Below are positions 1 to 64,000 of a stretch of DNA of 64,000 bases, piece by piece. How positions within the stretch are numbered: the stretch's first letter is position 1; each line of letters starts with the position of its first letter. The translations under genes and the position numbers were made by a program. The DNA lies in contig NZ_VTRT01000001.1 of the NCBI RefSeq assembly GCF_008274585.1, forward strand, positions 558,001-622,000, read 5' to 3'. The notes below the pieces were generated by a model. It worked only from the letters and a program-made list of their open reading frames with translations. It was not told the origin of the DNA and ran no database searches. The DNA comes from Pedobacter sp. BS3 (lineage in GTDB: Bacteria; Bacteroidota; Bacteroidia; Sphingobacteriales; Sphingobacteriaceae).

Positions 1-734
1 AGCACATCTACCAGCGCCATGATATACCAGCCCATAGCCCGTGCCCAGAAATTAGGCGAAGCTCCGGTTGTTTTATTGGCCCACTGCTGCGCCTTTGATT
101 CATCCCAGCCGTGGTATAACAAACCCGTTTTTGCATCGCGGGCATGCTTTTCCATGTAAATAAACTGGTTGGCAATGTCGTTAAAAGCATCGGGCTTATT
201 CATCAGGGCAGCATATTCCGTGTAAAAAGGTTCGCCCATGTACAGGCCGTCCAGCCACATCTGGTAGGGATAAATTTTCTTATGCCAGAAACCGCCTTCG
301 TTGGTTCGGGGCTGCTTTTGCAGCTGTTCCCACAACTGATTGGCGGCTTTGAGATATTTTTGTTTGCCGGTAACCTTGTAAAGCAGCAACAAAGTGCGTC
401 CGTTCTTTACATTGTCAATGTTAAAAGCCGTGGGCTTGTAAGTAGCGATATTTCCGTCGTTATCTACAAAATAATCCATGCTTTTCTGGATGTAGTTGAA
501 ATAACGTCCGTCGCCGGTTTTTCGCCATAAGGCGGCGATACCTTCTAAGACCACACCCTGGTCGTACGTCCATTTTTCAGGTTTTGGAGCCACCCCGGCA
601 GTATCTTTCCACAAAGTTTCCATCGCGGTAGCTGCCATTTGCTCTGATAATGGGAGTGTTTGTGTGCTGCCCTGGCTGCATGCTGAGCCTATCAGCACGA
701 ACAGTAAGCCTATATATTGAACGGTCTTATTCAT
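1..734 (-). CDS. Glycoside hydrolase family 105 (unsaturated rhamnogalacturonyl/glucuronyl hydrolase), 3' end cut by window edge
   Basis: The minus-strand frame opens at 734 with a short lipoprotein-like signal (LIGSACSQG, Cys near residue 18) and stays open to base 1. Visible family features are WTYDQGVVLEGIAALW near the N-terminus, DGLYMGEPFYTEY, and HGWDESKAQQWAN followed by SPNFWARAMGWY, all typical of YteR/YesR-like GH105. These enzymes remove the unsaturated uronic acid that pectate or rhamnogalacturonan lyases leave at oligosaccharide ends. Its ATG overlaps the stop of the upstream GH28 gene by one base (TAATG), so the two are probably translationally coupled. About 244 residues are visible of a usual 370-400. 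The lipobox suggests periplasmic or outer-membrane anchoring (inference). Confidence 0.88.
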   Translation of the reverse strand, partial: MNKTVQYIGLLFVLIGSACSQGSTQTLPLSEQMAATAMETLWKDTAGVAPKPEKWTYDQGVVLEGIAALWRKTGDGRYFNYIQKSMDYFVDNDGNIATYKPTAFNIDNVKNGRTLLLLYKVTGKQKYLKAANQLWEQLQKQPRTNEGGFWHKKIYPYQMWLDGLYMGEPFYTEYAALMNKPDAFNDIANQFIYMEKHARDAKTGLLYHGWDESKAQQWANKTTGASPNFWARAMGWYIMALVDV

Positions 735-2416
735 TATTTGCTGATTTTTATGGCTGAAGTTTTAGCACCTTCGGCGATGTTATACACTTTGGCCGCACCT
801 GAAACATCGGTACTGTTCACTTTTATTCCTGCCGATTTTTCGCCCGTAACAGTAAACAGCAGTGCGGTTTTTTCAGGATACGTTAACTGGCTGAACGTGA
901 TATTGCTGCTGTTTTGAAGTGTTATCACCGGGTTGACATCGCCTGAAGCGATATGTACGTTTTTAAAACTGATGCCGTTGGCTTCAATACATTCAATACC
1001 TTTTTTAGCCTGGATGGTCATGTTCTCAAAAGCGATATTTTTAATGTTCATTTCGGGCAGGCCGCGTACAAATACGGCTTTTGATGCACCGTTACAGGCA
1101 ATATCGCGGATATAGAAATTGCGGAACTGCGGCGTGGCTTCGGTAACGGGATAAGTAATTGTTTTCGGGGCTTCGCGTTTTTCGCCGGCCAGCGGAACAG
1201 GGTCTACCGCGGCGTAATACATATCAAACAGGATGGCTTCGCCGGCAATTTCACTCATATTGATACGGTTAATATAAATATCTTCCACTACACCACCGCG
1301 ACCGCGGGTTGTTTTAAAGCGAAGACCGATATCGGTTCCGATAAATGAACAATCATACACGTGGATATTGCGTGCCCCACCAGACATTTCACTGCCGATA
1401 ACAAATCCGCCGTGAGCGTGATAAACCACGTTGTTGCGTACAATCACATTCTCGGTAGGCATGCCGCGTTTGCGTCCGGCCTCGTCGCGACCTGATTTGA
1501 TGCAGATGCCATCATCGCCTACATCAAACGTGCTGTTTTCTATCAGCACATTTTTGCACGATTCCACATCCACGCCGTCGCCGTTTTGAGCGTACCAGGG
1601 ATTTTTGGCGTAAATGTTACGCAGCGTTAAATCTTCGCACATTAACGGATGCAGGCACCAGGCCGGCGAGTTCTGAAAAGTAACGCCCTCCAGAAGTACT
1701 TTTTTACAGTTGGTCAGCACCAGCAGGTTGGGCCGAAGAAAATCTTTGATTTCCGCATAATCGGCCAGTGTTTTCCCAGGCGCAATAACACCAGCATTTT
1801 TTGTTTTCGAACCTTTAAATGCACTTTCTGACGGATACCAGGTCTTTTTATCTTCGCTTACCATACCGCCCGAAGCCACCAGTCTTTTCCATTGCGATTC
1901 TGTAAGCTTATCTTTTTTCACCATACGCCAGGCATCGCCGCCGCCGTCAATAATACCGCTGCCGGTAATGGCAATGTTTTCCAGGTTAGCTCCCGAAATA
2001 GGTGATTGATTCCTAACCGCCGGCTGTCCTTCCCAGTTGCCTTCTACCAGCTTATACTGCGAAAAATCTTTGGTAAACAGTAAAATAGCATCGCGTTGAA
2101 CGTGCAGGTTAACGTTGCTTTTCAGCTCGATAGGGCCGGTTAGCCACAAGCCTTGCGGCACAAGCACAACACCGCCGCCTTTGCTGCTGCAATCGGCAAT
2201 GGCCCGGTTAATGTTTTGGCTGTTCAGAAAAAGGCCGTCGCCTTTGGCGCCGTAGCTTACAATGTTAAAGGTATCTTTTTTAAATACCGGTTCGGCAATA
2301 ACGGGTAACGCCGGTTTATCTTCGGCCCGGGCCGGCAAAAACAGACCGCAGCTTAACAGCGCAGCCGGCAAAAACCATTGTAACAGATATGTTCTAAAGC
2401 AGAAATTTTTCTCCAT
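734..2416 (-). CDS. Glycoside hydrolase family 28 protein (polygalacturonase / rhamnogalacturonan hydrolase type)
   Basis: A right-handed parallel beta-helix pectin hydrolase. The start is placed at the ATG at 2416 because it begins a good signal peptide (MEKNFCFRTYLLQWFLPA...FLPARA); the open frame runs further up but adds a basic, non-signal extension. Family motifs are in order: a GDGVDVES segment (equivalent of NTDGxD), DDGICIKSG with the paired catalytic Asp, HGGFVIGSEMSGG, and RFKTTRGRGG (the RxK motif). It hydrolyses alpha-1,4 galacturonosyl linkages; exact substrate (homogalacturonan or rhamnogalacturonan) cannot be read off. It is followed by GH105 with a one-base overlap, so endo/exo cleavage and trimming are co-expressed. 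560 residues is on the long side for the family, usual for Bacteroidetes members. Confidence 0.9.
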   Translation of the reverse strand: MEKNFCFRTYLLQWFLPAALLSCGLFLPARAEDKPALPVIAEPVFKKDTFNIVSYGAKGDGLFLNSQNINRAIADCSSKGGGVVLVPQGLWLTGPIELKSNVNLHVQRDAILLFTKDFSQYKLVEGNWEGQPAVRNQSPISGANLENIAITGSGIIDGGGDAWRMVKKDKLTESQWKRLVASGGMVSEDKKTWYPSESAFKGSKTKNAGVIAPGKTLADYAEIKDFLRPNLLVLTNCKKVLLEGVTFQNSPAWCLHPLMCEDLTLRNIYAKNPWYAQNGDGVDVESCKNVLIENSTFDVGDDGICIKSGRDEAGRKRGMPTENVIVRNNVVYHAHGGFVIGSEMSGGARNIHVYDCSFIGTDIGLRFKTTRGRGGVVEDIYINRINMSEIAGEAILFDMYYAAVDPVPLAGEKREAPKTITYPVTEATPQFRNFYIRDIACNGASKAVFVRGLPEMNIKNIAFENMTIQAKKGIECIEANGISFKNVHIASGDVNPVITLQNSSNITFSQLTYPEKTALLFTVTGEKSAGIKVNSTDVSGAAKVYNIAEGAKTSAIKISK

Positions 2417-2794
2417 AACGAATAATCGATTGTTGGTTAATCGGGATAGTTTATAACAATTGTACAATCTTTAAATGTAATATGGGGAGTGTAAGCGGGT
2501 AAAAATTTACGCAAACGTTGCCGGGAACGTATCCGGAAAAATTCCGGCGCAAAATCGGAAGCTAAAAAAGGGAAATTACCGGCCGGATATTATTTTTTGA
2601 AAAGCAGTTGCAGAGGTGCATCGGTTCTGATAGTCCCGTCATCCGCTGTAGCCCTCATTGCAATCGGGGCTGCCGCTTCTGCCGGGTTTAGTTTTGTTAA
2701 AACAGTGCTGCTATGTTTAATAAACCCCGTAGGTATTGCATAACGCAGACAGCGTTTCGAACGCTGTCTGCGTTATGCTGGAGATTTATAATAG
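2417..2794. other. Intergenic region upstream of the GH28 gene
   Basis: No gene seen. It should hold the promoter of the GH28-GH105 pair. A TACATTTA box (minus strand, 2479-2472) resembles the -7 element TAnnTTTG but no good -33 partner is visible. Around 2510-2521 there is a small palindrome GCAAACGTTGC that could be half of a LacI-type operator; this is a guess. The distal end carries the terminator listed separately. Confidence 0.4.
2738..2778 (-). terminator. Long perfect hairpin downstream of the EEP-fold gene
   Basis: The arms at 2738-2756 and 2760-2778 are perfectly complementary over 19 bases (GCATAACGCAGACAGCG... with its reverse complement) around a 3-base loop. It lies 17 bases past the stop of the gene ending at 2795. 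There is no clear U-run on the minus strand, so it may act as an mRNA 3' end stabiliser or a weak terminator. Confidence 0.6.
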
Positions 2795-3928
2795 CTACTT
2801 CAATTCCAAGTCGCTTCTTACCGCATAGTGGTCAGAGAGCTTTTTACCGATAACCCGGTAATTCCTGATTGAAAACTGCGGCGATGCGAGGATATAGTCA
2901 ATCTGGAAGTTAGGGAAATCGCCATTATAGGTAATGCCAAAACCGCTGCCTTTTTCCTGGAAAGCGTTCTGCATGCCGTCTTCCATATAATTTACGGCAT
3001 ACGAAACAGGGGTATCGTTAAAATCACCGCAAACCATTTTGGGAGCGTTCCATCCCGATGCGTGTTCCTTTAGAATGTGCACCTGCTCGCTTCGTTTAAT
3101 AAACGCCTGCTTCAGCCGGCTGCCTATACGTTTTGACGATTTTACATTGGTGTTTATCTGCTTCACCTCGTTTAGATACTGGTAATCTTCCGGCTGAAAG
3201 TTAATGGATTGCAGATGCACACAATAAACGCGTACCAGTTTCTTTTTATACTTTACGTCGGCAAAAATAGCTTCGTTGCCCGAGCCGGTATTCGGGAAAG
3301 CGATATGTCCCTGGTTTATGATAGGATACCGGGATAAGATAGCCAGGCCCGTTTGCTCAAAATCATTACCATTGCTCGATTCAAAGTACAGGTAAGGCAG
3401 GCCGGTAGCTTCTTTCAATATCTTTTTAAAGTTGTAAACGCCTTTCTGCCGTGTAAAAAACTCCTGGATGCAGAGGATATCCGGTTTTTCATTGGCAATC
3501 AGGTCCAGCATTTGCTGCTTGGTAGCGGTATCGCGTTTAGCGTCAAACTTCTGGAAATAATGCACATTGTAGGTAAGCACCCGTATCATATTTTCGGATG
3601 ATTTGGGAGCGTTGTTTCCTGTCTGGCTTCTGAAGCCAATGGTTTTGGTAATGTACGACCATCCAACCAATACACACAGTGCCGATATCAATGCGAATTT
3701 TGGTTTGCTGATAAGCCAGTAGAGTACAAAAAATACGTTGGCAAATAATAAAAAAGGATAAGCAAGCCCGAAAAAAGAAACCGGCCAGAATGTTTTGGGG
3801 TTAATTACCGGGGCCATATAAGCAAGCAGCAGCATGCCGGCTATCAATATATTGACGACCAGAACCGCTTTGGTAAAAAAGCCTGTTTTTTTGCCTTTTC
3901 TTTTAGGATTGGCTTTTCTTGCTGGCAT
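2795..3928 (-). CDS. Membrane-anchored endonuclease/exonuclease/phosphatase (EEP) family protein
   Basis: Residues about 20-95 contain three hydrophobic segments (ILIAGMLLLAYMAPV, FGLAYPFLLFANVFFVLYWLI, FALISALCVLVGW). From about residue 110 an EEP (DNase I-like) domain follows: VLTYNVHYF, DILCIQEFF (metal-binding Glu), GDFNDTPVS (GDFN motif), and a C-terminal SDHYAVRSDL (catalytic His). Such proteins hydrolyse phosphodiester or phosphoester bonds; the substrate (nucleic acid, sphingolipid or phosphoinositide) is not predictable. The start overlaps the end of the rhomboid gene 3903-4775 by 26 bases, so the mutL-rhomboid-rhomboid-EEP genes probably form one unit. The N-terminus is very basic (PARKANPKRKGKK). 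Confidence 0.85.
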   Translation of the reverse strand: MPARKANPKRKGKKTGFFTKAVLVVNILIAGMLLLAYMAPVINPKTFWPVSFFGLAYPFLLFANVFFVLYWLISKPKFALISALCVLVGWSYITKTIGFRSQTGNNAPKSSENMIRVLTYNVHYFQKFDAKRDTATKQQMLDLIANEKPDILCIQEFFTRQKGVYNFKKILKEATGLPYLYFESSNGNDFEQTGLAILSRYPIINQGHIAFPNTGSGNEAIFADVKYKKKLVRVYCVHLQSINFQPEDYQYLNEVKQINTNVKSSKRIGSRLKQAFIKRSEQVHILKEHASGWNAPKMVCGDFNDTPVSYAVNYMEDGMQNAFQEKGSGFGITYNGDFPNFQIDYILASPQFSIRNYRVIGKKLSDHYAVRSDLELK

Positions 3929-4775
3929 TAAATAATTGCTCCTTTTCTTTTTTGCTCAGGCTATCGTATCCCGACTGGGATATCTTGTCTAATAACCTGT
4001 CTATCAGTTCCTGGTCGGGTATATCTTTATCGGTTTTAGGTGTATCCCGTTTAACGGGATGATTTTTTACAACCCTGAGCCTGGGTTTTTTCTCAAATAA
4101 TTTACTCCAATCATTACCTTTTTGAAGCTGTTTAATAAATACGAAACCCAATATTGCGCCACCCAGATGGGCGAAACTTCCGCCAGGATTATCCAGTATA
4201 CCGATAATATCTAAAACGATGTACACAATAGCCAGCCATTTTAAACGCACCGGGCCAATAAGCAGCAACATGATCGTATAATCGGGCAGCAGCGTGGCAG
4301 TAGCTACCACAATGGCCATCACACTGGCCGATGCTCCGATAAGCGGCGGCGACAGCGTGATATTATCGCTAAAAGCGGGTAACAGGTTAAAAGCTGCTAT
4401 AAACAGCAGCGCTCCGGCCAGTCCTCCCGCAAGATATGTGAAGGTAAATTGCCGGCGGTTTAAAAAATCTTCAAAAATGCGGCCCATCCAGAACAGCCAG
4501 AGCATATTCCACAGGATATGGAAAAATTCGGCATGAGCAAACATATAGGTAAAAGGCGTCCAGAATTTATACAGCAGGTTAGGCAGGTATGGCGGCATAG
4601 AAACGTGAAGAACAATCCAGCTGGCTAATCCCCACTCTGCCCGGAATATAAACTCAAGAACCTGTATCAGCTTGATTACCAGGAAAAACAGGACGTTTAT
4701 CCCGATGAATAAGTTTAACCTGCTGCCCGAGCGAAAGACCTTGTATTTTATTTCGTTAAAAACCGTATTGCTCAT
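3903..4775 (-). CDS. Rhomboid family intramembrane serine protease (second of pair)
   Basis: A polytopic membrane protein of 290 residues. The catalytic dyad is visible as Ser149 in GASAS and His203 in FAHLGGAILGF; HILWNMLWLFWMGRIFE near residues 86-103 is the conserved rhomboid TM2 segment. A hydrophilic, charged tail of about 70 residues (from about 215) ends in a lysine-rich helix. Rhomboids cleave transmembrane substrates in the lipid bilayer; the target is unknown. The start overlaps the stop of the upstream rhomboid gene by four bases, implying coupled translation and perhaps functional pairing. The GASAS version of the GxSx motif differs from the GASG of its neighbour. Confidence 0.9.
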   Translation of the reverse strand: MSNTVFNEIKYKVFRSGSRLNLFIGINVLFFLVIKLIQVLEFIFRAEWGLASWIVLHVSMPPYLPNLLYKFWTPFTYMFAHAEFFHILWNMLWLFWMGRIFEDFLNRRQFTFTYLAGGLAGALLFIAAFNLLPAFSDNITLSPPLIGASASVMAIVVATATLLPDYTIMLLLIGPVRLKWLAIVYIVLDIIGILDNPGGSFAHLGGAILGFVFIKQLQKGNDWSKLFEKKPRLRVVKNHPVKRDTPKTDKDIPDQELIDRLLDKISQSGYDSLSKKEKEQLFNASKKSQS

Positions 4776-5479
4776 AAAAACCTGTCGTGACGTTTATAGC
4801 CCCATGCTTTGATCAATATAAATCCAAACAATGCACCTCCTAAATGCGCAAAATGTGCAACGGAATCTCCTGCATACTGCTTGATACCCAGATATAATTC
4901 CAGTAGAATATACAACGGAATAAAATACTTTGCTTTTATGGGTACCGGAAAAAATATTAAAAATAACTCCGTTTCCGGAAACAGCATTCCAAAGGCAATA
5001 AGTATGCCGAATATGGCTCCCGAAGCGCCAACCATCGGGCTTCGGTAGATTTCCTGGAGCTTTTCAAATTGTGCTTGTGTGATGCTGCCGGATATCTGGC
5101 CGCCTACATGTACGCTGCCAACTATACCGTAAACTTCTATTGCCTGTACCAGAAATTGTAGTGCCAGTGCGCCAAATCCGGTCAGCAGGTAGAAATTGAG
5201 AAAACGTTTGGGGCCCATTACATATTCCAGCGAAGAGCCAAACATGAACAGGGCAAACATATTGAGAAAAATGTGCCCGATGCTGCCATGCATAAACATA
5301 TAGGTCACTATCTGCCAGATACGGAAAAAGGGTGAATCAGGGTAAAAAACGCCAAACCACTGTATCAGGGGCTGATTGTTGAAAACAAGGGTAGCAATAA
5401 AAAAGATGATGTTAATGATAATCAGGTTTTTTACTACGGTAGGAATATTGGCAAATGGTGACGTTTTGAATGAGTTCAT
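4772..5479 (-). CDS. Rhomboid family intramembrane serine protease (first of pair)
   Basis: A six-TM rhomboid core of 235 residues with Ser153 in GASGAIFG and His212 in FAHLGGALFGF as the dyad, and HIFLNMFALFMFGSSLE as the TM2 motif. A loop insert of about 30 residues (near 120-147) precedes the active Ser. It lies 20 bases downstream of mutL and overlaps the next rhomboid gene by 4 bases. Two different rhomboids in tandem behind mutL is an arrangement I associate with Bacteroidetes (from memory). The substrate is unknown. Confidence 0.92.
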   Translation of the reverse strand: MNSFKTSPFANIPTVVKNLIIINIIFFIATLVFNNQPLIQWFGVFYPDSPFFRIWQIVTYMFMHGSIGHIFLNMFALFMFGSSLEYVMGPKRFLNFYLLTGFGALALQFLVQAIEVYGIVGSVHVGGQISGSITQAQFEKLQEIYRSPMVGASGAIFGILIAFGMLFPETELFLIFFPVPIKAKYFIPLYILLELYLGIKQYAGDSVAHFAHLGGALFGFILIKAWGYKRHDRFL

Positions 5480-5499
5480 GTAACTAATTTTCTCTGGTT

Positions 5500-7356
5500 C
5501 TATTTTTCAAATTTTTGCAAAAGCTCTTCTATGGTAAACGTTAAAATAACAGGTTTTCCCTGTAGCGATACATTGGGCATGGCACAAGCGAAAAGCTCAT
5601 CGATAAGCAAAGTTCGTTCTTCGGCAACGAGCGGAGTACCGGCTTTAATGGCGGCGTTTTTTGCTAAGGTACGGGCCAGGTTATCGCGTTTATCCAGCTT
5701 TAATATCGCGTGATTATTTTTAAATCCTTCTATCAGGTGCTCCAATACTTCCGATTCGCTCAGATTTGAGCCGATATCGGCAGGAATACCTTCTACTACA
5801 ACGGTATTACGTCCAAATTCGCGTATCTGGAAACCGAGCGCCTGTATATCGGGCAAGAGGTCTTTTAACAGCTCAAAATCGGCAGCGTTTAACGACACGG
5901 TTTGCGGAAACAAGCTTTGCTGACTGGCTCCCTGGCGGCTTTGCAATTGCTGCGAAAACCGCTCGTACAGGATGCGCTCATGTGCAGCCTGCTGGTCTAT
6001 CAGCATAAAACCCGATTTTATCTGCGTAATTAAAAAGCGGTTATGCAGCTGGAAAATCTGTTTTTCGGCCGGCTTTTGTACATCGGCCTGCTGCACAGCC
6101 TCGTTGCCGGGCAAATCCATTTGTTGCTGCTGGGGTTCGTTAGTGTCTGAACGCACAATATCGTATAGCGATCCCCAATTCTTTGCAGTCGCCGGTCGTT
6201 CGTACATTTTGGGAAGGGATTCCCGGCCAGAACGTGTTTCCTCGGTTTTAAACGGGTTAAAATCCGGGTTAAACGCTACTTTGGGCTGTACAATTTCTTC
6301 CATCGGTTTCTGGCTTATCAGGTGATTGAAGCCGGTTTCCTGGTCAAAATCAAGCGTTGGTGTAATGTTGTATCGCCCCAGCGAACGTTTTACCGCCGAC
6401 CGTATAATGGCGTATATTGATTTTTCATCCTGGTACTTAATCTCGGTTTTGGTTGGATGTACGTTGATGTCGATTTTGGCGGGGTCAATATCTATAAACA
6501 ATACATAAAGCGGGTAGCTGTCATCGGGCAGAATTTCGCTGTATGCTGTTATTACGGCATGGTTAAGGTAGGGGTCCTTAATAAAGCGGTTGTTTACAAA
6601 GAAGAACTGTTCGCCGCGGGTTTTCTTGGCAAATTCGGGCTTGCCTACAAAACCGCTAAGCCGGATAATGGTCGTATCTTCTTCTACGGGAACAAGCCTT
6701 TGGTTGTAATTATTTCCAAACAGGTGTACAATGCGTTGTTTGAGTCCCCCCGAAGGCAGGTGATACAATTCGTTACCATCGTGATGCAGGCTAAAAAATA
6801 TACCGGGATTTGCCAACGCTGTCCGCTGAAATTCATCTACAATATGACGCATCTCTACCGGGTTCCCTTTTAAGAAATTCCTACGGGCAGGTGTATTGTA
6901 AAACAGGTTTTTGATGCTGATACTGGTTCCGGCAGGTGCGGCAACGGCTTCCTGGCTAATTACTTCGGAACCTTCAATGCATATACAGTTTCCCAGCTCA
7001 TCCTCATGCCTGCGGGTTTTAAGCTCCACCTGTGCTATGGCGGCTATAGATGCCATGGCTTCGCCCCTGAAACCCATCGTACGTATGGCAAAAAGGTCTT
7101 CGGCTTTACGGATTTTTGATGTGGCGTGTCGCTCAAAGCACATGCGGGCATCGGTAACGCTCATGCCGCAGCCGTTATCAATTACCTGGATTAACGATTT
7201 CCCGGCATCTTTAACGATAAGCTGTATCTTATCGGCTCCGGCGTCTATTGCATTCTCTATGAGCTCTTTCACTGCCGAGGCGGGGCGTTGTATAACCTCG
7301 CCTGCAGCAATCTGATTCGCAACAGCGTCTGGGAGTAATTGTATAATGTCTGGCAT
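5500..7356 (-). CDS. mutL: DNA mismatch repair protein MutL
   Basis: The GHL-type ATPase N-terminus is clear: IAAGEVIQRPASAVKELIENAIDAG (with Glu34 and Asn35 placed as in the family), DNGCGM, and FRGEA near residue 97. The C-terminal dimerisation domain begins near residue 430 (IFQLHNRFLITQ). MutL links MutS mismatch recognition to downstream strand removal. The endonuclease signatures of Bacillus-type MutL appear eroded: the DQHA(X)2E(X)4E region reads DQQAAHERILYE, and the C-terminal CPHGRP motif is replaced by VSLQGKP. This suggests a non-nicking MutL (inference). 618 residues is a normal length. A near-consensus -7 box lies immediately upstream. Confidence 0.97.
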   Translation of the reverse strand: MPDIIQLLPDAVANQIAAGEVIQRPASAVKELIENAIDAGADKIQLIVKDAGKSLIQVIDNGCGMSVTDARMCFERHATSKIRKAEDLFAIRTMGFRGEAMASIAAIAQVELKTRRHEDELGNCICIEGSEVISQEAVAAPAGTSISIKNLFYNTPARRNFLKGNPVEMRHIVDEFQRTALANPGIFFSLHHDGNELYHLPSGGLKQRIVHLFGNNYNQRLVPVEEDTTIIRLSGFVGKPEFAKKTRGEQFFFVNNRFIKDPYLNHAVITAYSEILPDDSYPLYVLFIDIDPAKIDINVHPTKTEIKYQDEKSIYAIIRSAVKRSLGRYNITPTLDFDQETGFNHLISQKPMEEIVQPKVAFNPDFNPFKTEETRSGRESLPKMYERPATAKNWGSLYDIVRSDTNEPQQQQMDLPGNEAVQQADVQKPAEKQIFQLHNRFLITQIKSGFMLIDQQAAHERILYERFSQQLQSRQGASQQSLFPQTVSLNAADFELLKDLLPDIQALGFQIREFGRNTVVVEGIPADIGSNLSESEVLEHLIEGFKNNHAILKLDKRDNLARTLAKNAAIKAGTPLVAEERTLLIDELFACAMPNVSLQGKPVILTFTIEELLQKFEK

Positions 7357-7363
7357 AGCTAAG

Positions 7364-7371
7364 CAAAATTA
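7364..7371 (-). promoter_or_regulatory. -7 box of the mutL promoter
   Basis: TAATTTTG on the minus strand matches the Bacteroidetes TAnnTTTG element exactly. It ends 8 bases before the mutL ATG, so the transcript would have almost no 5' leader. No good TTTG was found 19 bases further up. Confidence 0.5.
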
Positions 7372-7553
7372 GCTAAAATTTACCATTAAGCTCTTTTTTG
7401 AAAAATATGTAATTTTTGTAAAACTTATAAAAGACAGATTTATTTTTTGAAAATTTTATTTGGATATAGGAATGTTTAATATGAAAAAAATAACAAAAGT
7501 GCTTTTTGAATTAACAGTGTTAAAATTAAGTAAAGCCAATTTAAAGTCAGGGA

Positions 7554-7584
7554 TTTGCAAAATTCAAATAACTCTTATACCTTG
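7554..7584 (+). promoter_or_regulatory. Promoter of the structured RNA
   Basis: TTTG at 7554-7557 is followed after 20 bases by TACCTTG at 7578-7584 (one base short of TAnnTTTG). It is the only promoter-like pair in the AT-rich stretch and would start a transcript at about 7590, just before the first hairpin. Confidence 0.45.
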
Positions 7585-7589
7585 AATAA

Positions 7590-7780
7590 AATTTCACCAC
7601 CAAAACCAAAACGCAACTTTTAGGAAAGGGAAAGTTGCAGAACACCAAAGCCTTACTCTGTGTAAGGAGAGCGGTGTAGCCGAAGACCGGCAAAACAAAA
7701 AAATATTTAGCAGCTATGGCTGCACGATGGGACTATTCAAACTAACCTTACTGCCCGGTACGCCGGGCAGTTGTTTTTTA
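7590..7780 (+). ncRNA. Candidate structured small RNA with its own terminator
   Basis: About 190 bases without a plausible reading frame but with five consecutive stems. (1) GCAACTTT 7613-7620 with AAAGTTGC 7631-7638. (2) ACACC 7642-7646 with GGTGT 7673-7677, enclosing CCTTAC 7651-7656 with GTAAGG 7662-7667 and a purine-rich internal loop (AAAG / AGAGC). (3) GCCG 7679-7682 with CGGC 7688-7691. (4) GCAGC 7710-7714 with GCTGC 7719-7723. (5) A perfect terminator 7750-7771 with a U-run. A promoter-like pair precedes it. The next plus-strand gene is over 3 kb away and the stretch ends in a terminator, so it looks like a free RNA rather than a riboswitch. I cannot assign a family; known Bacteroidetes RNAs such as 6S or Flavo-1 are not excluded. 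Confidence 0.6.
7750..7780 (+). terminator. Intrinsic terminator of the structured RNA
   Basis: ACTGCCCGG (7750-7758) and CCGGGCAGT (7763-7771) pair perfectly over 9 bases around a TACG loop and run into TTGTTTTTTA. This is one of the strongest intrinsic terminators in the window, on the plus strand. Confidence 0.85.
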
Positions 7781-7872
7781 TAGCGGGTTGGGGACCAGCC
7801 GGTTGCATTAAAATCAAAAAATGTAATAATTCACTGTATTATTGTAAGTAAACAACGAAGGGAATAGCTTAT

Positions 7873-8223
7873 TTATATTGTTTCCAGTTGATTGTACGCT
7901 GATTTGATAGTGGCATTTTCATCTACTGTATTTTTGAGTTCTATAACCACTAATGGCAAACCGTTGATAAACAAAATCAAATCAGGTCGCTTGTTTTTGG
8001 TTGCCTTCTATATATTTTTTTCGCCTGGTATCTTGTGAAAGGGCAGGATTGAGTTTGTCAATAGTATCATGTAAACGAGTGGTCAGCACCACTTCATTGT
8101 ACGGCCTTCAGGGTGGTTGCCATCAGGAGATATATTTAGTCCGTTCAGGTATTCATATCCTAAACTTTTTAAATAATCCAAGGCGATTTCTTCTATTTCG
8201 TTTTCGGTGATGCTGTTTCTCAT
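7873..8223 (-). pseudogene. Remnant of a type I restriction endonuclease HsdR N-terminus
   Basis: Three short stretches in three reading frames still read as HsdR. From the ATG at 8223: ITENEIEEIALDYLKSLGYEY...SPDGNHPE; after a frameshift near 8095: EVVLTTRLHDTIDKLNPALSQDT; after a further shift and an internal deletion near 7995: [22 protein letters not shown], which is the nuclease-domain motif containing the catalytic Glu and Lys, ending at a stop at 7873. All later parts of the roughly 1000-residue protein (helicase) are gone. It is certainly non-functional as a restriction enzyme and sits beside tRNA-Arg with another broken gene. Confidence 0.8.
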
Positions 8224-8323
8224 TTTTGTTGTTTAGTCACATTACAATTATATAAAAAAAATTGATATTCAGTGTCTTATGTGAGTTTGGCAGCCTTCAG
8301 TCACATAACCATCACATAAGATT

Positions 8324-8630
8324 TCAGAACCAGAAAGGGACATATTTTGCGTATTTTTTCGATTTATTTTCTGTATCATAATCTTTAATTAGACCTGCCT
8401 GAATGGTTTCAGAAATAATACGTGAAGCCATAGAATAGTTTTGTTCATCAATCCCAAACCTTTCTCTTTGGTAATTTCTATCCGATTGCTAAAAATCTCT
8501 ACCATTGGCGAACTACCTTTGACGGCAAAATCCTGATGTATGATCGCATTAGCAACCAATTCACGGATAGCTAAAAGCGGATATAACGAAACTCTTTTCC
8601 GCAATGCCCTGTCTATTATTTCGTTCTAAG
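8324..8630 (-). pseudogene. Remnant of an AlbA_2/AAA_4-type ATP-binding protein (C-terminal half)
   Basis: The fragment reads NEIIDRALRKRVSLYPLLA and IRELVANAIIHQDF, then SSPMVEIFSNRIEITK, which is the GHKL-like C-terminal part of the 'divergent AAA-4 / putative DNA-binding' family. After a frameshift near 8450 it continues in another frame as SRIISETIQAGLIKDYD and KKYAKYVPFWF before a stop at 8324. The N-terminal half and a middle piece are missing. Genes of this family often sit inside type I restriction-modification operons, which matches the HsdR remnant next door. It is not expected to be functional. Confidence 0.7.
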
Positions 8631-8754
8631 TATACCCCTAAAGTTAATAAACTTTATTACTTTCCCTACGTCCTAAAAACGGAGTTTAATTATGAAGGTT
8701 TGAATCAATTAAGTATATGTAATATTAGGAATTTTTCCATTTGTAGAACATAAA

Positions 8755-8780
8755 AAAGCCTCAACTATCGTTGAAGCTTT
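8755..8780 (-). terminator. Terminator of tRNA-Arg
   Basis: AAAGC-TCAAC and GTTGA-GCTTT pair around TATC with one mismatch, and on the minus strand the stem runs into a T-rich tract. It starts 7 bases past the tRNA 3' end. Confidence 0.75.
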
Positions 8781-8786
8781 GCTAAG

Positions 8787-8858
8787 TAGCCCCGACGGGA
8801 ATCGAACCCATATCTAAAGTTTAGGAAACTTCTATTCTATCCGTTGAACTACAGGGCC
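8787..8858 (-). tRNA. tRNA-Arg (anticodon CCU)
   Basis: The minus strand folds as a 72-base cloverleaf. Acceptor GGCCCTG pairs with CGGGGCT (with G-U pairs at the ends), the anticodon stem GAAGT/ACTTT holds the loop TTCCTAA giving anticodon CCT, and the T arm is ATGGG-TTCGATT-CCCGT. CCA is not encoded. It reads AGG codons. The decayed restriction locus lies immediately on its 3' side, the usual side for integrations at tRNA genes. Confidence 0.92.
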
Positions 8859-8882
8859 GGAATCAGGTCAGGTATTATTAAA

Positions 8883-10943
8883 TTACCTCACCACGCTGCC
8901 TGCTTCAAATTTTTCGGCAGGCTGCACAAAAGTAAGTTTTCCTTCCGAATTTTCTGCCATCAAAATCATCCCCTGCGATAAAATGCCTTTTATCTCCCGT
9001 GGCTCCAGGTTGACCAGGATGCTTACCTGTTGCCCGACGATGGTTTCGGGAGCATAGTATTCAGCTATACCCGATACCACAGTACGTTGGTCTATCCCGG
9101 TATCAATAGTGAGTTTGAGCAGCTTTTTAGTTTTAGCTACCTTCTCAGCAGTCAAAATGGTTCCCACCCGGATGTCCATGCTGGTAAACTGCTCATAACT
9201 AATATTGGCCTTTGCCGGAGCTGTCGATTGACTTACTGCCGCAGCATTTGCCCGCTCTTTCAGCTTGTTAAGCTGAGCCTCGATGACGCTGTCTTCTACT
9301 TTTTCAAATAATAGTTCCGCTTGTCCCAGGCTATGACCATCTTCAAACCAAACCGGGGTATTATAATCTACGCTATCGCGGTTGATATGGAGCATCGCGA
9401 AAATCTTCTTTGCAGAAAATGGTAAAAAAGGCTGCATCAGCACGCCAAGATGTCCGATAATGTGCAGGCAATTTTGCAGCACTTCACGGGTTTGCTCCGG
9501 GTCAGTTTTATACAATTTCCAGGGTTCCTTCTCGGTCAGGTAACGATTGCCTAAACGGGCAACATCCATTACGGCCGCCAGCGCCTGCCTGAATTTGTAT
9601 GAACCAATGCTTTCTTCAACTTCGGTATAAGCTTTAGCGATATCGCTCTTTACCAGTTCATCCGTTATATGCGCACTTGTACCCGAAACTTTACCCTCAA
9701 AATACTTATGCATCAGTACCATTACCCGGTTTACAAAATTCCCTAAAATGGCCACCAGCTCATTGTTTACCCGAGCCTGGTAATCTTTCCAGGTAAACTC
9801 ACTATCAGAAGTTTCGGGAAGGATAGAAGTCAGCACATAGCGCAGCTCATCCTGCTTGCCCGGAAAATCCTGCAAATACTCATGCAGCCAAACAGCATGG
9901 TTCCGCGATGTGGAAAGCTTCTCGCCCTCCAGGTTTAGAAACTCGTTAGCCGGTATATTCTCGGGGAGGATATAGTCGCCATGCGCATGTAAAATCGACG
10001 GGAACGTAATGCAATGGAAAACAATGTTGTCTTTACCGATAAAATGAATCAGGCAGGAATTATCGGCCTCGTTGGGTTGCTTCTTCCAGTATTTTTCCCA
10101 ATCCTTACCCTTATCCAGCGCCCATTGCTTGGTAGATGAGATATAGCCGATAGGCGCATCGAGCCACACGTATAATTTTTTACCCTTGGCCTCGTCCAGC
10201 GGAACATCTACTCCCCAATCCAAATCGCGGGTCATGGAACGGGCCTGCAAGCCTTGTTTCAGCCATGAGCTGCACTGCCCGTACACATTCGGCTTCAGCT
10301 TATCCTTTTTGCCTTCCAGCAACCATTTTTCCAGCCAGGGCTGATACTTATCTAACGGAAGATACCAGTGTTTGGTAGGGCGCAGTACCGGTGTTTTTCC
10401 GCTCAATGTGGATTTCGGGTTAATTAAATCGGTAGGATTTAACGATGTGCCGCATTTTTCGCACTGGTCGCCATAGGCATTTTCATTACCACAATGCGGA
10501 CAGGTACCGGTAATGTAGCGGTCGGCCAGGAACTGGTCAAACTCCGCATCATAATATTGCTCCGAGAACTTCTCAACAAACTCACCTTTATGATACAGGT
10601 TCAGGAAAAACTCTTTAGACGTTTCGTGATGAATAGCGGCCGAAGTACGATGATAAAAATCAAAGGCAATACCAAACTCCTCAAAGCTGTTCTTTATCTG
10701 CTGATGATATTTATCAATGATCTGCTGCGGCGTTGTGCCCTCTTTTTTGGCTTTTATCGTGATAGCGGCGCCATGTTCATCCGAGCCGCATATATACACT
10801 ACATCTTTACCTTTTAAACGCAGGTAACGCACAAAAATATCAGCCGGAATATAAGCGCCTGCCAGATGGCCGATATGCAGGGGGCCGTTGGCATAAGGCA
10901 AAGCCGAAGTGATGGTATATCGTTTATAAAGCTCCTGTTTCAA
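8883..10943 (-). CDS. metG: Methionyl-tRNA synthetase with C-terminal tRNA-binding domain
   Basis: A class I aminoacyl-tRNA synthetase that charges tRNA-Met. HIGH is at residues 23-26 (PLHIGH), the KMSKS loop reads KLSTS at 342-346, and a zinc knuckle is formed by Cys148, Cys151, Cys161 and Cys164 (CPHC...CEKC). From about residue 575 a Trbp111-like tRNA-binding domain follows ([15 protein letters not shown]...). 686 residues and this architecture match the long MetG1-type enzyme. It sits alone between tRNA-Arg and a nucleotidyltransferase pair on the same strand; 24 bases separate it from the latter. Confidence 0.97.
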
Positions 10944-10967
10944 TGTATATAAATTATCGTCCTAATA

Positions 10968-11429
10968 TCAATTTTTATTCTTTTTTTGCTTCTGTAAATC
11001 TTTTACGTCGCTAATATCTATCAGCCTGGCACTTGATTGCTTATTGGTAATTAAATCGCCAAGACCGATATAATGTGCCTTAGTACCCTCCAATTCAATA
11101 GTAAGTTTTTTGGAATAGGCGTCCGGAAATTTTATACCATCAATACTTGTTAATATATCAATTCGCAAAGGCGGATACCCAATTTGATTTATCAGATTCT
11201 CCTTTAAAAAATCTTCTTTCCGGAACCCTAAAGAAGAAAATCCGAAGTCTTTTATAACCAATAACATTTTTTCGGCATTAGCATCAGAAATATCTATCCA
11301 AATATCAAGGTCTCCGGTATATCTGGGCTTACCATGAAATGCCATAGCATATCCGCCTACTATCAGATAATCAACTTCATATTTATTTAATAATTTTATA
11401 AAATCCTCGAAATCGGGAGATAATATCAT
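10968..11429 (-). CDS. Nucleotidyltransferase-fold protein (MNT/AbiEii-like), putative toxin of a TA pair
   Basis: 153 residues. VDYLIVGGYAMAFHGKPRYTGDLDIWID carries the GG...(T)xDxDxxID signature of the minimal nucleotidyltransferase fold, with the two metal-binding aspartates in GDLDIWID. Proteins like this include AbiEii-type toxins, which transfer nucleotides to tRNA, and antitoxins of the MNT/HEPN kind. Its start overlaps the small upstream gene by four bases (ATGA), the usual layout of a toxin-antitoxin cassette. The tail is lysine-rich (KQKKNKN). Toxin activity is inference. Confidence 0.7.
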   Translation of the reverse strand: MILSPDFEDFIKLLNKYEVDYLIVGGYAMAFHGKPRYTGDLDIWIDISDANAEKMLLVIKDFGFSSLGFRKEDFLKENLINQIGYPPLRIDILTSIDGIKFPDAYSKKLTIELEGTKAHYIGLGDLITNKQSSARLIDISDVKDLQKQKKNKN

Positions 11430-11623
11430 TTTTTCATTTTTAACCGGACAATATGGCTCCTATCCATCCGCTCTCCCGGAGATAAGTTTTGATGTATAAG
11501 AAATGTTACAGCGGCAATCCTTTCTTGTGGAGATTTAGAAAGCCAATACTGCATGTCCTCAAAAGACTGATCATAATCTTTGAGATTTACTTTTTTGACC
11601 GTTCTGCTTATTTTTCTCTCCAT
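11426..11623 (-). CDS. Small protein paired with the nucleotidyltransferase (putative antitoxin)
   Basis: The start is placed at the ATG at 11623 (MERKISRTVKKVNLKDYD...) because a -7 promoter box overlaps the longer in-frame start at 11650. The resulting protein has 65 residues, is basic, and contains SFEDMQYWLSKSPQERI and SPGERMDRSHIVRLKMKK. I recall this small family as a companion of Bacteroidetes nucleotidyltransferase genes, but know no experiment on it. It overlaps the downstream gene by four bases, so the two are co-translated. Confidence 0.65.
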   Translation of the reverse strand: MERKISRTVKKVNLKDYDQSFEDMQYWLSKSPQERIAAVTFLIHQNLSPGERMDRSHIVRLKMKK

Positions 11624-11647
11624 TATAAAATGGCAATTATTATCTTG

Positions 11648-11655
11648 CAAAGATA
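11648..11655 (-). promoter_or_regulatory. -7 box before the nucleotidyltransferase pair
   Basis: TATCTTTG on the minus strand matches TAnnTTTG exactly and lies 25 bases before the chosen ATG at 11623. No clear TTTG is seen at the -33 position. Confidence 0.5.
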
Positions 11656-11707
11656 TTCAATTTGCCTCATTGAAGATTGAAATTAAAGATAAAAAATCAG
11701 ATAAAGG

Positions 11708-12601
11708 ATGATCGCTCCTCCATATCTAAAACAAGGCGATAAAATTGCCATCACCTGCCCGGCAAAAAAATTGCCCGGGCCTATTGATGCGGCAGTGGCC
11801 CTGTTACAATCATGGGATTTAGAAGTAGTGCTGGGTGAAACCGTAACCGCTTCGTATCATCAATATGCCGGAGATGACGAGCTGCGCACCCGTGATTTGC
11901 AGCGTTTCCTGAATGATACCTCCGTTAAAGCGATTATTGCGGCACGAGGCGGCTATGGCACCATCCGTATCATTGACCGCCTGGATTTCTCAACTTTTCA
12001 GAAACGCCCTAAATGGATTGCCGGTTTCAGCGATATTACCGTTCTGCATAGTCACATTCATGCCAATTTTTCTATACAAACCATCCACGGACAGATGCCG
12101 CTGAATGTTCCGGATGCGACTAAAGTTTCGCTGCATACCCTGCGTAAAGCCTTGTTTGGCGAAGAGCTTCATTATACCTGTAAGAGCAATAAGCTGAATA
12201 GAATTGGTAAAGCAACCGGACAACTCATCGGCGGCAATCTTACCTTGCTGATGATATTAGATGGCTCTGTTTCTGAAATGGATTTTACCGGCAAAATTTT
12301 GTTTATTGAAGATGTAGGCGAATACCTGTATTCCATTGACCGGATGCTCTGGCATTTAAAACGGGCGGGCAAGCTATCACAACTGGCCGGCTTGGTGGTA
12401 GGTGGATTTACCGCCTGCAAAGATAACGATGTTCCGTTTGGCTTAACAGCCGAAGAAATTATTGCCGAACATGTACAGGAATTTGATTTCCCGGTAGCCT
12501 TTCATTTCCCTGCCGGACATATTGATAATAACCATGCCCTGATATTCGGTAAAACGGTAACACTCCGGGTAGATGCCCGGAACGTATTGCTAACCTATTA
12601 A
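11708..12601 (+). CDS. LD-carboxypeptidase (peptidase family S66)
   Basis: A cytoplasmic murein tetrapeptide carboxypeptidase that removes the terminal D-Ala of recycled peptidoglycan peptides. The S66 fold signatures are present: ARGGYG, the nucleophile Ser in GFSDIT, the catalytic Glu in LFIEDVGEYLYSIDR, and the catalytic His in PAGHIDNN. No signal peptide is seen, agreeing with a cytoplasmic recycling role. 297 residues is normal. It is monocistronic, between the nucleotidyltransferase pair and the convergent AraC gene. Confidence 0.9.
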   Translation: MIAPPYLKQGDKIAITCPAKKLPGPIDAAVALLQSWDLEVVLGETVTASYHQYAGDDELRTRDLQRFLNDTSVKAIIAARGGYGTIRIIDRLDFSTFQKRPKWIAGFSDITVLHSHIHANFSIQTIHGQMPLNVPDATKVSLHTLRKALFGEELHYTCKSNKLNRIGKATGQLIGGNLTLLMILDGSVSEMDFTGKILFIEDVGEYLYSIDRMLWHLKRAGKLSQLAGLVVGGFTACKDNDVPFGLTAEEIIAEHVQEFDFPVAFHFPAGHIDNNHALIFGKTVTLRVDARNVLLTY

Positions 12602-12662
12602 GCCTCTCCTTGTCTTGTTTCTTGCTTCTATGCTCTTGTTTCTGAATTAACCATCAGCCCCG

Positions 12663-13640
12663 TCACCTGCCAACCTTACTGGGCAGCATGTTAAACTTCT
12701 TCTTAAAAGCCGCGGTAAAATGGTGCTGGTTTTTGTAACCCACGGCTTCGGCAACCTCGCCAACGGTTTTTCCCTGTTGAAGCAGAGCATAAGCCTTTTC
12801 CATTCGCAGCTCAAACAGATATCCGAAAACCGTATTGCCAAATACACTTTTAAACCCTTTTTTCAGCTTAAAATCATTCAGTCCGCTTTTTCGGGCCAGC
12901 TCTATCAGCGAGCAGGGCGATTGTATATTTTGTTCGATAATACTTTTGGCAAGATATAATTTCTCAACATCATCGGCATCGGTAACACGCTGCTCTGCTT
13001 CCAGTCGCCCCAACTGTAACGATAGCAGCTCTAATACCTTTGCCTCCAGGAAAATGCGCCTGGCAGATGCCTGCTGACCGGCATTCAGTATGGCATGGAT
13101 AATCTCCCGCGAACGCGAAGTGACCGGCCCGCTGTCTGCTACAAGCTCCAATAATATTTGGCCTTTGTCCGGCAGCTTTTTTAAATAGTTGTTAGCTAAG
13201 CAAACCCAAAAAACCTGTACCGGTTGCTTCATATAGAATTTCAGATCTAACGGACAGTCTGAAAAAGTATAATAACGGTCGTTCTTTAAAATAATATCCG
13301 GCTTACCTTCCGGCGATAAGGCCAGCGAACCTTCCAATACAAAAAGCATCAGCCAGCACACCTGTGTACACTGTGCAAGCCACCAGCTTTTTTGTTCAGG
13401 CTTAAACCGGCATCCGGTCAGGCAAACGCCATCAAACCATATCTCATTCACATCGATCTCACCGTTAATACCTTCCGTATTACGCTCTTCCAGGTATCCC
13501 TCACAGCTAAATGCTGCAGGATACTCCAGTTCCAAAAGCAGCGGGTTATCAATCGAGCCAAATGTCAGACGCATAGAAAATCCGTTAAACGTTGTTTTAA
13601 ATCCGTATGTCGTTAACCCCGGCATACAAACAGGCTGCAA
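12663..13640 (-). CDS. AraC family transcriptional regulator, divergent from the heme uptake operon
   Basis: The C-terminal 100 residues form the double helix-turn-helix of AraC proteins: SLIELARKSGLNDFKLKKGFKSVFGNTVFGYL, then VGEVAEAVGYKNQHHFTAAFKKKFNMLPS. The N-terminal 220 residues lack a recognisable cupin signature and are probably the ligand-sensing part, as in PchR/YqhC-type iron regulators. The gene starts 33 bases from the TonB-dependent receptor on the other strand, so it probably controls the hmu operon and itself. The start could also be the Met at 13577 (MRLTFGSIDN), which would free more promoter space. Confidence 0.85.
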   Translation of the reverse strand: MQPVCMPGLTTYGFKTTFNGFSMRLTFGSIDNPLLLELEYPAAFSCEGYLEERNTEGINGEIDVNEIWFDGVCLTGCRFKPEQKSWWLAQCTQVCWLMLFVLEGSLALSPEGKPDIILKNDRYYTFSDCPLDLKFYMKQPVQVFWVCLANNYLKKLPDKGQILLELVADSGPVTSRSREIIHAILNAGQQASARRIFLEAKVLELLSLQLGRLEAEQRVTDADDVEKLYLAKSIIEQNIQSPCSLIELARKSGLNDFKLKKGFKSVFGNTVFGYLFELRMEKAYALLQQGKTVGEVAEAVGYKNQHHFTAAFKKKFNMLPSKVGR

Positions 13641-13641
13641 A

Positions 13642-13673
13642 TTTGCATCATTATTTGTAATTAGTCTAAATAA
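13642..13673. promoter_or_regulatory. Divergent promoter/operator of the heme locus
   Basis: Only 33 bases separate the two start codons. TTTG at 13642-13645 could be a -33 element for the receptor gene. An imperfect palindrome at 13651-13673 (TTATTT...AAATAA arms, 23 bases) abuts the receptor ATG and may be the binding site of the AraC regulator or of Fur. If this is the promoter, the receptor mRNA would be nearly leaderless. Confidence 0.4.
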
Positions 13674-15788
13674 ATGCTAAAATTTATTTTTTGCCTGGTT
13701 CTTCTGATCCCTTCGCTAGCAAATGCGCAGGTAAATACCGACAGTGTTTCGGCTGGCACAGACAGCGTGAAAATTAACCAGCTTAAAGAGGTGGTAGTTA
13801 CTGCTACGCAGACAGAAAAGAATCCCATGCAGGTTCCACTGCCCGTAAGTCAAATCAGCGGACAGGAAATCCGTAACCGTGGACTGGTGCGCCTGAACGA
13901 AATTTTAGCCGAGCAAACCGGGCTGGCTGTATTGCCCGACGCACACGGCCAGGGAGTGCAAATGCAGGGTTTCAGCCCCGACTATACCATGATAATGATT
14001 GACGGCTTACCGCTCATTGGTCGCACAACCGGCATTCTGGAGCTTTCGCGAATTACCACCAACAATGTAGATAAAATAGAAATTGTAAAAGGTCCGGTTT
14101 CTTCGCTATACGGCAGCGAGGCAATGGCCGGGGTCATCAATATCATAACGGCTACACCGCAGCCCGGCGTATCCGGCAGCTTTTCCAGCCGTTATGGAAC
14201 AAACAATACCGCCGACCTGTCGCTTAGTGCAGGTTACGGAAATGAAAAGCTTACGGCATCCGGCTTTGTTAACCGCTACAGCAGCAGCGGATACAGCCTG
14301 CAACCGCAATCGGGCAGCCCTACCGTTTCGCCGTTTTATGGCTATACACTTAGCGGAAAAATGGCGTACAAATTAGGCCGTAATACCGATTTGAACTTAT
14401 CCATCCGTAATTACAACAACAACCAAACCGACCGGTATCTGGTAGATAGCCGCCAGGTTTCAGGCGATGGCTCTGAAAAAGATTTTAACCTGTCGCCATC
14501 GGTAATTCACCGCTTTTCTGAAAAATTAACAGGAACATTACGCCTCTACCGTTCAACCTATCGCACACAATCGGCCTTAAATTATACCGATGACCACACG
14601 CTTTACGATGAATCGTACTTCAACCAGGATTTTAACCGGGCAGAAATACAGGGCGATTATAAGTTGAACCGTACGCTGCGTTTAACATCCGGCGTTGGCG
14701 GACAATATGAGCAGGTAGAAGCCACCCGTTATGACCAGAAAGAATCATTTACTTCGGGGTATTTATATGCACAAGCCGACTGGTATCCGCTAAAAAAACT
14801 GAATGTAATAGCTGGTGGACGGTACGATGCGCATAGTGTGTATAAATCACAGTTCAGTCCGAAGCTGGCAGCAAGCTACAGCCTGTTTTCAAATAAGTTC
14901 GTGATACTGGCTTCGGCCGGAAAAGGATATAAAGCGCCGGATTTCAGGCAGTTGTATCTTGATTTCACCAATGCCGTTGTGGGATATACCGTGTTCGGGT
15001 ATGAGCAGGTAAAACCCGGCATTGCCCGGCTGCAGCAGGACGGACAGATACAAACCATTCTGGTTGACCCGGCATCGTTGAATAAGCTGAACGCCGAAAG
15101 CTCTACCGCTTACAATTTTGGTTACCGCTACAGCCCGTTCAAAAACCTGATGTGGACCGTCAACGCGTTTCGCAACAATATCAGCGACCTGATTGATTCA
15201 GAGCCTATCGCCATTAAAACCAACGGGCAATCGGTTTACTCTTATTCCAATATTTACAAAGTATACACCAGGGGTATTGAAACCGAAGTAAATTACCGTT
15301 TCTTTAAAAACTGGGCTGCCGCCGGAGGCTTTCAGTACCTGGAAGCTTATGATGAAAGCGTAGTTGACAAGATCAGGCAGAAACAGGTATTTGGTACAGA
15401 CCCTCAAACCCGTGAGGCTGTACGGGTTACCATGAGCGATTATGGCGGTCTGCTCAATCGCTCAAAATACATGGCCAATGTACGCCTTACCTACCAGGAA
15501 AATAAATACGGCTTGACCGCTTCGCTGCGGGCCATTTACCGGGGACGTTACGGCTTTTCGGATGCCGATGGCAATGGAATTGTAAACCGCGATGACGAGT
15601 ATGTAAAAGGTTACACGTTATTTAACGCATCGGTTTCAAAACTGCTCTTTAAAAAACGGTTATGCGCACAGCTTACCGCCGAGAACCTGTTCGATTATAA
15701 GGCTCCGCTTACCATCAGCAACCTGCCGGGAAGACTGCTTTACGCCGGCATTTCTTATCACTTTTCAAAAAATAACGTAAACAATTAA
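13674..15788 (+). CDS. TonB-dependent outer-membrane receptor, probably for heme
   Basis: A signal peptide (LKFIFCLVLLIPSLANAQ) is followed by a TonB box-like start (LKEVVVTATQTEKN), a plug domain to about residue 160 (IRNRGLVRLNEILAEQTG, IDGLPLIGR, IEIVKGPVSSLYGSEAMAGVINI) and a beta-barrel ending in an aromatic C-terminus (LLYAGISYHFSKN). 704 residues is the normal size of heme, siderophore or cobalamin receptors. Substrate assignment to heme rests on the next genes, which encode HmuY and a heme ABC transporter plus HmuS. KAPDFRQLYLDF resembles the FRAP region of heme receptors (tentative). The start was chosen for the signal peptide. Confidence 0.88.
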   Translation: MLKFIFCLVLLIPSLANAQVNTDSVSAGTDSVKINQLKEVVVTATQTEKNPMQVPLPVSQISGQEIRNRGLVRLNEILAEQTGLAVLPDAHGQGVQMQGFSPDYTMIMIDGLPLIGRTTGILELSRITTNNVDKIEIVKGPVSSLYGSEAMAGVINIITATPQPGVSGSFSSRYGTNNTADLSLSAGYGNEKLTASGFVNRYSSSGYSLQPQSGSPTVSPFYGYTLSGKMAYKLGRNTDLNLSIRNYNNNQTDRYLVDSRQVSGDGSEKDFNLSPSVIHRFSEKLTGTLRLYRSTYRTQSALNYTDDHTLYDESYFNQDFNRAEIQGDYKLNRTLRLTSGVGGQYEQVEATRYDQKESFTSGYLYAQADWYPLKKLNVIAGGRYDAHSVYKSQFSPKLAASYSLFSNKFVILASAGKGYKAPDFRQLYLDFTNAVVGYTVFGYEQVKPGIARLQQDGQIQTILVDPASLNKLNAESSTAYNFGYRYSPFKNLMWTVNAFRNNISDLIDSEPIAIKTNGQSVYSYSNIYKVYTRGIETEVNYRFFKNWAAAGGFQYLEAYDESVVDKIRQKQVFGTDPQTREAVRVTMSDYGGLLNRSKYMANVRLTYQENKYGLTASLRAIYRGRYGFSDADGNGIVNRDDEYVKGYTLFNASVSKLLFKKRLCAQLTAENLFDYKAPLTISNLPGRLLYAGISYHFSKNNVNN

Positions 15789-15801
15789 ACATAAAATAAC
15801 A

Positions 15802-16407
15802 ATGAACAAATTCAGAACACTTGCATTAGTACTTATCGGCAGCGTAACATTGCTGGCTGCCTGCAGTAAAGACAAAGACGACGCTCAGCCCGAAGAAAGC
15901 ACGCTTACCGTAAACCAGGTTAATGACCTTGACGGCTCTGCAGGCGATGTATATTACAGCCTGAGCACCAATTCACAGGTAACCGGAAATGATATACAAA
16001 CCAATAAATGGGATTTAAAATTTTCGGGTACTACCATTTATGTTAACAGCGGAACTTCCGGCCCCGGCACAACCCAGGCACAGGTTGTGAACAGCACATT
16101 TGCCGATTTAACCGTAGCGCCAACAAGCGGTTATAAAAGCGATTCGGCAACAGAAAAAGCCATTACCGGCTGGTATAACTACACCAACACCACAGAGCCG
16201 CAGCATGCTATTCTGATGGTTCCCGGAAAAATAATTGTAGTAAAAACCAGTACCGGTAAATACGCGAAGCTTGAAATGCAAAGCTATTACCTGGGAAATC
16301 CCGATACAACAACGTCCGCTTTCGCTGATTTAGCGACACGTCCGAAATCAAAAGTTTACACCTTCCGCTTTGTTTACCAGGCAGACGGAACAACAAACTT
16401 AAAATAA
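15802..16407 (+). CDS. hmuY: HmuY family heme-binding lipoprotein
   Basis: 201 residues with a lipoprotein signal (VLIGSVTLLAAC, Cys21) and the HmuY domain: DVYYSLSTN, NKWDLKFSGTTIYVNSG, GWYNYTN, ILMVPGKIIVVKTSTGKYAKLEMQSYY and YTFRFVYQ. In Porphyromonas, HmuY captures heme at the cell surface and passes it to the receptor HmuR. Whether the two axial histidines are conserved cannot be judged; the mature part holds a single obvious His (QHAILMV), so a different ligand set is likely. It follows the receptor by 13 bases. A terminator-like hairpin follows. Confidence 0.85.
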   Translation: MNKFRTLALVLIGSVTLLAACSKDKDDAQPEESTLTVNQVNDLDGSAGDVYYSLSTNSQVTGNDIQTNKWDLKFSGTTIYVNSGTSGPGTTQAQVVNSTFADLTVAPTSGYKSDSATEKAITGWYNYTNTTEPQHAILMVPGKIIVVKTSTGKYAKLEMQSYYLGNPDTTTSAFADLATRPKSKVYTFRFVYQADGTTNLK

Positions 16408-16442
16408 ATAAACGTACTCTATTGTTGGTTAATGGTGACTCC

Positions 16443-16476
16443 AGGTTCTGCCCATACCGGGCAGAACCTACTTTTT
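16443..16476 (+). terminator. Hairpin between hmuY and hmuT
   Basis: AGGTTCTGCCC (16443-16453) and GGGCAGAACCT (16459-16469) pair perfectly over 11 bases around ATACC, followed by a short T-run (ACTTTTTAAG). It lies inside the otherwise continuous heme locus and should lower transcription of the ABC and HmuS genes relative to receptor and HmuY. Confidence 0.75.
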
Positions 16477-16491
16477 AAGTAAATATCCAGA

Positions 16492-17340
16492 ATGAAACAA
16501 CTCAGTAAGATCATTAAAAAAAACGTTATCCGGGCGATATTATTTGCTATTCCTTTAACCGGATTTGGTAAAACTCCCGCAAGAATTGTATCCGTAAACG
16601 GCACCATCAGCGAAATTTTAGCTGATATTGGTCTGGAAAACAATATTGTAGGAACAGATATTACCAGCAATTACCCGGTTAGCCTGAAATCAAAACCCAA
16701 AGTAGGCCACAACCGGAATATCTCTGCCGAAGGCATACTGGCCCTAAAGCCCGAAGTGGTTACCGGTTTAACTACCGATGTTAAACCCGAGCTGGTTGCA
16801 CAGCTGAAAAGCGCCGGCGTTAAGCTGGAGCTCTTTAACCAGGAGTATTCTTCCGCCGGAACACGGAAGCTCATCCGCGAAGTAGCAGCAAAATTTGGCC
16901 GGCAACAGCAGGCTGAAACTATCATTAAAAAGCTGGATGCCGACCTTGCCGCAGCCGGTAAAATCAAAAAGGCTGCCACAAAGCCTAAAGTGCTGTTTAT
17001 TTATGCCCGTGGCACAGGAACCATGATGGTTTCAGGAACAAACACTCCGGTAGAAAAAATCATACAGCTGGCCGGCGGCGAAAATGCCGTAAAAGGATTT
17101 ACAGATTACAAGCCATTAACACCCGAAGCGCTGATTCTGGCAAATCCTGATGTGATTTTATTGTTCGACAGCGGCATGCAAAGCCTTGGCGGAGTTCAGG
17201 GTTTATCACAGGTAAAAGGTATAGCCCAAACCAACGCCGGAAAAAATCAAAAATTCATTACCATGGATGGCGAGCTGCTAACCAGCTTCGGCCCACGGTT
17301 GGGATTAGCCATTAACGAGTTGGCACAAAAAATAAAATAG
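16492..17340 (+). CDS. hmuT: Heme ABC transporter periplasmic binding protein
   Basis: A signal peptide-like N-terminus (VIRAILFAIPLTGFGKT) precedes a class III (BtuF/HmuT) binding protein of two lobes joined by a long helix: IVSVNGTISEILADIGLENNIVGTD, PKVGHNRNISAEGILALKPEVV, then FIYARGTGTMMVSG, GFTDYKPLTPEALILANPDVIL. 282 residues is typical of HmuT. Family members carry heme from the outer-membrane receptor to HmuUV. The next gene starts 6 bases after its stop. The signal peptide is short and basic; a longer start is not available in frame. Confidence 0.9.
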   Translation: MKQLSKIIKKNVIRAILFAIPLTGFGKTPARIVSVNGTISEILADIGLENNIVGTDITSNYPVSLKSKPKVGHNRNISAEGILALKPEVVTGLTTDVKPELVAQLKSAGVKLELFNQEYSSAGTRKLIREVAAKFGRQQQAETIIKKLDADLAAAGKIKKAATKPKVLFIYARGTGTMMVSGTNTPVEKIIQLAGGENAVKGFTDYKPLTPEALILANPDVILLFDSGMQSLGGVQGLSQVKGIAQTNAGKNQKFITMDGELLTSFGPRLGLAINELAQKIK

Positions 17341-17346
17341 GCTACA

Positions 17347-18393
17347 GTGCAAAGAAATTTTGGTTTAATACTAATTGGGTTAGCCTTGCTGCTGCTGGCA
17401 GTTATTGTTGTTTCCGCCTGTGTGGGCGCTGTATCCATCACTTTCAATGAATTTTGGGCTATCCTGTTGCACCAGTTTGGCGTAAGTAGCACAAATCATT
17501 TCGACCCGCAGCAGGAAGCAGTATTATTGGCCTTACGTATTCCACGGGTATTATTGGGCGTGCTTATCGGCGCTGGCCTGGCTATCTCCGGAGCATCCTT
17601 ACAGGGATTATTCCGCAATCCGCTGGCAGAACCGGGCCTTATTGGGATATCATCCGGAGCATCCTTATTCGCCGTTCTCATGATTGTGCTTGGAGCATCC
17701 CTGTTTCACAATTTACAGGCGCAATTTGGTTATTATGCCTTATCCGTAGCGGCTTTTACAGGAGCCTGCTTAACCACGTTCCTGGTTTACCGCATTTCGG
17801 TACATCGCGGAAAATCAAATATCACGGCACTCTTGCTTGCAGGTATTGCCATTAATGCCCTTGCGTTTGCCTTTGTGGGTTTAATGACCTACCTGGCAAC
17901 CGATGAGCAGCTGCGGAACATCACGTTCTGGAACCTGGGTAGCCTGGGTGGCGCCAGCTGGGAATCGGTATTAACGTTATTGCCCTTCGTGGGTATTCCA
18001 TTAATCGTTTTGCCGTTCATGGCAAAATCGCTGAACGCGTTCGCTCTCGGCGAAACACAGGCCTCGCACATGGGTATTCGCATTAACCGGGTTAAAAGTG
18101 CTGTAATTATCCTGTCTACAATGGCTGTGGGAGCCTCTGTAGCGGTTTCGGGAACAATCGGCTTTATCGGGCTTATCATTCCGCACATTATCCGCATGCT
18201 TTTCAGCGCCGACCATCGCCTGGTTATTCCCGCATCCGCATTGCTGGGAGCGGCCGTGCTTACCCTGGCCGATTTGCTGGCCAGAACCATTGTTGCCCCG
18301 GCCGAATTACCCATAGGCATCATCACCGCATTGGTGGGAGCGCCGGTATTCATTTACATCATCATTACCTATCATCGAAAAAAACTGTTTTGA
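17347..18393 (+). CDS. hmuU: Heme ABC transporter permease (FecCD family)
   Basis: 348 residues with about ten hydrophobic segments and the FecCD signatures: LRIPRVLLGVLIGAGLAISGASLQGLFRNPLAEPGLIGISSGAS near residues 57-105 and SGTIGFIGLIIPHIIRMLFSADHR near 260-285, the latter being the coupling-helix region that contacts the ATPase. It starts with GTG, 6 bases after hmuT, and ends one base before hmuV. It forms the inner-membrane channel of the HmuTUV importer. Confidence 0.93.
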   Translation: MQRNFGLILIGLALLLLAVIVVSACVGAVSITFNEFWAILLHQFGVSSTNHFDPQQEAVLLALRIPRVLLGVLIGAGLAISGASLQGLFRNPLAEPGLIGISSGASLFAVLMIVLGASLFHNLQAQFGYYALSVAAFTGACLTTFLVYRISVHRGKSNITALLLAGIAINALAFAFVGLMTYLATDEQLRNITFWNLGSLGGASWESVLTLLPFVGIPLIVLPFMAKSLNAFALGETQASHMGIRINRVKSAVIILSTMAVGASVAVSGTIGFIGLIIPHIIRMLFSADHRLVIPASALLGAAVLTLADLLARTIVAPAELPIGIITALVGAPVFIYIIITYHRKKLF

Positions 18394-18394
18394 A

Positions 18395-19180
18395 ATGATT
18401 ATAGTTGATAACATAAGCTACCGGGTTGGCAAAAATAATCTGCTCAAAAACGTCGGTTTCCGCATACACGAAGGCGAAATGCTGGTCATTATCGGTGCCA
18501 ATGGCGCCGGGAAAAGTACCTTACTTAAATTGCTTTGCGGCGACCAGCGACCACATTCGGGCAGTATCATGATTAACGACTCGCCGCTTAGCCAGCTCTC
18601 TTCCGCACAGCTGGCAGCAATCAGGGCCGTGCTCAGTCAGCATAACACCTTATCCATATCGTTTACCGTCCGCGAGCTGGTCATGATGGGGCGCTATCCG
18701 CATTACGAGCTTCGCCCGCGACCCATAGATTATGAGATAGCGGATGCGGTAATGGCCGAAACGGGTATCGCCGCTTTCGCCGAAAGAGATTACGGCACGC
18801 TGTCGGGCGGAGAACAGCAACGCGTGCAACTGGCCCGTGTCATTGCACAGATTTACGATGTTCCGGACTCATACCTGTTCCTGGACGAGCCCGTAAACGG
18901 ATTAGACCTGCTGTACCAGCAACGTATATTAAACACCGCCCGCCTGCTGGCCAATAAAGGGCATGGCGTAGTTTGTGTTTTACACGATATTAACCTGGCG
19001 GCCCGCTTCGCCGACAAAATACTGATATTAAAAAAGGGCGAAATGATTGCTTACGGATTACCATCCGAAGTAATTACCTGCGAAAATATTCACCAGGCCT
19101 TTGGCATAAACGTACGCCTGATGGATGAAGAACACTCAAAATGTCCGCTGGTTATTCCGGCGGTTTACAATAACAATTAA
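18395..19180 (+). CDS. hmuV: Heme ABC transporter ATP-binding protein
   Basis: An ABC ATPase of 261 residues with Walker A GANGAGKST, Q-loop LSQHN, signature LSGGEQQRVQLARVI, Walker B YLFLDEP and switch His in VLHDIN. The order with FecCD-type permease, HmuT-like binding protein and HmuS is the standard heme importer set. It starts one base after the permease stop, so the genes are tightly coupled. Confidence 0.94.
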   Translation: MIIVDNISYRVGKNNLLKNVGFRIHEGEMLVIIGANGAGKSTLLKLLCGDQRPHSGSIMINDSPLSQLSSAQLAAIRAVLSQHNTLSISFTVRELVMMGRYPHYELRPRPIDYEIADAVMAETGIAAFAERDYGTLSGGEQQRVQLARVIAQIYDVPDSYLFLDEPVNGLDLLYQQRILNTARLLANKGHGVVCVLHDINLAARFADKILILKKGEMIAYGLPSEVITCENIHQAFGINVRLMDEEHSKCPLVIPAVYNNN

Positions 19181-19191
19181 ATTTTAACAAA

Positions 19192-20220
19192 ATGGAAAAA
19201 GAACTCATAAGCTTAAAAGAACAATGGGATAAATTAAAAGCCGAACAACCTAAACTACGCATCCGCGAAGCGGCTAAGCAGCTTCATGTTACCGAGGCCG
19301 GGCTGGTGAATACCGGTGTAGGCGAATACAATATCCGGCTAAACAGTCAGTTTCAGGAGTTGCTGAAAGAAGTGAACACACTGGGAAAAGTACTGGCGCT
19401 TACCCGTAATGATTATTGCGTTCATGAGCGGAAAGGCGTTTACAAAAAAGCGTCGTTTAACGGACATATCGGGTTGGTGGTTACTCCCGATATTGATTTG
19501 CGCCTGTTTATGGATCAGTGGCAGTTTGGTTTCGCGGTTAATGAAAATAACCGTCGCAGCCTGCAGTTTTTCGACCAGCATGGCGAAGCGGTGCACAAAA
19601 TTTATCTTACAGAAGAAAGCGACGAAAGTGCTTACCACTTGCTGGTGGCAAAATACCGGGCCGAAGAGCAATTGCAGGAATTACTGATTGCGCCGGCAAG
19701 GGAAGCTGTTGATGAAACTCCGGACGAGGAAATCAATGTTGAAGGGTTTCGCGATGCCTGGAGAGCGTTGCAGGACACGCATCACTTTTTTGGTATGCTG
19801 CGCAAATATGGCGTCACACGTACACAGGCATTGAGGCTTGCGCCGGATGATTATGCCAAGCCCCTTGAAGTGGATGTCCTGAAAAAAACGCTGCAAACCG
19901 CGGCCGGCACGCAGCAGGAAATTATGGTATTTGTTGGTAATCCGGGCTGCATACAAATACACACCGGCCCCGTACAAAAATTACTTGAAACAGGTCCCTG
20001 GTTTAATGTACTCGACCCGGATTTTAACCTGCACCTGCGTTTAGACGGTGTGGCTTCGGCATGGCTGGTTAAAAAACCTACTTCCGAAGGTTTGGTGCAC
20101 AGCATCGAGGCTTTTGATGAAGCAGGAAACATCGTTATCCAGTACTTTGGTAAACGCAAGCCCGGTATTCCCGAAAGCGAAGGCTGGCGTGCACTGCTGA
20201 AAAATTTAGGATTGCTTTAA
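19192..20220 (+). CDS. hmuS: HmuS/HemS family heme-degrading or heme-carrier protein
   Basis: A cytoplasmic protein of 342 residues made of two related HemS domains (about 1-165 and 180-342). LRIREAAKQLHVTEAGLV, RNDYCVHERKGVYKKASFNGHIGLV and the second-repeat RTQALRLAPDDYAKPL are family features; LQDTHHFFGMLRKYG near residue 195-208 contains the candidate axial heme His. Members bind imported heme and deliver it to, or act as, a heme oxygenase. It starts 11 bases after hmuV and closes the operon, which ends in a repeat hairpin. Confidence 0.92.
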   Translation: MEKELISLKEQWDKLKAEQPKLRIREAAKQLHVTEAGLVNTGVGEYNIRLNSQFQELLKEVNTLGKVLALTRNDYCVHERKGVYKKASFNGHIGLVVTPDIDLRLFMDQWQFGFAVNENNRRSLQFFDQHGEAVHKIYLTEESDESAYHLLVAKYRAEEQLQELLIAPAREAVDETPDEEINVEGFRDAWRALQDTHHFFGMLRKYGVTRTQALRLAPDDYAKPLEVDVLKKTLQTAAGTQQEIMVFVGNPGCIQIHTGPVQKLLETGPWFNVLDPDFNLHLRLDGVASAWLVKKPTSEGLVHSIEAFDEAGNIVIQYFGKRKPGIPESEGWRALLKNLGLL

Positions 20221-20228
20221 TTAATCAA

Positions 20229-20371
20229 AAGAGGGTGTCTAAAAGTCTGCGATGGTCATCCTGAGCCTGTCGAAGGATTGGTTCATTGTGGCTACAGACG
20301 CTTCCCCGAGACTTCGGGGTCAGCGTGACTGCTCATTAATTGGCTTTGTTGACTTTTTAGACACCCTCTTT
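20229..20371. repeat. MITE-like hairpin element of about 143 bases
   Basis: Terminal inverted repeats AGAGGGTGTCTAAAAGTC (20229-20246) and its complement with one extra T (ending about 20371) bracket a 100-base core. The core holds TCATCCTGAGCCTGTCGAAG and a CCCCGA/TCGGGG hairpin (20304-20319). No frame is coding. It could double as the terminator of the heme operon. Nothing suggests a transposase. Confidence 0.6.
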
Positions 20372-20481
20372 GTTTAACTAAGCGTGAGTTTTGGGCCTCA
20401 AATTAACGTGAGTTCGATTAATAATCATTAGTCTTTATGTTTTTTCAATGGTATTCATGAGCTCACTGCGTTCGGTTGCTT

Positions 20482-20675
20482 TCCCGAGGCCTCGGGATCC
20501 TCGTCCCGAGGTTTCGCATTCGCGTCAAGATAAGAAGCTAAAAAGCCCCTACCGTCCTTCCCCCCGGGTACTCGGGGGATCCGGAATCTCCTAAATAGCA
20601 GCATAAGCGCCGCTTTAATCCCGAAGTTTCGGGATGAATCAAGTTCAGGGTGACGGGGTTCCGGGCTTTTTAGCT
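20482..20675. repeat. Dispersed hairpin-rich repeat, copy A
   Basis: A perfect palindrome TCCCGAGGCCTCGGGA (20482-20497) is followed by further CCCGA-type hairpins at 20561-20578 and 20618-20635. A 13-base inverted repeat, AGCTAAAAAGCCC (20536-20548) and GGGCTTTTTAGCT (20663-20675), encloses 140 bases. Bases 20527-20550 are identical to 33352-33375 (24 of 24), so this is a dispersed family rather than chance. Confidence 0.65.
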
Positions 20676-20922
20676 CTGTCTGTACTTTTTTTGAATGCAA
20701 CTGCTTAATTAGCAATAAATTAGGTATAATTTCACAAAATTAACGTGACGCTAATACGGATACTCCCTCATGATGAACGTGTTTCAGCATTAGCTTTTTA
20801 CGTTCATCCTAATCAATATTTCTATCGACTGAAACATAAATCATTGATACGCAATAAATAACATCCAAAGCTCACATTAACTAAACCTAAAACACAGGAG
20901 CGGATACCGGCCGTATAAGCGT

Positions 20923-20958
20923 GTGGCAGCACTACTTTTACCGAAGTAATGCTGCCAC
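20923..20958 (-). terminator. Hairpin downstream of terC
   Basis: GTGGCAGCA and TGCTGCCAC pair over 9 bases, with ACTT/AAGT continuing the stem. It lies 39 bases past the terC stop. There is a short T-run only on the plus side, so direction is uncertain. Confidence 0.55.
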
Positions 20959-20996
20959 GGCTTTTCTAAAAATAATGATCAGGCCCCCGAACGTTA

Positions 20997-21797
20997 TCAG
21001 CTTTTTTTCTCCGGGCTTTCCGCTTCTTCGCCCATATTATGCAACCGTACGGGTTTTGAGGCATTGGCTTTCATTTTGAGATTAAGCATTTCTACCAGGA
21101 CAGAAAATGCCATGGCAAAATAAATATAGCCTTTGGGGATGTGCTGATCTAAGGCTTCGGCCAGCAACGACACACCGATGAGCAGTAAAAATGATAATGC
21201 CAGCATCTTTACGGTAGGGTGCCTGTTCACAAAATTGCTGATGCTGCCCGAAGAGATCATCATGATAATTACAGCAATAACTACGGCGGCTATCATGATC
21301 TCAATATGCTGTGCCATACCTACAGCAGTGATCACCGAGTCGAGCGAAAAAACAATATCTAATATCAGGATCTGGATAATGGTTCCCCAGAAAGATTTGG
21401 GAGCCTTTGCAGCGTTCTCGTGCTCATCGCCTTCCAGCTTCTCGTGAATTTCGCTGGTGCTTTTATAAATAAGAAATAATCCTCCGAGCAATAAGATAAG
21501 ATCGCGGCCTGAGATAGCCATTTTTTCAAGCAGCGACTCGTTCTGAACATTGAACCAGGTGCCGATATTAAAAAGCGGCGAAGTTAGCGTCATGATCCAG
21601 CTTAACGAGAGCAGCAACAATACCCGTGTGATCATAGCAAGACCGAGCCCTACCTGCCGGGCCTTTTTTTGCTGGCTTTGGGGCAGCTTACCGGATAGTA
21701 TGGAGATAAAAATAATGTTATCAATACCCAGAACTATTTCAAGTACGGTCAGGGTGATGAGCGAGATCCATGCCTCGGGAGTAAACAGAAATTCCAT
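20997..21797 (-). CDS. TerC family integral membrane protein
   Basis: 266 residues with seven or so transmembrane helices. The two TerC half-motifs are visible: LGIDNIIFISILSG near residues 23-36 and FSLDSVITAVGM near 150-161, each with a conserved acidic residue inside a helix. Members (TerC, Alx, YkoY) export Mn2+ or other metals, in several cases loading secreted enzymes. The last 25 residues are charged and cytoplasmic. It is a single gene, divergent from SusC; no riboswitch such as yybP-ykoY was recognised upstream, in the 330 bases shared with SusC. Confidence 0.9.
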   Translation of the reverse strand: MEFLFTPEAWISLITLTVLEIVLGIDNIIFISILSGKLPQSQQKKARQVGLGLAMITRVLLLLSLSWIMTLTSPLFNIGTWFNVQNESLLEKMAISGRDLILLLGGLFLIYKSTSEIHEKLEGDEHENAAKAPKSFWGTIIQILILDIVFSLDSVITAVGMAQHIEIMIAAVVIAVIIMMISSGSISNFVNRHPTVKMLALSFLLLIGVSLLAEALDQHIPKGYIYFAMAFSVLVEMLNLKMKANASKPVRLHNMGEEAESPEKKS

Positions 21798-22129
21798 ACG
21801 TGTAACCTAATCTGGGGCTAAAAGTAGAAAAAAAGAAAAATATTTTACACGTTGTAAAACGAATTAAAACAACAATTGTTATAGCCTGAAAAGTGCCTGT
21901 TTTGATGAGTTGTTTTATGAACCTAAGCTCAACGAAATTCAGCTATAATTCCTTTAATAGATATTAAAATATCAATAAATCAATGCTTTTATTATTAAAA
22001 AAATAATCTAACTGTAAAAATAGTACAACTTTAAAAATAAATGTTAAAAAATGTTAAAAAAAATTTTGAGATAAAAATTGAGTTACACACTTTTACATAT
22101 TATTAATCATTAACTTTAAACACCAGAGT
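21798..22129. other. AT-rich divergent promoter region of terC and the SusC gene
   Basis: No gene seen. Bases 21950-22080 are very AT-rich with runs of A and T such as AAATGTTAAAAAATGTTAAA, typical of strong Bacteroidetes upstream regions. No exact TAnnTTTG box was found near the SusC ATG. Confidence 0.4.
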
Positions 22130-25100
22130 ATGAAAAAACTTCTATCAAGTTTATTCATCCTGCTTATTGTATCTGTATGTGCAGTTGCGCAGGAGCGTAC
22201 CATCACCGGTACGGTTACTGATAGCCAGGACGGTTCTCCGCTTCCCGGCGTGAGTATAAAAATCAAGGGAACAACAGTAGGTACGCAAACCGGTCCCAAC
22301 GGTACGTACTCTATTAAAGCACCAAGCAGTGCTGTTTTGGTATTTACGTATATTGGTTATGCCAGTAAAGAAATAACCGTAGGCACCAGCAATGTAATCA
22401 GTACCAGTCTTTCGTTAGATACCAAACAACTGGGTGAGGTTGTTGTGACTGCGCTGGGGATAAAACGTGAGAAAAAAAGCTTAGGTTATTCCGTTCAAAA
22501 TGTTGATGGTGATGAAATAGTGTCATCACGTGAACCGAATATTGTAAATGCTTTGGCTGGTAAAGTGGCTGGTGTACAAATTAATAATTCAGGTGGACAG
22601 GCTGGATCTTCTTCCCGTATCACCATTCGAGGTAATACATCTATTAATGGTAATAATGAACCTTTATTTGTAATAGATGGTATCCCGGTTGATAATAGCA
22701 CTAACAGAGGGATAAGCGAAAATACAGAAAGTGCATTGTTTAATGGTTATGGCAGTAATCGGGCTATAGATATCGATCCTAATATAATTGAAAGTATTAG
22801 TGTATTAAAAGGAGCCTCGGCTAGTGCATTATATGGGTCACGCGGTGCATTTGGTGTTATTTTGATAACTACCAAGAAAGGTGAAAAAGATTTAAACAGG
22901 CGGTTTCCTAAAGTCTCATTCTCTTCTAATGCTTCATTTGATAATGCTATAACAGATGGTTATCAAACTTCATATCTTCAGGGATCATTGGGTTTATATA
23001 AAAGCGGCTTACCAGTTGAATTAGGTGGATATGCCGAAACTGGAGCAACTCAAACTTCTGCCAGCTGGGGACCTCATAAGGATTCTGTTAGTCAAAATGT
23101 GATTAATGCTATAGGGATGCCTAAAATCATTGATCCCAGGAAGGAATTTTATAGGACGGGGACTGTCTATAATAATTCAATTTCTTTAAGTGGGGGTGGA
23201 GATAAGTCAAGCTACATTGTAAGTTATTCTAACTTAAGTCAGAATGGTATAGTTCCAAACAACACCTTTAAGAAGAATTCTTTTACGGCGAATTTTACTT
23301 CTAATTTAAGCAAAAACTTTACGACCAGTACTTCTGTAAGTTATATAAATTCTGTAAATCATAGATTCTCAGAAGGGAACGGGGCTCGATCGTTTACTTA
23401 TGGGCTTAATTTTGCGCCTATATCTTTTGATATAAAAGAAGCTTATGAAAAGTATGGCAATTTGGCTTGGACAGCCAATAACAACTATACAACCGGTTTT
23501 AATAATCCTTTTTGGATTGTTAATAACAATTCGCTGCCAAGCGTGGTTGATCGGATGATAATTTCCAATGAATTAAATTATCAGATTTTACCATGGTTAA
23601 AGCTAACTAATAGAGTCGGATTAGATAGTTATACTGACCAACAATCAGAAAGGATAAATATCAATACAATATCTGTTCCCAATGGTCGAATGTTCGAGGC
23701 GGCGATAAAACAGCGACAAATTAATAATGATTTAATCCTATCGGCCGATAAAAAGATTAATGATGATTTATCTTTTACAGCATTATTAGGTAATAATATT
23801 AATGACAGGTTGTATGCACGTCGTACTATACGGGGCTTAGATTTAAGTGTTCCCGGATATTATGATATTACCAATGCTGAAACAGTGCAATCTTATCAAC
23901 TGGATTCACGTAGAAGATTGATAGGTTTATATGCTGCTGGCTCATTGGATTATAAGGAATATTTATTTTTAAATTTAACGGCTAGAAACGATTGGTCTTC
24001 TACATTGCCTAAGAAAAATAATTCTTTCTTTTACCCTTCAGCATCAGTAGGATTTGTTTTCTCGGATCTTTTAGGTTTATCAAACAATAAATATTTCTCT
24101 TATGGTAAGCTTCGCTTATCTTATGCACAAGCTGGTAATGATGCTGATCCTTACTTAGTTTATCAAACTTATAGTCAGGCCAACCCTAGTGATGGGACAA
24201 GGGGAGAAATCATATTTCCTTATAATGGGATAAATGGATTTCTGCTTAGTAATGTCTTAGCTAATAGTGATTTGACTCCAGAAAAAGTAACAGAAACGGA
24301 AATTGGTACAGATTTGCGGTTTTTTAGGAATCGTTTAGGAATCGAGTTCTCTTATTATGATAAAGTTTCTAAAGATCAGATATTATTACAGGAAGTAGCA
24401 AGTTCTGGCGGATACTCTGATAAGGTTATTAATGGAGGAGAGGTTTCTAATCGTGGTGTAGAATTAGTAGTGACTGCTACTCCGGTGAAATCAAAGAACT
24501 TCACCTGGGATATTTTATTGAACTATGCCAAAAATAACTATAAGCTAAAGTCTCTTGCTGAAGGCATAGACAATATATTTTTAGGAGGTTTCTCAACTCC
24601 TCAAATCAGGGTAGATAAAAAGTATGGATATGGTGTAATTTGGGGACAGGGATATAAGACTAATAGTGATGGTAAATTGTTAATAGATGATGATGGATAT
24701 CCCATTCTATCTGATGAACTCGGACCTATTGGAAATGTAACTCCTGATTGGACAGGTGGCATTAGAAATACTTTTACGTATAAAGGGTTAAGCTTATCTA
24801 CGTTATTTGATATAAAACAAGGGGGAGATATTCTCAACCTTGATTTGTATTATTCAACATACTATGGTACTGCTAAAGTTACAGAACAACGTAATACAAC
24901 CAAGGTATGGGATGGTATACGTGAGTCTGACGGGAAAGCGAATACAATCCCTGTACTCCAAGATCAAAGCTATTTTCAAAATTTTTATTCATACGTTGAC
25001 CAAAACTTTGTTGAAGACGGAAGTTTTGTCAAATTGAGAGAAATCACCCTTAGTTATTCTTTACCGAAATCTCTTATACAAAAGAGTCCATTTGAATCTG

Positions 25101-25261
25101 TAAGTTTTTCCGTTACAGGCAGAAATTTATGGATTAAATCTGATTTTAGTTATTTAGATCCGGAAGGTAGTTTACTGGGAGATACAAATTCTCAGGGTTT
25201 ATACCATGCTATAACTCCAGGAACCCGCGGTTGGACGTTTGGTCTTAATGTTAAATTTTAA
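22130..25261 (+). CDS. SusC/RagA family TonB-linked outer-membrane protein
   Basis: 1043 residues: signal peptide (KKLLSSLFILLIVSVCAVAQ), a CarboxypepD_reg-like beta-sandwich (about 22-105, ITGTVTDSQDGSPLPGVSI), TonB box (LGEVVVTALGIKREKK), plug (VNALAGKVAGVQI, PLFVIDGIPVDN, ISVLKGASASALYGSRG) and a large barrel ending GWTFGLNVKF. With its SusD partner it imports oligomers through a lidded barrel. No enzyme or sensor gene is adjacent, so the substrate is unknown. Base composition changes inside the gene: a 60-base line at 22201 is 33/60 GC, one at 24001 is 18/60 (hand counts), suggesting recombination or foreign origin of the barrel part. Confidence 0.95.
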   Translation: MKKLLSSLFILLIVSVCAVAQERTITGTVTDSQDGSPLPGVSIKIKGTTVGTQTGPNGTYSIKAPSSAVLVFTYIGYASKEITVGTSNVISTSLSLDTKQLGEVVVTALGIKREKKSLGYSVQNVDGDEIVSSREPNIVNALAGKVAGVQINNSGGQAGSSSRITIRGNTSINGNNEPLFVIDGIPVDNSTNRGISENTESALFNGYGSNRAIDIDPNIIESISVLKGASASALYGSRGAFGVILITTKKGEKDLNRRFPKVSFSSNASFDNAITDGYQTSYLQGSLGLYKSGLPVELGGYAETGATQTSASWGPHKDSVSQNVINAIGMPKIIDPRKEFYRTGTVYNNSISLSGGGDKSSYIVSYSNLSQNGIVPNNTFKKNSFTANFTSNLSKNFTTSTSVSYINSVNHRFSEGNGARSFTYGLNFAPISFDIKEAYEKYGNLAWTANNNYTTGFNNPFWIVNNNSLPSVVDRMIISNELNYQILPWLKLTNRVGLDSYTDQQSERININTISVPNGRMFEAAIKQRQINNDLILSADKKINDDLSFTALLGNNINDRLYARRTIRGLDLSVPGYYDITNAETVQSYQLDSRRRLIGLYAAGSLDYKEYLFLNLTARNDWSSTLPKKNNSFFYPSASVGFVFSDLLGLSNNKYFSYGKLRLSYAQAGNDADPYLVYQTYSQANPSDGTRGEIIFPYNGINGFLLSNVLANSDLTPEKVTETEIGTDLRFFRNRLGIEFSYYDKVSKDQILLQEVASSGGYSDKVINGGEVSNRGVELVVTATPVKSKNFTWDILLNYAKNNYKLKSLAEGIDNIFLGGFSTPQIRVDKKYGYGVIWGQGYKTNSDGKLLIDDDGYPILSDELGPIGNVTPDWTGGIRNTFTYKGLSLSTLFDIKQGGDILNLDLYYSTYYGTAKVTEQRNTTKVWDGIRESDGKANTIPVLQDQSYFQNFYSYVDQNFVEDGSFVKLREITLSYSLPKSLIQKSPFESVSFSVTGRNLWIKSDFSYLDPEGSLLGDTNSQGLYHAITPGTRGWTFGLNVKF

Positions 25262-25272
25262 CCAAGAGAATC

Positions 25273-26760
25273 ATGAAAATGAATAATATAAAAGCAGTGT
25301 TTTTGATACTTTTTCTGTTGCCATCAATATTGGGTTGTAAAAAGTATCTGGATATTAATCACGATCCCAATGCTCCTGAGAATGTATCAGAAAAATTGAT
25401 GCTTCCAGCTATATTAAGTACCTTTTCATTTGAGGTAGTTGGTGGATGGCCGGTACGTACATCAAGTTTATTAACTAAGCATTTAGCATATGCTACCGCA
25501 GGACCTCATGAGGGCAATTATAGAATTACAGCTGATGATACAGACAATTTTTGGCGGTACTCCTCTTATACAGATGTGATGAACTCCAGCACAGTACTTA
25601 TAAAAAAAGCAGAAGCTAATGGTAATCCGGCATATAGTGCTATTGCCAAAATAATCATTGCTTGGAATATGTCTTATATAACAGATTGTTTTGGTGATGC
25701 GCCGTTTTCTGAGGCATTTAAAGCTGATGAGGGTATTGCACATCCTAAATATGATTCGCAGGAAGAAATTTATAAACAAATACAAAGTTTACTTGATGCG
25801 GCTATAGTAGATGCAGGAAAAGGAACAGGGCAAATTCCTGGCAGTGATGATCTGATATATGGTGGGGATATGATTAAATGGCAACATTTAGCATATACTC
25901 TAAAGGCACGTTTTTATTTGAGACTTTCTAATGCACCTGGGTATTCTGCCAGTACACAAGCAAATTTAGCATTACAAGCATTGGATGCAGGTGCTATCAC
26001 AGAAACAGAGATGCCTAAAACTCAATATTTTGACAAAGCGGGAGCAGAAAACCCATGGTATCAATATACTATTGATGGTAAATGGACAACCTCAGATAAA
26101 CCATCTATATTTTATATTAATTTATTGTCATCAATGAATGACCCGCGTTTGCCATATCAAATAGATCCTGTTGCTACCGGTGCTGACGCAGGTAACTATG
26201 TAGGTGTCACTAATGATGCCCCACCTAAATCTCTTGTTAATTACTCTTCTATAGGGTCATTTTATAGTGCTGCTGATGCGCCTTTATATATGTTAGTTTA
26301 CGCAGAGGTGCCTTTTATAAGGGCTGAAGCAGAATTTTTGAAGGCAGGCAAAGTGGTTAATACCAATGTAATAAATGCTTATAATGCTGGTATAGATGCC
26401 TCAATGGCTATGTACGGTATAACTGATGCTCTCACAATAAATACATATAAGGCTAGCAATCAATTAAGCCTATCATCAGCAACTGCTTATAATCAGATAA
26501 TGACACAAAAGTATATCGCTAACTTCTTGCAATTTGAACCGTATAATGATTTTAGAAGAACAGGGTATCCAGCTTTAACGGTAAATAATGAAGTATATCC
26601 CGGTGAAGAATTAGATATTGAACCTGTTATACCAACTATTCCGGTAAGATTTCCTTATCCTTCTTCTGAGCGTTCATATAATGAAGCGAATATTCCATCT
26701 TCGGTACCATCTGCGTTTTTACAAGCCCTTCAAATTCCGGTGTGGTGGGATAATAATTAA
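25273..26760 (+). CDS. SusD/RagB family outer-membrane lipoprotein (SusD-like_2 type)
   Basis: 495 residues, lipobox ILGC (Cys22), then KYLDINHDPNAPENVSEKLMLPAILS, typical of the SusD-like_2 subgroup. Alpha-helical TPR-like segments follow (IIIAWNMSYITDCFGDAPFSEAF) and the C-terminus has QKYIANFLQFEPYNDFRRTGYP, a well conserved SusD region. It caps the SusC barrel and binds substrate at the cell surface. It lies 11 bases after SusC and shares the same AT-rich composition. A strong bidirectional terminator follows. Confidence 0.93.
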   Translation: MKMNNIKAVFLILFLLPSILGCKKYLDINHDPNAPENVSEKLMLPAILSTFSFEVVGGWPVRTSSLLTKHLAYATAGPHEGNYRITADDTDNFWRYSSYTDVMNSSTVLIKKAEANGNPAYSAIAKIIIAWNMSYITDCFGDAPFSEAFKADEGIAHPKYDSQEEIYKQIQSLLDAAIVDAGKGTGQIPGSDDLIYGGDMIKWQHLAYTLKARFYLRLSNAPGYSASTQANLALQALDAGAITETEMPKTQYFDKAGAENPWYQYTIDGKWTTSDKPSIFYINLLSSMNDPRLPYQIDPVATGADAGNYVGVTNDAPPKSLVNYSSIGSFYSAADAPLYMLVYAEVPFIRAEAEFLKAGKVVNTNVINAYNAGIDASMAMYGITDALTINTYKASNQLSLSSATAYNQIMTQKYIANFLQFEPYNDFRRTGYPALTVNNEVYPGEELDIEPVIPTIPVRFPYPSSERSYNEANIPSSVPSAFLQALQIPVWWDNN

Positions 26761-26786
26761 TTAGTAAAAATTAGCTGTTAATTATA

Positions 26787-26824
26787 AACAAATAAAGGAA
26801 GCTTTTGAGCTTCCTTTATTTGTT
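26787..26824. terminator. Bidirectional terminator between SusD and the OmpA-family gene
   Basis: Arms of 17 bases (26787-26803 and 26808-26824, AACAAATAAAGGAAGCT and its complement) pair perfectly around TTTG, with T/A-rich flanks on both sides. It serves the two convergent genes. Confidence 0.85.
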
Positions 26825-26835
26825 ATTTTAATTCC

Positions 26836-28011
26836 TTATTTCCCCACCAACACCACTTCCACCCGCAAATTCTTCATCCCTAATACAGTGTCTTTAGTTT
26901 GTATCAGGGGAGTTTTACCGCCCATACCGGCACATGAGATACGATTTTCGGGAATATCCTGCTTCAATAAATATTTCTTTACGGCAATGGCCCGGTTAAA
27001 TGAGAGTGTTTGCAGGTAGCGCATATCGGCAAATACATTGTTGTTGGTATGCCCCACTAAGCGTACATTCAAACCGGGATAAAGCTGCAAAAATTTAACC
27101 AGCCGGTCCAGATCAGCCTGCGAGTTGGGTAAAATTTCATCCCGGTTAGGGGCAAAATGCACATTAAATAAGATCAGCTTATTGCCAGCTTTAATGGTAT
27201 CAAGCAAAAAATCGACCTGTTTCTGAGGCAGCGTGTCTAACATAATATCTTCTGTAGCAAACAAATATGCCTGGTGTGAGGCTGTAACATTAACCGGCCG
27301 GTTTAACGGAGCCTTCACGCTGTAAAATCCCAGGCTGTCTGTCTCGGTCTGACTGAGTAAAACACCGGTAGAATCATCTTCTAAAGCCACATTGGCAATT
27401 AGAGGCCTGTGATGCAGCTTATCTTTTACAAAGCCTTTGACCTGGCCGGTCATGGCATAATCCGGCTTTAAAGATAACGATATGGTAAAGCCTCTGCCCT
27501 GGGGATAGATGTTATCTACCAGCAACGCTAAGCTGTCGTTTTGCTTTACCATCACAGGGCTGGAATAGCTTTTCCCCGGGCCCGGGGTAACAAACATAGC
27601 CGTATATCCGCCTTTAATACCGGTTTTTGACCGTAGCGTTTTATCATTCCGGGCATTATTTGAGCGTATAAGCAGTTGCTGCTGCAGCGGATCCTTGTAG
27701 GTGAACAGCATCCAGTCGTAATCGTCGTCTGTACTTTCCGGAGTAATTTCAAACTCAAAGATCCCGTTCATAGGCATAACCACCTTAAACCAAACACTGT
27801 TACGTTCTTCTTTAAAATAAATGTGTGAGCGTTGTGGATCTAACGGAAACTCCTGAACGTTACCAAAGCCCTCCGGCGACCGGCTGAATGTATATTGCCG
27901 GTTGACTTGTAGCTCAATGGCCCCGGGAAGATCGGCAGCCAGCGTGTTTAGCTGTTGTGCCTGGCAGAAGGTATGAGCAAAAAACAGTCCGATGAGAGCA
28001 TACCGGAACAT
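26836..28011 (-). CDS. OmpA family protein with C-terminal peptidoglycan-binding domain
   Basis: 391 residues with a signal peptide (FRYALIGLFFAHTFCQAQ). Residues about 30-190 form a beta-rich region of unknown type; 205-275 look like a carboxypeptidase-regulatory/CnaB-like fold (GQVKGFVKDKLHHRPLIANVAL...DSLGFYSVKAPL). From about 280 the OmpA C-terminal domain follows: NVHFAPNRDEILPNSQADLDRLVKFLQLYPGLNVRLVGHTN, then LSFNRAIAVKKYLL. It should tether outer membrane to peptidoglycan. It is two bases downstream of a DoxX-family gene. Confidence 0.88.
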   Translation of the reverse strand: MFRYALIGLFFAHTFCQAQQLNTLAADLPGAIELQVNRQYTFSRSPEGFGNVQEFPLDPQRSHIYFKEERNSVWFKVVMPMNGIFEFEITPESTDDDYDWMLFTYKDPLQQQLLIRSNNARNDKTLRSKTGIKGGYTAMFVTPGPGKSYSSPVMVKQNDSLALLVDNIYPQGRGFTISLSLKPDYAMTGQVKGFVKDKLHHRPLIANVALEDDSTGVLLSQTETDSLGFYSVKAPLNRPVNVTASHQAYLFATEDIMLDTLPQKQVDFLLDTIKAGNKLILFNVHFAPNRDEILPNSQADLDRLVKFLQLYPGLNVRLVGHTNNNVFADMRYLQTLSFNRAIAVKKYLLKQDIPENRISCAGMGGKTPLIQTKDTVLGMKNLRVEVVLVGK

Positions 28012-28013
28012 TG

Positions 28014-28421
28014 TTATTTTTTATCGACACTGTATTTTCCAGGCCCAATAAAGGCCATACCAATAAACACAATACCGGCTTCAATGGGATGCGATGCCTC
28101 GTTGAAGCCCTGCCCCATAGCAAAATGATTCATAGCAGCCATCAGCATAACAAACGCCAGCAGTAAGCACGCGGGACGGAATGCCAATCCGATAAGGAAC
28201 AAAAAACCGCCAAAAGTTTCGGTTAAGGCAGCCATTAATCCCCAGAACACCGGGTAAAATGTGATATGAATATTCTTCATAGCGCCTCCAACAGCTTTCC
28301 ACATTTCAGGCCCGCCGGCTAATTTAGGATAGCCGTGCAGAATAAACATGATGCCAACGCCTATACGTAATAACAGCAGACCTGTATTTTTATATTTTCC
28401 GAGGTTAGATAATAATGCCAT
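28014..28421 (-). CDS. DoxX family membrane protein
   Basis: 135 residues with four hydrophobic helices. GLLLLRIGVGIMFILHGYPKLAGG at the N-terminus is the DoxX signature, and FGGFLFLIGLAFRPACLLLAFVMLMA follows. Family members are small redox-related membrane proteins of unclear activity (thiosulfate:quinone oxidoreductase subunit or oxidative-stress partners). It overlaps transcriptionally with the OmpA-family gene (2-base gap), an unusual pairing I cannot explain. Confidence 0.85.
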   Translation of the reverse strand: MALLSNLGKYKNTGLLLLRIGVGIMFILHGYPKLAGGPEMWKAVGGAMKNIHITFYPVFWGLMAALTETFGGFLFLIGLAFRPACLLLAFVMLMAAMNHFAMGQGFNEASHPIEAGIVFIGMAFIGPGKYSVDKK

Positions 28422-28835
28422 GATAATTTCAGTTTAAATGGTTGTTAAAATATACTCAAAAGTACTAATAAAAGTGTATGTATTATATAGAGCCATTCTC
28501 AAACTAATTAAAACGCTAAATGATAATGAATTCAGATTATTAAGAAGATATTTCCTTCGATAGGAAGCCTTTGCGGGTAAGAAATTACAGCCGGCAAAAG
28601 AAGCTATAGCTGCAATTGAAACACCTTCTCCGGCTTAAGTTTCCAGCTTTGGGGCAGGGGTTAACTTAAGCCTTATTCTGCACATAAAACAAGGCCGCAA
28701 TTTAACCCGGCAGCAGGTAGTTATTCAGCATAAGTAAGTTTTTTGCAAAAACGTTGTCAACTTTACCGGGCGCTTTGCCGGTAAAGTTGACAACGGGTTC
28801 CGGCCGGTTATTCATAAATCCGGGTGTTATATTCT
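28422..28835. other. Intergenic region, no gene seen
   Basis: Contains the DoxX promoter side and the terminator of the dciA-like gene. The segment 28500-28740 has no coding frame or convincing structure. Confidence 0.4.
28753..28794 (-). terminator. Terminator of the recF-dciA-like unit
   Basis: GTTGTCAACTTTACCGG (28753-28769) and its complement (28778-28794) pair perfectly over 17 bases; on the minus strand the stem is followed by CGTTTTTGC. Confidence 0.8.
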
Positions 28836-29126
28836 TCACAACAGCACCATTTCCTCAATTACCACAGAGCCTGCCCGCTCGTTCATGCGGTCGATGATCT
28901 GCTGGCGTATCATCATCAGCTCGTTTTTTATTACCGACGATTCTACCCGTACGTACAGTTTGCGGTCGCGGATGTAGAGGGTTTTGGTGCGGTTGGCAAT
29001 GGCTTTGCCCATCATTTCGGGCCAAGCGGCAACAAGCGAAGTTTCATCAAACTTGCGTTTAATGTTATACACTTTAAGCAGTTGCTCAAACACTTCCTTT
29101 AAAGGTTTATCGTTGCTGCGGTTCAT
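28836..29126 (-). CDS. DUF721 / DciA-like protein
   Basis: 96 residues: KEVFEQLLKVYNIKRKFDETSLVAAWPEMMGKAIANRTKTLYIRDRKLYVRVESSVIKNELMM fits the DUF721 (DciA) domain. DciA is the ancestral loader of the replicative helicase DnaB, and in Bacteroidetes short DUF721 proteins sit next to recF. Its start overlaps recF by four bases. Membership is fairly clear; the loader role in this phylum is inference. Confidence 0.83.
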   Translation of the reverse strand: MNRSNDKPLKEVFEQLLKVYNIKRKFDETSLVAAWPEMMGKAIANRTKTLYIRDRKLYVRVESSVIKNELMMIRQQIIDRMNERAGSVVIEEMVLL

Positions 29127-30223
29127 GATGTTACGGTACCTTTATCTACGTTGAACAGTTTTACAGGCACGCTGATATCATCAAAAATACGCAATATTCT
29201 TTCGGCGTTGGTATCGGTAATAAAAATCTGGCCGAAATCATCGTGCGATACCATTTGCATCAGCTTGCGGGTACGCTTTTCATCCAGTTTATCAAAAATA
29301 TCGTCCAGCAGGAGCAGGGGCTTAAAGCCTTTTTGCTGTTGCAGATACGTATACTGAGCCAGCTTTAAAGCTATCAGGAAAGATTTTTGCTGTCCCTGCG
29401 AACCAAATTTTTTCATGGGCAGGCCGTGAATGGTAAAGCTTAGCTCATCTTTATGAATACCCGTTGTAGTGCGTTCCAGGATACGGTCGCGTTCAGTATT
29501 GCGTTGCAGCAATCCGGCAAAATCATCGTGCAAAAGCTGCGACTCGTATACCAGCTCCACCTGTTCGGCATCTTCCGTAAGGTAGTGATAATGCTTGTTA
29601 AAAACCGGTATAAACGCTTCCATAAACATCTTGCGCTTTTCGAAAATACGCTGTCCGGATGCTACCAGCCGCTCATTGAATATTTCCAGTAGCTGCGGGT
29701 CATAACGTCCGGTATCGGCAATTTGCCGCAATAAGCTGTTGCGGTTTTGCAGGTGCTTGTTATAGGCGATCAGTTCATCCAGGTAATGATTATCGGTTTG
29801 CGAGATGGAATTATCTACAAATTTCCGGCGCTCTTCGCTGCCTTCAATAATAATGCTGATGTCATACGGTGAGATCATCACCAGCGGGAACAAACCGATA
29901 TGATCAGCCAGGCGCTGGTACTCTTTCTTATTGCGCTTAAACTGCTTTTTTTGCGAGCGTTTTAATGAGCAGGCTATAACCTCGGTTTGTGCGGCACGCT
30001 CAAAAACACCCTGAAGCATAAAAAAATCGGCTCCCTGCAAAATCTGCTGCACATCAATAGGGTTGAAATAGCTTTTGCACAGGCACAGGTAATGTATGGC
30101 GTCCAATAAATTGGTTTTGCCGGCGCCATTATCACCCGCAAAGGCATTAACCGTTTCCGAAAAGCTTAATTCGGCCTCGGCATAGTTTTTAAAATTGAGC
30201 AATGATAATTTTTGCAGCCACAT
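29123..30223 (-). CDS. recF: DNA replication/repair protein RecF
   Basis: 366 residues with the SMC-like ABC head: Walker A GDNGAGKTNLLDAIHYL near residues 30-46, signature-like GSQGQQKSFLIALKLAQ near 285, and Walker B KPLLLLDDIFDKLDEKR. RecF binds gapped DNA and helps RecOR load RecA. The gene begins MWLQKLSLLNFKNYAEAELSF, the usual RecF start. A four-base overlap joins it to the DciA-like gene. Unlike in many bacteria it is not beside dnaA/dnaN/gyrB. Confidence 0.95.
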   Translation of the reverse strand: MWLQKLSLLNFKNYAEAELSFSETVNAFAGDNGAGKTNLLDAIHYLCLCKSYFNPIDVQQILQGADFFMLQGVFERAAQTEVIACSLKRSQKKQFKRNKKEYQRLADHIGLFPLVMISPYDISIIIEGSEERRKFVDNSISQTDNHYLDELIAYNKHLQNRNSLLRQIADTGRYDPQLLEIFNERLVASGQRIFEKRKMFMEAFIPVFNKHYHYLTEDAEQVELVYESQLLHDDFAGLLQRNTERDRILERTTTGIHKDELSFTIHGLPMKKFGSQGQQKSFLIALKLAQYTYLQQQKGFKPLLLLDDIFDKLDEKRTRKLMQMVSHDDFGQIFITDTNAERILRIFDDISVPVKLFNVDKGTVTS

Positions 30224-30231
30224 ACCTGGTG

Positions 30232-30290
30232 TTAAGTCAAAAGTTAAAAGTCAAAAGTTGAATGTAGTGAAACCCCGACCCTTCGGGGTC
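30232..30290. repeat. TCAAAAGT/TTAAAAGT repeat with CCCCGA hairpin
   Basis: AAGTCAAAAGTTAAAAGTC followed by AAAAGTTGAATGTAGTGAAA and an ACCCCGA/TCGGGGT hairpin (30272-30289). The same block occurs inverted at 31936-31990 (GAACGTAGTGAAATCCCG on the complementary strand), so the unit is dispersed. Confidence 0.6.
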
Positions 30291-30505
30291 AAAACCAGCA
30301 ACAGGCTTAAATCAATAATATCAAAAACAAATTTACAGGTTAGTTTTATAGATAACTTAACACTGTTGCGCAAATGTAAGGTTTCGCCGGGCAAATAGCT
30401 ATCGTGTAAGCACATTTTAAATCTCCCGGAGCTAGCCTGGAATGATGTAAAAAGCAGGCAATAATGCACGGTGAATGACAATCAATTAAACAATTTAGCA
30501 ATAGA

Positions 30506-30536
30506 GTTGATACTACGCCTGAAAAATGTATTTTTG
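30506..30536 (+). promoter_or_regulatory. Promoter of the TPR-ribH unit
   Basis: GTTG (30506-30509), 19 bases, then an exact TATTTTTG (30529-30536). Its position shows that the in-frame upstream start at 30526 is inside the promoter, so translation must begin at 30559. Confidence 0.65.
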
Positions 30537-30558
30537 CAGACCTAATTTTTTTACGCAA

Positions 30559-31239
30559 ATGGCGAAAGATCAAAAAGATAAGGCTGCTCAGCATAACTCA
30601 TTAAAGGATACAGGCAGCTTTGTGCAGGAGAATCAAAAAAGCCTGTCGTTTATCGGCGGGGCTATTATTGTGCTTATTTTACTTTATTTCGGCTACCAGA
30701 AGTTTTACCTGGCGCCGCGTGCAGAAAAAGCGGCTAACGAAATGTTTAAGGCCGAAGAATATGCTGCTGTTGACTCACTTTCAGACCGTGCCATAAAAGG
30801 CGATGGCTCATATCCGGGCTTTGAAAAAATTGCCGATGAATATTCAGGCACTAAATCGGCCAATATTGCCAATGCCTATTTGGGCGGATTATACCTGCAA
30901 AAAGGCGAATATCAGAAAGCTATTGAAGCGCTGGGAAATTACAGCAGCACCGGTAGCCCGGTAATTGATCCGTTGGTTTTGGGCATGACAGGCGATGCGT
31001 ACAGCGAGCTGAAAGAGTACGATAAGGCAATAACCTATTACAAAAAAGCTGCTGACAAGAACGATAATTCGTTCACTGCGCCGATGTTCCTTAAAAAGCT
31101 GGGACTGGTTTATGAACAGCAAAAAGATTACGATGCTGCGCTGGACGCATACAAGAAAATAAAAAATAAATATCCAGAAAGCAGCGAGGCAATGAACATT
31201 GACGAATATATTGCCCGTAACGAAGCTCGAAGCAAATAG
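30559..31239 (+). CDS. Membrane-anchored tetratricopeptide repeat protein
   Basis: 226 residues from the ATG at 30559 (MAKDQKDKAAQHN...). A charged N-terminal 20 residues precedes one transmembrane helix (LSFIGGAIIVLILLYFGYQKFYL), and the rest is TPR-like: ANAYLGGLYLQKGEYQKAIEALGNY, LVLGMTGDAYSELKEYDKAITYYKKA, FLKKLGLVYEQQKDYDAALDAYKKIKNKYP. The topology resembles YfgM-type periplasmic chaperone partners. The gene precedes ribH, with a hairpin between. No specific function can be given. Confidence 0.85.
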   Translation: MAKDQKDKAAQHNSLKDTGSFVQENQKSLSFIGGAIIVLILLYFGYQKFYLAPRAEKAANEMFKAEEYAAVDSLSDRAIKGDGSYPGFEKIADEYSGTKSANIANAYLGGLYLQKGEYQKAIEALGNYSSTGSPVIDPLVLGMTGDAYSELKEYDKAITYYKKAADKNDNSFTAPMFLKKLGLVYEQQKDYDAALDAYKKIKNKYPESSEAMNIDEYIARNEARSK

Positions 31240-31260
31240 AAACGCATAACAAAAGATATA

Positions 31261-31298
31261 ATGGTTATCGTGGCAACAGCTCGCGGTAACCATTTTTA
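31261..31298 (+). terminator. Hairpin between the TPR gene and ribH
   Basis: ATGGTTA (31261-31267) and TAACCAT (31287-31293) pair and are followed by TTTTTAC. It ends 7 bases before the ribH ATG, so it may attenuate ribH or simply end the TPR transcript. Confidence 0.5.
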
Positions 31299-31304
31299 CT
31301 ATAT

Positions 31305-31799
31305 ATGGCAACTCAGTTAAAAAACCTTTCCGATTTTTCAAACATTATCATCCCCTCTGCAAAGGGATATAAATTTGGCATTGTAGTAGCGCAATGGAAC
31401 GCCGGTATTACCGGTGCTTTATTAAATGGTGCATACAAACTGTTAACAGATAATGGTGCGGCAGAAGCCGATATTACCGTTATTGAAGTTCCCGGAAGTT
31501 TTGAGCTAACCTCAGGAGCCGATATGCTGCTGAATGCCCGTACAGATTTAGACGCTGTAATCTGCCTGGGTTGTGTTATACAAGGCGAAACACCACATTT
31601 TACTTTTATTTGCGATGCTGTTGCCAATGGTATCACACAATTAAATATTAAATACAACAAACCCGTTATTTTTGGTGTTTTAACTACAGATAACTTAGAT
31701 CAGGCAAAAGACCGTTCGGGTGGAAAACACGGTAACAAAGGCGATGAAGCGGCAGTTACAGCCATACAAATGGCCCATATAAAACATTCGCTCAGGTAA
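31305..31799 (+). CDS. ribH: 6,7-dimethyl-8-ribityllumazine synthase
   Basis: 164 residues. GIVVAQWNAGITGALLNGAYKLL, ITVIEVPGSFELTSGADMLL, AVICLGCVIQGETPHFTFICDAVANGI and PVIFGVLTTDNLDQAKDRSGGKHGNKGDEAA cover the whole lumazine synthase domain, including the catalytic His in ETPHF. It condenses 5-amino-6-ribitylaminouracil with 3,4-dihydroxy-2-butanone 4-phosphate in riboflavin synthesis. Other rib genes are not in the window. No FMN riboswitch was recognised upstream. Confidence 0.95.
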   Translation: MATQLKNLSDFSNIIIPSAKGYKFGIVVAQWNAGITGALLNGAYKLLTDNGAAEADITVIEVPGSFELTSGADMLLNARTDLDAVICLGCVIQGETPHFTFICDAVANGITQLNIKYNKPVIFGVLTTDNLDQAKDRSGGKHGNKGDEAAVTAIQMAHIKHSLR

Positions 31800-31872
31800 A
31801 TAAGTTACCTGTTTAGCGTTAAAAGCAGATAATGAAGGTAAGAAATCTCAGGCACCGGGTTTAGCAGTTTGA

Positions 31873-31990
31873 TTTTATGACCCCGAATGGTCGGGATTTT
31901 CCCGCACCGCCTGTCCCGAGAGAACGATTCGGGATAACGGGATTTCACTACGTTCAACTTTTAACTTTTTAATTTTTACTTTTGACTTTG
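31873..31990. repeat. Hairpins plus inverted copy of the TCAAAAGT repeat
   Basis: Two CCCGA/TCGGG hairpins (31882-31895 and 31914-31934) are followed by the inverted equivalent of the 30232 repeat: TTTCACTACGTTCAACTTTT with ACTTTTGACTTTG. It ends just before the promoter of the small lipoprotein gene. Confidence 0.55.
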
Positions 31991-31997
31991 CAATAGT

Positions 31998-32005
31998 TAC
32001 ATTTG
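31998..32005 (+). promoter_or_regulatory. -7 box before the small lipoprotein gene
   Basis: TACATTTG matches TAnnTTTG exactly, 19 bases before the ATG at 32025. The -33 region is T-rich without a clean TTTG at the right distance. Confidence 0.5.
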
Positions 32006-32024
32006 TACAGCAATTCGTGCTCTT

Positions 32025-32144
32025 ATGAAAAAACTGGCAATTGGTTTATTATTTGTGGCAATATCGGCAATGATGTTACAGTCGTGCTCATCAAAGCTAT
32101 GCCCGGCATATAACTCCTATCCAAAATCCAGAAGAGGCAGCTAA
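32025..32144 (+). CDS. 39-residue lipoprotein
   Basis: MKKLAIGLLFVAISAMMLQSCSSKLCPAYNSYPKSRRGS is split here as a signal (MKKLAIGLLFVAISAMMLQS) with Cys21 as lipid site, then about 18 mature residues with one more Cys and a basic end. A promoter box lies upstream and the next gene starts 26 bases later. Small lipoproteins of this sort with CPAY near the lipid site occur widely in Sphingobacteriaceae (from memory), but no function is known to me. Confidence 0.7.
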   Translation: MKKLAIGLLFVAISAMMLQSCSSKLCPAYNSYPKSRRGS

Positions 32145-32170
32145 AGCCTATCTCCTGCTTTACTTAAAAA

Positions 32171-32899
32171 ATGAGAGTCATACTTTCTCTGATTTTTGCC
32201 TATGCGTTATGCACGGGTTATTGTTTCTCGCAAAGTAAAAAAGAAGAAATAATTGACGAGATATGGGAATACTCGGGCGGTAAAAAGAACTGGAACGATT
32301 CACGCTTCCTGTCTTTTACCTGCCAGGCCAATTTTGGCGATAACACCCAGCTCAATGAGCATCTTTGGGACCGTTCTACCGGCGACTACCGTTTCGAGAC
32401 CATGCTGCCCGATAAAAAACAGCTGGTGGTTTTATTTAACATCAATACCCAAAAAGGCACAGCATACATTAACCGGCATCGGGTTACCGGCGATGACGCA
32501 AAAAAATACCTGGACGCTGCCTATAAGGCGTTTGTTCACGATACCTTTTGGCTGTTAGCGCCCCTTGAGCTTGAAAATACCCCTACATCGTTGCAGGATC
32601 CTGAAATGCTCGACGGGAAGCTTTACCAGGTTATCCATGCCCGGTTTAGCAAAAAAAACGCCCCGGTAACCGATCTGTGGTTATATGTTAACCCCGAAAC
32701 CGGGAAAATTAGCCAGTGGAAAGTACAACCGCCGTCAAAAAAAGGATTCAGGCTCTTTAAAAGCCAGCATTATAAAGATTTAGGCGGCGGCCTGCGTTTG
32801 GCAACCGTAAAAACCGGCGAAGACAATAACTGTTCTATCTCCTATCCCGTTGCCAGCGTATTATTAAGCGTAGAACCCGATAAATTAGTAAAACCATGA
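32171..32899 (+). CDS. Secreted LolA-like hypothetical protein
   Basis: 242 residues with a signal peptide (RVILSLIFAYALCTGYCFSQ). The body is beta-rich: FLSFTCQANFG, YRFETMLPDKKQLVVLFNINTQKGTAYINRH, DLWLYVNPETGKISQWKVQ, which is the pattern of the LolA/LolB-like 'unclosed barrel' (outer-membrane lipoprotein-sorting protein family). I do not recognise a named family. It overlaps the ytxJ gene by 4 bases, so the small lipoprotein, this protein and YtxJ likely form one transcript. Confidence 0.65.
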   Translation: MRVILSLIFAYALCTGYCFSQSKKEEIIDEIWEYSGGKKNWNDSRFLSFTCQANFGDNTQLNEHLWDRSTGDYRFETMLPDKKQLVVLFNINTQKGTAYINRHRVTGDDAKKYLDAAYKAFVHDTFWLLAPLELENTPTSLQDPEMLDGKLYQVIHARFSKKNAPVTDLWLYVNPETGKISQWKVQPPSKKGFRLFKSQHYKDLGGGLRLATVKTGEDNNCSISYPVASVLLSVEPDKLVKP

Positions 32900-33228
32900 C
32901 CTGGATACAACTCACCTCCCCACAGCAATTAGCGGACATTAAAAATTCCGCCGGCTACAGCATTATTTTCAAGCACAGCAACCGCTGCTCCATCAGCCTG
33001 ATGGCAAAAAAGAAGTTTGAGCTGGATTGGGATGCCTTACCGGATGATACCGCCCTGTATTTTCTGGATGTGCTTAATCATCGCGATATTTCAAATGCCG
33101 TTGCCGAGCAATTCCAGGTGCATCATGAATCGCCGCAGTTGCTCCTGATCAAAAACGGCGAATGTATCTATGAAACCTCTCACGGCGAGATCTCTGCCGA
33201 AGAAGCCGCGGAGCAGATAGCTGTTTAA
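32896..33228 (+). CDS. ytxJ: YtxJ-type bacillithiol system redox protein (monothiol)
   Basis: 110 residues with a thioredoxin-like fold: SIIFKHSNRCSISLMAKKKFE near residues 22-42 (Cys in RCSIS is the single redox Cys), LYFLDVLNHRDISNAVAEQFQVHHESPQLLLI with the cis-Pro, then a short C-terminal helix. Family members act in bacillithiol metabolism as bacilliredoxin-like proteins, so the strain probably makes bacillithiol. It overlaps the upstream gene by 4 bases. Confidence 0.88.
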   Translation: MTWIQLTSPQQLADIKNSAGYSIIFKHSNRCSISLMAKKKFELDWDALPDDTALYFLDVLNHRDISNAVAEQFQVHHESPQLLLIKNGECIYETSHGEISAEEAAEQIAV

Positions 33229-33619
33229 CAAGTTGACCGAAGCTTACTCATAAATCTTTTTGGGGATTGCCTCCCTCGGGGCTGACCAAAAAGTCAAAAA
33301 GCACCGTCATCCTCCTGATCCCTCCCGTACATACGGGATCGCACAGGCGTTAAGATAAGAAGCTAAAAAGCCCCTGTCGTTATTTCGAGCGTAGTGAGAA
33401 ATCTCCGCAGCAGTAGTACAGGCCGCCAATATGCGAGCTGTGCTATTGAGGCCTCTGCCAATGAGTTTACAGATTTCTCCTCGTACCTCGTTGAAATGAC
33501 GTTGGTGTTGAATGTTCACTTTTTCGTTACGAAATACACTATTTTTTGTGTAGCCTGTTTTTTCTAAGTAGGTTTGAAGTTATTTTTTTACGACCGGTCG
33601 GGTAATTTTTGTTTTTACA
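33229..33619. other. Intergenic region with repeat copy B, no gene
   Basis: A 70-codon minus frame at 33307-33519 covers the dispersed repeat and is spurious. A TAATTTTTG sequence (33603-33611) lies near the SNF2 start and may be its -7 box with one extra T. Confidence 0.45.
33323..33375. repeat. Dispersed hairpin repeat, copy B
   Basis: A TCCCGTA/TACGGGA hairpin (33323-33338) then 24 bases (33352-33375, starting AAGATAAGAAGC) identical to 20527-20550. After the shared core the copies diverge (GTCGTTATTTCGAGC here). The inverted right arm seen in copy A is absent. Confidence 0.6.
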
Positions 33620-36499
33620 ATGCGTGTAGATAGCTCCAAGCCTTTTAAATTAGTGTATTCGGTGTGCAAGCATGATTTTTTGGGCTACCTGATAGAACCC
33701 CACGTTGTTCAGTTGAATCCCGACGGCGGATTTTCGTTAACCTACCAGCGATTATTTTCTAATACGGCTAAAGAATATGCCAAAACACTGACCGAAACGG
33801 ATGTGAGGCTGATTAAGCTGCTGGAAGAAACCGAGCAGGGCAACATTATTAAGCGTTATTACAAAAAGCCCATACGTCCGGTTGAGTATTTCAGTAAGGT
33901 TTTTGACGATAAGCAGTTTAACGTTATCAGGCCAAAGATAGAAAAACGTATTCAGGAGGCTTTGGAGCTGCTTCGGGATAAGGAATTGTTCCTGATGAGC
34001 AAGGAGGGCTGGCCTGTGGAGCGCAAGCTGACCATTGCGGCCGAACCGGCTACGGTGCTGTTTCATTTCAGGCGTAATGAGCAGGAAACCCGCTACTTTC
34101 CGACCATAAAATACCAGGGGCTGCGTGTGGAGTTTATGTTTAAGGATGCGCAGATTATCAATAATGAGCCGGCCTGGCTGCTGGTTGATGATACGCTGTA
34201 TTATTTTGAGCAGGATGTGGAGGGGAAAAAGTTTCAGCCGTTTCTGAATAAGCGCTATATCTCCATTCCTAAAAGCTCTGAGAAGGCTTATTTTGAGCGC
34301 TTTGTGGGGCCGCTGATTGAAAAATATCATGTGTATGCCGAGGGCTTTGAAATACGGACTGAAAAGTATGAGGCTGTGCCGGTGCTGAAGCTGATTTATG
34401 TTCCTAATGGAGCTTCGCAGCTGCAGCTTTATTTCAGGTATGGTGATTATGTGTTTGCCGCTTCGAGCGATAAACGGGTTTCGGTGCGTTCTGAACATCG
34501 TGGCGATGACTATGTCTTTCATCGCGTTAAGCGCTCATTGAGCTGGGAAAAGGGTAAGCTGGATAGTTTGATTCAGCTGGGATTGAAGGTTTCGGCCTCT
34601 TTGTTCTCTAACCTGGAAGTGGCGGCAGATAACGAGTTTTATTCGCTGGGTGTTATGGACTGGCTGAATGAGCATCATGATACGCTGGTAGCGCTTGGCT
34701 TTACGTTTGAGCAGCCGGATGGCAACAAGCGTTTTGTGTTCGGCAGCAGTCGCATTAACCTGGAGTTTCGTGAGAATAACGACTGGTTTGATATTTACGC
34801 CATTGTGCGTTTCGGGCAGTACGAGGTTCCGTTCATTGAGCTTAAAAATCATATCCTGAACCGCATCCGTGAGTTTGTTTTGCCTTCCGGCGAGATTGCC
34901 ATTATCCCGGATAAGTGGTTTTCGCAATATACCAACCTGCTGCATTTTGTGCAGGGTAAGGAGCAGCTCCGTTTAAAGAAGCATTACATTGGCCTGGTCA
35001 ATGATTTTGCCGAAAGTGAGCTGGCTCAGATTTCCATTGACCGTAAATTACAGCGTTTGGCCGGGTTTGATGAGATTGAAGATATCAGCGCTCCTGAACG
35101 GTTTAACGGAACGTTGCGCTCGTACCAGAAAGCGGGCTATAACTGGTTCCACTTTTTGCGGAAATACAATTTTGGCGGTTGTCTGGCCGATGATATGGGC
35201 TTGGGGAAAACGGTGCAAACGCTGGCCTTGCTGCAAAAAATCAAGGAAGAAAAGGAGGGAGAGGCTTCTACATCGCTGATTATTATGCCAACGTCGCTGA
35301 TTTATAACTGGCAGCGTGAGGCGGAAAAGTTTGCTCCCGAACTGAAAATCCTGGCCCATACCGGTACATTCCGGAATAAGGAGGTAAGCCGCTTTATGGA
35401 CTACGATGTGGTATTTACTACTTATGGCATTACTCGTGTGGATATTGATTTGCTGAAGGAACTGTATTTTCATTACGTCATCCTGGATGAGAGCCAGAAC
35501 ATCAAAAATTCATCGTCAAAGGCGTACCATGCGGTAAAGCAGCTTAAGTCGCGACACAAGCTCATATTGAGCGGAACGCCGGTAGAAAATTCGGTGAATG
35601 ATTTGTGGACGCAGATGTCGTTTATCAACCCGGGCCTGTTGGGTAACCAGCATTTTTTCCAGAATGATTTTGTGACGCCGATAGAGAAAAAGAAGGACGA
35701 TGATAAGGCCCGCAAATTACAGGCGCTCATCAAGCCGTTTGTATTACGGCGAACCAAAAGCCAGGTTGCTTCGGAGCTTCCGCCCAAAACCGAGCAGCTA
35801 TTTTACTGCCAGATGAGCGAAGAGCAGGCTCAGTACTACGAAAAAACGAAATCGGAATACCGTAATGAGCTGTTACGCAGCATAGAGGAGGGCACGTTCC
35901 AGCAATCGCAGGTAAAGGTGTTGCAGGGATTGATCAAGCTGCGGCAGATTGCCAATCACCCGGAGATGATCGATGAGGAGTATACCGGTGAGTCGGGTAA
36001 GTTTGAGAACGTGATTCATACGCTTCAGAATGTGTTGTCGCGGGGACATAAGGTGCTGGTGTTTTCACAGTTTGTAAAACAACTGGCCATTTACCGTAAA
36101 TATTTTGACAGGGAGCAGGTGCCGTATCTTTACCTGGATGGCGCAACCCGGAATCGTGGTGAAATTGTGCGTGAGTTCCAGGAGAATGATGAAATCCGGC
36201 TTTTCCTGATTTCCATTAAGGCTGGTGGTGTTGGGTTGAACCTTACCGATGCCGATTATGTATTTATTCTCGACCCCTGGTGGAATCCGGCGGTAGAGCA
36301 GCAGGCCATAGACCGCAGTCACCGTATCGGACAAACCAAAAATGTATTTATCTATAAATTCATTACCCGCGACAGTGTAGAGGAAAAAATACTGGCTTTG
36401 CAAAACCGTAAAAAAGTGGTCGCCGAGGCGCTGATAACTACCGAGGAAAGTTTTGTGAAATCGCTTACGGCGGATGATATACGGGAGATATTGAATTAA
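33620..36499 (+). CDS. SNF2-family DNA-dependent ATPase/helicase
   Basis: 959 residues. The last 470 form the two RecA-like lobes: motif I CLADDMGLGKTVQTLALL, motif II ILDESQNIKN (DESQ), LILSGTPVENSVNDLW, and the C-lobe KVLVFSQFVKQL, LFLISIKAGGVGLNLTDADYVFILDPWWNP, QAIDRSHRIGQTKNVFIYKFI. The N-terminal 480 residues hold no zinc SWIM motif and look like the bacterial SNF2 associated region (IIPDKWFSQYTNLLHFV). Such proteins translocate on double-stranded DNA, for example to clear RNA polymerase. No partner nuclease or methylase is adjacent, so a defence role is not indicated. Confidence 0.92.
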   Translation: MRVDSSKPFKLVYSVCKHDFLGYLIEPHVVQLNPDGGFSLTYQRLFSNTAKEYAKTLTETDVRLIKLLEETEQGNIIKRYYKKPIRPVEYFSKVFDDKQFNVIRPKIEKRIQEALELLRDKELFLMSKEGWPVERKLTIAAEPATVLFHFRRNEQETRYFPTIKYQGLRVEFMFKDAQIINNEPAWLLVDDTLYYFEQDVEGKKFQPFLNKRYISIPKSSEKAYFERFVGPLIEKYHVYAEGFEIRTEKYEAVPVLKLIYVPNGASQLQLYFRYGDYVFAASSDKRVSVRSEHRGDDYVFHRVKRSLSWEKGKLDSLIQLGLKVSASLFSNLEVAADNEFYSLGVMDWLNEHHDTLVALGFTFEQPDGNKRFVFGSSRINLEFRENNDWFDIYAIVRFGQYEVPFIELKNHILNRIREFVLPSGEIAIIPDKWFSQYTNLLHFVQGKEQLRLKKHYIGLVNDFAESELAQISIDRKLQRLAGFDEIEDISAPERFNGTLRSYQKAGYNWFHFLRKYNFGGCLADDMGLGKTVQTLALLQKIKEEKEGEASTSLIIMPTSLIYNWQREAEKFAPELKILAHTGTFRNKEVSRFMDYDVVFTTYGITRVDIDLLKELYFHYVILDESQNIKNSSSKAYHAVKQLKSRHKLILSGTPVENSVNDLWTQMSFINPGLLGNQHFFQNDFVTPIEKKKDDDKARKLQALIKPFVLRRTKSQVASELPPKTEQLFYCQMSEEQAQYYEKTKSEYRNELLRSIEEGTFQQSQVKVLQGLIKLRQIANHPEMIDEEYTGESGKFENVIHTLQNVLSRGHKVLVFSQFVKQLAIYRKYFDREQVPYLYLDGATRNRGEIVREFQENDEIRLFLISIKAGGVGLNLTDADYVFILDPWWNPAVEQQAIDRSHRIGQTKNVFIYKFITRDSVEEKILALQNRKKVVAEALITTEESFVKSLTADDIREILN

Positions 36500-36519
36500 G
36501 ATTTGATACCTTGTTAAGA

Positions 36520-36550
36520 TTTGAACCTATACCAATAATTGGTATCTTTG
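36520..36550 (+). promoter_or_regulatory. Promoter and operator of the parDE cassette
   Basis: TTTG (36520-36523), exactly 19 bases, then TATCTTTG (36543-36550): a full consensus promoter. Between and overlapping the -7 box lies a perfect 17-base palindrome, ATACCAAT-A-ATTGGTAT (36529-36545). ParD binding here would block sigma access, explaining autoregulation. Confidence 0.85.
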
Positions 36551-36567
36551 AGTAAGATTTTTTGGTC

Positions 36568-36822
36568 ATGGCTAAAAATACATCCATATTATTAGGCGAT
36601 TATTTTGATAACTTTATCAATGAGCTGGTAAAGTCGGGACGTTATTCTTCTGCCAGCGAAGTTGTGAGAGCTGCTTTGCGGGTTTTTGAACAAGAAGAAA
36701 ATACAAAAAAGGAGCTGATAAAGGAGCTGAAAAAAGGTGAAAAATCTGGCTTTGTAAAGGATTTTAGCAGGAATAAATTCCTGGAAAATCTTCATTCAAA
36801 ACATTCTGTCGGTGACGTATAA
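36568..36822 (+). CDS. parD: Type II antitoxin, ParD family (CC2985-like RHH)
   Basis: 84 residues from the ATG at 36568. The ribbon-helix-helix start SILLGDYFDNFINELVKSGRYSSASEVVRAALRVFEQEE is typical of ParD/CC2985 antitoxins; the rest is a charged, flexible toxin-binding tail. It binds the operator upstream and neutralises ParE. The stop overlaps the GTG start of the toxin by 11 bases. Confidence 0.92.
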   Translation: MAKNTSILLGDYFDNFINELVKSGRYSSASEVVRAALRVFEQEENTKKELIKELKKGEKSGFVKDFSRNKFLENLHSKHSVGDV

Positions 36823-37102
36823 AATTAGTAAGGAGGCTGCCGGAGATATTGAAAATATCTGGTTATATACATTTGAAAATTGGTCGGTTAAGCAAGCTGA
36901 CCGGTATTATAACCTGATCATTGACGTGATAGAATATATTGCCTCGAATCCTGATTCGGGAAAAGACTATAGCCATGTAAGAAAAGGTTATCGTTGCTCA
37001 AAGGTAGGATCTCACCTGATTTTTTATCGTGTAAACGATGAAGTAGAAATAGTCAGGGTGCTGCATCAAAGAATGGATATTGAAAACCGGTTAAAAGAAT
37101 AA
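36812..37102 (+). CDS. parE: Type II toxin, RelE/ParE family
   Basis: 96 residues, GTG start within parD. TYKISKEAAGDIENIWLYTFENWSVKQADRYYNLIIDVIEYIASNPDSGKDYSHVRKGYRCSKVGSHLIFYRVNDEVEIVRVLHQRMD, given here in parts, is a full ParE fold with the conserved C-terminal HQRMD. ParE toxins poison DNA gyrase. Convergent with the asparaginase gene, only 7 bases apart. Homologues are usually chromosomal and seemingly intact here. Confidence 0.92.
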   Translation: MTYKISKEAAGDIENIWLYTFENWSVKQADRYYNLIIDVIEYIASNPDSGKDYSHVRKGYRCSKVGSHLIFYRVNDEVEIVRVLHQRMDIENRLKE

Positions 37103-37109
37103 GCCAGCT

Positions 37110-38171
37110 TTAATACAACGTATTCCGTTTCAGGTACAGCGTGTTATTAACGTTGTTAGATAGCTCACCGCGAAGGTTGGTTTCAAGCAATTGCGCTATA
37201 CGGTCGTTGGTAAAGCCACGGCCCAGCAAGAACATCAGCTTGGTAACGGCAGCTTCATACGTCATGTCATAACCGTTTACAACACCCATATTCTTGAGCT
37301 CACGGCTGGTCTCATAGCGGCCAAGCTCTACCATCCCTACCTTACATTGCGAGATATCAAGAATGATCTTCCCGCTTTTTATGGCGATATGCAGACAATC
37401 TAAAAACCATTGGTCTGTGGTGGTGTTACCGGCGCCGAAGGTTTCCATAATAATGGCACGGGTGTCTGAATGAACAATGGCTTCTACCGCCTGCCTGCTG
37501 ATGCCCGGGTATAATTTCAGTACGGCAATGGCATTATTTAATCGCTTATGTACTTTGAACACGCAATCGTCGCAGGTGCGAATGCTGGCATCGTTAAAGC
37601 GAAGGTGTACACCGGCTTCGGCCAGTACCGGGTAATTGGGTGAACGAAATGCCTCGAACTTAGCCGAATTGTATTTAAATGAACGGTTTCCCCGGAATAG
37701 CTGAAAATCGAAATAGATACATACTTCCGGAACACGGGCCTTGCCATCGGGCAATTTTGCCGAGGCAATTTCAAGTGCGGTGATCAGGTTTTCTTTGGCA
37801 TCGGTACGTATCTGGCCTATGGGTAATTGCGACCCGGTAAATACAACCGGTTTGTTCAGACCTTCGAGCATAAAGCTTAATGCCGACGCGGTGAACGCCA
37901 TGGTATCAGAACCATGCAGGATAACAAAACCGTCAAACTCATCGTACCGTTCTTCGATTTTTTCGGCGAGGTCTACCCATATTTCAGGCGTCATGTTCGA
38001 CGAATCGATGATAGGATGAAACGAATGTACCGTAATCTGGTAGTTGAGCCGGTTCAGTTCGGGCACATTTTCAAGTATCTGGCCAAAATCAAGCGGTTTC
38101 AGTACGCCAGATCCCGAGTCATTAACCATACCTATTGTGCCGCCTGTATAAATAATGAGTATTCTGGTCAT
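37110..38171 (-). CDS. ansA: Asparaginase, type I (cytosolic)
   Basis: 353 residues. ILIIYTGGTIGMV carries the first catalytic Thr (Thr9), and VILHGSDTMAFTASALSFML has the second Thr-Asp pair; IMETFGAGNTT and DISQCKVGMVELGRYE belong to the C-terminal domain. No signal peptide, so the cytosolic EcAI type, which hydrolyses L-asparagine to aspartate and ammonia. Followed by a TatD gene upstream on the same strand (49 bases), possibly one unit. Confidence 0.92.
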   Translation of the reverse strand: MTRILIIYTGGTIGMVNDSGSGVLKPLDFGQILENVPELNRLNYQITVHSFHPIIDSSNMTPEIWVDLAEKIEERYDEFDGFVILHGSDTMAFTASALSFMLEGLNKPVVFTGSQLPIGQIRTDAKENLITALEIASAKLPDGKARVPEVCIYFDFQLFRGNRSFKYNSAKFEAFRSPNYPVLAEAGVHLRFNDASIRTCDDCVFKVHKRLNNAIAVLKLYPGISRQAVEAIVHSDTRAIIMETFGAGNTTTDQWFLDCLHIAIKSGKIILDISQCKVGMVELGRYETSRELKNMGVVNGYDMTYEAAVTKLMFLLGRGFTNDRIAQLLETNLRGELSNNVNNTLYLKRNTLY

Positions 38172-38220
38172 CGCTATCTGTGCCGAATTTCGGATTTAAT
38201 TTTCTAAAACGGGAATGTTA

Positions 38221-39006
38221 TCAAACACAAAAAATCTTTTTTGAATTTTCGGTGGTAATCTCAGCCAGCTTTTCTATCGACACCTGCTTTATATCGGCCA
38301 CTTTTTGAGCGATATGGATTAAATAGCTGCTTTCGTTAGGCTTTCCGCGATAGGGAACCGGCGTAAGGTACGGTGCATCGGTTTCCAGCACGATGTGCTC
38401 TGCCGGAATATCAGCAACCACCTTATCCAATCCTGAATTTTTATAGGTTACTACTCCGCCGATACCGAGATAAAAGCCCAGATCAATGATTTTACGGGCT
38501 TGTTCTGTGGTTCCGGTAAAACAATGGAGTATTCCACGCAGCTTATCGTCTTTTTGCCTTAGCAGGATGCTGTAAACTTCATCAAAAGCCTCGCGGCAAT
38601 GGATAACAATGGGCAGGTTTAATGTTTTCGCCCAATTGATTTGTACCTCAAACGCTTCAACCTGTATATCTAATGTGGATTTATCCCAATACAGGTCAAT
38701 CCCAATTTCGCCGATAGCGTATATTTTACGTTTTCCGATTTCCCGGTGAATCTGGTCAAGCTCATCCCGGTAGGATAACGTATCTTCATCCGCTTGTAGC
38801 TTAACATCGCAGGGATGCAGGCCGAGCATGGGAAAGCAATGGTCAGGATATTTTTGTTGCAGACCAAAAACCATAGGGATGCTGCGGACATTTACATTGG
38901 GCAGAAACAACCGCGTTACGTTATTTTGCAGGGCACGCTGTACCTGCTCATCCAGCTCATGGCCGGTTTTATAGTAAATGTGGGTATGACTGTCGGTTAA
39001 TATCAT
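38221..39006 (-). CDS. TatD family metal-dependent hydrolase
   Basis: 261 residues forming a metal-binding TIM barrel: DSHTHIY (two His ligands), IGEIGIDLYWD (Glu), VIHCREAFDE (His), HCFTGTTEQA (His) and LETDAPYLTP (Asp). TatD proteins are 3'-5' DNA exonucleases acting in repair and DNA degradation. It is upstream of asparaginase in the same direction and downstream of the FKBP genes with a hairpin between. Confidence 0.93.
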   Translation of the reverse strand: MILTDSHTHIYYKTGHELDEQVQRALQNNVTRLFLPNVNVRSIPMVFGLQQKYPDHCFPMLGLHPCDVKLQADEDTLSYRDELDQIHREIGKRKIYAIGEIGIDLYWDKSTLDIQVEAFEVQINWAKTLNLPIVIHCREAFDEVYSILLRQKDDKLRGILHCFTGTTEQARKIIDLGFYLGIGGVVTYKNSGLDKVVADIPAEHIVLETDAPYLTPVPYRGKPNESSYLIHIAQKVADIKQVSIEKLAEITTENSKKIFCV

Positions 39007-39017
39007 TGTTAAACAAA

Positions 39018-39044
39018 GAAGCCTCCTGTTTAACGGGAGGCTTC
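39018..39044. terminator. Hairpin between the FKBP gene and tatD
   Basis: GAAGCCTCC (39018-39026) and GGAGGCTTC (39036-39044) pair over 9 bases, with CTTTGTTT after it on the minus strand and a long T-run on the plus strand. Confidence 0.7.
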
Positions 39045-39049
39045 GCTTT

Positions 39050-40138
39050 TTATTTTTTTGTTGCGGGTTTTGCCGCCGGTTTAGCAGGTGTTGCTGCTTT
39101 TTTAACCGGTGTTGCCGGTTTTTTTGCAGTGGTAACCGGCTTTTTGGCTGCTGGCGCAGTAGTTGCCGCTGTTTTCGGCTTTTTCACTTTCACCAGGTCA
39201 ATGTCAAATATCAGCGAGCTGAATGGTTTGATATCTTCTCCGGCTCCGCGTTCGCCATAGGCCAGGTCAGATTGAATGAGCAATTGTCCGCTTGCACCTT
39301 CGTTGAACAGTAGTAAGCCTTCATCCCAACCGGGGATCACATTGCCTTCGCCAACCACAACGCTTATAGGCTCATACGTGCGGCCGGGTTGTTGCAAGCC
39401 CGCTGTTTTGGCCACCGACTCAACGCTTGAATCGAATACTTTACCATCAACCGTACGACCGGTGTAGTTAACATATACGGTATCGCCTTTTACCGGCTTA
39501 GGTTTGGTTGAAGGTTTTGTAATGCGGTATAACAAGCCGGATGGTGTGCTTTGCAGCTCCAGCTTATTATCGGCAATGTATTTGGCCAGCGAAGCTTTTT
39601 CGTCCATTTTCATCTGATCCATGATCTTTTGGCGTTCGGCCAGCGCTTCTTCCAAGGTTTGTACCTGCTCAACTTTTATGGTAAACAGTACCGAACTTCC
39701 TTTGGGTAAAAAGGGAGGACGCTGGTCTTCGTGGTCTTTAAAAATAGAATCGGTTGGCAGCTTGATCAGGGCGCTGTCTTTTTCGGCTAACAGGGGGAAT
39801 ACTTCCATCAGGTCGGCGATGTTTTTTGATTCCTGAACCTGGATCTTTGCCGGCGAGCCATGCTCATAGCTGTTCATCAATACCGAATCTTTATCGGTTT
39901 TCTGGATAAAGTTGAAGGTAATCACATCGTTCAGCTTTATCTTTTTCCCGGAATTATCGGTAAAAATAGTGTACTGCAAACCTTTTGGCGTAGTTTTCAT
40001 AGCCGGTGCAGGTGCTGCCGGTATAGCCACGGGAATTACTTCGGTTGTTTTAGCTTTCGCCTTATCTTTTTTGCTTTGTGCCTGGGCATAACTGCACCCT
40101 ATCAGTGCCAGTAATGCTAACGAGAATACTTTTTTCAT
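39050..40138 (-). CDS. Exported FKBP-type peptidyl-prolyl isomerase with two FKBP domains
   Basis: The start is at the ATG at 40138 (MKKVFSLALLALIGCSYAQA, a signal peptide); the upstream frame adds six residues only. A first FKBP-like domain (about 48-160) is degenerate; a second (about 215-320: KGDTVYVNYTGRTVDGKVFDSS, VIPGWDEGLLLFNEGASGQLLI, DLAYGERGAG, LIFDIDLVKV) has the usual active-site aromatic residues. The tail from about 325 is a Lys/Ala/Pro/Thr low-complexity stretch of 40 residues (PAAKKPVTTAKKPATPVKK). It should fold outer-membrane or periplasmic proteins. It is followed by a paralog upstream. Confidence 0.9.
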   Translation of the reverse strand: MKKVFSLALLALIGCSYAQAQSKKDKAKAKTTEVIPVAIPAAPAPAMKTTPKGLQYTIFTDNSGKKIKLNDVITFNFIQKTDKDSVLMNSYEHGSPAKIQVQESKNIADLMEVFPLLAEKDSALIKLPTDSIFKDHEDQRPPFLPKGSSVLFTIKVEQVQTLEEALAERQKIMDQMKMDEKASLAKYIADNKLELQSTPSGLLYRITKPSTKPKPVKGDTVYVNYTGRTVDGKVFDSSVESVAKTAGLQQPGRTYEPISVVVGEGNVIPGWDEGLLLFNEGASGQLLIQSDLAYGERGAGEDIKPFSSLIFDIDLVKVKKPKTAATTAPAAKKPVTTAKKPATPVKKAATPAKPAAKPATKK

Positions 40139-40155
40139 TCTGAGATTAAAGAACA

Positions 40156-40196
40156 ATATCCGGAAAGCCCTGGTGTAGGTTAAACTTTCCGGATAT
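40156..40196 (-). terminator. Hairpin between the two FKBP genes
   Basis: ATATCCGGAAAG (40156-40167) and CTTTCCGGATAT (40185-40196) pair perfectly over 12 bases. No long U-run follows on the minus strand, so it may be partial or an mRNA-stability element. Confidence 0.6.
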
Positions 40197-40215
40197 GTTT
40201 CTTTGCAGTTTTTAA

Positions 40216-41175
40216 TTATTTAGCAGGAGCGGGCGCTGCTGGTGCTGCAGCTACCGGCGCTTGTGCCGTAGGATGAATAATATTTACAATTTCGATATCA
40301 AATATCAGCGGAGTGTACGGCGGAATAGCCTGGTTGCCTTGTTGTCCGTAAGCCAGCTTTGATGGCAGGATTAAAGTTGCCTTAGTTCCTTTGGGGAACA
40401 GCATCAAGCCTTCGTCAAATCCGGGAATTGAGCCGCCTGCACCTACCGGGATCTTGATAGGTTTGTACGGACGCATCTGGTTGAAATTTCCTGATTTTTT
40501 GGCAACTTCTTCTATGCTGGTATCGAATACTTTTCCGGTCAGGAATGAACCGGTGTAGTTTACCTCAACAGTATCGCCGGCTGCGGCTTTTTCGCCCGAA
40601 CCTTGCTTGGTTACCACATATTTTAATCCCGATGCGGTTACTGTGGGTTTTAAATCTTTGTTTTTAACATAAGCATCTAATTTGCCGGCTTCCTGGTTTT
40701 TGGCAGTTTCGGCTTCTGCTTTTAAGTATTCATCGATTTTGCTGTGGAAAATGCTGTCGTTCATATTTCCTTTCGGAAGCACTTTGTCAATTTTAATGTT
40801 GTAAACCAGGTATTTTCCTTTGGCGTTCTGTGGTTTTGGGCGACCCATCTTTTTCTCCATCGAATCCATATTGATCTTGAAGGTAGCGCTGTCGCCTTCG
40901 CTCAGCAACTTTAACGCTGCATATAAATCGCCTTTAAAAACAGATTTTTCTTCCAGCAATAATGACGGGCGGTCGTAATCATAAGAGCTGTATAATACAG
41001 AGTCGCCTTCTGTTTTTTCTATGGCTTTGAATGCTACAAAATCGCCTTCCTTAATAGTTGGGCCTTCCTTATCGGTGTTGATCTTGTACAGCATATCGCC
41101 TTCACCTTTTTTAAATTGCTGGCAGCTTGCAAGTGCAAGGGTAGCAAATCCTAAAACAATTAAATTTTTTTTCAT
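40216..41175 (-). CDS. FKBP-type peptidyl-prolyl isomerase lipoprotein
   Basis: 319 residues with a lipobox (GFATLALASC, Cys18). A first degenerate FKBP region (about 30-135) and a true FKBP domain (about 190-305: AGDTVEVNYTGSFLTGKVFDTS, SIPGFDEGLMLFPKGTKATLILP, LAYGQQGNQAIPPYTPLIFDIEIVNI). The C-terminus is Ala/Pro-rich (APVAAAPAAPAPAK). Same two-domain architecture as its neighbour, so a tandem duplication. It likely acts in the periplasm, anchored to a membrane. Confidence 0.9.
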   Translation of the reverse strand: MKKNLIVLGFATLALASCQQFKKGEGDMLYKINTDKEGPTIKEGDFVAFKAIEKTEGDSVLYSSYDYDRPSLLLEEKSVFKGDLYAALKLLSEGDSATFKINMDSMEKKMGRPKPQNAKGKYLVYNIKIDKVLPKGNMNDSIFHSKIDEYLKAEAETAKNQEAGKLDAYVKNKDLKPTVTASGLKYVVTKQGSGEKAAAGDTVEVNYTGSFLTGKVFDTSIEEVAKKSGNFNQMRPYKPIKIPVGAGGSIPGFDEGLMLFPKGTKATLILPSKLAYGQQGNQAIPPYTPLIFDIEIVNIIHPTAQAPVAAAPAAPAPAK

Positions 41176-41286
41176 TTGAGTAATTTTGTTTTTTTAGTGG
41201 CAATGAAGCTATCATGAGCATGTTAACTCATCCTGGTTTGTGAATTTCTACAGGCGCTCATGATGGTTTCATTTCTAAGTTATGTG

Positions 41287-42297
41287 TTATTGTATTAAAA
41301 GATTTTTATAGTCGGGTAATATAGATTTAAAACGGTTAACGGTTTGTTCTAACGATTCTTCGGAAGTGCCACCCGCCGCATTACGGTGACCGCCGCCGTT
41401 AAAGTATTTCTTGCAAATTTCGTTGGCCGGGAAATCGCCTGTAGAACGTAAAGATAATTTTACCTTGTCAGACCGCTCTACAATGAAAGCGGCTAAACGG
41501 ATACCATTAATGGTTAAGGCGTAATTTACAATACCTTCAGTGTCGCCGGTTTTGATCTGGTATTGTTCCAGTTCCTGCTTGCTTACACTGATAAAAGCGG
41601 TGCGGAATTCCGGCAGAACCACCAGCTTATTCAGCAGGCAATAACCTAAGAAGCGCAGGCGGTTTTCGGTAAAATTATCGTAAACCAGCTGATGAATATG
41701 CCAGTTTTCGGCTCCGGCATTAATCAAATCGGCAATAATATGATGCACCTGGGCCGTGGTGGTTGCAAAACGGAACGAGCCGGTATCTGTCATAATACCG
41801 GTGTAGAGACAAGTGGCTACATCCTTATTGATGAGATTGCGGTCGTCCATCAGCACGGTAATGAAATCATAAACCAGTTGGGCCGTAGCGCTGGCGTTAA
41901 TAGACCAATGCCGGTAATCGTCAAAACCTTCCGGTTCCAGGTGATGGTCTATCATTACCTTAACAGCGTTCGATTGCCGTACCAGCTCGTCCATATCGTT
42001 TATCCGCGAAAGCGCATTAAAATCCAGGCAAAAAATAATGCTGGCATCGGCTATCAATTGTTTGGACAAATCGGGATTCTGTGTGTAAATGGTCACTTCG
42101 GGATTACCGGGCAACCAGTGCAGAAAATCGGGATAGTCGGTCGGGGTAATTACCCGTACCCTATGCCCTTTCTGTACCAGGTAATTGTACATACCCAATG
42201 ACGAACCCATCGCATCGCCATCGGGCTTATGATGCGTGGTTATAACAACGTCCTGGGGTTGCAGCAATAAATCTTTCAGCGAAGCCGTATCTAACAT
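41287..42297 (-). CDS. nrnA: Bifunctional oligoribonuclease/PAP phosphatase NrnA (DHH family)
   Basis: 336 residues. DHH motifs: TTHHKPDGDAMGSSLG (I), IIFCLDFN (II), IDHHLEP (III), TDTGSFRF (IV), and the DHHA1 ending GGGHRNAAGG. It degrades nano-RNAs and dephosphorylates 3'-phosphoadenosine 5'-phosphate. The Bacteroidetes lack Orn, so this is probably the main oligoribonuclease. Monocistronic; a hairpin (41211-41219 with 41256-41264, ATCATGAGC/GCTCATGAT) lies downstream. Confidence 0.93.
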   Translation of the reverse strand: MLDTASLKDLLLQPQDVVITTHHKPDGDAMGSSLGMYNYLVQKGHRVRVITPTDYPDFLHWLPGNPEVTIYTQNPDLSKQLIADASIIFCLDFNALSRINDMDELVRQSNAVKVMIDHHLEPEGFDDYRHWSINASATAQLVYDFITVLMDDRNLINKDVATCLYTGIMTDTGSFRFATTTAQVHHIIADLINAGAENWHIHQLVYDNFTENRLRFLGYCLLNKLVVLPEFRTAFISVSKQELEQYQIKTGDTEGIVNYALTINGIRLAAFIVERSDKVKLSLRSTGDFPANEICKKYFNGGGHRNAAGGTSEESLEQTVNRFKSILPDYKNLLIQ

Positions 42298-42424
42298 GTT
42301 TTATAAAAAGAATGCAAAGCTATTAAAAACCTGCATCATACAATAATAACATTAAATAATTATCATCAAGCGTGTTTGCAGAATAAAATTACTTAGAACG
42401 TGATTTTTTTATTTTTTGTATCGC

Positions 42425-42455
42425 TTAGGCGATATTTTTAAAAACCGTACCTTTG
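42425..42455 (+). promoter_or_regulatory. Promoter of ndk
   Basis: TTAG (42425-42428), 19 bases, TACCTTTG (42448-42455), which fits the Bacteroidetes consensus with a weak -33. It places translation at the ATG at 42480, not at the longer in-frame start at 42453, which overlaps the promoter. Confidence 0.7.
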
Positions 42456-42479
42456 CGCCAATTTTTTAAAAAGTTCAAC

Positions 42480-42899
42480 ATGGCAACCAACAGAACATTT
42501 ACAATGATTAAGCCTGATGCCGTAGCTAACGGATACATTGGCGCTATTTTAGACGATATTACCAAGGGCGGATTTAAAATTGTAGCCTTGAAATACACCC
42601 GCCTTTCTGCCGAGAAAGCCGGTGAGTTTTATGCTGTTCATAAAGAACGTCCTTTTTATGGCGATTTGGTTTCATTCATGTCATCAGGACCAATCGTAGC
42701 AGCTATCCTGGAAAAGGATAACGCTATTGAAGATTTCAGGAAACTGATTGGCGCAACTGACCCGGCTAAGGCTGAACCCGGAACTATCCGTAATAAATAT
42801 GCCAAGTCTATTGATGCCAACGCTATTCACGGCTCAGATTCGGATGCTAATGCCGAAATTGAAGGAAACTTTTTCTTCAGCGCTTTTGAGCGTTTTTAA
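42480..42899 (+). CDS. ndk: Nucleoside diphosphate kinase
   Basis: 139 residues from the ATG at 42480 ([13 protein letters not shown]). The catalytic His117 is in NAIHGSDS, and [13 protein letters not shown] is the conserved ATP-loop. It equilibrates nucleoside tri- and diphosphates by a phospho-His intermediate. Monocistronic with its own terminator (GGCGCC...GGCGCCTTTTTTG). Confidence 0.97.
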
Positions 42900-42929
42900 G
42901 GGAGAATATTTTAAGGGTTTTTAAGATAG

Positions 42930-42954
42930 GGCGCCGCAACGGGCGCCTTTTTTG
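42930..42954 (+). terminator. ndk terminator
   Basis: GGCGCC (42930-42935) and GGCGCC (42942-42947) pair around GCAACG, followed by TTTTTTG. Confidence 0.88.
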
Positions 42955-43062
42955 TTGGTGCTAACGCTACTAACACTGGACTTTTGTACGCGAGTTAAGC
43001 AAAAGTTTAAGACAAGCCTTTTATCTGTTCCCAAGAGGTTTACAGAAGTATATATTCCTTAC

Positions 43063-43854
43063 TTATAGACTAATTCGGTTCAGATAATATTTCTTAAACC
43101 AGTATGAAATTTCCTCTTTTGGAATATCATCCCAGATTTTATTTTCGCCCGATTTTTTGAAATGTCCTACCAGTCTGAAAGGTTCGTTGTCAATTGAGTT
43201 ATCAAAGAAAAATGCCTGATAAGCAATTTCAGCAGCATCGTAAAGAAGTTCCAAAGCCCGGTAATATCTTTGTTCAATACGTTCGGAAGGAACATTATGT
43301 CCACCCTCTCTAACACGTAACTCCACACGGTACTTATTGATTTCCGGAGATTCGGTAGCAACAAAATAAAGATATACTTTGTACCCTGCTTTTACAGCCT
43401 CTTGCATAATATCCAGATTGGATTTATGAGAGAATACTGTTTCAAAAGAAAATCTCTTTCTTGCATCGAGAAGGGCTTTCCTTAAATATCTGGCGGTTAT
43501 TTGTGCCACCCGGTCGATATTTCTGTCAATTAGTAATTTGAGATGATTTTTATTAAGCTCGAAAGATTGTTCAAATTGCTCTCTGGTAAAGTTTCCAAAT
43601 AGTAGGCCGCTTTTATCCGCAAAATCTAAAAGTGTTGCTTTTTCACAGCTCACCTCATAAGCTGAAAAGGTAAAAGAACCTGATGCAATGCTTTTCGCTA
43701 TATCATCTGCATTAACATAGATGCCAATATCGAGCTTGAGGTTACTGTTGTTAACCTCTGTTTCGCGAATTTTTTTAATAACAGTACTTTTTCCAGAGCC
43801 ATTTGGCCCGGCAAAGATTCGCAGCCTAAGTTGTGGAGTATGTTGTTCAGGCAC
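43063..43854 (-). CDS. Zeta-toxin-like P-loop protein
   Basis: 263 residues. LRIFAGPNGSGKSTVIKKIRE near the N-terminus is a zeta-type Walker A; YVNADDIAKSIASG, FSFETVFSHKSNLDIMQEAVKAGYKVYLYFVAT and VRVREGGHNVPSERIEQRYYRAL (with RVREGGHNVP as the conserved loop) fit the zeta toxin/UPF0489-like family. Zeta toxins phosphorylate UDP-N-acetylglucosamine and inhibit wall synthesis; whether this one does is unknown. It is preceded by a small gene 7 bases upstream on the same strand. Confidence 0.83.
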   Translation of the reverse strand: MPEQHTPQLRLRIFAGPNGSGKSTVIKKIRETEVNNSNLKLDIGIYVNADDIAKSIASGSFTFSAYEVSCEKATLLDFADKSGLLFGNFTREQFEQSFELNKNHLKLLIDRNIDRVAQITARYLRKALLDARKRFSFETVFSHKSNLDIMQEAVKAGYKVYLYFVATESPEINKYRVELRVREGGHNVPSERIEQRYYRALELLYDAAEIAYQAFFFDNSIDNEPFRLVGHFKKSGENKIWDDIPKEEISYWFKKYYLNRISL

Positions 43855-43861
43855 CCTGGGA

Positions 43862-44083
43862 TTAAATCACTTGCAGTTTCTTTATTTGTTCAACTGTTCC
43901 GTCCTGGTGTTGCTTTACAATCCAGCCATCTTTTACCGTAACTACATATCCCATAAGTTCCATTGCATTTTTTGCTGCAACTTTACCTGCACTTTTGGCT
44001 TTATTGACCAGGATTCTTTTGGTTAGATAAGCAAATCCATCACTGGTTTTGCTTCTGGACAATCTTTTTGTTTTTGTAGTCAT
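43862..44083 (-). CDS. Small basic protein, putative antitoxin of the zeta-like toxin
   Basis: 73 residues from the ATG at 44083 (TTKTKRLSRSKTSDGFAYLTKRILVNKAKSAGKVA...). It is basic with a small beta-like C-terminus (MGYVVTVKDGWIVKQHQDGTVEQIKKL). It is unlike the classical epsilon antitoxin. Position, tight spacing and a full consensus promoter indicate a TA cassette. The upstream in-frame start at 44119 is unlikely because it lies inside the promoter (-33 element 44117-44120). Confidence 0.6.
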   Translation of the reverse strand: MTTKTKRLSRSKTSDGFAYLTKRILVNKAKSAGKVAAKNAMELMGYVVTVKDGWIVKQHQDGTVEQIKKLQVI

Positions 44084-44089
44084 AATGAT

Positions 44090-44120
44090 TAAAGATATGA
44101 AATAAAAGATTGTTTTCAAA
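44090..44120 (-). promoter_or_regulatory. Promoter of the zeta-like TA pair
   Basis: TTTG (minus strand, 44120-44117), exactly 19 bases, then TATCTTTA (44097-44090; 7 of 8 to TAnnTTTG). The -7 box ends 7 bases before the antitoxin ATG at 44083, so the mRNA is nearly leaderless. Confidence 0.7.
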
Positions 44121-44152
44121 AAGGATTAATCTATCAACTATCTTCTCATGAC

Positions 44153-44986
44153 CTATACACCATCACCCATCTCCCCAACAAATTCAGCCATTGCTTTTCC
44201 GGGATTGTCTGTTTTCATGAAGTTCTCGCCTATCAGGAAGCCGTTAAACCCGGCTTGTTTGAGCTCTTTTATGGTTTGCGGATTACTAATGCCGCTTTCG
44301 GAGATTTTTAAGAATTGATTAGGAATATGCTTAACCAAATCGTACGAATGTTGTACGCTTACAGTAAAATCAACCAGGTTGCGATTGTTTACGCCTACGG
44401 CATCAATGTCGTGGCATAAGCTGCGTTGCAGCTCTTCCTGGTTGTGCACCTCCAGCAGCACATTGAGTCCAAGCTTTTTGGCTTGTGCTGCCAATGTTTT
44501 CAGATGTTGTGGCGTTAATATGGCTGCAATAAGCAGGATAATATCGGTGCCAAGCGATTTGGCTTCAATAACCTGGTATTCATCAATCATGAAATCCTTC
44601 CGTAGAATGGGAATCTGATTAGCGTTGCGTGCCGTTACCAGGTCGGCAGTGCTGCCACCAAAAAAGCTGCTGTCGGTTAGTACAGAAAGCGCTGAGGCAG
44701 CGGCATCCGCGTAAGCACGGGTTACTTCAATGACATCCGCCTGGTTGTTGATGATGCCTTTTGAAGGCGATGCCCGTTTAAATTCTGCGATGATGCCGGT
44801 ACGTTGCGGGTCTTTAATAAAGTCGCTTAAAATGAAGCAACTGCGGTGAAAAAATTCCGATTGCTCCAAAACGTTTACCGGACGGGCTGCTTTTGCCGCT
44901 TCGACTTCATCTATTTTTTTTACGACAATTTCTGAAAGAATCCCGCCGGGATTTAATAAACCGGGATGTGTTTGCGTGTACGACAT
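44153..44986 (-). CDS. trpC: Indole-3-glycerol phosphate synthase
   Basis: 277 residues. TIM-barrel motifs: AEFKRASPSKGII, ILRKDFMIDEYQV, LLEVHNQEEL, GVNNRNLVDF, KISESGI and GFLIGENFM. It closes the indole ring in tryptophan synthesis. It is 7 bases after trpG. No trpD lies between, and no trpF, trpB or trpA follows: the next feature is the zeta-like TA promoter, 33 bases past its stop. Confidence 0.95.
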   Translation of the reverse strand: MSYTQTHPGLLNPGGILSEIVVKKIDEVEAAKAARPVNVLEQSEFFHRSCFILSDFIKDPQRTGIIAEFKRASPSKGIINNQADVIEVTRAYADAAASALSVLTDSSFFGGSTADLVTARNANQIPILRKDFMIDEYQVIEAKSLGTDIILLIAAILTPQHLKTLAAQAKKLGLNVLLEVHNQEELQRSLCHDIDAVGVNNRNLVDFTVSVQHSYDLVKHIPNQFLKISESGISNPQTIKELKQAGFNGFLIGENFMKTDNPGKAMAEFVGEMGDGV

Positions 44987-44993
44987 AAGCTGC

Positions 44994-45596
44994 TTAATTC
45001 AGGGTTAACCAGTTGCTAATCATTTTTTTACCATGCTCTGTTAAAACCGATTCGGGATGATATTGCACACCACGTACATTGAGCCCGGTGTGTTTTAGCG
45101 ACATCATCACCCCATTGGCGTCTTCGCCGGTAATTTTTAATACATCGGGTAAATCGCTTTTGTTTACCGCCCACGAGTGGTAACGACCTACTTCGAACGT
45201 TTCGGGAAGACCGGTATATAGGGGTTCTGTGTTATCTGTAATATGTATGGTAGTAGCCCTGCCGTGCACGGGACTTGAGAGGTTATACAGGCTGCCGCCA
45301 AAAACTTCGGCAATGGCCTGCATGCCTAAACAAATACCTAAAATGCTTTTTGTGGCCGAATAGGTGCGGATTACATCCAGCAGGTGTCCGGCTTCGGATG
45401 GGATGCCGGGGCCCGGCGAAAGCAAAATCTTATCGAACTGTTCTACGTCGGGCAATTCAAATTTATCGTTTCTCCAAACGGTTACTTCGCGGCCACACTC
45501 GTACAGCAAATGCACCAGGTTAAAGGTAAATGAATCGTAATTATCGATAACCAGAATCTTGTCCTGGTTTTGCGGATGGTTATTTTCGGTGCTCAT
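44994..45596 (-). CDS. trpG: Anthranilate/aminodeoxychorismate synthase component II (glutamine amidotransferase)
   Basis: 200 residues. DNYDSFTFNLVHLLYE, ILLSPGPGIPSEAGHL, ILGICLGMQAIAEVFGG (nucleophile Cys in GICLGMQ) and GVQYHPESVLTEHG (catalytic His-x-Glu) are all present. It supplies ammonia to TrpE. In Bacteroidetes one such subunit often serves both anthranilate and p-aminobenzoate synthesis, so it may be the pabA-type shared subunit. A 165-base gap with repeats separates it from trpE. Confidence 0.94.
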   Translation of the reverse strand: MSTENNHPQNQDKILVIDNYDSFTFNLVHLLYECGREVTVWRNDKFELPDVEQFDKILLSPGPGIPSEAGHLLDVIRTYSATKSILGICLGMQAIAEVFGGSLYNLSSPVHGRATTIHITDNTEPLYTGLPETFEVGRYHSWAVNKSDLPDVLKITGEDANGVMMSLKHTGLNVRGVQYHPESVLTEHGKKMISNWLTLN

Positions 45597-45761
45597 TACT
45601 AATGTAAATTGCTTTAATTGTTTAATTGTTCTATTGTTGCGTGTTATGGGTTACGTGTTACGGGCCTCATAACTCATAACTTTTAACTCGTAACACTTTT
45701 TTACTTGCGGACTTTCCCGACTTCCGGACTATAAGCTATGAACCATGAACTATAAGCTAAC
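45597..45761. repeat. Repeat-filled gap between trpE and trpG
   Basis: The gap holds related short units: GTGTTATGGGTTACGTGTTACGG, CATAACTCATAACTTTTAACTCG and AACTATAAGC / GAACTATAAG. GTGTTACG (45655-45662) and CGTAACAC (45689-45696) can pair. No coding frame. Similar 'TAACTCATAACT' strings are typical of degenerate intergenic repeats in this family (from memory). Confidence 0.5.
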
Positions 45762-47168
45762 TTAAATCTCTTGTGCCATTTCAATGGCTTTGCGCAGGGC
45801 CATGATTTTGTTATTTACTTCATTCAATTCACTTTGCGGGTCTGAGTCGGCAACCAGCCCGAACCCGGCCTGGTAGTGCAATACGTTGTTGCGGCTCATG
45901 AACGACCGTATCATGATGGCATGGTTAAAGTCGCCGTTAAAGCCCATATAACCGATAGCGCCGCTGTAAAATCCGCGTTGCTGGTTCTCATAACGGTTTA
46001 TCAGGGTTAAGGCCATGTATTTGGGTGCGCCGCTCAGTGTTCCGGCCGGAAAGGTATCGCCAACTACATAAAAAGGGTCGGCGTTTTGCCTGAGCTGACC
46101 GGTTACTTTTGATACCAGGTGGATAACATGCGAATAATACTGTACTTCTTTAAATGCTTTTACCGTTACATCGGCACAATGGCGACTCAAATCGTTGCGG
46201 GCAAGGTCTACCAGCATCACGTGTTCGGCGCTCTCTTTCGGGTCTTTTTCCAGTTGCTCGGCTAATTGCGCATCGAGCATATCGTTGCCGGTGCGTTTAA
46301 ATGTGCCTGCAATGGGGTAGATGGCGGCTTCGCGACCTTTGATGGTAAGCTGGGCTTCGGGCGATGAACCGAAAATCTTAAAGTTGCCATAATCAAAATA
46401 GAACAGGTACGGCGATGGGTTAATGGAACGCAAAGCCCGGTAAACGTTAAATTCATCGCCGGCAAAGGTTCGTGAAAATGCCCGTGAAGGCACAATCTGG
46501 AAGACGTCGCCACGATAAATATGCTGTTTTATGCGGTCAATTAACGACAGGAACTCTTCATCGGTGAAATTGGTTTCCTCGTTTCCGGTGGTGTTAAAAT
46601 GATATTCGGGAAAATCTTTGTTCTGGATGAGATACTGGATTTTCTCCAGTCCCTGGGCTCCATCCGGTTGCAGGCTATGCTCAAAAATATACAGTTCGTT
46701 ACGGAAATGGTCTATAGCGATGACGTACCGGTAAACATGATATTGCATCAGCGGGATGTTCCGGCTGTCGTTGCCTTTTTTCTCCAGGCGGATATCTTCA
46801 AAATGTTCAATGGTTTCGAACGTGAAGTAGCCGAACAAACCGTTTGATATCAGCTTTAAATCCGGCACGCCGCTGCTGGTAAAGCTATCGCGAAAGCGGG
46901 CTATTTCTTCCTGCAAATTAATATTGCTTGCCGCAACCTGCCGTTGTGTTCCATCGGGAAAATAGCTGGTCAACTGTTCATCGGTTAATATAATTCCGGC
47001 TATAGGGTCGCAGCATACATAGCTCATGCTGTTTTCGCGACTGTGATAGTCTGAGCTTTCAAGTAAAACGCTGTTTGGAAAAACATCGCGTAAGCGCAGG
47101 TAAATGCTTACCGGTGTGGTTGTATCGGCCAGCAGTTTTTTGTACGTGGTATGTAAGGTGTACATCAT
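45762..47168 (-). CDS. trpE: Anthranilate synthase component I
   Basis: 468 residues. The N-terminal LLESSDYHSRENSMSYVCCDP includes LLES, the tryptophan feedback site of TrpE. The chorismate-binding domain has IFQIVPSRAFSRTFAG, PYLFYFDYGNFKIFGSSPEAQL, AGTFKRTGNDMLDAQLAE, HVMLVDLARNDLSRHC, TFPAGTLSGAPKYMALTLI and YSGAIGYMGFNGDFNHAIMIRS. Makes anthranilate from chorismate with TrpG. Preceded by a complete attenuator and feedback-inhibited, so it is controlled at two levels. Confidence 0.96.
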   Translation of the reverse strand: MMYTLHTTYKKLLADTTTPVSIYLRLRDVFPNSVLLESSDYHSRENSMSYVCCDPIAGIILTDEQLTSYFPDGTQRQVAASNINLQEEIARFRDSFTSSGVPDLKLISNGLFGYFTFETIEHFEDIRLEKKGNDSRNIPLMQYHVYRYVIAIDHFRNELYIFEHSLQPDGAQGLEKIQYLIQNKDFPEYHFNTTGNEETNFTDEEFLSLIDRIKQHIYRGDVFQIVPSRAFSRTFAGDEFNVYRALRSINPSPYLFYFDYGNFKIFGSSPEAQLTIKGREAAIYPIAGTFKRTGNDMLDAQLAEQLEKDPKESAEHVMLVDLARNDLSRHCADVTVKAFKEVQYYSHVIHLVSKVTGQLRQNADPFYVVGDTFPAGTLSGAPKYMALTLINRYENQQRGFYSGAIGYMGFNGDFNHAIMIRSFMSRNNVLHYQAGFGLVADSDPQSELNEVNNKIMALRKAIEMAQEI

Positions 47169-47182
47169 GTTATGTGTTAAAC

Positions 47183-47218
47183 AAAAAGCCCGACGTTCTT
47201 TTACAGCGTCGGGCTTTT
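47183..47218 (-). terminator. Attenuator terminator of the trp leader
   Basis: AAAAGCCCGACG and CGTCGGGCTTTT arms (12 bases, 47184-47195 and 47207-47218) with an 11-base loop, followed by TTTTTGTTT on the minus strand, 15 bases before the trpE ATG. It ends the leader transcript when Trp is plentiful. Confidence 0.88.
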
Positions 47219-47250
47219 AATATATCTTAATTATTGAGTCTCTCTGATTA

Positions 47251-47328
47251 TTAATAAGCATACAATTGCCCGGCGAAGGTGTGATTACCTTGCCACCACC
47301 AGCTTTTTGTATGGATTGTTGTGCTCAT
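47251..47328 (-). CDS. trpL: trp leader peptide (25 residues, three consecutive Trp)
   Basis: ATG at 47328 gives MSTTIHTKSWWWQGNHTFAGQ then LYAY and TAA at 47251. The three TGG codons (47301-47293) are the sensing site: ribosome stalling there at low Trp would prevent a downstream pause hairpin (GGCAAGGT with ACCTTCGCC, one bulge) from forming. The conditions match the described 'Bacteroid-trp' leader of Bacteroidetes. The ATG is only a few bases after the expected transcription start. Confidence 0.85.
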   Translation of the reverse strand: MSTTIHTKSWWWQGNHTFAGQLYAY

Positions 47329-47334
47329 CGGCAA

Positions 47335-47365
47335 CAAAAGTATGAAGCAAAATCTGAATTGCAAA
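47335..47365 (-). promoter_or_regulatory. Promoter of the trp leader and operon
   Basis: TTTG (minus, 47365-47362), exactly 19 bases, TACTTTTG (47342-47335): a perfect match to the Bacteroidetes consensus. It lies just past the end of the divergently unrelated membrane protein gene at 47380, which is on the same strand. Confidence 0.88.
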
Positions 47366-47379
47366 TTTTTATTCAGTTT

Positions 47380-47823
47380 TTATTGCATAAAGTCAATCAG
47401 CGGACGTTGGCTCATAATAATGCCTACGATGATGATAATGAATGCAAGCGAGTAAAATATGGCGATGGTGCGGTGCTTGGCTGCCGTAGGCGTTATCTTT
47501 TTTGATTTGGAATGGCCAATGGTAATCAACGCGATGGCAATAAGCATGATGACGATATGCTCAACCGTCCAGTAACGTAAGGTAGCGTCTTTCATGGATA
47601 CGCCCATATTAAAGTTTACTAAAGGACTTACAAAATACAATATAAGGCCGAGGAGGAACTGGATATGTGCCGAAACCATGGCGAATAGATTTAACCGCCG
47701 GGTATTGGCTGTATAGTTTCTGCCACCGAACCATCCGGTATATGATACCAGCAATGCGGTTATAAGCAATATCAGGACAACATACCTGAAGCCTGAATGT
47801 GATTCTAATAATACTTTATACAT
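47380..47823 (-). CDS. Small four-TM membrane protein of unknown function
   Basis: 147 residues with four hydrophobic helices: VVLILLITALLVSYTGWF, HIQFLLGLILYFVSP, HIVIMLIAIALITIGHS, FYSLAFIIIIVGIIM. Several His residues lie near helix ends (HSGFRY, VEHIVIM, GHSKSKK), reminiscent of cytochrome b-type or heme-binding membrane proteins, but no motif is decisive. I recall this as a conserved Bacteroidetes protein without a name. Single gene between the T9SS protein and the trp leader promoter. Confidence 0.65.
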   Translation of the reverse strand: MYKVLLESHSGFRYVVLILLITALLVSYTGWFGGRNYTANTRRLNLFAMVSAHIQFLLGLILYFVSPLVNFNMGVSMKDATLRYWTVEHIVIMLIAIALITIGHSKSKKITPTAAKHRTIAIFYSLAFIIIIVGIIMSQRPLIDFMQ

Positions 47824-47982
47824 GGTTAATGGGTTTATAGTTCAAAGTAAACAAAAATTTACCATTAGAAGCTGTTTAAAAATGAAAAAGATAGGTTATA
47901 CAGAGGGGCTGGTGGAGACACCAGCAGCGGCAGGAATACGTGCAGTTTATCCGGGTCAGCTTTTACGCTTACCCAACCGGCA

Positions 47983-49914
47983 TCATCGCGTAATCAGCAG
48001 CCATCCGCGTAAAGGAGGCGTATTATTTTTCAAATCGATGAGGTAATAATAGATTCCGGCCGGTAAATTCTGATTATGGCTTTGCCCGTTCCAGGGAGTA
48101 GGGTAGCCGGTACAATGGAATACGTCATTGCCATACCGGTTAAAAACACGTACACTAGCCTGTGGATAGGATTCAAGCGCCGTAATATTCCACACATCAT
48201 TGATGCCATCGCCGTTAGGCGAAAACGTATTCGGAATGATAACCTTATCGTAAACTTTTACAGTCACCTGGTCTGTGCTGATTCCGCAGCCGTCATTCGA
48301 AGTTACGGTTAAGGTGTAGGTCATGTCATGAGCCGGAGTTGCTACGGGGTTTAGCTTGGCAGGGTTATCCAGATAATCGGCTGGCGACCACTGATATGTA
48401 ATATTATCTCCGGATGCGCTTCCTGCCAGCATGATGCCGTTACCCTGCACGGTGCTTTTGTCTGGCCCGGCATTAGCTACAGGTGGCTTTAATACGGTAA
48501 CCGTAACATTTTTTGTGGCGGGACAGGCGCTGCTGGCATCGTAAATAGACACGGTGTACGTTGTCGTAGCGGCGGGGCTGGCCACCGGGTTGGGGCTGCT
48601 TGCATCAGATAAGCCGGTGGCCGGAGACCATTGATACGTTACACCTCCGGATGCCGATAATACGGTGCTGCTGCCGGAGCAAATGCTTACATTATTACTT
48701 ACCGAGGCCGAAGGCCGGCTTCCTATAGCAACGGTAGTTTGCCCGGTAGCTTTGCAACCGGCTGCTGATGTTACCATAACGGTGTAGGTTCCCGCATTAT
48801 CGTCTGTTATATTGGCAATAGTTGGATTTTGCAGAGCAGAGGCAAAACCGTTTGGCCCGCTCCACTGGTAACTTACGCCACCCTGGGAGGTAAGGTTTAA
48901 GGTTTCGCCTACACAAAGCGGACTGTTGCTTGCAGTGGTAACCTGTGGTACGGCATTGATGGTAACCGTTAATGCCGATGAAACAATACGGCATTGCGTA
49001 TTGCTGAAATTTGCAGCTTCGCCAACTGCTAAGCGATATTGGTAGGTGCCTGCGGTATTGGGGTTTACTGTAACCGAAGTGCTGGTTGCGCCGGCAATAT
49101 CCGTCCAGCCGCTGTTGTTAGCGTTAACCTGCCATTGATAAGCTGGCGTAGTGTAGCCGCCTGAGTTTACCGAAGCGTGAAGGTTTACCGGTTGTATAGC
49201 ATCGGCGCATATAGTTAGGGTGGATGAATTGCTGGTATTCATTCCGGCATCAATAACAGGCCCGTAAGGTCTGAAGGTAATATCGTCCAGCGCCAGGTCG
49301 TTAGCGGGAGCACCGCCGGCGCTGTTGTTACGCATCCTGATAACTACGTCGGTAACATTGGCGGGTGTTGAGAAATTAAAGCCAAACTTTTTCCATACCG
49401 GGCCGCCGGAGGTAAGCGGGATACTGCCTGTGGTATAGCTGTTCAGGATGGTTCCTCCCGTGGTTTCTATGGTGAATGTAATGTTCGGCGGACTGGTATC
49501 GCTTGAGCGGAGCAGGTTGACCACCCAGGCCGAAAACTCGTACGAAGTATTTGGGCACAGGTTGCTTACGGTTGTTTTGTAAAAGTAATCGGTTACAGAA
49601 ATGCTGGCATTAACTACCATCATGTATCCGTGTGTACCGCTAACATCGCCGGTATGGTCTTGTGCAGACCACCACACGCTGCCGGAACTCGCAGTGCTTT
49701 TCATCACGGTGTATGAGCCATCGTTGGGAAACGCCTGGGCCACATAGCTGTAGCTTGTTGTGCCGGCAGGTAAAGCGCCGGCGTATGTGGCGGTTCCGTT
49801 GCCGAAATCCTCGGTAAAGATTGGGTCTCCAAGCGATTGCGCCATTGTCTGCCGGTACAGCAATGAGCAAGGTATCAGCAGGATGATTCGACGTAGAGCG
49901 GTAATATGTATCAT
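47983..49914 (-). CDS. Secreted multi-domain protein with T9SS type B sorting domain (gliding-motility C-terminal type)
   Basis: Start at the ATG at 49914, since the residues after it form a signal peptide (IHITALRRIILLIPCSLLYRQTMAQ). A MAM/galactose-binding-like module (about 30-220), three or four Ig-like/PKD modules (YQWQVNANNSGWTDIAGA, YQWSGPNGFAS, YQWSPATGLSDAS, YQWSPADYLDNPAKL) and a C-terminal CHU_C domain (IPNTFSPNGDGINDVWNI, FNRYGNDVFH, LPAGIYYYLIDL) follow. The last part directs type IX secretion and surface attachment. Its ATG overlaps the stop of the upstream small gene by 4 bases. Confidence 0.88.
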   Translation of the reverse strand: MIHITALRRIILLIPCSLLYRQTMAQSLGDPIFTEDFGNGTATYAGALPAGTTSYSYVAQAFPNDGSYTVMKSTASSGSVWWSAQDHTGDVSGTHGYMMVVNASISVTDYFYKTTVSNLCPNTSYEFSAWVVNLLRSSDTSPPNITFTIETTGGTILNSYTTGSIPLTSGGPVWKKFGFNFSTPANVTDVVIRMRNNSAGGAPANDLALDDITFRPYGPVIDAGMNTSNSSTLTICADAIQPVNLHASVNSGGYTTPAYQWQVNANNSGWTDIAGATSTSVTVNPNTAGTYQYRLAVGEAANFSNTQCRIVSSALTVTINAVPQVTTASNSPLCVGETLNLTSQGGVSYQWSGPNGFASALQNPTIANITDDNAGTYTVMVTSAAGCKATGQTTVAIGSRPSASVSNNVSICSGSSTVLSASGGVTYQWSPATGLSDASSPNPVASPAATTTYTVSIYDASSACPATKNVTVTVLKPPVANAGPDKSTVQGNGIMLAGSASGDNITYQWSPADYLDNPAKLNPVATPAHDMTYTLTVTSNDGCGISTDQVTVKVYDKVIIPNTFSPNGDGINDVWNITALESYPQASVRVFNRYGNDVFHCTGYPTPWNGQSHNQNLPAGIYYYLIDLKNNTPPLRGWLLITR

Positions 49915-50420
49915 GCCTCCGGATAGGTATAACTGCATACCGAAAGGTTCCCCTGCATTTTCAATGTAAAGGTAGACCATGAGTTGCCCCCTTGCTGTTC
50001 CGGTATGGCCAGAATCAGGTATTCGCCAAAATGCTGTACCAGTAAAAACTCGCCCGTAGTATACGTGAGTGATATTTTATGAAGTGTTTTATCGGTTATA
50101 CTTGAATTAATGATATGCATCTGGCAGTCATCAAACGGGAGATAATCAATTCCTGCCAGATGCGGCAAATACGGTATCTGGTGACTTAATAATTCGATAT
50201 GGTGTAGAATGGCGAACTGTGTTTTATAATGCAGCGAATTAGCTTTGATATTGGCGCTGATAATTTCTTTGAAGGTGTCAAATCCATTATCCGGATTGTA
50301 TTCCTGCACCTTGAGCAGGAACTCGTTATAACTATCGTGAAAAATACGTTGTGCAAAGTTGCCCGGAGTATTATTATCGATAATCTGTTTATAGCTTAAT
50401 CGTACCAATGCATGAATCAT
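49911..50420 (-). CDS. Hypothetical protein coupled to the T9SS adhesin-like gene
   Basis: 169 residues, no signal peptide, no recognised motif. It is mildly acidic with Tyr/His-rich parts (HALVRLSYKQIIDNNTPGNFAQ, IFHDSYNEFLLKVQEYNPDN, FHEIL-like HHIELLSHQI, PFDDCQMHIINSS). It may be a sensing or regulatory cytoplasmic protein. Its stop overlaps the adhesin ATG (ATGA). Preceded by a gap of 78 bases from the dioxygenase gene. Confidence 0.55.
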   Translation of the reverse strand: MIHALVRLSYKQIIDNNTPGNFAQRIFHDSYNEFLLKVQEYNPDNGFDTFKEIISANIKANSLHYKTQFAILHHIELLSHQIPYLPHLAGIDYLPFDDCQMHIINSSITDKTLHKISLTYTTGEFLLVQHFGEYLILAIPEQQGGNSWSTFTLKMQGNLSVCSYTYPEA

Positions 50421-50498
50421 GATTGCAATTATTAATGTTAACGGAAGGGTCTGGCTGCGAAGCAGCCAGGGACCCTGTACATTTCACGAGCGCATATC

Positions 50499-51236
50499 CT
50501 ATGCAGAAACATAGATGGTTAATGATAAATCGTAACCACCGGTTGTGCTGTTGACGGTTACCGTAGCCATTTCGTTAGAAGTGCCGTCGCTAAATACATT
50601 ATCGGCAGAAAAACTTGTTACCGACGTGTTTTGTCCGTGAGCGCTGTACAGCGAAGTTGCATACACTGCCTTGGTTATAGCTTCCGGAAAAGCAATCTGG
50701 GTAGTGAGCTTCAGGTTGTTGTTCACATAAATTTGGGCGTGTATATGCGTGATGCGTCCGGTGTACCAGCCGGGATAAATGCTGGTAAATTTAACCTGGC
50801 CGTTACTATCGGTTTCCTGGTAACCGCGGCAAAAAATCAGTGAACTGTTATTTTGTGTACCCAGGTATCCGGAATTTGAATAGCCTGAATAATACCCGTC
50901 TTTATCGCAATGCCAGATGTCTACCCGTGCTCCTGATAAGGCGGTACAGTTGGTATTTACATTTTTAATGGTGAGCGTAATATTTAGCGGAATACCAGTT
51001 TTACCATCAGTAATATCTGTCCGGTTTAACGCGGAACCGCGGTTGGTATAAAGCGGGTAAGGGCCATCAGTTTCGCTGTTGGTAGTACTGCACGAGCCAT
51101 CGGGTGAGGTAGTGGTTCCTGTAGCACTGGTTTCGGTGTCGTTAACGCTTCCTGAATGTTTTTTACATGCTTCCGTTAATGCCGGGGCCGAAATAGCGGC
51201 TACAGCTAACGATTTAATAAATGATTTGCGTTCCAT
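50499..51236 (-). CDS. Exported intradiol ring-cleavage dioxygenase-like protein
   Basis: 245 residues with a twin-Arg-less but signal-like N-terminus (ERKSFIKSLAVAAISAPALTEACKKH, possible lipoprotein Cys24). The catalytic fold is clear: TDGPYPLYTN, ARVDIWHCDKDGYYSGYSN, and YPGWYTGRITHIHAQI. Fe(III) ligands would be a Tyr in DGYY, Tyr158, His164 and His166. Enzymes of this kind open catechol rings; exported members in Bacteroidetes have no known substrate. It could also act as a surface or periplasmic aromatic scavenger. Single gene. Confidence 0.82.
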   Translation of the reverse strand: MERKSFIKSLAVAAISAPALTEACKKHSGSVNDTETSATGTTTSPDGSCSTTNSETDGPYPLYTNRGSALNRTDITDGKTGIPLNITLTIKNVNTNCTALSGARVDIWHCDKDGYYSGYSNSGYLGTQNNSSLIFCRGYQETDSNGQVKFTSIYPGWYTGRITHIHAQIYVNNNLKLTTQIAFPEAITKAVYATSLYSAHGQNTSVTSFSADNVFSDGTSNEMATVTVNSTTGGYDLSLTIYVSA

Positions 51237-51343
51237 AACGAGTCGTTTAATTGTTACATATTAAAATTAGTATGTTACAATATGCCGGTCGTATGGTTAT
51301 CGGTAAATGCGTAAAATGTATCGGTAAAACGGGAGGATTGGCG

Positions 51344-52039
51344 CTACTTACCCTGCAACCATTCTTTCACTGCCTGGTTGTAGCTTTCGCCGATGGGCAG
51401 CTCTGCGGTTGTTAGTTGTATTTTCCGGTTTACAACAGAGCGTATTTTGCTTACAGGTACAATATAGCTGCGATGTATCCGCTTAAAAGTATCCGCAGGA
51501 AGTTTTTCCAGCACTTTTTTTAAAGGTATCAGGCTCATCACCGGCTTTGAATCGGTTAAATGTATCCTGATATAATCTTCAAGGCTTTCGATGTATTCAA
51601 TATTGCTTAACGGAATCTTGACCAGGCGGTATTCAGAATGTACAAACAAACATTCCTCAGCCTGCTTTTTATCATTTGTTTTGTAGTGAAAATATTCCTC
51701 AGCTTTGATAATAGCCTTTTTAAACCGGTCAAAATCAAACGGTTTCAGCAGGTAATCAAGCGCTTCGAGTTCAAAACCCTCGTAAGCGAATTGTTTATAA
51801 GCCGTAGTAAAAATGATGATGGGCTTATGCTCTAACGTTTTAACCAGGTCAATGCCACTGATGTCGGGCATATTAATATCAAGCAATAACAGGTCAACAG
51901 GATGATTGCGCAAAAATTCGGCGGCTGTAACAGCATCTTCAAATGTGCACAGCAGGTTAACCTGCGTAAGCTGCGCAACATATTTCTGAATTAATGATAA
52001 TGCCAGAGGTTCATCATCTATGGCAACGCATCGAAGCAT
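51344..52039 (-). CDS. LytTR-type response regulator
   Basis: 231 residues. Receiver domain (1-120) starts RCVAIDDEPLALSLIQKYVA and has the phospho-acceptor Asp in LLLLDINMPDISG and the Lys in LLKPFDFDR. The C-terminal LytTR DNA-binding domain (about 135-231) shows KIPLSNIEYIESLEDYIRIHL and FKRIHRSYIVPVSKI. It is 9 bases downstream of its histidine kinase and forms a LytS/LytR pair. Confidence 0.94.
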   Translation of the reverse strand: MLRCVAIDDEPLALSLIQKYVAQLTQVNLLCTFEDAVTAAEFLRNHPVDLLLLDINMPDISGIDLVKTLEHKPIIIFTTAYKQFAYEGFELEALDYLLKPFDFDRFKKAIIKAEEYFHYKTNDKKQAEECLFVHSEYRLVKIPLSNIEYIESLEDYIRIHLTDSKPVMSLIPLKKVLEKLPADTFKRIHRSYIVPVSKIRSVVNRKIQLTTAELPIGESYNQAVKEWLQGK

Positions 52040-52048
52040 ATCCGGATT

Positions 52049-53170
52049 TTATACACGTAAAGTTAATTTAACTGTGAATAAATCCAAATCGGTGGTAATG
52101 TTTATATCGTATTTGCCGGCATATAAGTGCTCAAGCCTTCGCTTGGTGTTGGTTAAACCGATGCCGAGATTTTCTGTCGGACTTTTTTTATTGATGGTGT
52201 TCTGGCAGAAGAAAATAATCCCCTGCTCACCACTGTATATATTGATAATAATATTAGACAAGGTATGGCTACTTGTGCCGTACTTAAACGCGTTTTCAAC
52301 AAAGGTCATCAGGATAAGGGGAGCGATGTTCTTTTCGTGCGTATTTCCCTCGGCCTTAAAATTTACCAGCGTTTTCTCACCCAGGCGCAAACGTTGTAAA
52401 TCAATATAATTGCTGATGCATTCAATTTCTTTGTCCAGCGGAACAATATCAGAGCTGTCTTCGGTTATATAACGCATAATTTGCGACAGCTTTAAGATGG
52501 ATGCCGGGGTGTCCGCATGCTGCATCAGCGACAGCGTATAAATATTATTCAGCGTATTGAACAGAAAATGTGGGTTAATCTGCGCCTTTAAAAACGACAG
52601 CTCCGCTTTGGTCTTATCCGCTTCGGCTTTTGAAGCACGCTGCTCGGTGAACTGCCATTGCCGGTTTATTTGAGTTGCCAGGCCCAATGCAATCAGCATG
52701 ATAAAGAAAAAAATGCTGATGATATCGAACCGTATCATCTTTTCAGGCAGATGGCCATTGGACGGAAAATCACGCGGGTGCGGAGGCCCGAAAGCTCCCC
52801 GGTCTGCAGGATGATGCATGGGCATCTGCGGCGACTTCATTTCGCTCCAGTCATGCTGCCTGATATTCATGGTAAAACGCTCGTAAGGCTTTATTACGGC
52901 AATAAGCAACAGCAAAGCCATAATGCATAATCCGTATGCAACATAACGTTTCCCGAAAAAAAATCGTGGAATTAAAATCTGCGTGTTAAAATAATATATC
53001 GCAATAAAAATGGCACTAAATAACAGATAGTTGGGCAATTGCTGCTGCCAGTTGGTATGTTGATATCCGTGCGAAAAAATAAAAGGCAGGCTCAGGAACA
53101 ACACCCATCCGATGAGGTGCATAAACAAGTGAAGACGCCGGGAGTTTAACATGCTATCAAAATACCGCAT
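52049..53170 (-). CDS. LytS-type sensor histidine kinase
   Basis: 373 residues. Four hydrophobic segments (about 13-140) make an unusual 4-TM sensor without a large extracellular domain. His_kinase domain (PF06580) follows: FLKAQINPHFLFNTLNNIYTLSLM (phospho-His in NPHFLFN) and a HATPase end (PLILMTFVENAFKYGTSS, LGIGLTNTKRRLEHLY). The segment about residues 112-142 is Pro/His/Met-rich (MKSPQMPMHHPAD), plausible as a metal or ligand-binding loop. The start could also be the Met at 53152. Confidence 0.92.
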   Translation of the reverse strand: MRYFDSMLNSRRLHLFMHLIGWVLFLSLPFIFSHGYQHTNWQQQLPNYLLFSAIFIAIYYFNTQILIPRFFFGKRYVAYGLCIMALLLLIAVIKPYERFTMNIRQHDWSEMKSPQMPMHHPADRGAFGPPHPRDFPSNGHLPEKMIRFDIISIFFFIMLIALGLATQINRQWQFTEQRASKAEADKTKAELSFLKAQINPHFLFNTLNNIYTLSLMQHADTPASILKLSQIMRYITEDSSDIVPLDKEIECISNYIDLQRLRLGEKTLVNFKAEGNTHEKNIAPLILMTFVENAFKYGTSSHTLSNIIINIYSGEQGIIFFCQNTINKKSPTENLGIGLTNTKRRLEHLYAGKYDINITTDLDLFTVKLTLRV

Positions 53171-53477
53171 TTTCTGCGAATGTTCAGGACAATTTATCGA
53201 TGATCAGGTAAAATGTATAGGTAAACCACACAGAAAACATAAAAATCAATTTAACACAAAGCATCAAGATCGTATATTATCAGGCTATGTATCTATCCGC
53301 CAGTGGTCGGACGTATATAGTTTTAAATCCCAATGTGTTTGCTCTGATAACTTTAAATAGCTTCTGAAACATTTTACGCATAAAAATCGTAATTTTGCCA
53401 CTTATGTGCCAAGATGACGTATATTGGTCTGCTGGCTTAATTGTTGAGAACATACACAGTATTTTTAACCAATTGAT
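53171..53477. other. Intergenic region upstream of secA
   Basis: No gene seen. It holds the promoter of the histidine kinase (minus) and of secA (plus). An exact TAATTTTG at 53390-53397 is the likely secA -7 box. Confidence 0.4.
53390..53397 (+). promoter_or_regulatory. -7 box of the secA promoter
   Basis: TAATTTTG matches TAnnTTTG exactly and gives a leader of about 75 bases. No clean TTTG partner at -33. Confidence 0.5.
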
Positions 53478-56400
53478 ATGTTAGGTTTTTTAGGTAAATT
53501 ATTTGGAAGTAAATCAGAACGCGATATAAAGCAGATTCAGCCTATTGTTGAAAAAATAAAGGAAGAATATGCCAAACTGGAAGGCTTGTCACACGATGAG
53601 CTTCGTGCGAAAACCGTAGATTTTAAATCACGCATAAAGGCGGCTCTGGCCGATATTGATGACGAGATAGCCAGCCTGAAAGCGCAGGCCGAAAGCGCAG
53701 CGCAGGATATTGTAGCAAAAACAGCTATCTATGATGAGATAGACACCTTAAAAAAGAAACGCGATAAGCAGCTGGAAGATGTGCTGATGGATATTCTGCC
53801 CGAAGCATTTGCCGTAATGAAAGATACGGCACGCCGTTTCACAGAAAATAAAACCATAGAAGTTACCGCCACCGATTTTGACCGTGAACTGGCTGCCCGC
53901 AAGCCGAATGTGGTTATCCAGGGCGATAAAGCCATTCACCATAATACCTGGACGGCTGCCGGCAATGAAGTTACCTGGAACATGATACATTACGATGTTC
54001 AGCTGATTGGCGGTATTGTGCTGCACCAGGGTAAAATTGCCGAAATGGCAACCGGTGAAGGTAAAACGCTGGTAGGTACGCTGCCCGCATACCTGAACGC
54101 ACTTTCGGGCGAGGGCGTACACATTGTAACCGTGAACGATTACCTGGCCCGCCGTGACTCTGAATGGAACGGCCCGCTGTTTGAGTTTCATGGGTTGAAG
54201 GTAGATTGCATCGATAAGCACGAGCCCAATTCAGAAAAGCGCCGTCAGGCTTACCTGGCCGATATTACTTTTGGTACCAATAACGAGTTTGGTTTCGACT
54301 ACCTGCGTGACAATATGACACAATCGCCGGAAAGCCTGGTACAGCGTAAGCTGCATTTTGCTATGGTGGATGAGGTAGACTCCGTATTGATTGACGATGC
54401 CCGTACGCCGTTAATTATTTCCGGCCCGATACCTAAAGGCGATGAGCACGAATTTCATCTGCTGAAACCACGTATTGAACGCCTGGTAAATGCACAGAAA
54501 ACATACATCAACACCGTTTTAAACGAAGCCAAAAAAGCCATTAACGATAATAAATCAGGCGTTGAAGAAGGCGGTTTGGCATTATTACGGGCTTACCGCG
54601 GACTACCTAAGAACAAGGCGCTCATCAAGTTCCTGAGCGAGCCCGGTGTGAAGCAGATCCTTACCAAAACCGAGCATTATTACATGCAGGATCAAAACAA
54701 GGAAATGCATAAGGTAGATGCCGAGCTTTTCTTCGTTATTGACGAAAAGAACAACCAGGTAGAGCTTACCGAAAAAGGTATCGAGCTTATCACTGCATCG
54801 GGCGAAGACCCGCATTTCTTTGTAATGCCCGATGTAGGAACGGAGATAGCCGAAATTGAAAAATCAAACCTCACCAATGAGGAAAAAATAGAGAAAAAAG
54901 ATGCATTGTTACGCGATTTCTCTATCAAGTCAGAGCGTATCCACTCGGTAAACCAATTGCTGAAAGCATATACCCTCTTTGAGCGGGATATTGAGTACAT
55001 TATCGATGAAGGCAAAGTAAAAATTGTTGACGAGCAGACCGGCCGTATTATGGAAGGTCGCCGTTACTCTGATGGATTGCACCAGGCCATAGAAGCCAAG
55101 GAAAATGTAAAGGTTGAAGATGCTACGCAAACCTACGCAACCATCACCTTACAGAACTATTTCAGAATGTACCACAAGCTGGCCGGTATGACCGGTACGG
55201 CAACCACCGAAGCCGGTGAGCTATGGCAGATATATAAGCTGGACGTAGTTGAAATACCAACCAACCTGCCCATCCAGCGTAAGGATATGGAAGACATGGT
55301 GTACCGCACCATGCGTGAAAAATACAATGCCGTAGCCGATGAGATTGTGAGGCTTACACAAGCCGGACGCCCGGTGCTGGTAGGTACAACCTCGGTAGAA
55401 ATATCCGAATTGCTGAGCCGTATGCTCAAGCTGCGTGGTATTAAACATAACGTGCTGAACGCCAAGCTGCACCAGAAAGAAGCCGATATTGTGGCCGAAG
55501 CCGGTTTGGCAGGAACCGTAACCATTGCCACCAACATGGCCGGTCGTGGTACCGATATTAAGCTGGGGCCCGGTGTAAAAGAAGCCGGCGGTTTAGCCAT
55601 TGTCGGTACAGAGCGCCACGAGTCGCGGCGTGTTGACCGCCAGCTACGCGGTCGTTCAGGACGTCAGGGCGACCCGGGAACCAGCCAGTTCTACGTATCG
55701 CTGGAAGATAACCTGATGCGTTTATTCGGTTCGGAGCGGATAGCCAACATCATGGTGCGCATGGGTATTGAGGAAGGCGAAGTGATACAGCACTCCATGA
55801 TCACCAAATCTATAGAGCGGGCACAGCGTAAAGTGGAAGAAAATAACTTCGGTATCCGTAAGCGCCTGCTGGAATACGACGATGTGATGAACTCACAACG
55901 TACCGTGATCTATGCAAAACGTCGCAATGCCCTGTTTGGCGAACGCCTGGATGTAGACCTGAACAATACCATTTACGATGTTGCCGAAGATATTGTAAAT
56001 GAATACAAAGACCTTGCGAACTACGAAGGTTTTGAGCTGGAAGTAATCCGCATATTCTCGCTGAATACCGAAATCAGCGCCGATGAATTCGCAGGCTCAT
56101 CAGCCGAAGTATTGACCGAGAAACTATTTACCGAGGTAAAAGCATTTTACCAGCGCAAATCAGAAGCCATTGCCAGCCAGACGCTGCCGGTATTAAAAGA
56201 CGTGTTGAGAGACCGCGGAGACCACATCGAAAGCATTGTTATTCCGTTTACCGATGGTGTTCGCGGCTTGCAAATTGCCGTAAATCTGCGTAAAGCCGTG
56301 GAAACCAATGGCGCCGAAGTGGTGAAGGTTTTTGAAAAAACCGTGATACTGGCGCTGATAGATGAGGCATGGAAAGAGCACCTGCGTGAGATGGATGAGC

Positions 56401-56783
56401 TGAAACAATCTGTGCAAAACGCCGTATACGAGCAAAAAGACCCGCTGATTGTGTATAAGATAGAAGCATTTGAGCTGTTCAAACAAATGCTTGCTACCGT
56501 AAATAAAGATGTGGTTGGTTTCTTATTCAAGGGAGGCATACCTACACAACAGTCAGAAGATGTACGCGAAGCACGTCCGCAGCCAAAGCAGGATCTAAGC
56601 AAGTTACGGGTTTCAAAACCCGAGCTGGCACAGGTTTCCGGCAGTGGCGAATATGTAGAAGATACCCGCGAAATTCAAAAATCGCAGCCTATACGTGTAG
56701 AAAATAAAATCGGGCGTAATGACCCTTGTCCCTGTGGAAGCGGTAAGAAGTATAAAAACTGCCACGGAATGGGTGTAGTATAA
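53478..56783 (+). CDS. secA: Preprotein translocase ATPase SecA
   Basis: 1101 residues. Motor motifs: [20 protein letters not shown] (Walker A), [20 protein letters not shown] (Walker B and motif), [13 protein letters not shown] and [15 protein letters not shown] (NBD2). The C-terminus ends in the zinc-binding SEC-C motif [18 protein letters not shown]. The protein is about 200 residues longer than E. coli SecA because of inserts near residues 75-100 and 330-500, usual in Bacteroidetes. Drives proteins through SecYEG. Has its own -7 box; the response-regulator gene downstream has a separate promoter. Confidence 0.97.
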
Positions 56784-56788
56784 CAAGT

Positions 56789-56819
56789 CTTGGAGAAGTT
56801 GTAAATAATAGTAAATTTG
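56789..56819 (+). promoter_or_regulatory. Promoter of the receiver-domain gene
   Basis: CTTG (56789-56792), 19 bases, TAAATTTG (56812-56819): an exact -7 box with a 3-of-4 -33 box. It gives a leader of about 40 bases. Confidence 0.65.
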
Positions 56820-56868
56820 AATTGCTCTCGCGGTATGATGATGGGGGTCAATAAAAAAAGGCAATTCT

Positions 56869-57225
56869 ATGGGCAAAAAAATTGTTGTCGCTGATGATGA
56901 CCCGGCAATTTTAGACATCATTTCAATCATTCTTGAAGAAGAAGGGTATGAGGTAGAAACCTCTGTTACAGGCGAATCGCTGATGCAGGTTGATGGCCCT
57001 TTACCCGATTTATACCTGGTAGATATCTGGATGCTTGGCAAAGACGGCCGTGATATCTGCCGGCATTTAAAAAGCCACGAACGCACCCGGCACATCCCGA
57101 TATTAATTGTATCTGCAAACCGCGATATTGAAAAAATAGCCCGGGAAACCGGTGTGGATGCCTATTTAGCAAAACCATTTGAGATAACCGAGCTTACGGA
57201 TATCATAGCGAAGTGCCTGCAATAG
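56869..57225 (+). CDS. Single receiver-domain response regulator
   Basis: 118 residues consisting only of a CheY-like receiver: IVVADDDPAILDIISIILEEEGYEV (acidic pocket D9-D11), LYLVDIWMLGKDG with phospho-acceptor Asp52, ILIVSANRD and YLAKPF with Lys102. No output domain, so it works by protein-protein contact. No kinase gene adjoins, so the partner is unknown. Confidence 0.93.
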   Translation: MGKKIVVADDDPAILDIISIILEEEGYEVETSVTGESLMQVDGPLPDLYLVDIWMLGKDGRDICRHLKSHERTRHIPILIVSANRDIEKIARETGVDAYLAKPFEITELTDIIAKCLQ

Positions 57226-57377
57226 ACCGGAAGTTCCCTTATTTTAATCGTTCACGTTTGCAACCTGCCGTTTAACCCATTTTGGTTAATGGTATATCAG
57301 TACGTTGAGTTGTTGCTTGTATTGTTTTTATTGTAGCAATACCGTTGTAAAATGCTATCCCCCGCCGGAGAAGGTAA

Positions 57378-57480
57378 GGGACGTGCTTGCGCTCATTTAT
57401 AAAAACAAGTGTATAAATGTCCCGGTGTTTGTAATTCGGTAATCATAGTGGAAAGTTCTAAACTTTCCTGCTGTTTTTTT
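57378..57480 (+). ncRNA. Possible small RNA or structured 3' UTR
   Basis: GGGA (57378-57381) and CATTTATA (57394-57401) pair with TATAAATG (57412-57419) and TCCC (57420-57423), leaving a 12-base bulge CGTGCTTGCGCT on one side. A second stem GGAAAGTT/AACTTTCC (57450-57468) ends in GCTGTTTTTTT. No exact promoter found close by. Alternatively simply the end of the receiver-gene transcript. Confidence 0.35.
57450..57480 (+). terminator. Intrinsic terminator
   Basis: GGAAAGTT (57450-57457) and AACTTTCC (57461-57468), loop CTA, then TGCTGTTTTTTT. Confidence 0.78.
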
Positions 57481-57630
57481 AAGGTATAAGCTAACCTACG
57501 GCTCCATTCTCCCGGCTGAAACTTGAGCGGTAATGGCAACTACTCACTGTCCTTTCACCTTCACGCTGCAACTGAAAACGTTTTTAACAGGTTGGCTCGA
57601 CATTGCTATAGGAAATTATGGAGCAATCCG

Positions 57631-57638
57631 TATATTTG
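57631..57638 (+). promoter_or_regulatory. -7 box of the tRNA-Pro(GGG) promoter
   Basis: TATATTTG matches TAnnTTTG exactly and lies 11 bases before the tRNA 5' end. No clean -33 partner at 19 bases. Confidence 0.55.
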
Positions 57639-57649
57639 CAGAATCTTTT

Positions 57650-57723
57650 CGGGATGTAGCGTAGCCCGGTATCGCGTCAGCATGGGGTGCTGGAGGTCGC
57701 AGGTTCGAATCCTGCCATCCCGA
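57650..57723 (+). tRNA. tRNA-Pro (anticodon GGG)
   Basis: 74-base cloverleaf: acceptor CGGGATG with CATCCCG, anticodon stem TCAGC/GCTGG (one G-U) with loop ATGGGGT giving GGG, T arm GCAGG-TTCGAAT-CCTGC. CCA not encoded. Reads CCC/CCU. Confidence 0.92.
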
Positions 57724-57729
57724 CTTACA

Positions 57730-57757
57730 AAGCCACACGTTAAGTGAGGCTTTTTTT
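57730..57757 (+). terminator. Terminator between the two tRNA-Pro genes
   Basis: AAGCC-CAC and GTG-GGCTT (with one A/A mismatch) around GTTAA, then TTTTTTT. It ends tRNA-Pro(GGG) before the second tRNA. Confidence 0.8.
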
Positions 57758-57784
57758 AATTTTTGGTATTATTGCATGTCCATT

Positions 57785-57858
<74 letters not shown>

Positions 57859-57863
57859 CTTTT

Positions 57864-57905
57864 AAAGTCACAATTGTCTGATTAAAAAACGATTGTAACT
57901 TTTTT
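57864..57905 (+). terminator. Terminator of tRNA-Pro(CGG)
   Basis: AAAGT-ACAAT and ATTGT-ACTTT pair with one mismatch, then TTTTT. Confidence 0.65.
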
Positions 57906-58079
57906 GCTTTAATGAGCAGCAAGAAGGGTAGCAATAATCCTATGTGCACCATGCAGTCAATAATAAAGGTTAAGTAAAGGTGAATAATTGTTGTGTATTT
58001 GATTATACTCTTTATGCTATAAAGATAGAAAGTTCAACAGGCCGGTTATTAAGCCGGGCTTTTTGTTATACCAGAGAAG

Positions 58080-58571
58080 AAGAAAGGACAATATAGATAG
58101 CACTTTGCCCTTTTTAAGGCCTTTAAAGTCTTCAGAAAAGAGAATATCTCCTTTAATTGGAAAATCTAAATACTTGGAATTTTATATCAATTTTTAAGAG
58201 CCTTATTATTCTATGAAAAAAAGCGCCTAGTGCTGATGCAATAAATATAGAGGCAAAGATATATGCCAGCGCATACCACAAATTTTCAGTGGTAAAGTCA
58301 GGTATATTGTTACGAGATAACTCAGCATATGCACTAGTAATAGGCTTTTTTACTGAATCATACGTAAAGTTCAAAGATTTACTAAAGGTGAGAAATGTTA
58401 TGATTTGCACGCATATTCCCCAGAATATACTTGTAATGAGCCTATCCGCAAATAAACCTGCGCCAAACTGTTTGGTAAATTGACCTTGGAAATAGAATCT
58501 CTTAAAAACACTCCGGGAACAATTAATATCACAATAAAAACAATAGTACTTATTGTAACCTGTTCTCCCAT
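58080..58571 (-). pseudogene. Decayed gene for a small membrane protein
   Basis: From the ATG at 58571: GEQVTISTIVFIVILIVPGVFLR, then the natural continuation FYFQGQFTKQFGAGLFADRL... and ITSIFWGICVQIITFL lies in another frame (shift near 58480). A third frame after a stop at 58153 still reads GDILFSEDFKGLKKGKVL. Three frames joined in order strongly suggest a once intact protein with at least two helices (VFIVILIVPGVF, YALAYIFASIFIASALGAF). Family unknown to me. It lies downstream of tRNA-Pro(CGG) in an AT-rich patch. Confidence 0.55.
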
Positions 58572-58582
58572 TTCGTTTCTTA

Positions 58583-58801
58583 TTAGGAAACCAAAGTTAT
58601 TTTTCTATTATTTGATAAGATAATTGTCTCTTCCTTACTACGAGTGTTTTTTAGTTTCTCAACCGCATCAATGTATTTTTTCTTATCTTCTGGATTAGAA
58701 AAAATTCTTTTCGCCTCAGAACTCATAACATCCAAGTCAGAATAAAAATATGACTCTATGACATCTCCAACTACTTGTTGTATCTGTTTCAAAACTTTCA
58801 T
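58583..58801 (-). CDS. Small hypothetical protein upstream of the decayed membrane gene
   Basis: 72 residues: KVLKQIQQVVGDVIESYFYSD, LDVMSSEAKRIFSNPEDKK, YIDAVEKLKNTRSKEETIIL, mostly helical and charged. No motif recognised. It is 11 bases upstream of the membrane gene on the same strand, so they probably formed an operon. The region is AT-rich compared with its surroundings. Confidence 0.5.
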   Translation of the reverse strand: MKVLKQIQQVVGDVIESYFYSDLDVMSSEAKRIFSNPEDKKKYIDAVEKLKNTRSKEETIILSNNRKITLVS

Positions 58802-59079
58802 GATTCTATATGATTAAATGTCAGGCAACGTTGAAAACTCTTACAATAACGATAGTCCCTAGGTTCTCATTACAAATATAACACAACTATTGAAAGATAT
58901 AATATAATAACAATTATTGTTACATAACAACAACAACTATAATTAGTTCATTTATAGGGTGCTCTTTTCAAGTCCCTTATAACACTTAATTTATCAATTA
59001 TTTTTAGTCACCTGGCCAGGTTTCAAATCCTCGCTATGAAAACCTCAAACAAACACAGGGGATGTTACTGTTTGAGCCG

Positions 59080-60015
59080 TTACCGCGAAAACCGCCGGTT
59101 CAGCAGCTCGTATAATTTATCAACGGTAGCCTGTTTTTCTGCCCAATTGTTTTTAGCAGCATAATTGGTTTGCAGAAAGTTATCGGCAGCTTCAAAGGTA
59201 TCAAAACGGTTTACCAGCTCTATGGCTTCGCTGTAAGCCAGGCTGTAACCGTTAAACAGGTCTTTTACAAACATCAGCTTATCATTCAGGCTGATAATGG
59301 ATTTCAGATCAGTTACCGGTTGCTGGATAAACTGACCTGCCCGGGTTGAGCCCTCTCTTTGCGCCGATATCAGCTCATTTAAGGTAGGCGCTTTGGCCGG
59401 TTCTGTTATTGTTGAAATCCCGGTTTCTTCTGCCGGAGGAATATCAATGCTTACCGTTTTTTCCTGGATAACAACCTCATTCACCACGGTTGACTCCGCT
59501 TCCGGCTCTTGCTGAGTGGCCTGGGTAACAGGCTCAGCAACCGGGGCAGTTTCTTCCGGCTCAGGCGTAATGGTTTCGGCAGCAGCTTCTTCCGGCTTGT
59601 CTTCTATGGGGTCGGCTTCCAGCACAAAACGCACAGGCTCCTGCTTATCTGTAGCATTTTCCTGTCCAGTTACCGGTTCTGTGGTTTCAGGCTGCCCGGT
59701 TTCATGTGCTTCGGGTTGAGCTGCTTGTTCAGGTTCTTCCTGCTGTGCTGCCTCCGGCTGTTTCTCCGGCCCAACAGGAGTGCTCTCGGGGTTAACGGAA
59801 GGTATATGGTTGGGAGTTGGCTTAGTATGCGGTTTGGCTGCATTCAACCGTCGCAAAATTTCGATATGATCTGCCAGGAAGCTGGCATTGGCCGAAAAAA
59901 GCTCCAGTTCCAGTTCGTTTAAATTTTCCTGGTTTTTAGCCAGGTAATGGTATTGCTCTGTAATCTCATCTAAAATGCTGCCGATCTTCTTAAAAATATC
60001 TGTCTGGTTCATCAT
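59080..60015 (-). CDS. Sphingobacteria-type hypothetical protein with Pro/Glu-rich linker
   Basis: Start taken at the Met at 60015 (MNQTDIFKKIGSILDEITEQYHYLAK) because the longer frame would run close to the divergent tdk promoter. An N-terminal helical part (about 1-60), a long low-complexity linker rich in Glu, Pro, Thr and Gln (about 65-220), and a C-terminal domain of about 90 residues (KSIISLNDKLMFVKDLFNGYSLAYSEAIELVNRFDTFEAADNFLQTNYAAKNNWAEKQATVDKLYELLNRRF, in parts). The C-terminal part is the conserved unit I recall. No function. Divergent from tdk. Confidence 0.7.
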   Translation of the reverse strand: MMNQTDIFKKIGSILDEITEQYHYLAKNQENLNELELELFSANASFLADHIEILRRLNAAKPHTKPTPNHIPSVNPESTPVGPEKQPEAAQQEEPEQAAQPEAHETGQPETTEPVTGQENATDKQEPVRFVLEADPIEDKPEEAAAETITPEPEETAPVAEPVTQATQQEPEAESTVVNEVVIQEKTVSIDIPPAEETGISTITEPAKAPTLNELISAQREGSTRAGQFIQQPVTDLKSIISLNDKLMFVKDLFNGYSLAYSEAIELVNRFDTFEAADNFLQTNYAAKNNWAEKQATVDKLYELLNRRFSR

Positions 60016-60099
60016 ATTCAGAACATAACGCTGATAAGCCTTATATGTTGGTAATTTGGTTATCAAAAATAGCATTTAATTCTGATATTAGTCCACAGC

Positions 60100-60687
60100 A
60101 TGCTATTTAGTGAACATAATTTCAGCCGTAGAAATTGTCCGTCGGGGAATATTGAGGTGATATGCGGGTCGATGTTTTCGGGCAAAACCGAAGAGCTGAT
60201 CCGGCGGCTGAGGCGTGCCCAGATCGCAAGGTTGCAGGTAGAGATCTTTAAGCCGAAAACCGATACGCGATATGATGAGGATGCCGTGGTTTCGCATAAT
60301 AAAACCACCATTCCGTCTACCCCGGTAGACCATTCTTCGTCAATTTTATTATTAGGCAGCAGCACACAGGTTGTGGGTATAGACGAAGCCCAGTTTTTTG
60401 ACGAGGGTTTGCCCGAAGTATGCAGTATACTGGCTAACCGTGGCATCCGTGTTATTGTTGCAGGACTGGACATGGATTACAGCGGTCGTCCGTTCGGGCC
60501 GATGCCTGCGCTGATGGCTATTGCCGAGGACGTAACCAAAGTACATGCCATTTGTGCCCGGTGCGGTAATCCGGCAGGTTACTCATACCGCACAATAACC
60601 AGCGACGCCAAAATCCTGTTAGGCGAAAAAGAAAGCTACGAACCCCGTTGCCGGGCTTGTTTTAACGAGGCTGAGCAAGCAATTTAG
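60100..60687 (+). CDS. tdk: Thymidine kinase
   Basis: 195 residues. [26 protein letters not shown] has the type II P-loop, [17 protein letters not shown] the lid and catalytic Glu region, and zinc ligands CARCGNPAG plus CRAC form the lasso domain. It phosphorylates thymidine in the salvage pathway. Divergent from the Pro/Glu-rich gene with about 85 bases between. Confidence 0.95.
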
Positions 60688-60816
60688 ATTCAAAATCCAG
60701 GGCTGTAAAAGAAGCATGAAGCGCTTGCGGCACATCATCCGGAATTTATGCTTCCACTTTTTTAACAATAATAAGAGGATGATGTTGTGCCGGATTTAAA
60801 AAAACAGGCGGGAGCG

Positions 60817-63660
60817 TTATTTTGCAATAATAAGCTTCTTTGTTTTTTGTGTGTTGTTAAACCTGAGCCGGTAAAAGTAAACACCATCGGCCAGATCAGA
60901 AAAATTAAACTGGTACGTATACAGATCCCTGTCAAATACGCCGGAGACCAGGCGCTTAACCAGGGCGCCGTTACTGTTATATAAATTTAACGAAGTATAA
61001 CCTCTGTAGGGAAGCGTGAATTTAAAAATGGTATTTCCGGTAACCGGATTGGGGTAATTCTGTAATAGTTCCGGCGTTTCTGCAATAGAAACCAATGGAG
61101 CAATAGTTGCATAGCGTTGCTGGGCCGTTTGAGCAGTGTTCTGAATATCGGTCAGGTTATCGCCGGCAATAAAGGCAAAGGCTACACGAACGGACTGGCC
61201 TGCAGGAATGGTAAAAGGGCCGTTGCCTGAAACGAACATCACATCCAGCCCGGAAGAGATATTTTCGCCTAAGCCGGTAGAAAAAATGCCGTTTGATAAC
61301 GTTTGGAACTTCTCGTCCCTGGTAAAGTTATCGCCGGCCAGAAAATCATTTTCTAATTGATACGACAGGGGATAATAGATCTTAGGCAATGCGTTTGTAA
61401 GCAATTTTACACCGGCGTATATGCTGCCCGATCTGCTGTAAATATATCCCAGGTTATTTTGAGCGTCAAATTTGGTGATATTATCGCTGCCGCCGTTAAT
61501 ATCCCAATCGGTGAACATGCCCAGGTAAACGCCTTCCAGGTCGGTGCTGTTCTGGTTTGTAACCTCGTATTCTACAATGGTGTACTTGTCGTTTGCATAC
61601 GCTAACTGCCGGTGCCTGATATAAACGTTCAGTGGGTTTGGACTTGCGCTATCGTCAAATTCAGAATATCCTTCAAAATCGCCGGTGTTTGAAGCCAGCC
61701 GCGATGCTTTCACCTTTTTGGCGAAATCCTCGTTGCTGTTATCAGAAACAGAGCGTACATTATTTGAGATCCTGGTTCCTGAAGTGCCGATCATTAACGA
61801 AGCTTCGTACAAAACAGACTGGTCTTTATAAATAAAACCCAGGCCGTTCTTAGCCCCATTGGCCTCGTATCCCACACGCCCGTTACTGGTTAAGGTGGTT
61901 GATACCTGGTTAACGGTAATGTTAATATAGTCTAACGCAACAGAAAGGTTAAAAAGCTCAAAATCCTGGTAAGCATTGTTGTTTGCCGAGTAATCCAACC
62001 GGAAAGGTATCTCGGAATTATCGGGTGTGTTGGGTTTGATATATACTTTGAAGGGGCCGATGGATTTAGTTTCCAGCAGGCCTATGGCCGGCAGGGTTTG
62101 TATGGCATTTAATATGCTGACGTACCCGTTTGTTGTGCTCAATTTAACAGTTACATTAGTTGCTGCGGTTAAAAAATTCTTCAGATCCAGGTAAAGCAGC
62201 ACGGTATCGCCGGCAGGCAGCGTACCGCTACCATCATCGGTTACCGTAAGTTTTTGGTAGCGTATGGAGGGCGGCGATTTGGTTAAAGCCCGGTAAACAT
62301 TTAAGCGGCCTTTACCCAGCATGCCTACATAAGCAGGATTTATATTATCGATATTATCGGATGTGATGCGCAACTGTTCGCCAACCTGCTGCATGGTGAG
62401 TTCCGGGCGGTAGCTTTTTACCAGGGCTGCAGCGCTTGAAACCATCGGCGTTGCCATAGATGTACCCGATTTCTCACCATATTTACCATTATATATGGTG
62501 CTGGTAATACCTGTTCCGGGCGCTGCTATAGAAACGTAAGCACCATAATTTGAAGATCCGCTTTTTTTATCGTTGCCGTTAACATTGGCAACTGCCAGCA
62601 CGCCGCTATAGCCGGCCGGGTAGTCGGGCTCAGAAGTATTACTGTTTCCGGCGGCTGCTATAACCAGGCAGCCTTTATCTATGGCATAATTTACAATATC
62701 CTGCCCAAACTGGCTGAAGGAACCACCCCATGAGCAGTTGATAATTTGTGCACCGTGGTCGGCTGCATATTTTACACCCTCAAAGCCGGTATAGATAGAG
62801 GAGGCATCGTTATCCGCACCGGTTTTAACGATCATCAGTTTGGCGTTGAAGGCAATACTGGCTACACCGGTATGGTTATCGGAAACGGCCGAAGCAATGC
62901 CGCTGACATGTACGCCATGGTCAGTGCTGTCACTTTTTACGTTCGGATCGTTATCCGGAGTCCAGTTGTTGCCGGATGCACCTACAAAGTCCCATCCGTA
63001 ATAATTGTCGATGTAGCCGTCGCCATCGTCGTCAATGCCATTAACGGGATCGGCCGTATTAATGTAAATGTTGGCAGCCAGGTCGGGGTGCGTGGTTTCA
63101 GAACCCGAATCGACAATGGCGATAATTATTCCCGAGGCATTGCGGGTAATGTCCCATGCCTGTGGCGCAGAAACCTGGCTCAACCAGGTTTGCAGTCCAT
63201 ACGACGTATCGTTGGGTGTATAGCTGGTGTGATAAATGTAGCTGGGTTCGGCATATTCAACCCGGGCATCTTGTAACAATTCATTAATGGCTGTTTGCAG
63301 TTTACTGCTATCCGCAATGTGTATGCTGTAAATGCGACTTAACCCAACCGGGTCAGCCTCTTTTAGTACAGTATTACCTCTCTTTAGGGATGAGGAAGTC
63401 GGCTTACCAAATTTTTTTTCAATAGCCAGTACATTAGTACTTTGCAGCTTTATAACAGGTTGCGCTTCTGCTGATGTTTGATCTTTACCTGTTGCCTGCT
63501 GACTTTGCTTAAACTTAACGATGATGACGCCGGGAAGGTAATTTTTCGCCTTAACGCCGGGCGGCAGCGCAAATGTGCGTAATGCAGGTTTAGGTTGTGC
63601 GTATGTAAACAGCACACTTAATAAAATGCCCGGAAGCAGCAGTTTCTTCATTAAGCTCAA
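60817..63660 (-). CDS. Secreted subtilisin-like (S8) protease with T9SS type A sorting domain
   Basis: 947 residues. Signal peptide (LMKKLLLPGILLSVLFTYAQ), an I9-like propeptide region (about 40-140), then an S8 catalytic domain with Asp184 (IVDSGSETTHPDL), His248 (DSTDHGVHVSGI), Asn339 (AAAGNS) and Ser401 (GTSMATP). A beta-rich region (about 470-830) follows, and the end (YPNPVTGNTIFKFTLPYRG..., DGVYFYRLRF...KKLIIAK) is a type A sorting domain for type IX secretion. The Asp motif is DSG instead of the common DTG, which is tolerated in the family. Likely digests extracellular proteins. Single gene. Confidence 0.93.
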   Translation of the reverse strand: MSLMKKLLLPGILLSVLFTYAQPKPALRTFALPPGVKAKNYLPGVIIVKFKQSQQATGKDQTSAEAQPVIKLQSTNVLAIEKKFGKPTSSSLKRGNTVLKEADPVGLSRIYSIHIADSSKLQTAINELLQDARVEYAEPSYIYHTSYTPNDTSYGLQTWLSQVSAPQAWDITRNASGIIIAIVDSGSETTHPDLAANIYINTADPVNGIDDDGDGYIDNYYGWDFVGASGNNWTPDNDPNVKSDSTDHGVHVSGIASAVSDNHTGVASIAFNAKLMIVKTGADNDASSIYTGFEGVKYAADHGAQIINCSWGGSFSQFGQDIVNYAIDKGCLVIAAAGNSNTSEPDYPAGYSGVLAVANVNGNDKKSGSSNYGAYVSIAAPGTGITSTIYNGKYGEKSGTSMATPMVSSAAALVKSYRPELTMQQVGEQLRITSDNIDNINPAYVGMLGKGRLNVYRALTKSPPSIRYQKLTVTDDGSGTLPAGDTVLLYLDLKNFLTAATNVTVKLSTTNGYVSILNAIQTLPAIGLLETKSIGPFKVYIKPNTPDNSEIPFRLDYSANNNAYQDFELFNLSVALDYINITVNQVSTTLTSNGRVGYEANGAKNGLGFIYKDQSVLYEASLMIGTSGTRISNNVRSVSDNSNEDFAKKVKASRLASNTGDFEGYSEFDDSASPNPLNVYIRHRQLAYANDKYTIVEYEVTNQNSTDLEGVYLGMFTDWDINGGSDNITKFDAQNNLGYIYSRSGSIYAGVKLLTNALPKIYYPLSYQLENDFLAGDNFTRDEKFQTLSNGIFSTGLGENISSGLDVMFVSGNGPFTIPAGQSVRVAFAFIAGDNLTDIQNTAQTAQQRYATIAPLVSIAETPELLQNYPNPVTGNTIFKFTLPYRGYTSLNLYNSNGALVKRLVSGVFDRDLYTYQFNFSDLADGVYFYRLRFNNTQKTKKLIIAK

Positions 63661-64000
63661 ATTGTATCAAAACTAAAGAAACTTTTAATTAATTAAAGCG
63701 GGGGAAATGTTAAAATGAATGGCACAAGCAAAACCTGAAAATAAAATAGTGATTTGCAACAGCCCGTTTCAGAAATAAAATACTATTGTTAAGTCAAAAG
63801 CCAAAAGCCAAAAGCCAAAACCCCGCAGGGCTCATTGAAGCCTCAGAAAGCAATAAGTGCACATCAATAATTAAAAACGGATAACACGTTTAAAATCAGA
63901 ATATCAAAAATGTACTAATCAGACAATTTATAATTGACTTAATATTAGATAAGTGCCTGCATGAGGATTTCGGGATCATTGTGCTGTACCGTTCATAAAA
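63661..64000. other. End of window, no gene seen
   Basis: AT-rich, non-coding. Contains three to four tandem CAAAAGC heptamers (63795-63822) preceded by GTTAAGT, related to the TCAAAAGT repeats at 30232 and 31960, and the short CCCCGCAGGG. Confidence 0.5.
63786..63826. repeat. CAAAAGC heptamer repeat
   Basis: CAAAAGC at 63795, 63802 and 63809, then CAAAACC at 63816. The GTTAAGTCAAAAG prefix is shared with the repeat at 30232. Confidence 0.6.

Follow-up and report, generated by a model that had tools for sequence, protein, structure and literature searches.

A predicted small RNA beside mutL in Pedobacter and its complementarity to a multicopy, sRNA-like family

Base-pairing RNA control has been little studied in the Bacteroidota outside the gut genera. 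The closest described systems fall into two groups. Among the sponge RNAs, or anti-sRNAs, covered in PMC8383071 are AgvB and SroC, which act on GcvB, the chbBC spacer, which acts on ChiX, and 3'ETS-leuZ, which acts on RyhB and RybB. FopS of Bacteroides thetaiotaomicron, as presented in PMC11697453, consists of multicopy paralogues that have canonical promoters and carry a single-stranded stretch before a Rho-independent terminator. Here we compare with these systems a locus of Pedobacter sp. BS3, lying in a 64,000-nucleotide stretch of DNA that was analysed as a whole and is called the window, in which a predicted small RNA (class A; Table 1) carries, before its terminator, a conserved tail complementary to a second RNA family (class B).

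Table 1. Features of the class A locus and its neighbour, by position in the window
Feature	Position	Strand	Basis
mutL, divergent neighbour, not part of class A	5500..7356	-	Pfam DNA_mis_repair and MutL_C
Promoter-like pair: TTTG 7554-7557, TATACCTTG 7576-7584	7554..7584	+	Sequence; same-genus orthologue
Predicted small RNA, class A, ~190 nt	7590..7780	+	5' end inferred from promoter-like pair, 3' end from terminator
Class A body, four hairpins, one with internal loop	7613..7723	+	Fold; sequence not conserved
Conserved class A tail GATGGGACTATTCAAACTAACC, 22 nt	7726..7747	+	Reverse complement of class B flank GGUUAGUUUGA and loop CCCAUC
Intrinsic terminator: 9-bp stem, 4-nt loop, U-run	7750..7780	+	Fold, terminator scan

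The original prediction had read 7590-7780 as five stems with an AAAG/AGAGC internal loop and a terminator with a U-run, and the centroid fold bears this out: stem 1 (7613-7621/7630-7638) is followed by a stem (7642-7646/7673-7677) that encloses another (7651-7656/7662-7667) across the internal loop AAAG (7647-7650)/AGAGC (7668-7672), by two further stems (7679-7682/7688-7691 and 7710-7714/7719-7723), and by the terminator stem (7750-7758/7763-7771), which runs into TGTTTTTTAT. The minimum free energy of the stretch is -60.2, against -43.6 (sd 4.4) for 200 shuffles, none of which was as low (z -3.79). The reverse strand is nearly as stable (z -3.27), and thus the fold alone gives no strand for class A. 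Terminator-like sites in the stretch number 3 against 0.7 in shuffles, and the minus strand has two weaker ones inside it; the U-run after 7771, together with the promoter-like pair, suggests the plus strand. Both boxes of that pair are present as predicted and resemble the Bacteroidota promoter TTTG/TAnnTTTG (consensus as it appears in PMC7366714 and PMC9723704), but the -7 box is not a perfect TAnnTTTG, and a sigma-70 scan gave no promoter excess (3 vs 2.6 in shuffles). The claimed lack of a reading frame agrees with a 65-codon open stretch (7586-7780) whose sole ATG, GTG or TTG lies at 7727, inside the tail, and the claimed lack of a plus-strand gene for more than 3 kb with the next one that has a Pfam family lying at 11708 (LD-carboxypeptidase). 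Nor does the stretch match a known RNA family, as had been said: at the gathering threshold, Rfam 15 (6S, Flavo-1, tmRNA, SRP and RNase P included) reports none for it or for the orthologue loci L217, L230 and L240, and at E up to 10 the window stretch yields only psm_mec_RNA and STnc180 (RF02079), both sub-threshold; with 21.3 bits (E 0.052) against a gathering threshold of 50 bits, class A is not a member of the latter.

A tail pattern search, which needs an exact match to CAAACTAACC, finds class A in at least 11 of 399 genomes of the window's family (G000, which is the window genome, G001, G012, G020, G025, G063, G070, G077, G088, G098 and G107). Ten of these RNAs are divergent from mutL; that of G012 adjoins an amidohydrolase gene about 2.5 kb from mutL. 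In G001, the other member of the genus examined, class A lies at the same place and shares two blocks with the window, namely, the promoter and 5' end (TACCTTGAAT, then TTCACCACCAAAA), in which TTTG and TACCTTG are kept, and the tail with the terminator. The middle is a different sequence in which the same stem order can be drawn by eye. The bodies of both genus members beat shuffles (z -3.50 and -3.66), whereas the other nine are not clearly more stable than theirs (z -1.89 to +0.32), and so we claim no conserved body fold. The conserved and informative part is the tail, which the original prediction did not single out and which same-genus conservation had picked out before class B was known. 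It is mostly unpaired: its core, CAAACUAACC, is mostly open in 11 of 11 class A RNAs (mean unpaired probability 0.63-0.97). The GAUGG of the tail, on the other hand, takes part in stems in many class A folds (unpaired 0.00-0.88 among orthologues).

Of the proposal that this is a trans-acting or housekeeping RNA of about 190 nt, the first part survives: syntenic orthologues, the promoter-like pair, the terminator and the absence of an Rfam family support a small RNA of that length that is probably trans-acting. A housekeeping RNA is not supported, in view of the small number of family genomes in which class A was found (11 of 399, a lower bound), the divergence of the body within the genus and the nine of 11 bodies with no unusual fold.

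Searches that started from the mutL locus or from the RNA itself returned few further cases. In relatives, class A was not seen in 26 of 28 mutL regions with upstream DNA (1500 nt searched) and was seen in those of G025 and G020; in 80 more, some with little upstream DNA, it was found in none, and a terminator scan upstream of mutL at the 80 loci, run with no positive control, gave nothing class A-like. These absences rest on sequences inspected by eye (29 of the 80, plus others) and on the later scan. BLAST with the whole RNA against 60 relatives gave short pieces only, the clear match being in the same genus; 53 of the 60 had some match at E up to 1, nearly all of 15-30 nt and chance-like. 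A first tail pattern, with three mismatches, matched 36 of 399 genomes; among the contexts listed, class A accounted for three (G000, G001 and G025) and the rest had no terminator.

The class A tail pattern also matches a second, multicopy sRNA-like element, class B, whose 3' module reads on its own strand UUUAGGUUUAUAAUUGGUUAGUUUGA, a hairpin with a CCCAU loop closed by G-C, and a U-run. By a pattern of its outer parts only, AGGTTTATAATTN{10,39}GCCCATC, which omits the segment complementary to class A, class B is found in 241 of 399 family genomes, spread over 16 of 25 genera, with no match of the reversed control seen in the family table; counts for single class B or class A variants are to be read as "at least". 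A class-wide sample of 247 genomes has class B in five, all among the eight from the window's family, and one reversed-control match outside that family. The terminator stems of class B covary. Across 39 distinct hairpins, all of which contain GCCCATC by selection so that the constancy of the loop is imposed, 98.0 % of cells are paired (74.2 in shuffles), 74 cells are double-changed (16.0) and the covariation score is 0.753 (0.252), and none of 500 shuffles reaches any of these three values; the number of pairs in which both sides change, eight of nine, is not distinctive (145 of 500 shuffles).

Upstream features were counted at 82 class B places, distinct, free of N and with 255 nt upstream, taken from loci fetched without systematic sampling. 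In 56 of the 82 the 255 nt upstream contain a TTG-N18..22-TAnnTTTG promoter; the control counts are five of 76 further upstream, three of 82 for the reverse strand, and 19 of 78 for the downstream side, a number that tandem copies may have inflated. A T-loop box stands close upstream in 60 places, 52 of which also have a tRNA-like 5' box, and the acceptor stem is complete, with seven pairs, in 52 of the 53 copies that could be measured. Where the T-loop box is lacking, the 255-nt window holds a promoter in only eight of 22 places, and thus the short kind of class B is less well supported; in one short copy folded with controls, the GGUUAGUUUGA flank is unpaired. As to a tRNA identity, ARAGORN calls only three tRNA-Ala on 34 class B loci, all outside the elements, and Rfam finds the same three on 17 loci and, even with E raised to 1, no tRNA in a long copy; a short copy reaches only sub-threshold scores (rnk_pseudo, 26.5 of 55 bits; JA04, 19.4 of 81). 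Class B has no Rfam family and is present in most of the family genomes sampled. That it might be plain tRNA terminators was an idea dropped on seeing its own promoters and domains that are tRNA-like rather than tRNA. A literature search for a paper on class A or class B showed none.

Several observations on individual copies belong here. The tRNA-like class B RNAs (L209:1840-2110, L228, L232, L282, L293 and others), multicopy and with their own promoter, combine a 7-bp acceptor, a normal T-arm, an oversized variable arm and a loop UUGUCUC, fused to the 3' module; five stand in a row in G070 (L232). At about 1960-2060 of L209 and in other long copies the variable arm contains UAACCA, whose complement UGGUUA lies in the 3' module of that RNA, and the two might pair in cis; this was not seen in the class B copies of genus g21 examined. 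At L236:2229-2278 a 3' module follows a protein-frame stop by about 80 nt, with no matching promoter found, so that a few copies may have originated as the 3' ends of mRNAs. TTTACTAACC exemplifies another class B variant. Outside the window, the same genome carries three full class B genes (G000:C1:543034, C21:677821 and C26:117942) and a fourth with an altered loop (C24:231656); the window itself contains none.

The class A tail is antisense to the class B 3' module in two co-linear pieces, GATGG and CAAACTAACC, ordered to pair with CCCAUC and GGUUAGUUUG. Both pieces are imposed by the search pattern; neither search specified the bases beyond the core. In class B these neighbouring bases vary from genus to genus, and a number of class A tails change to match: TAATCAAAC of G025 fits its class B GTTTGATTA, TTTTCAAAC of G012 fits GTTTGAAAA, AAGCTCAAAC of G020 fits GTTTGAGCTT, and GAGCTCAAAC of G070 fits GTTTGAGCTC. 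Over the 11 related genomes, a set that includes one or two class B loci for each of G077, G098 and G107, pairs beyond the core with own-genus class B average 2.95 against 2.17 on permutation (1 of 100000). Two genus sets of five representatives each give 3.66 vs 2.25 and 3.18 vs 1.99, the true assignment standing alone of 120 both times. The covariation rests on G025, G012, G020/G077 and G070, and the lineages are few. The tails of G063, G088, G098 and G107 (genus g20) form only 2.0 such pairs, that of G070 matches its own class B and that of g20 equally well, and those of G000 and G001 form 1.7 with their own class B against up to 2.0 with that of other genera; since the window tail fits its own class B no better than others, the window RNA adds nothing to the covariation.

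Calculated energies are in keeping with the complementarity. Duplexes of the tail with its own class B range from -25.0 to -33.1 kcal/mol (33 modules, eight of the 11 genomes), whereas 500 shuffled tails give means of -9.3 to -11.8 and a lowest single value of -24.6, reaching no genome's own values; in the window genome the three full modules give -25.0 to -26.2 kcal/mol, against a shuffled mean of -11.2 and a lowest of -21.9. With other class B types (22 modules) the means are -19.4 to -23.6 and the best value -27.1; the shared GGUUAG and CCCAUC provide this pairing, and discrimination is thus partial. When whole RNAs of the window genome are co-folded, the gain is -12.1 (L211), -9.5 (L210) and -5.5 kcal/mol (L209), and the L210 co-fold leaves the class A tail unused.

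We incline, if only slightly, to the reading that class A is a lineage-restricted, trans-acting anti-sRNA of class B, sponge-like in its action. Class A would be transcribed from its own promoter, with the core of its tail left open before the terminator. The tail would pair at two sites of class B, the single-stranded GGUUAGUUUGA and the CCCAU loop of its terminator hairpin, tying up the region through which class B would act; this might block class B, merely titrate it, or perhaps lead to degradation of both RNAs together. More tentatively, and at rather less than even chances, the two families may form a two-layer RNA circuit, in which a widespread, multicopy class B, often a tRNA-like trailer, would be checked in some genera by a mutL-side class A gripping its terminator loop and flank, the partners changing together between genera. 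If so, the pair would offer a small but complete test system with a defined antisense contact and natural variation that names the bases to change. It would also illustrate how an sRNA can be recognised by way of its terminator hairpin, and it might add another instance of a tRNA-like trailer serving as a regulatory RNA.

The main rival reverses the direction: class A would be the sRNA that does the regulating, and the numerous class B trailers would serve as its sponge. Class B copies do outnumber class A, and the tRNA-type T-loop box upstream of so many of them recalls the leuZ tRNA trailer, which PMC8383071 presents as a sponge for RyhB and RybB. We nevertheless judge this unlikely, for class B is widespread and class A was found in few genera, which makes it more likely that class A acts on class B than the reverse, and the many genera having class B and no known class A imply that class B must have another role. 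It counts against the anti-sRNA reading that G006, G030 and G090 have a matching class B and that no class A was found in them. When class A was sought by tails complementary to the g21 type of class B, 48 matches were listed in 20 genomes, mostly class B itself; of the 15 others, 11 were inspected, one being class B-like and none having a class A-type terminator. Among 30 loci with the bipartite site, those that are not class B show no class A beyond that of G012. As for sites that class B might itself pair with, antisense matches to its core with up to three mismatches number 42 and 46 in two genomes of the genus, against 20 and 29 for the reversed control; 11 such loci showed no recurring target by eye, and one held a further class B-like copy (L333).

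Quite unlikely, too, is that class A acts in trans on mRNAs as ordinary sRNAs do, its tail having originated when the end of a class B gene was copied in inverted orientation. Such an origin would likewise yield lineage-matched complementarity, and conserved ends around a variable middle are common in sRNAs. In the window genome, however, the bipartite site GATGGN{2,20}CAAACTAACC occurs at four places, which are class A and the three class B genes and nothing else, although mRNA sites may be shorter. A small peptide is very improbable: the tail ATG does open an 18-codon frame through the terminator (7727-7780, MGLFKLTLLPGTPGSCFL), and an M-G-x-K-L-T-type frame is common to eight of the 11 tails, but it is broken in three (G070, G077 and G107), has only seven residues in G001, and complementarity already explains the tail. 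Equally remote is a leader or attenuator acting in cis on the amidohydrolase gene, which follows class A in the same orientation in G001, G025 and G012, yet adjoins mutL without the RNA in most relatives and was not found in the window genome by a query that matches relatives at 60-66 %, so that class A is not simply its leader. Where G001 and G025 carry this gene, the window has a region (7800-8780) with only short or broken frames between class A and a tRNA (8787-8858, minus strand); many stops occur in it, its frame 8389-8604 (minus strand) has no Pfam match, and it looks like a decayed insertion beside the tRNA.

Set against the known systems, class B is like FopS, as portrayed in PMC11697453, in its multicopy paralogues, its promoters and the single-stranded stretch before the terminator. 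It differs from what that source describes in being seen only in the window's family in the class-wide sample, and in having a tRNA-like 5' part in most sampled copies, with no Rfam model reporting it. Class A, read as an anti-sRNA, would resemble the bacterial sponge RNAs covered in PMC8383071 in carrying a segment antisense to another small RNA. Unlike them, it belongs to another phylum, is a prediction from sequence and faces a multicopy family as its partner, and the contact predicted for it has two parts, one with a single-stranded flank of class B and one with the loop of the class B terminator hairpin.
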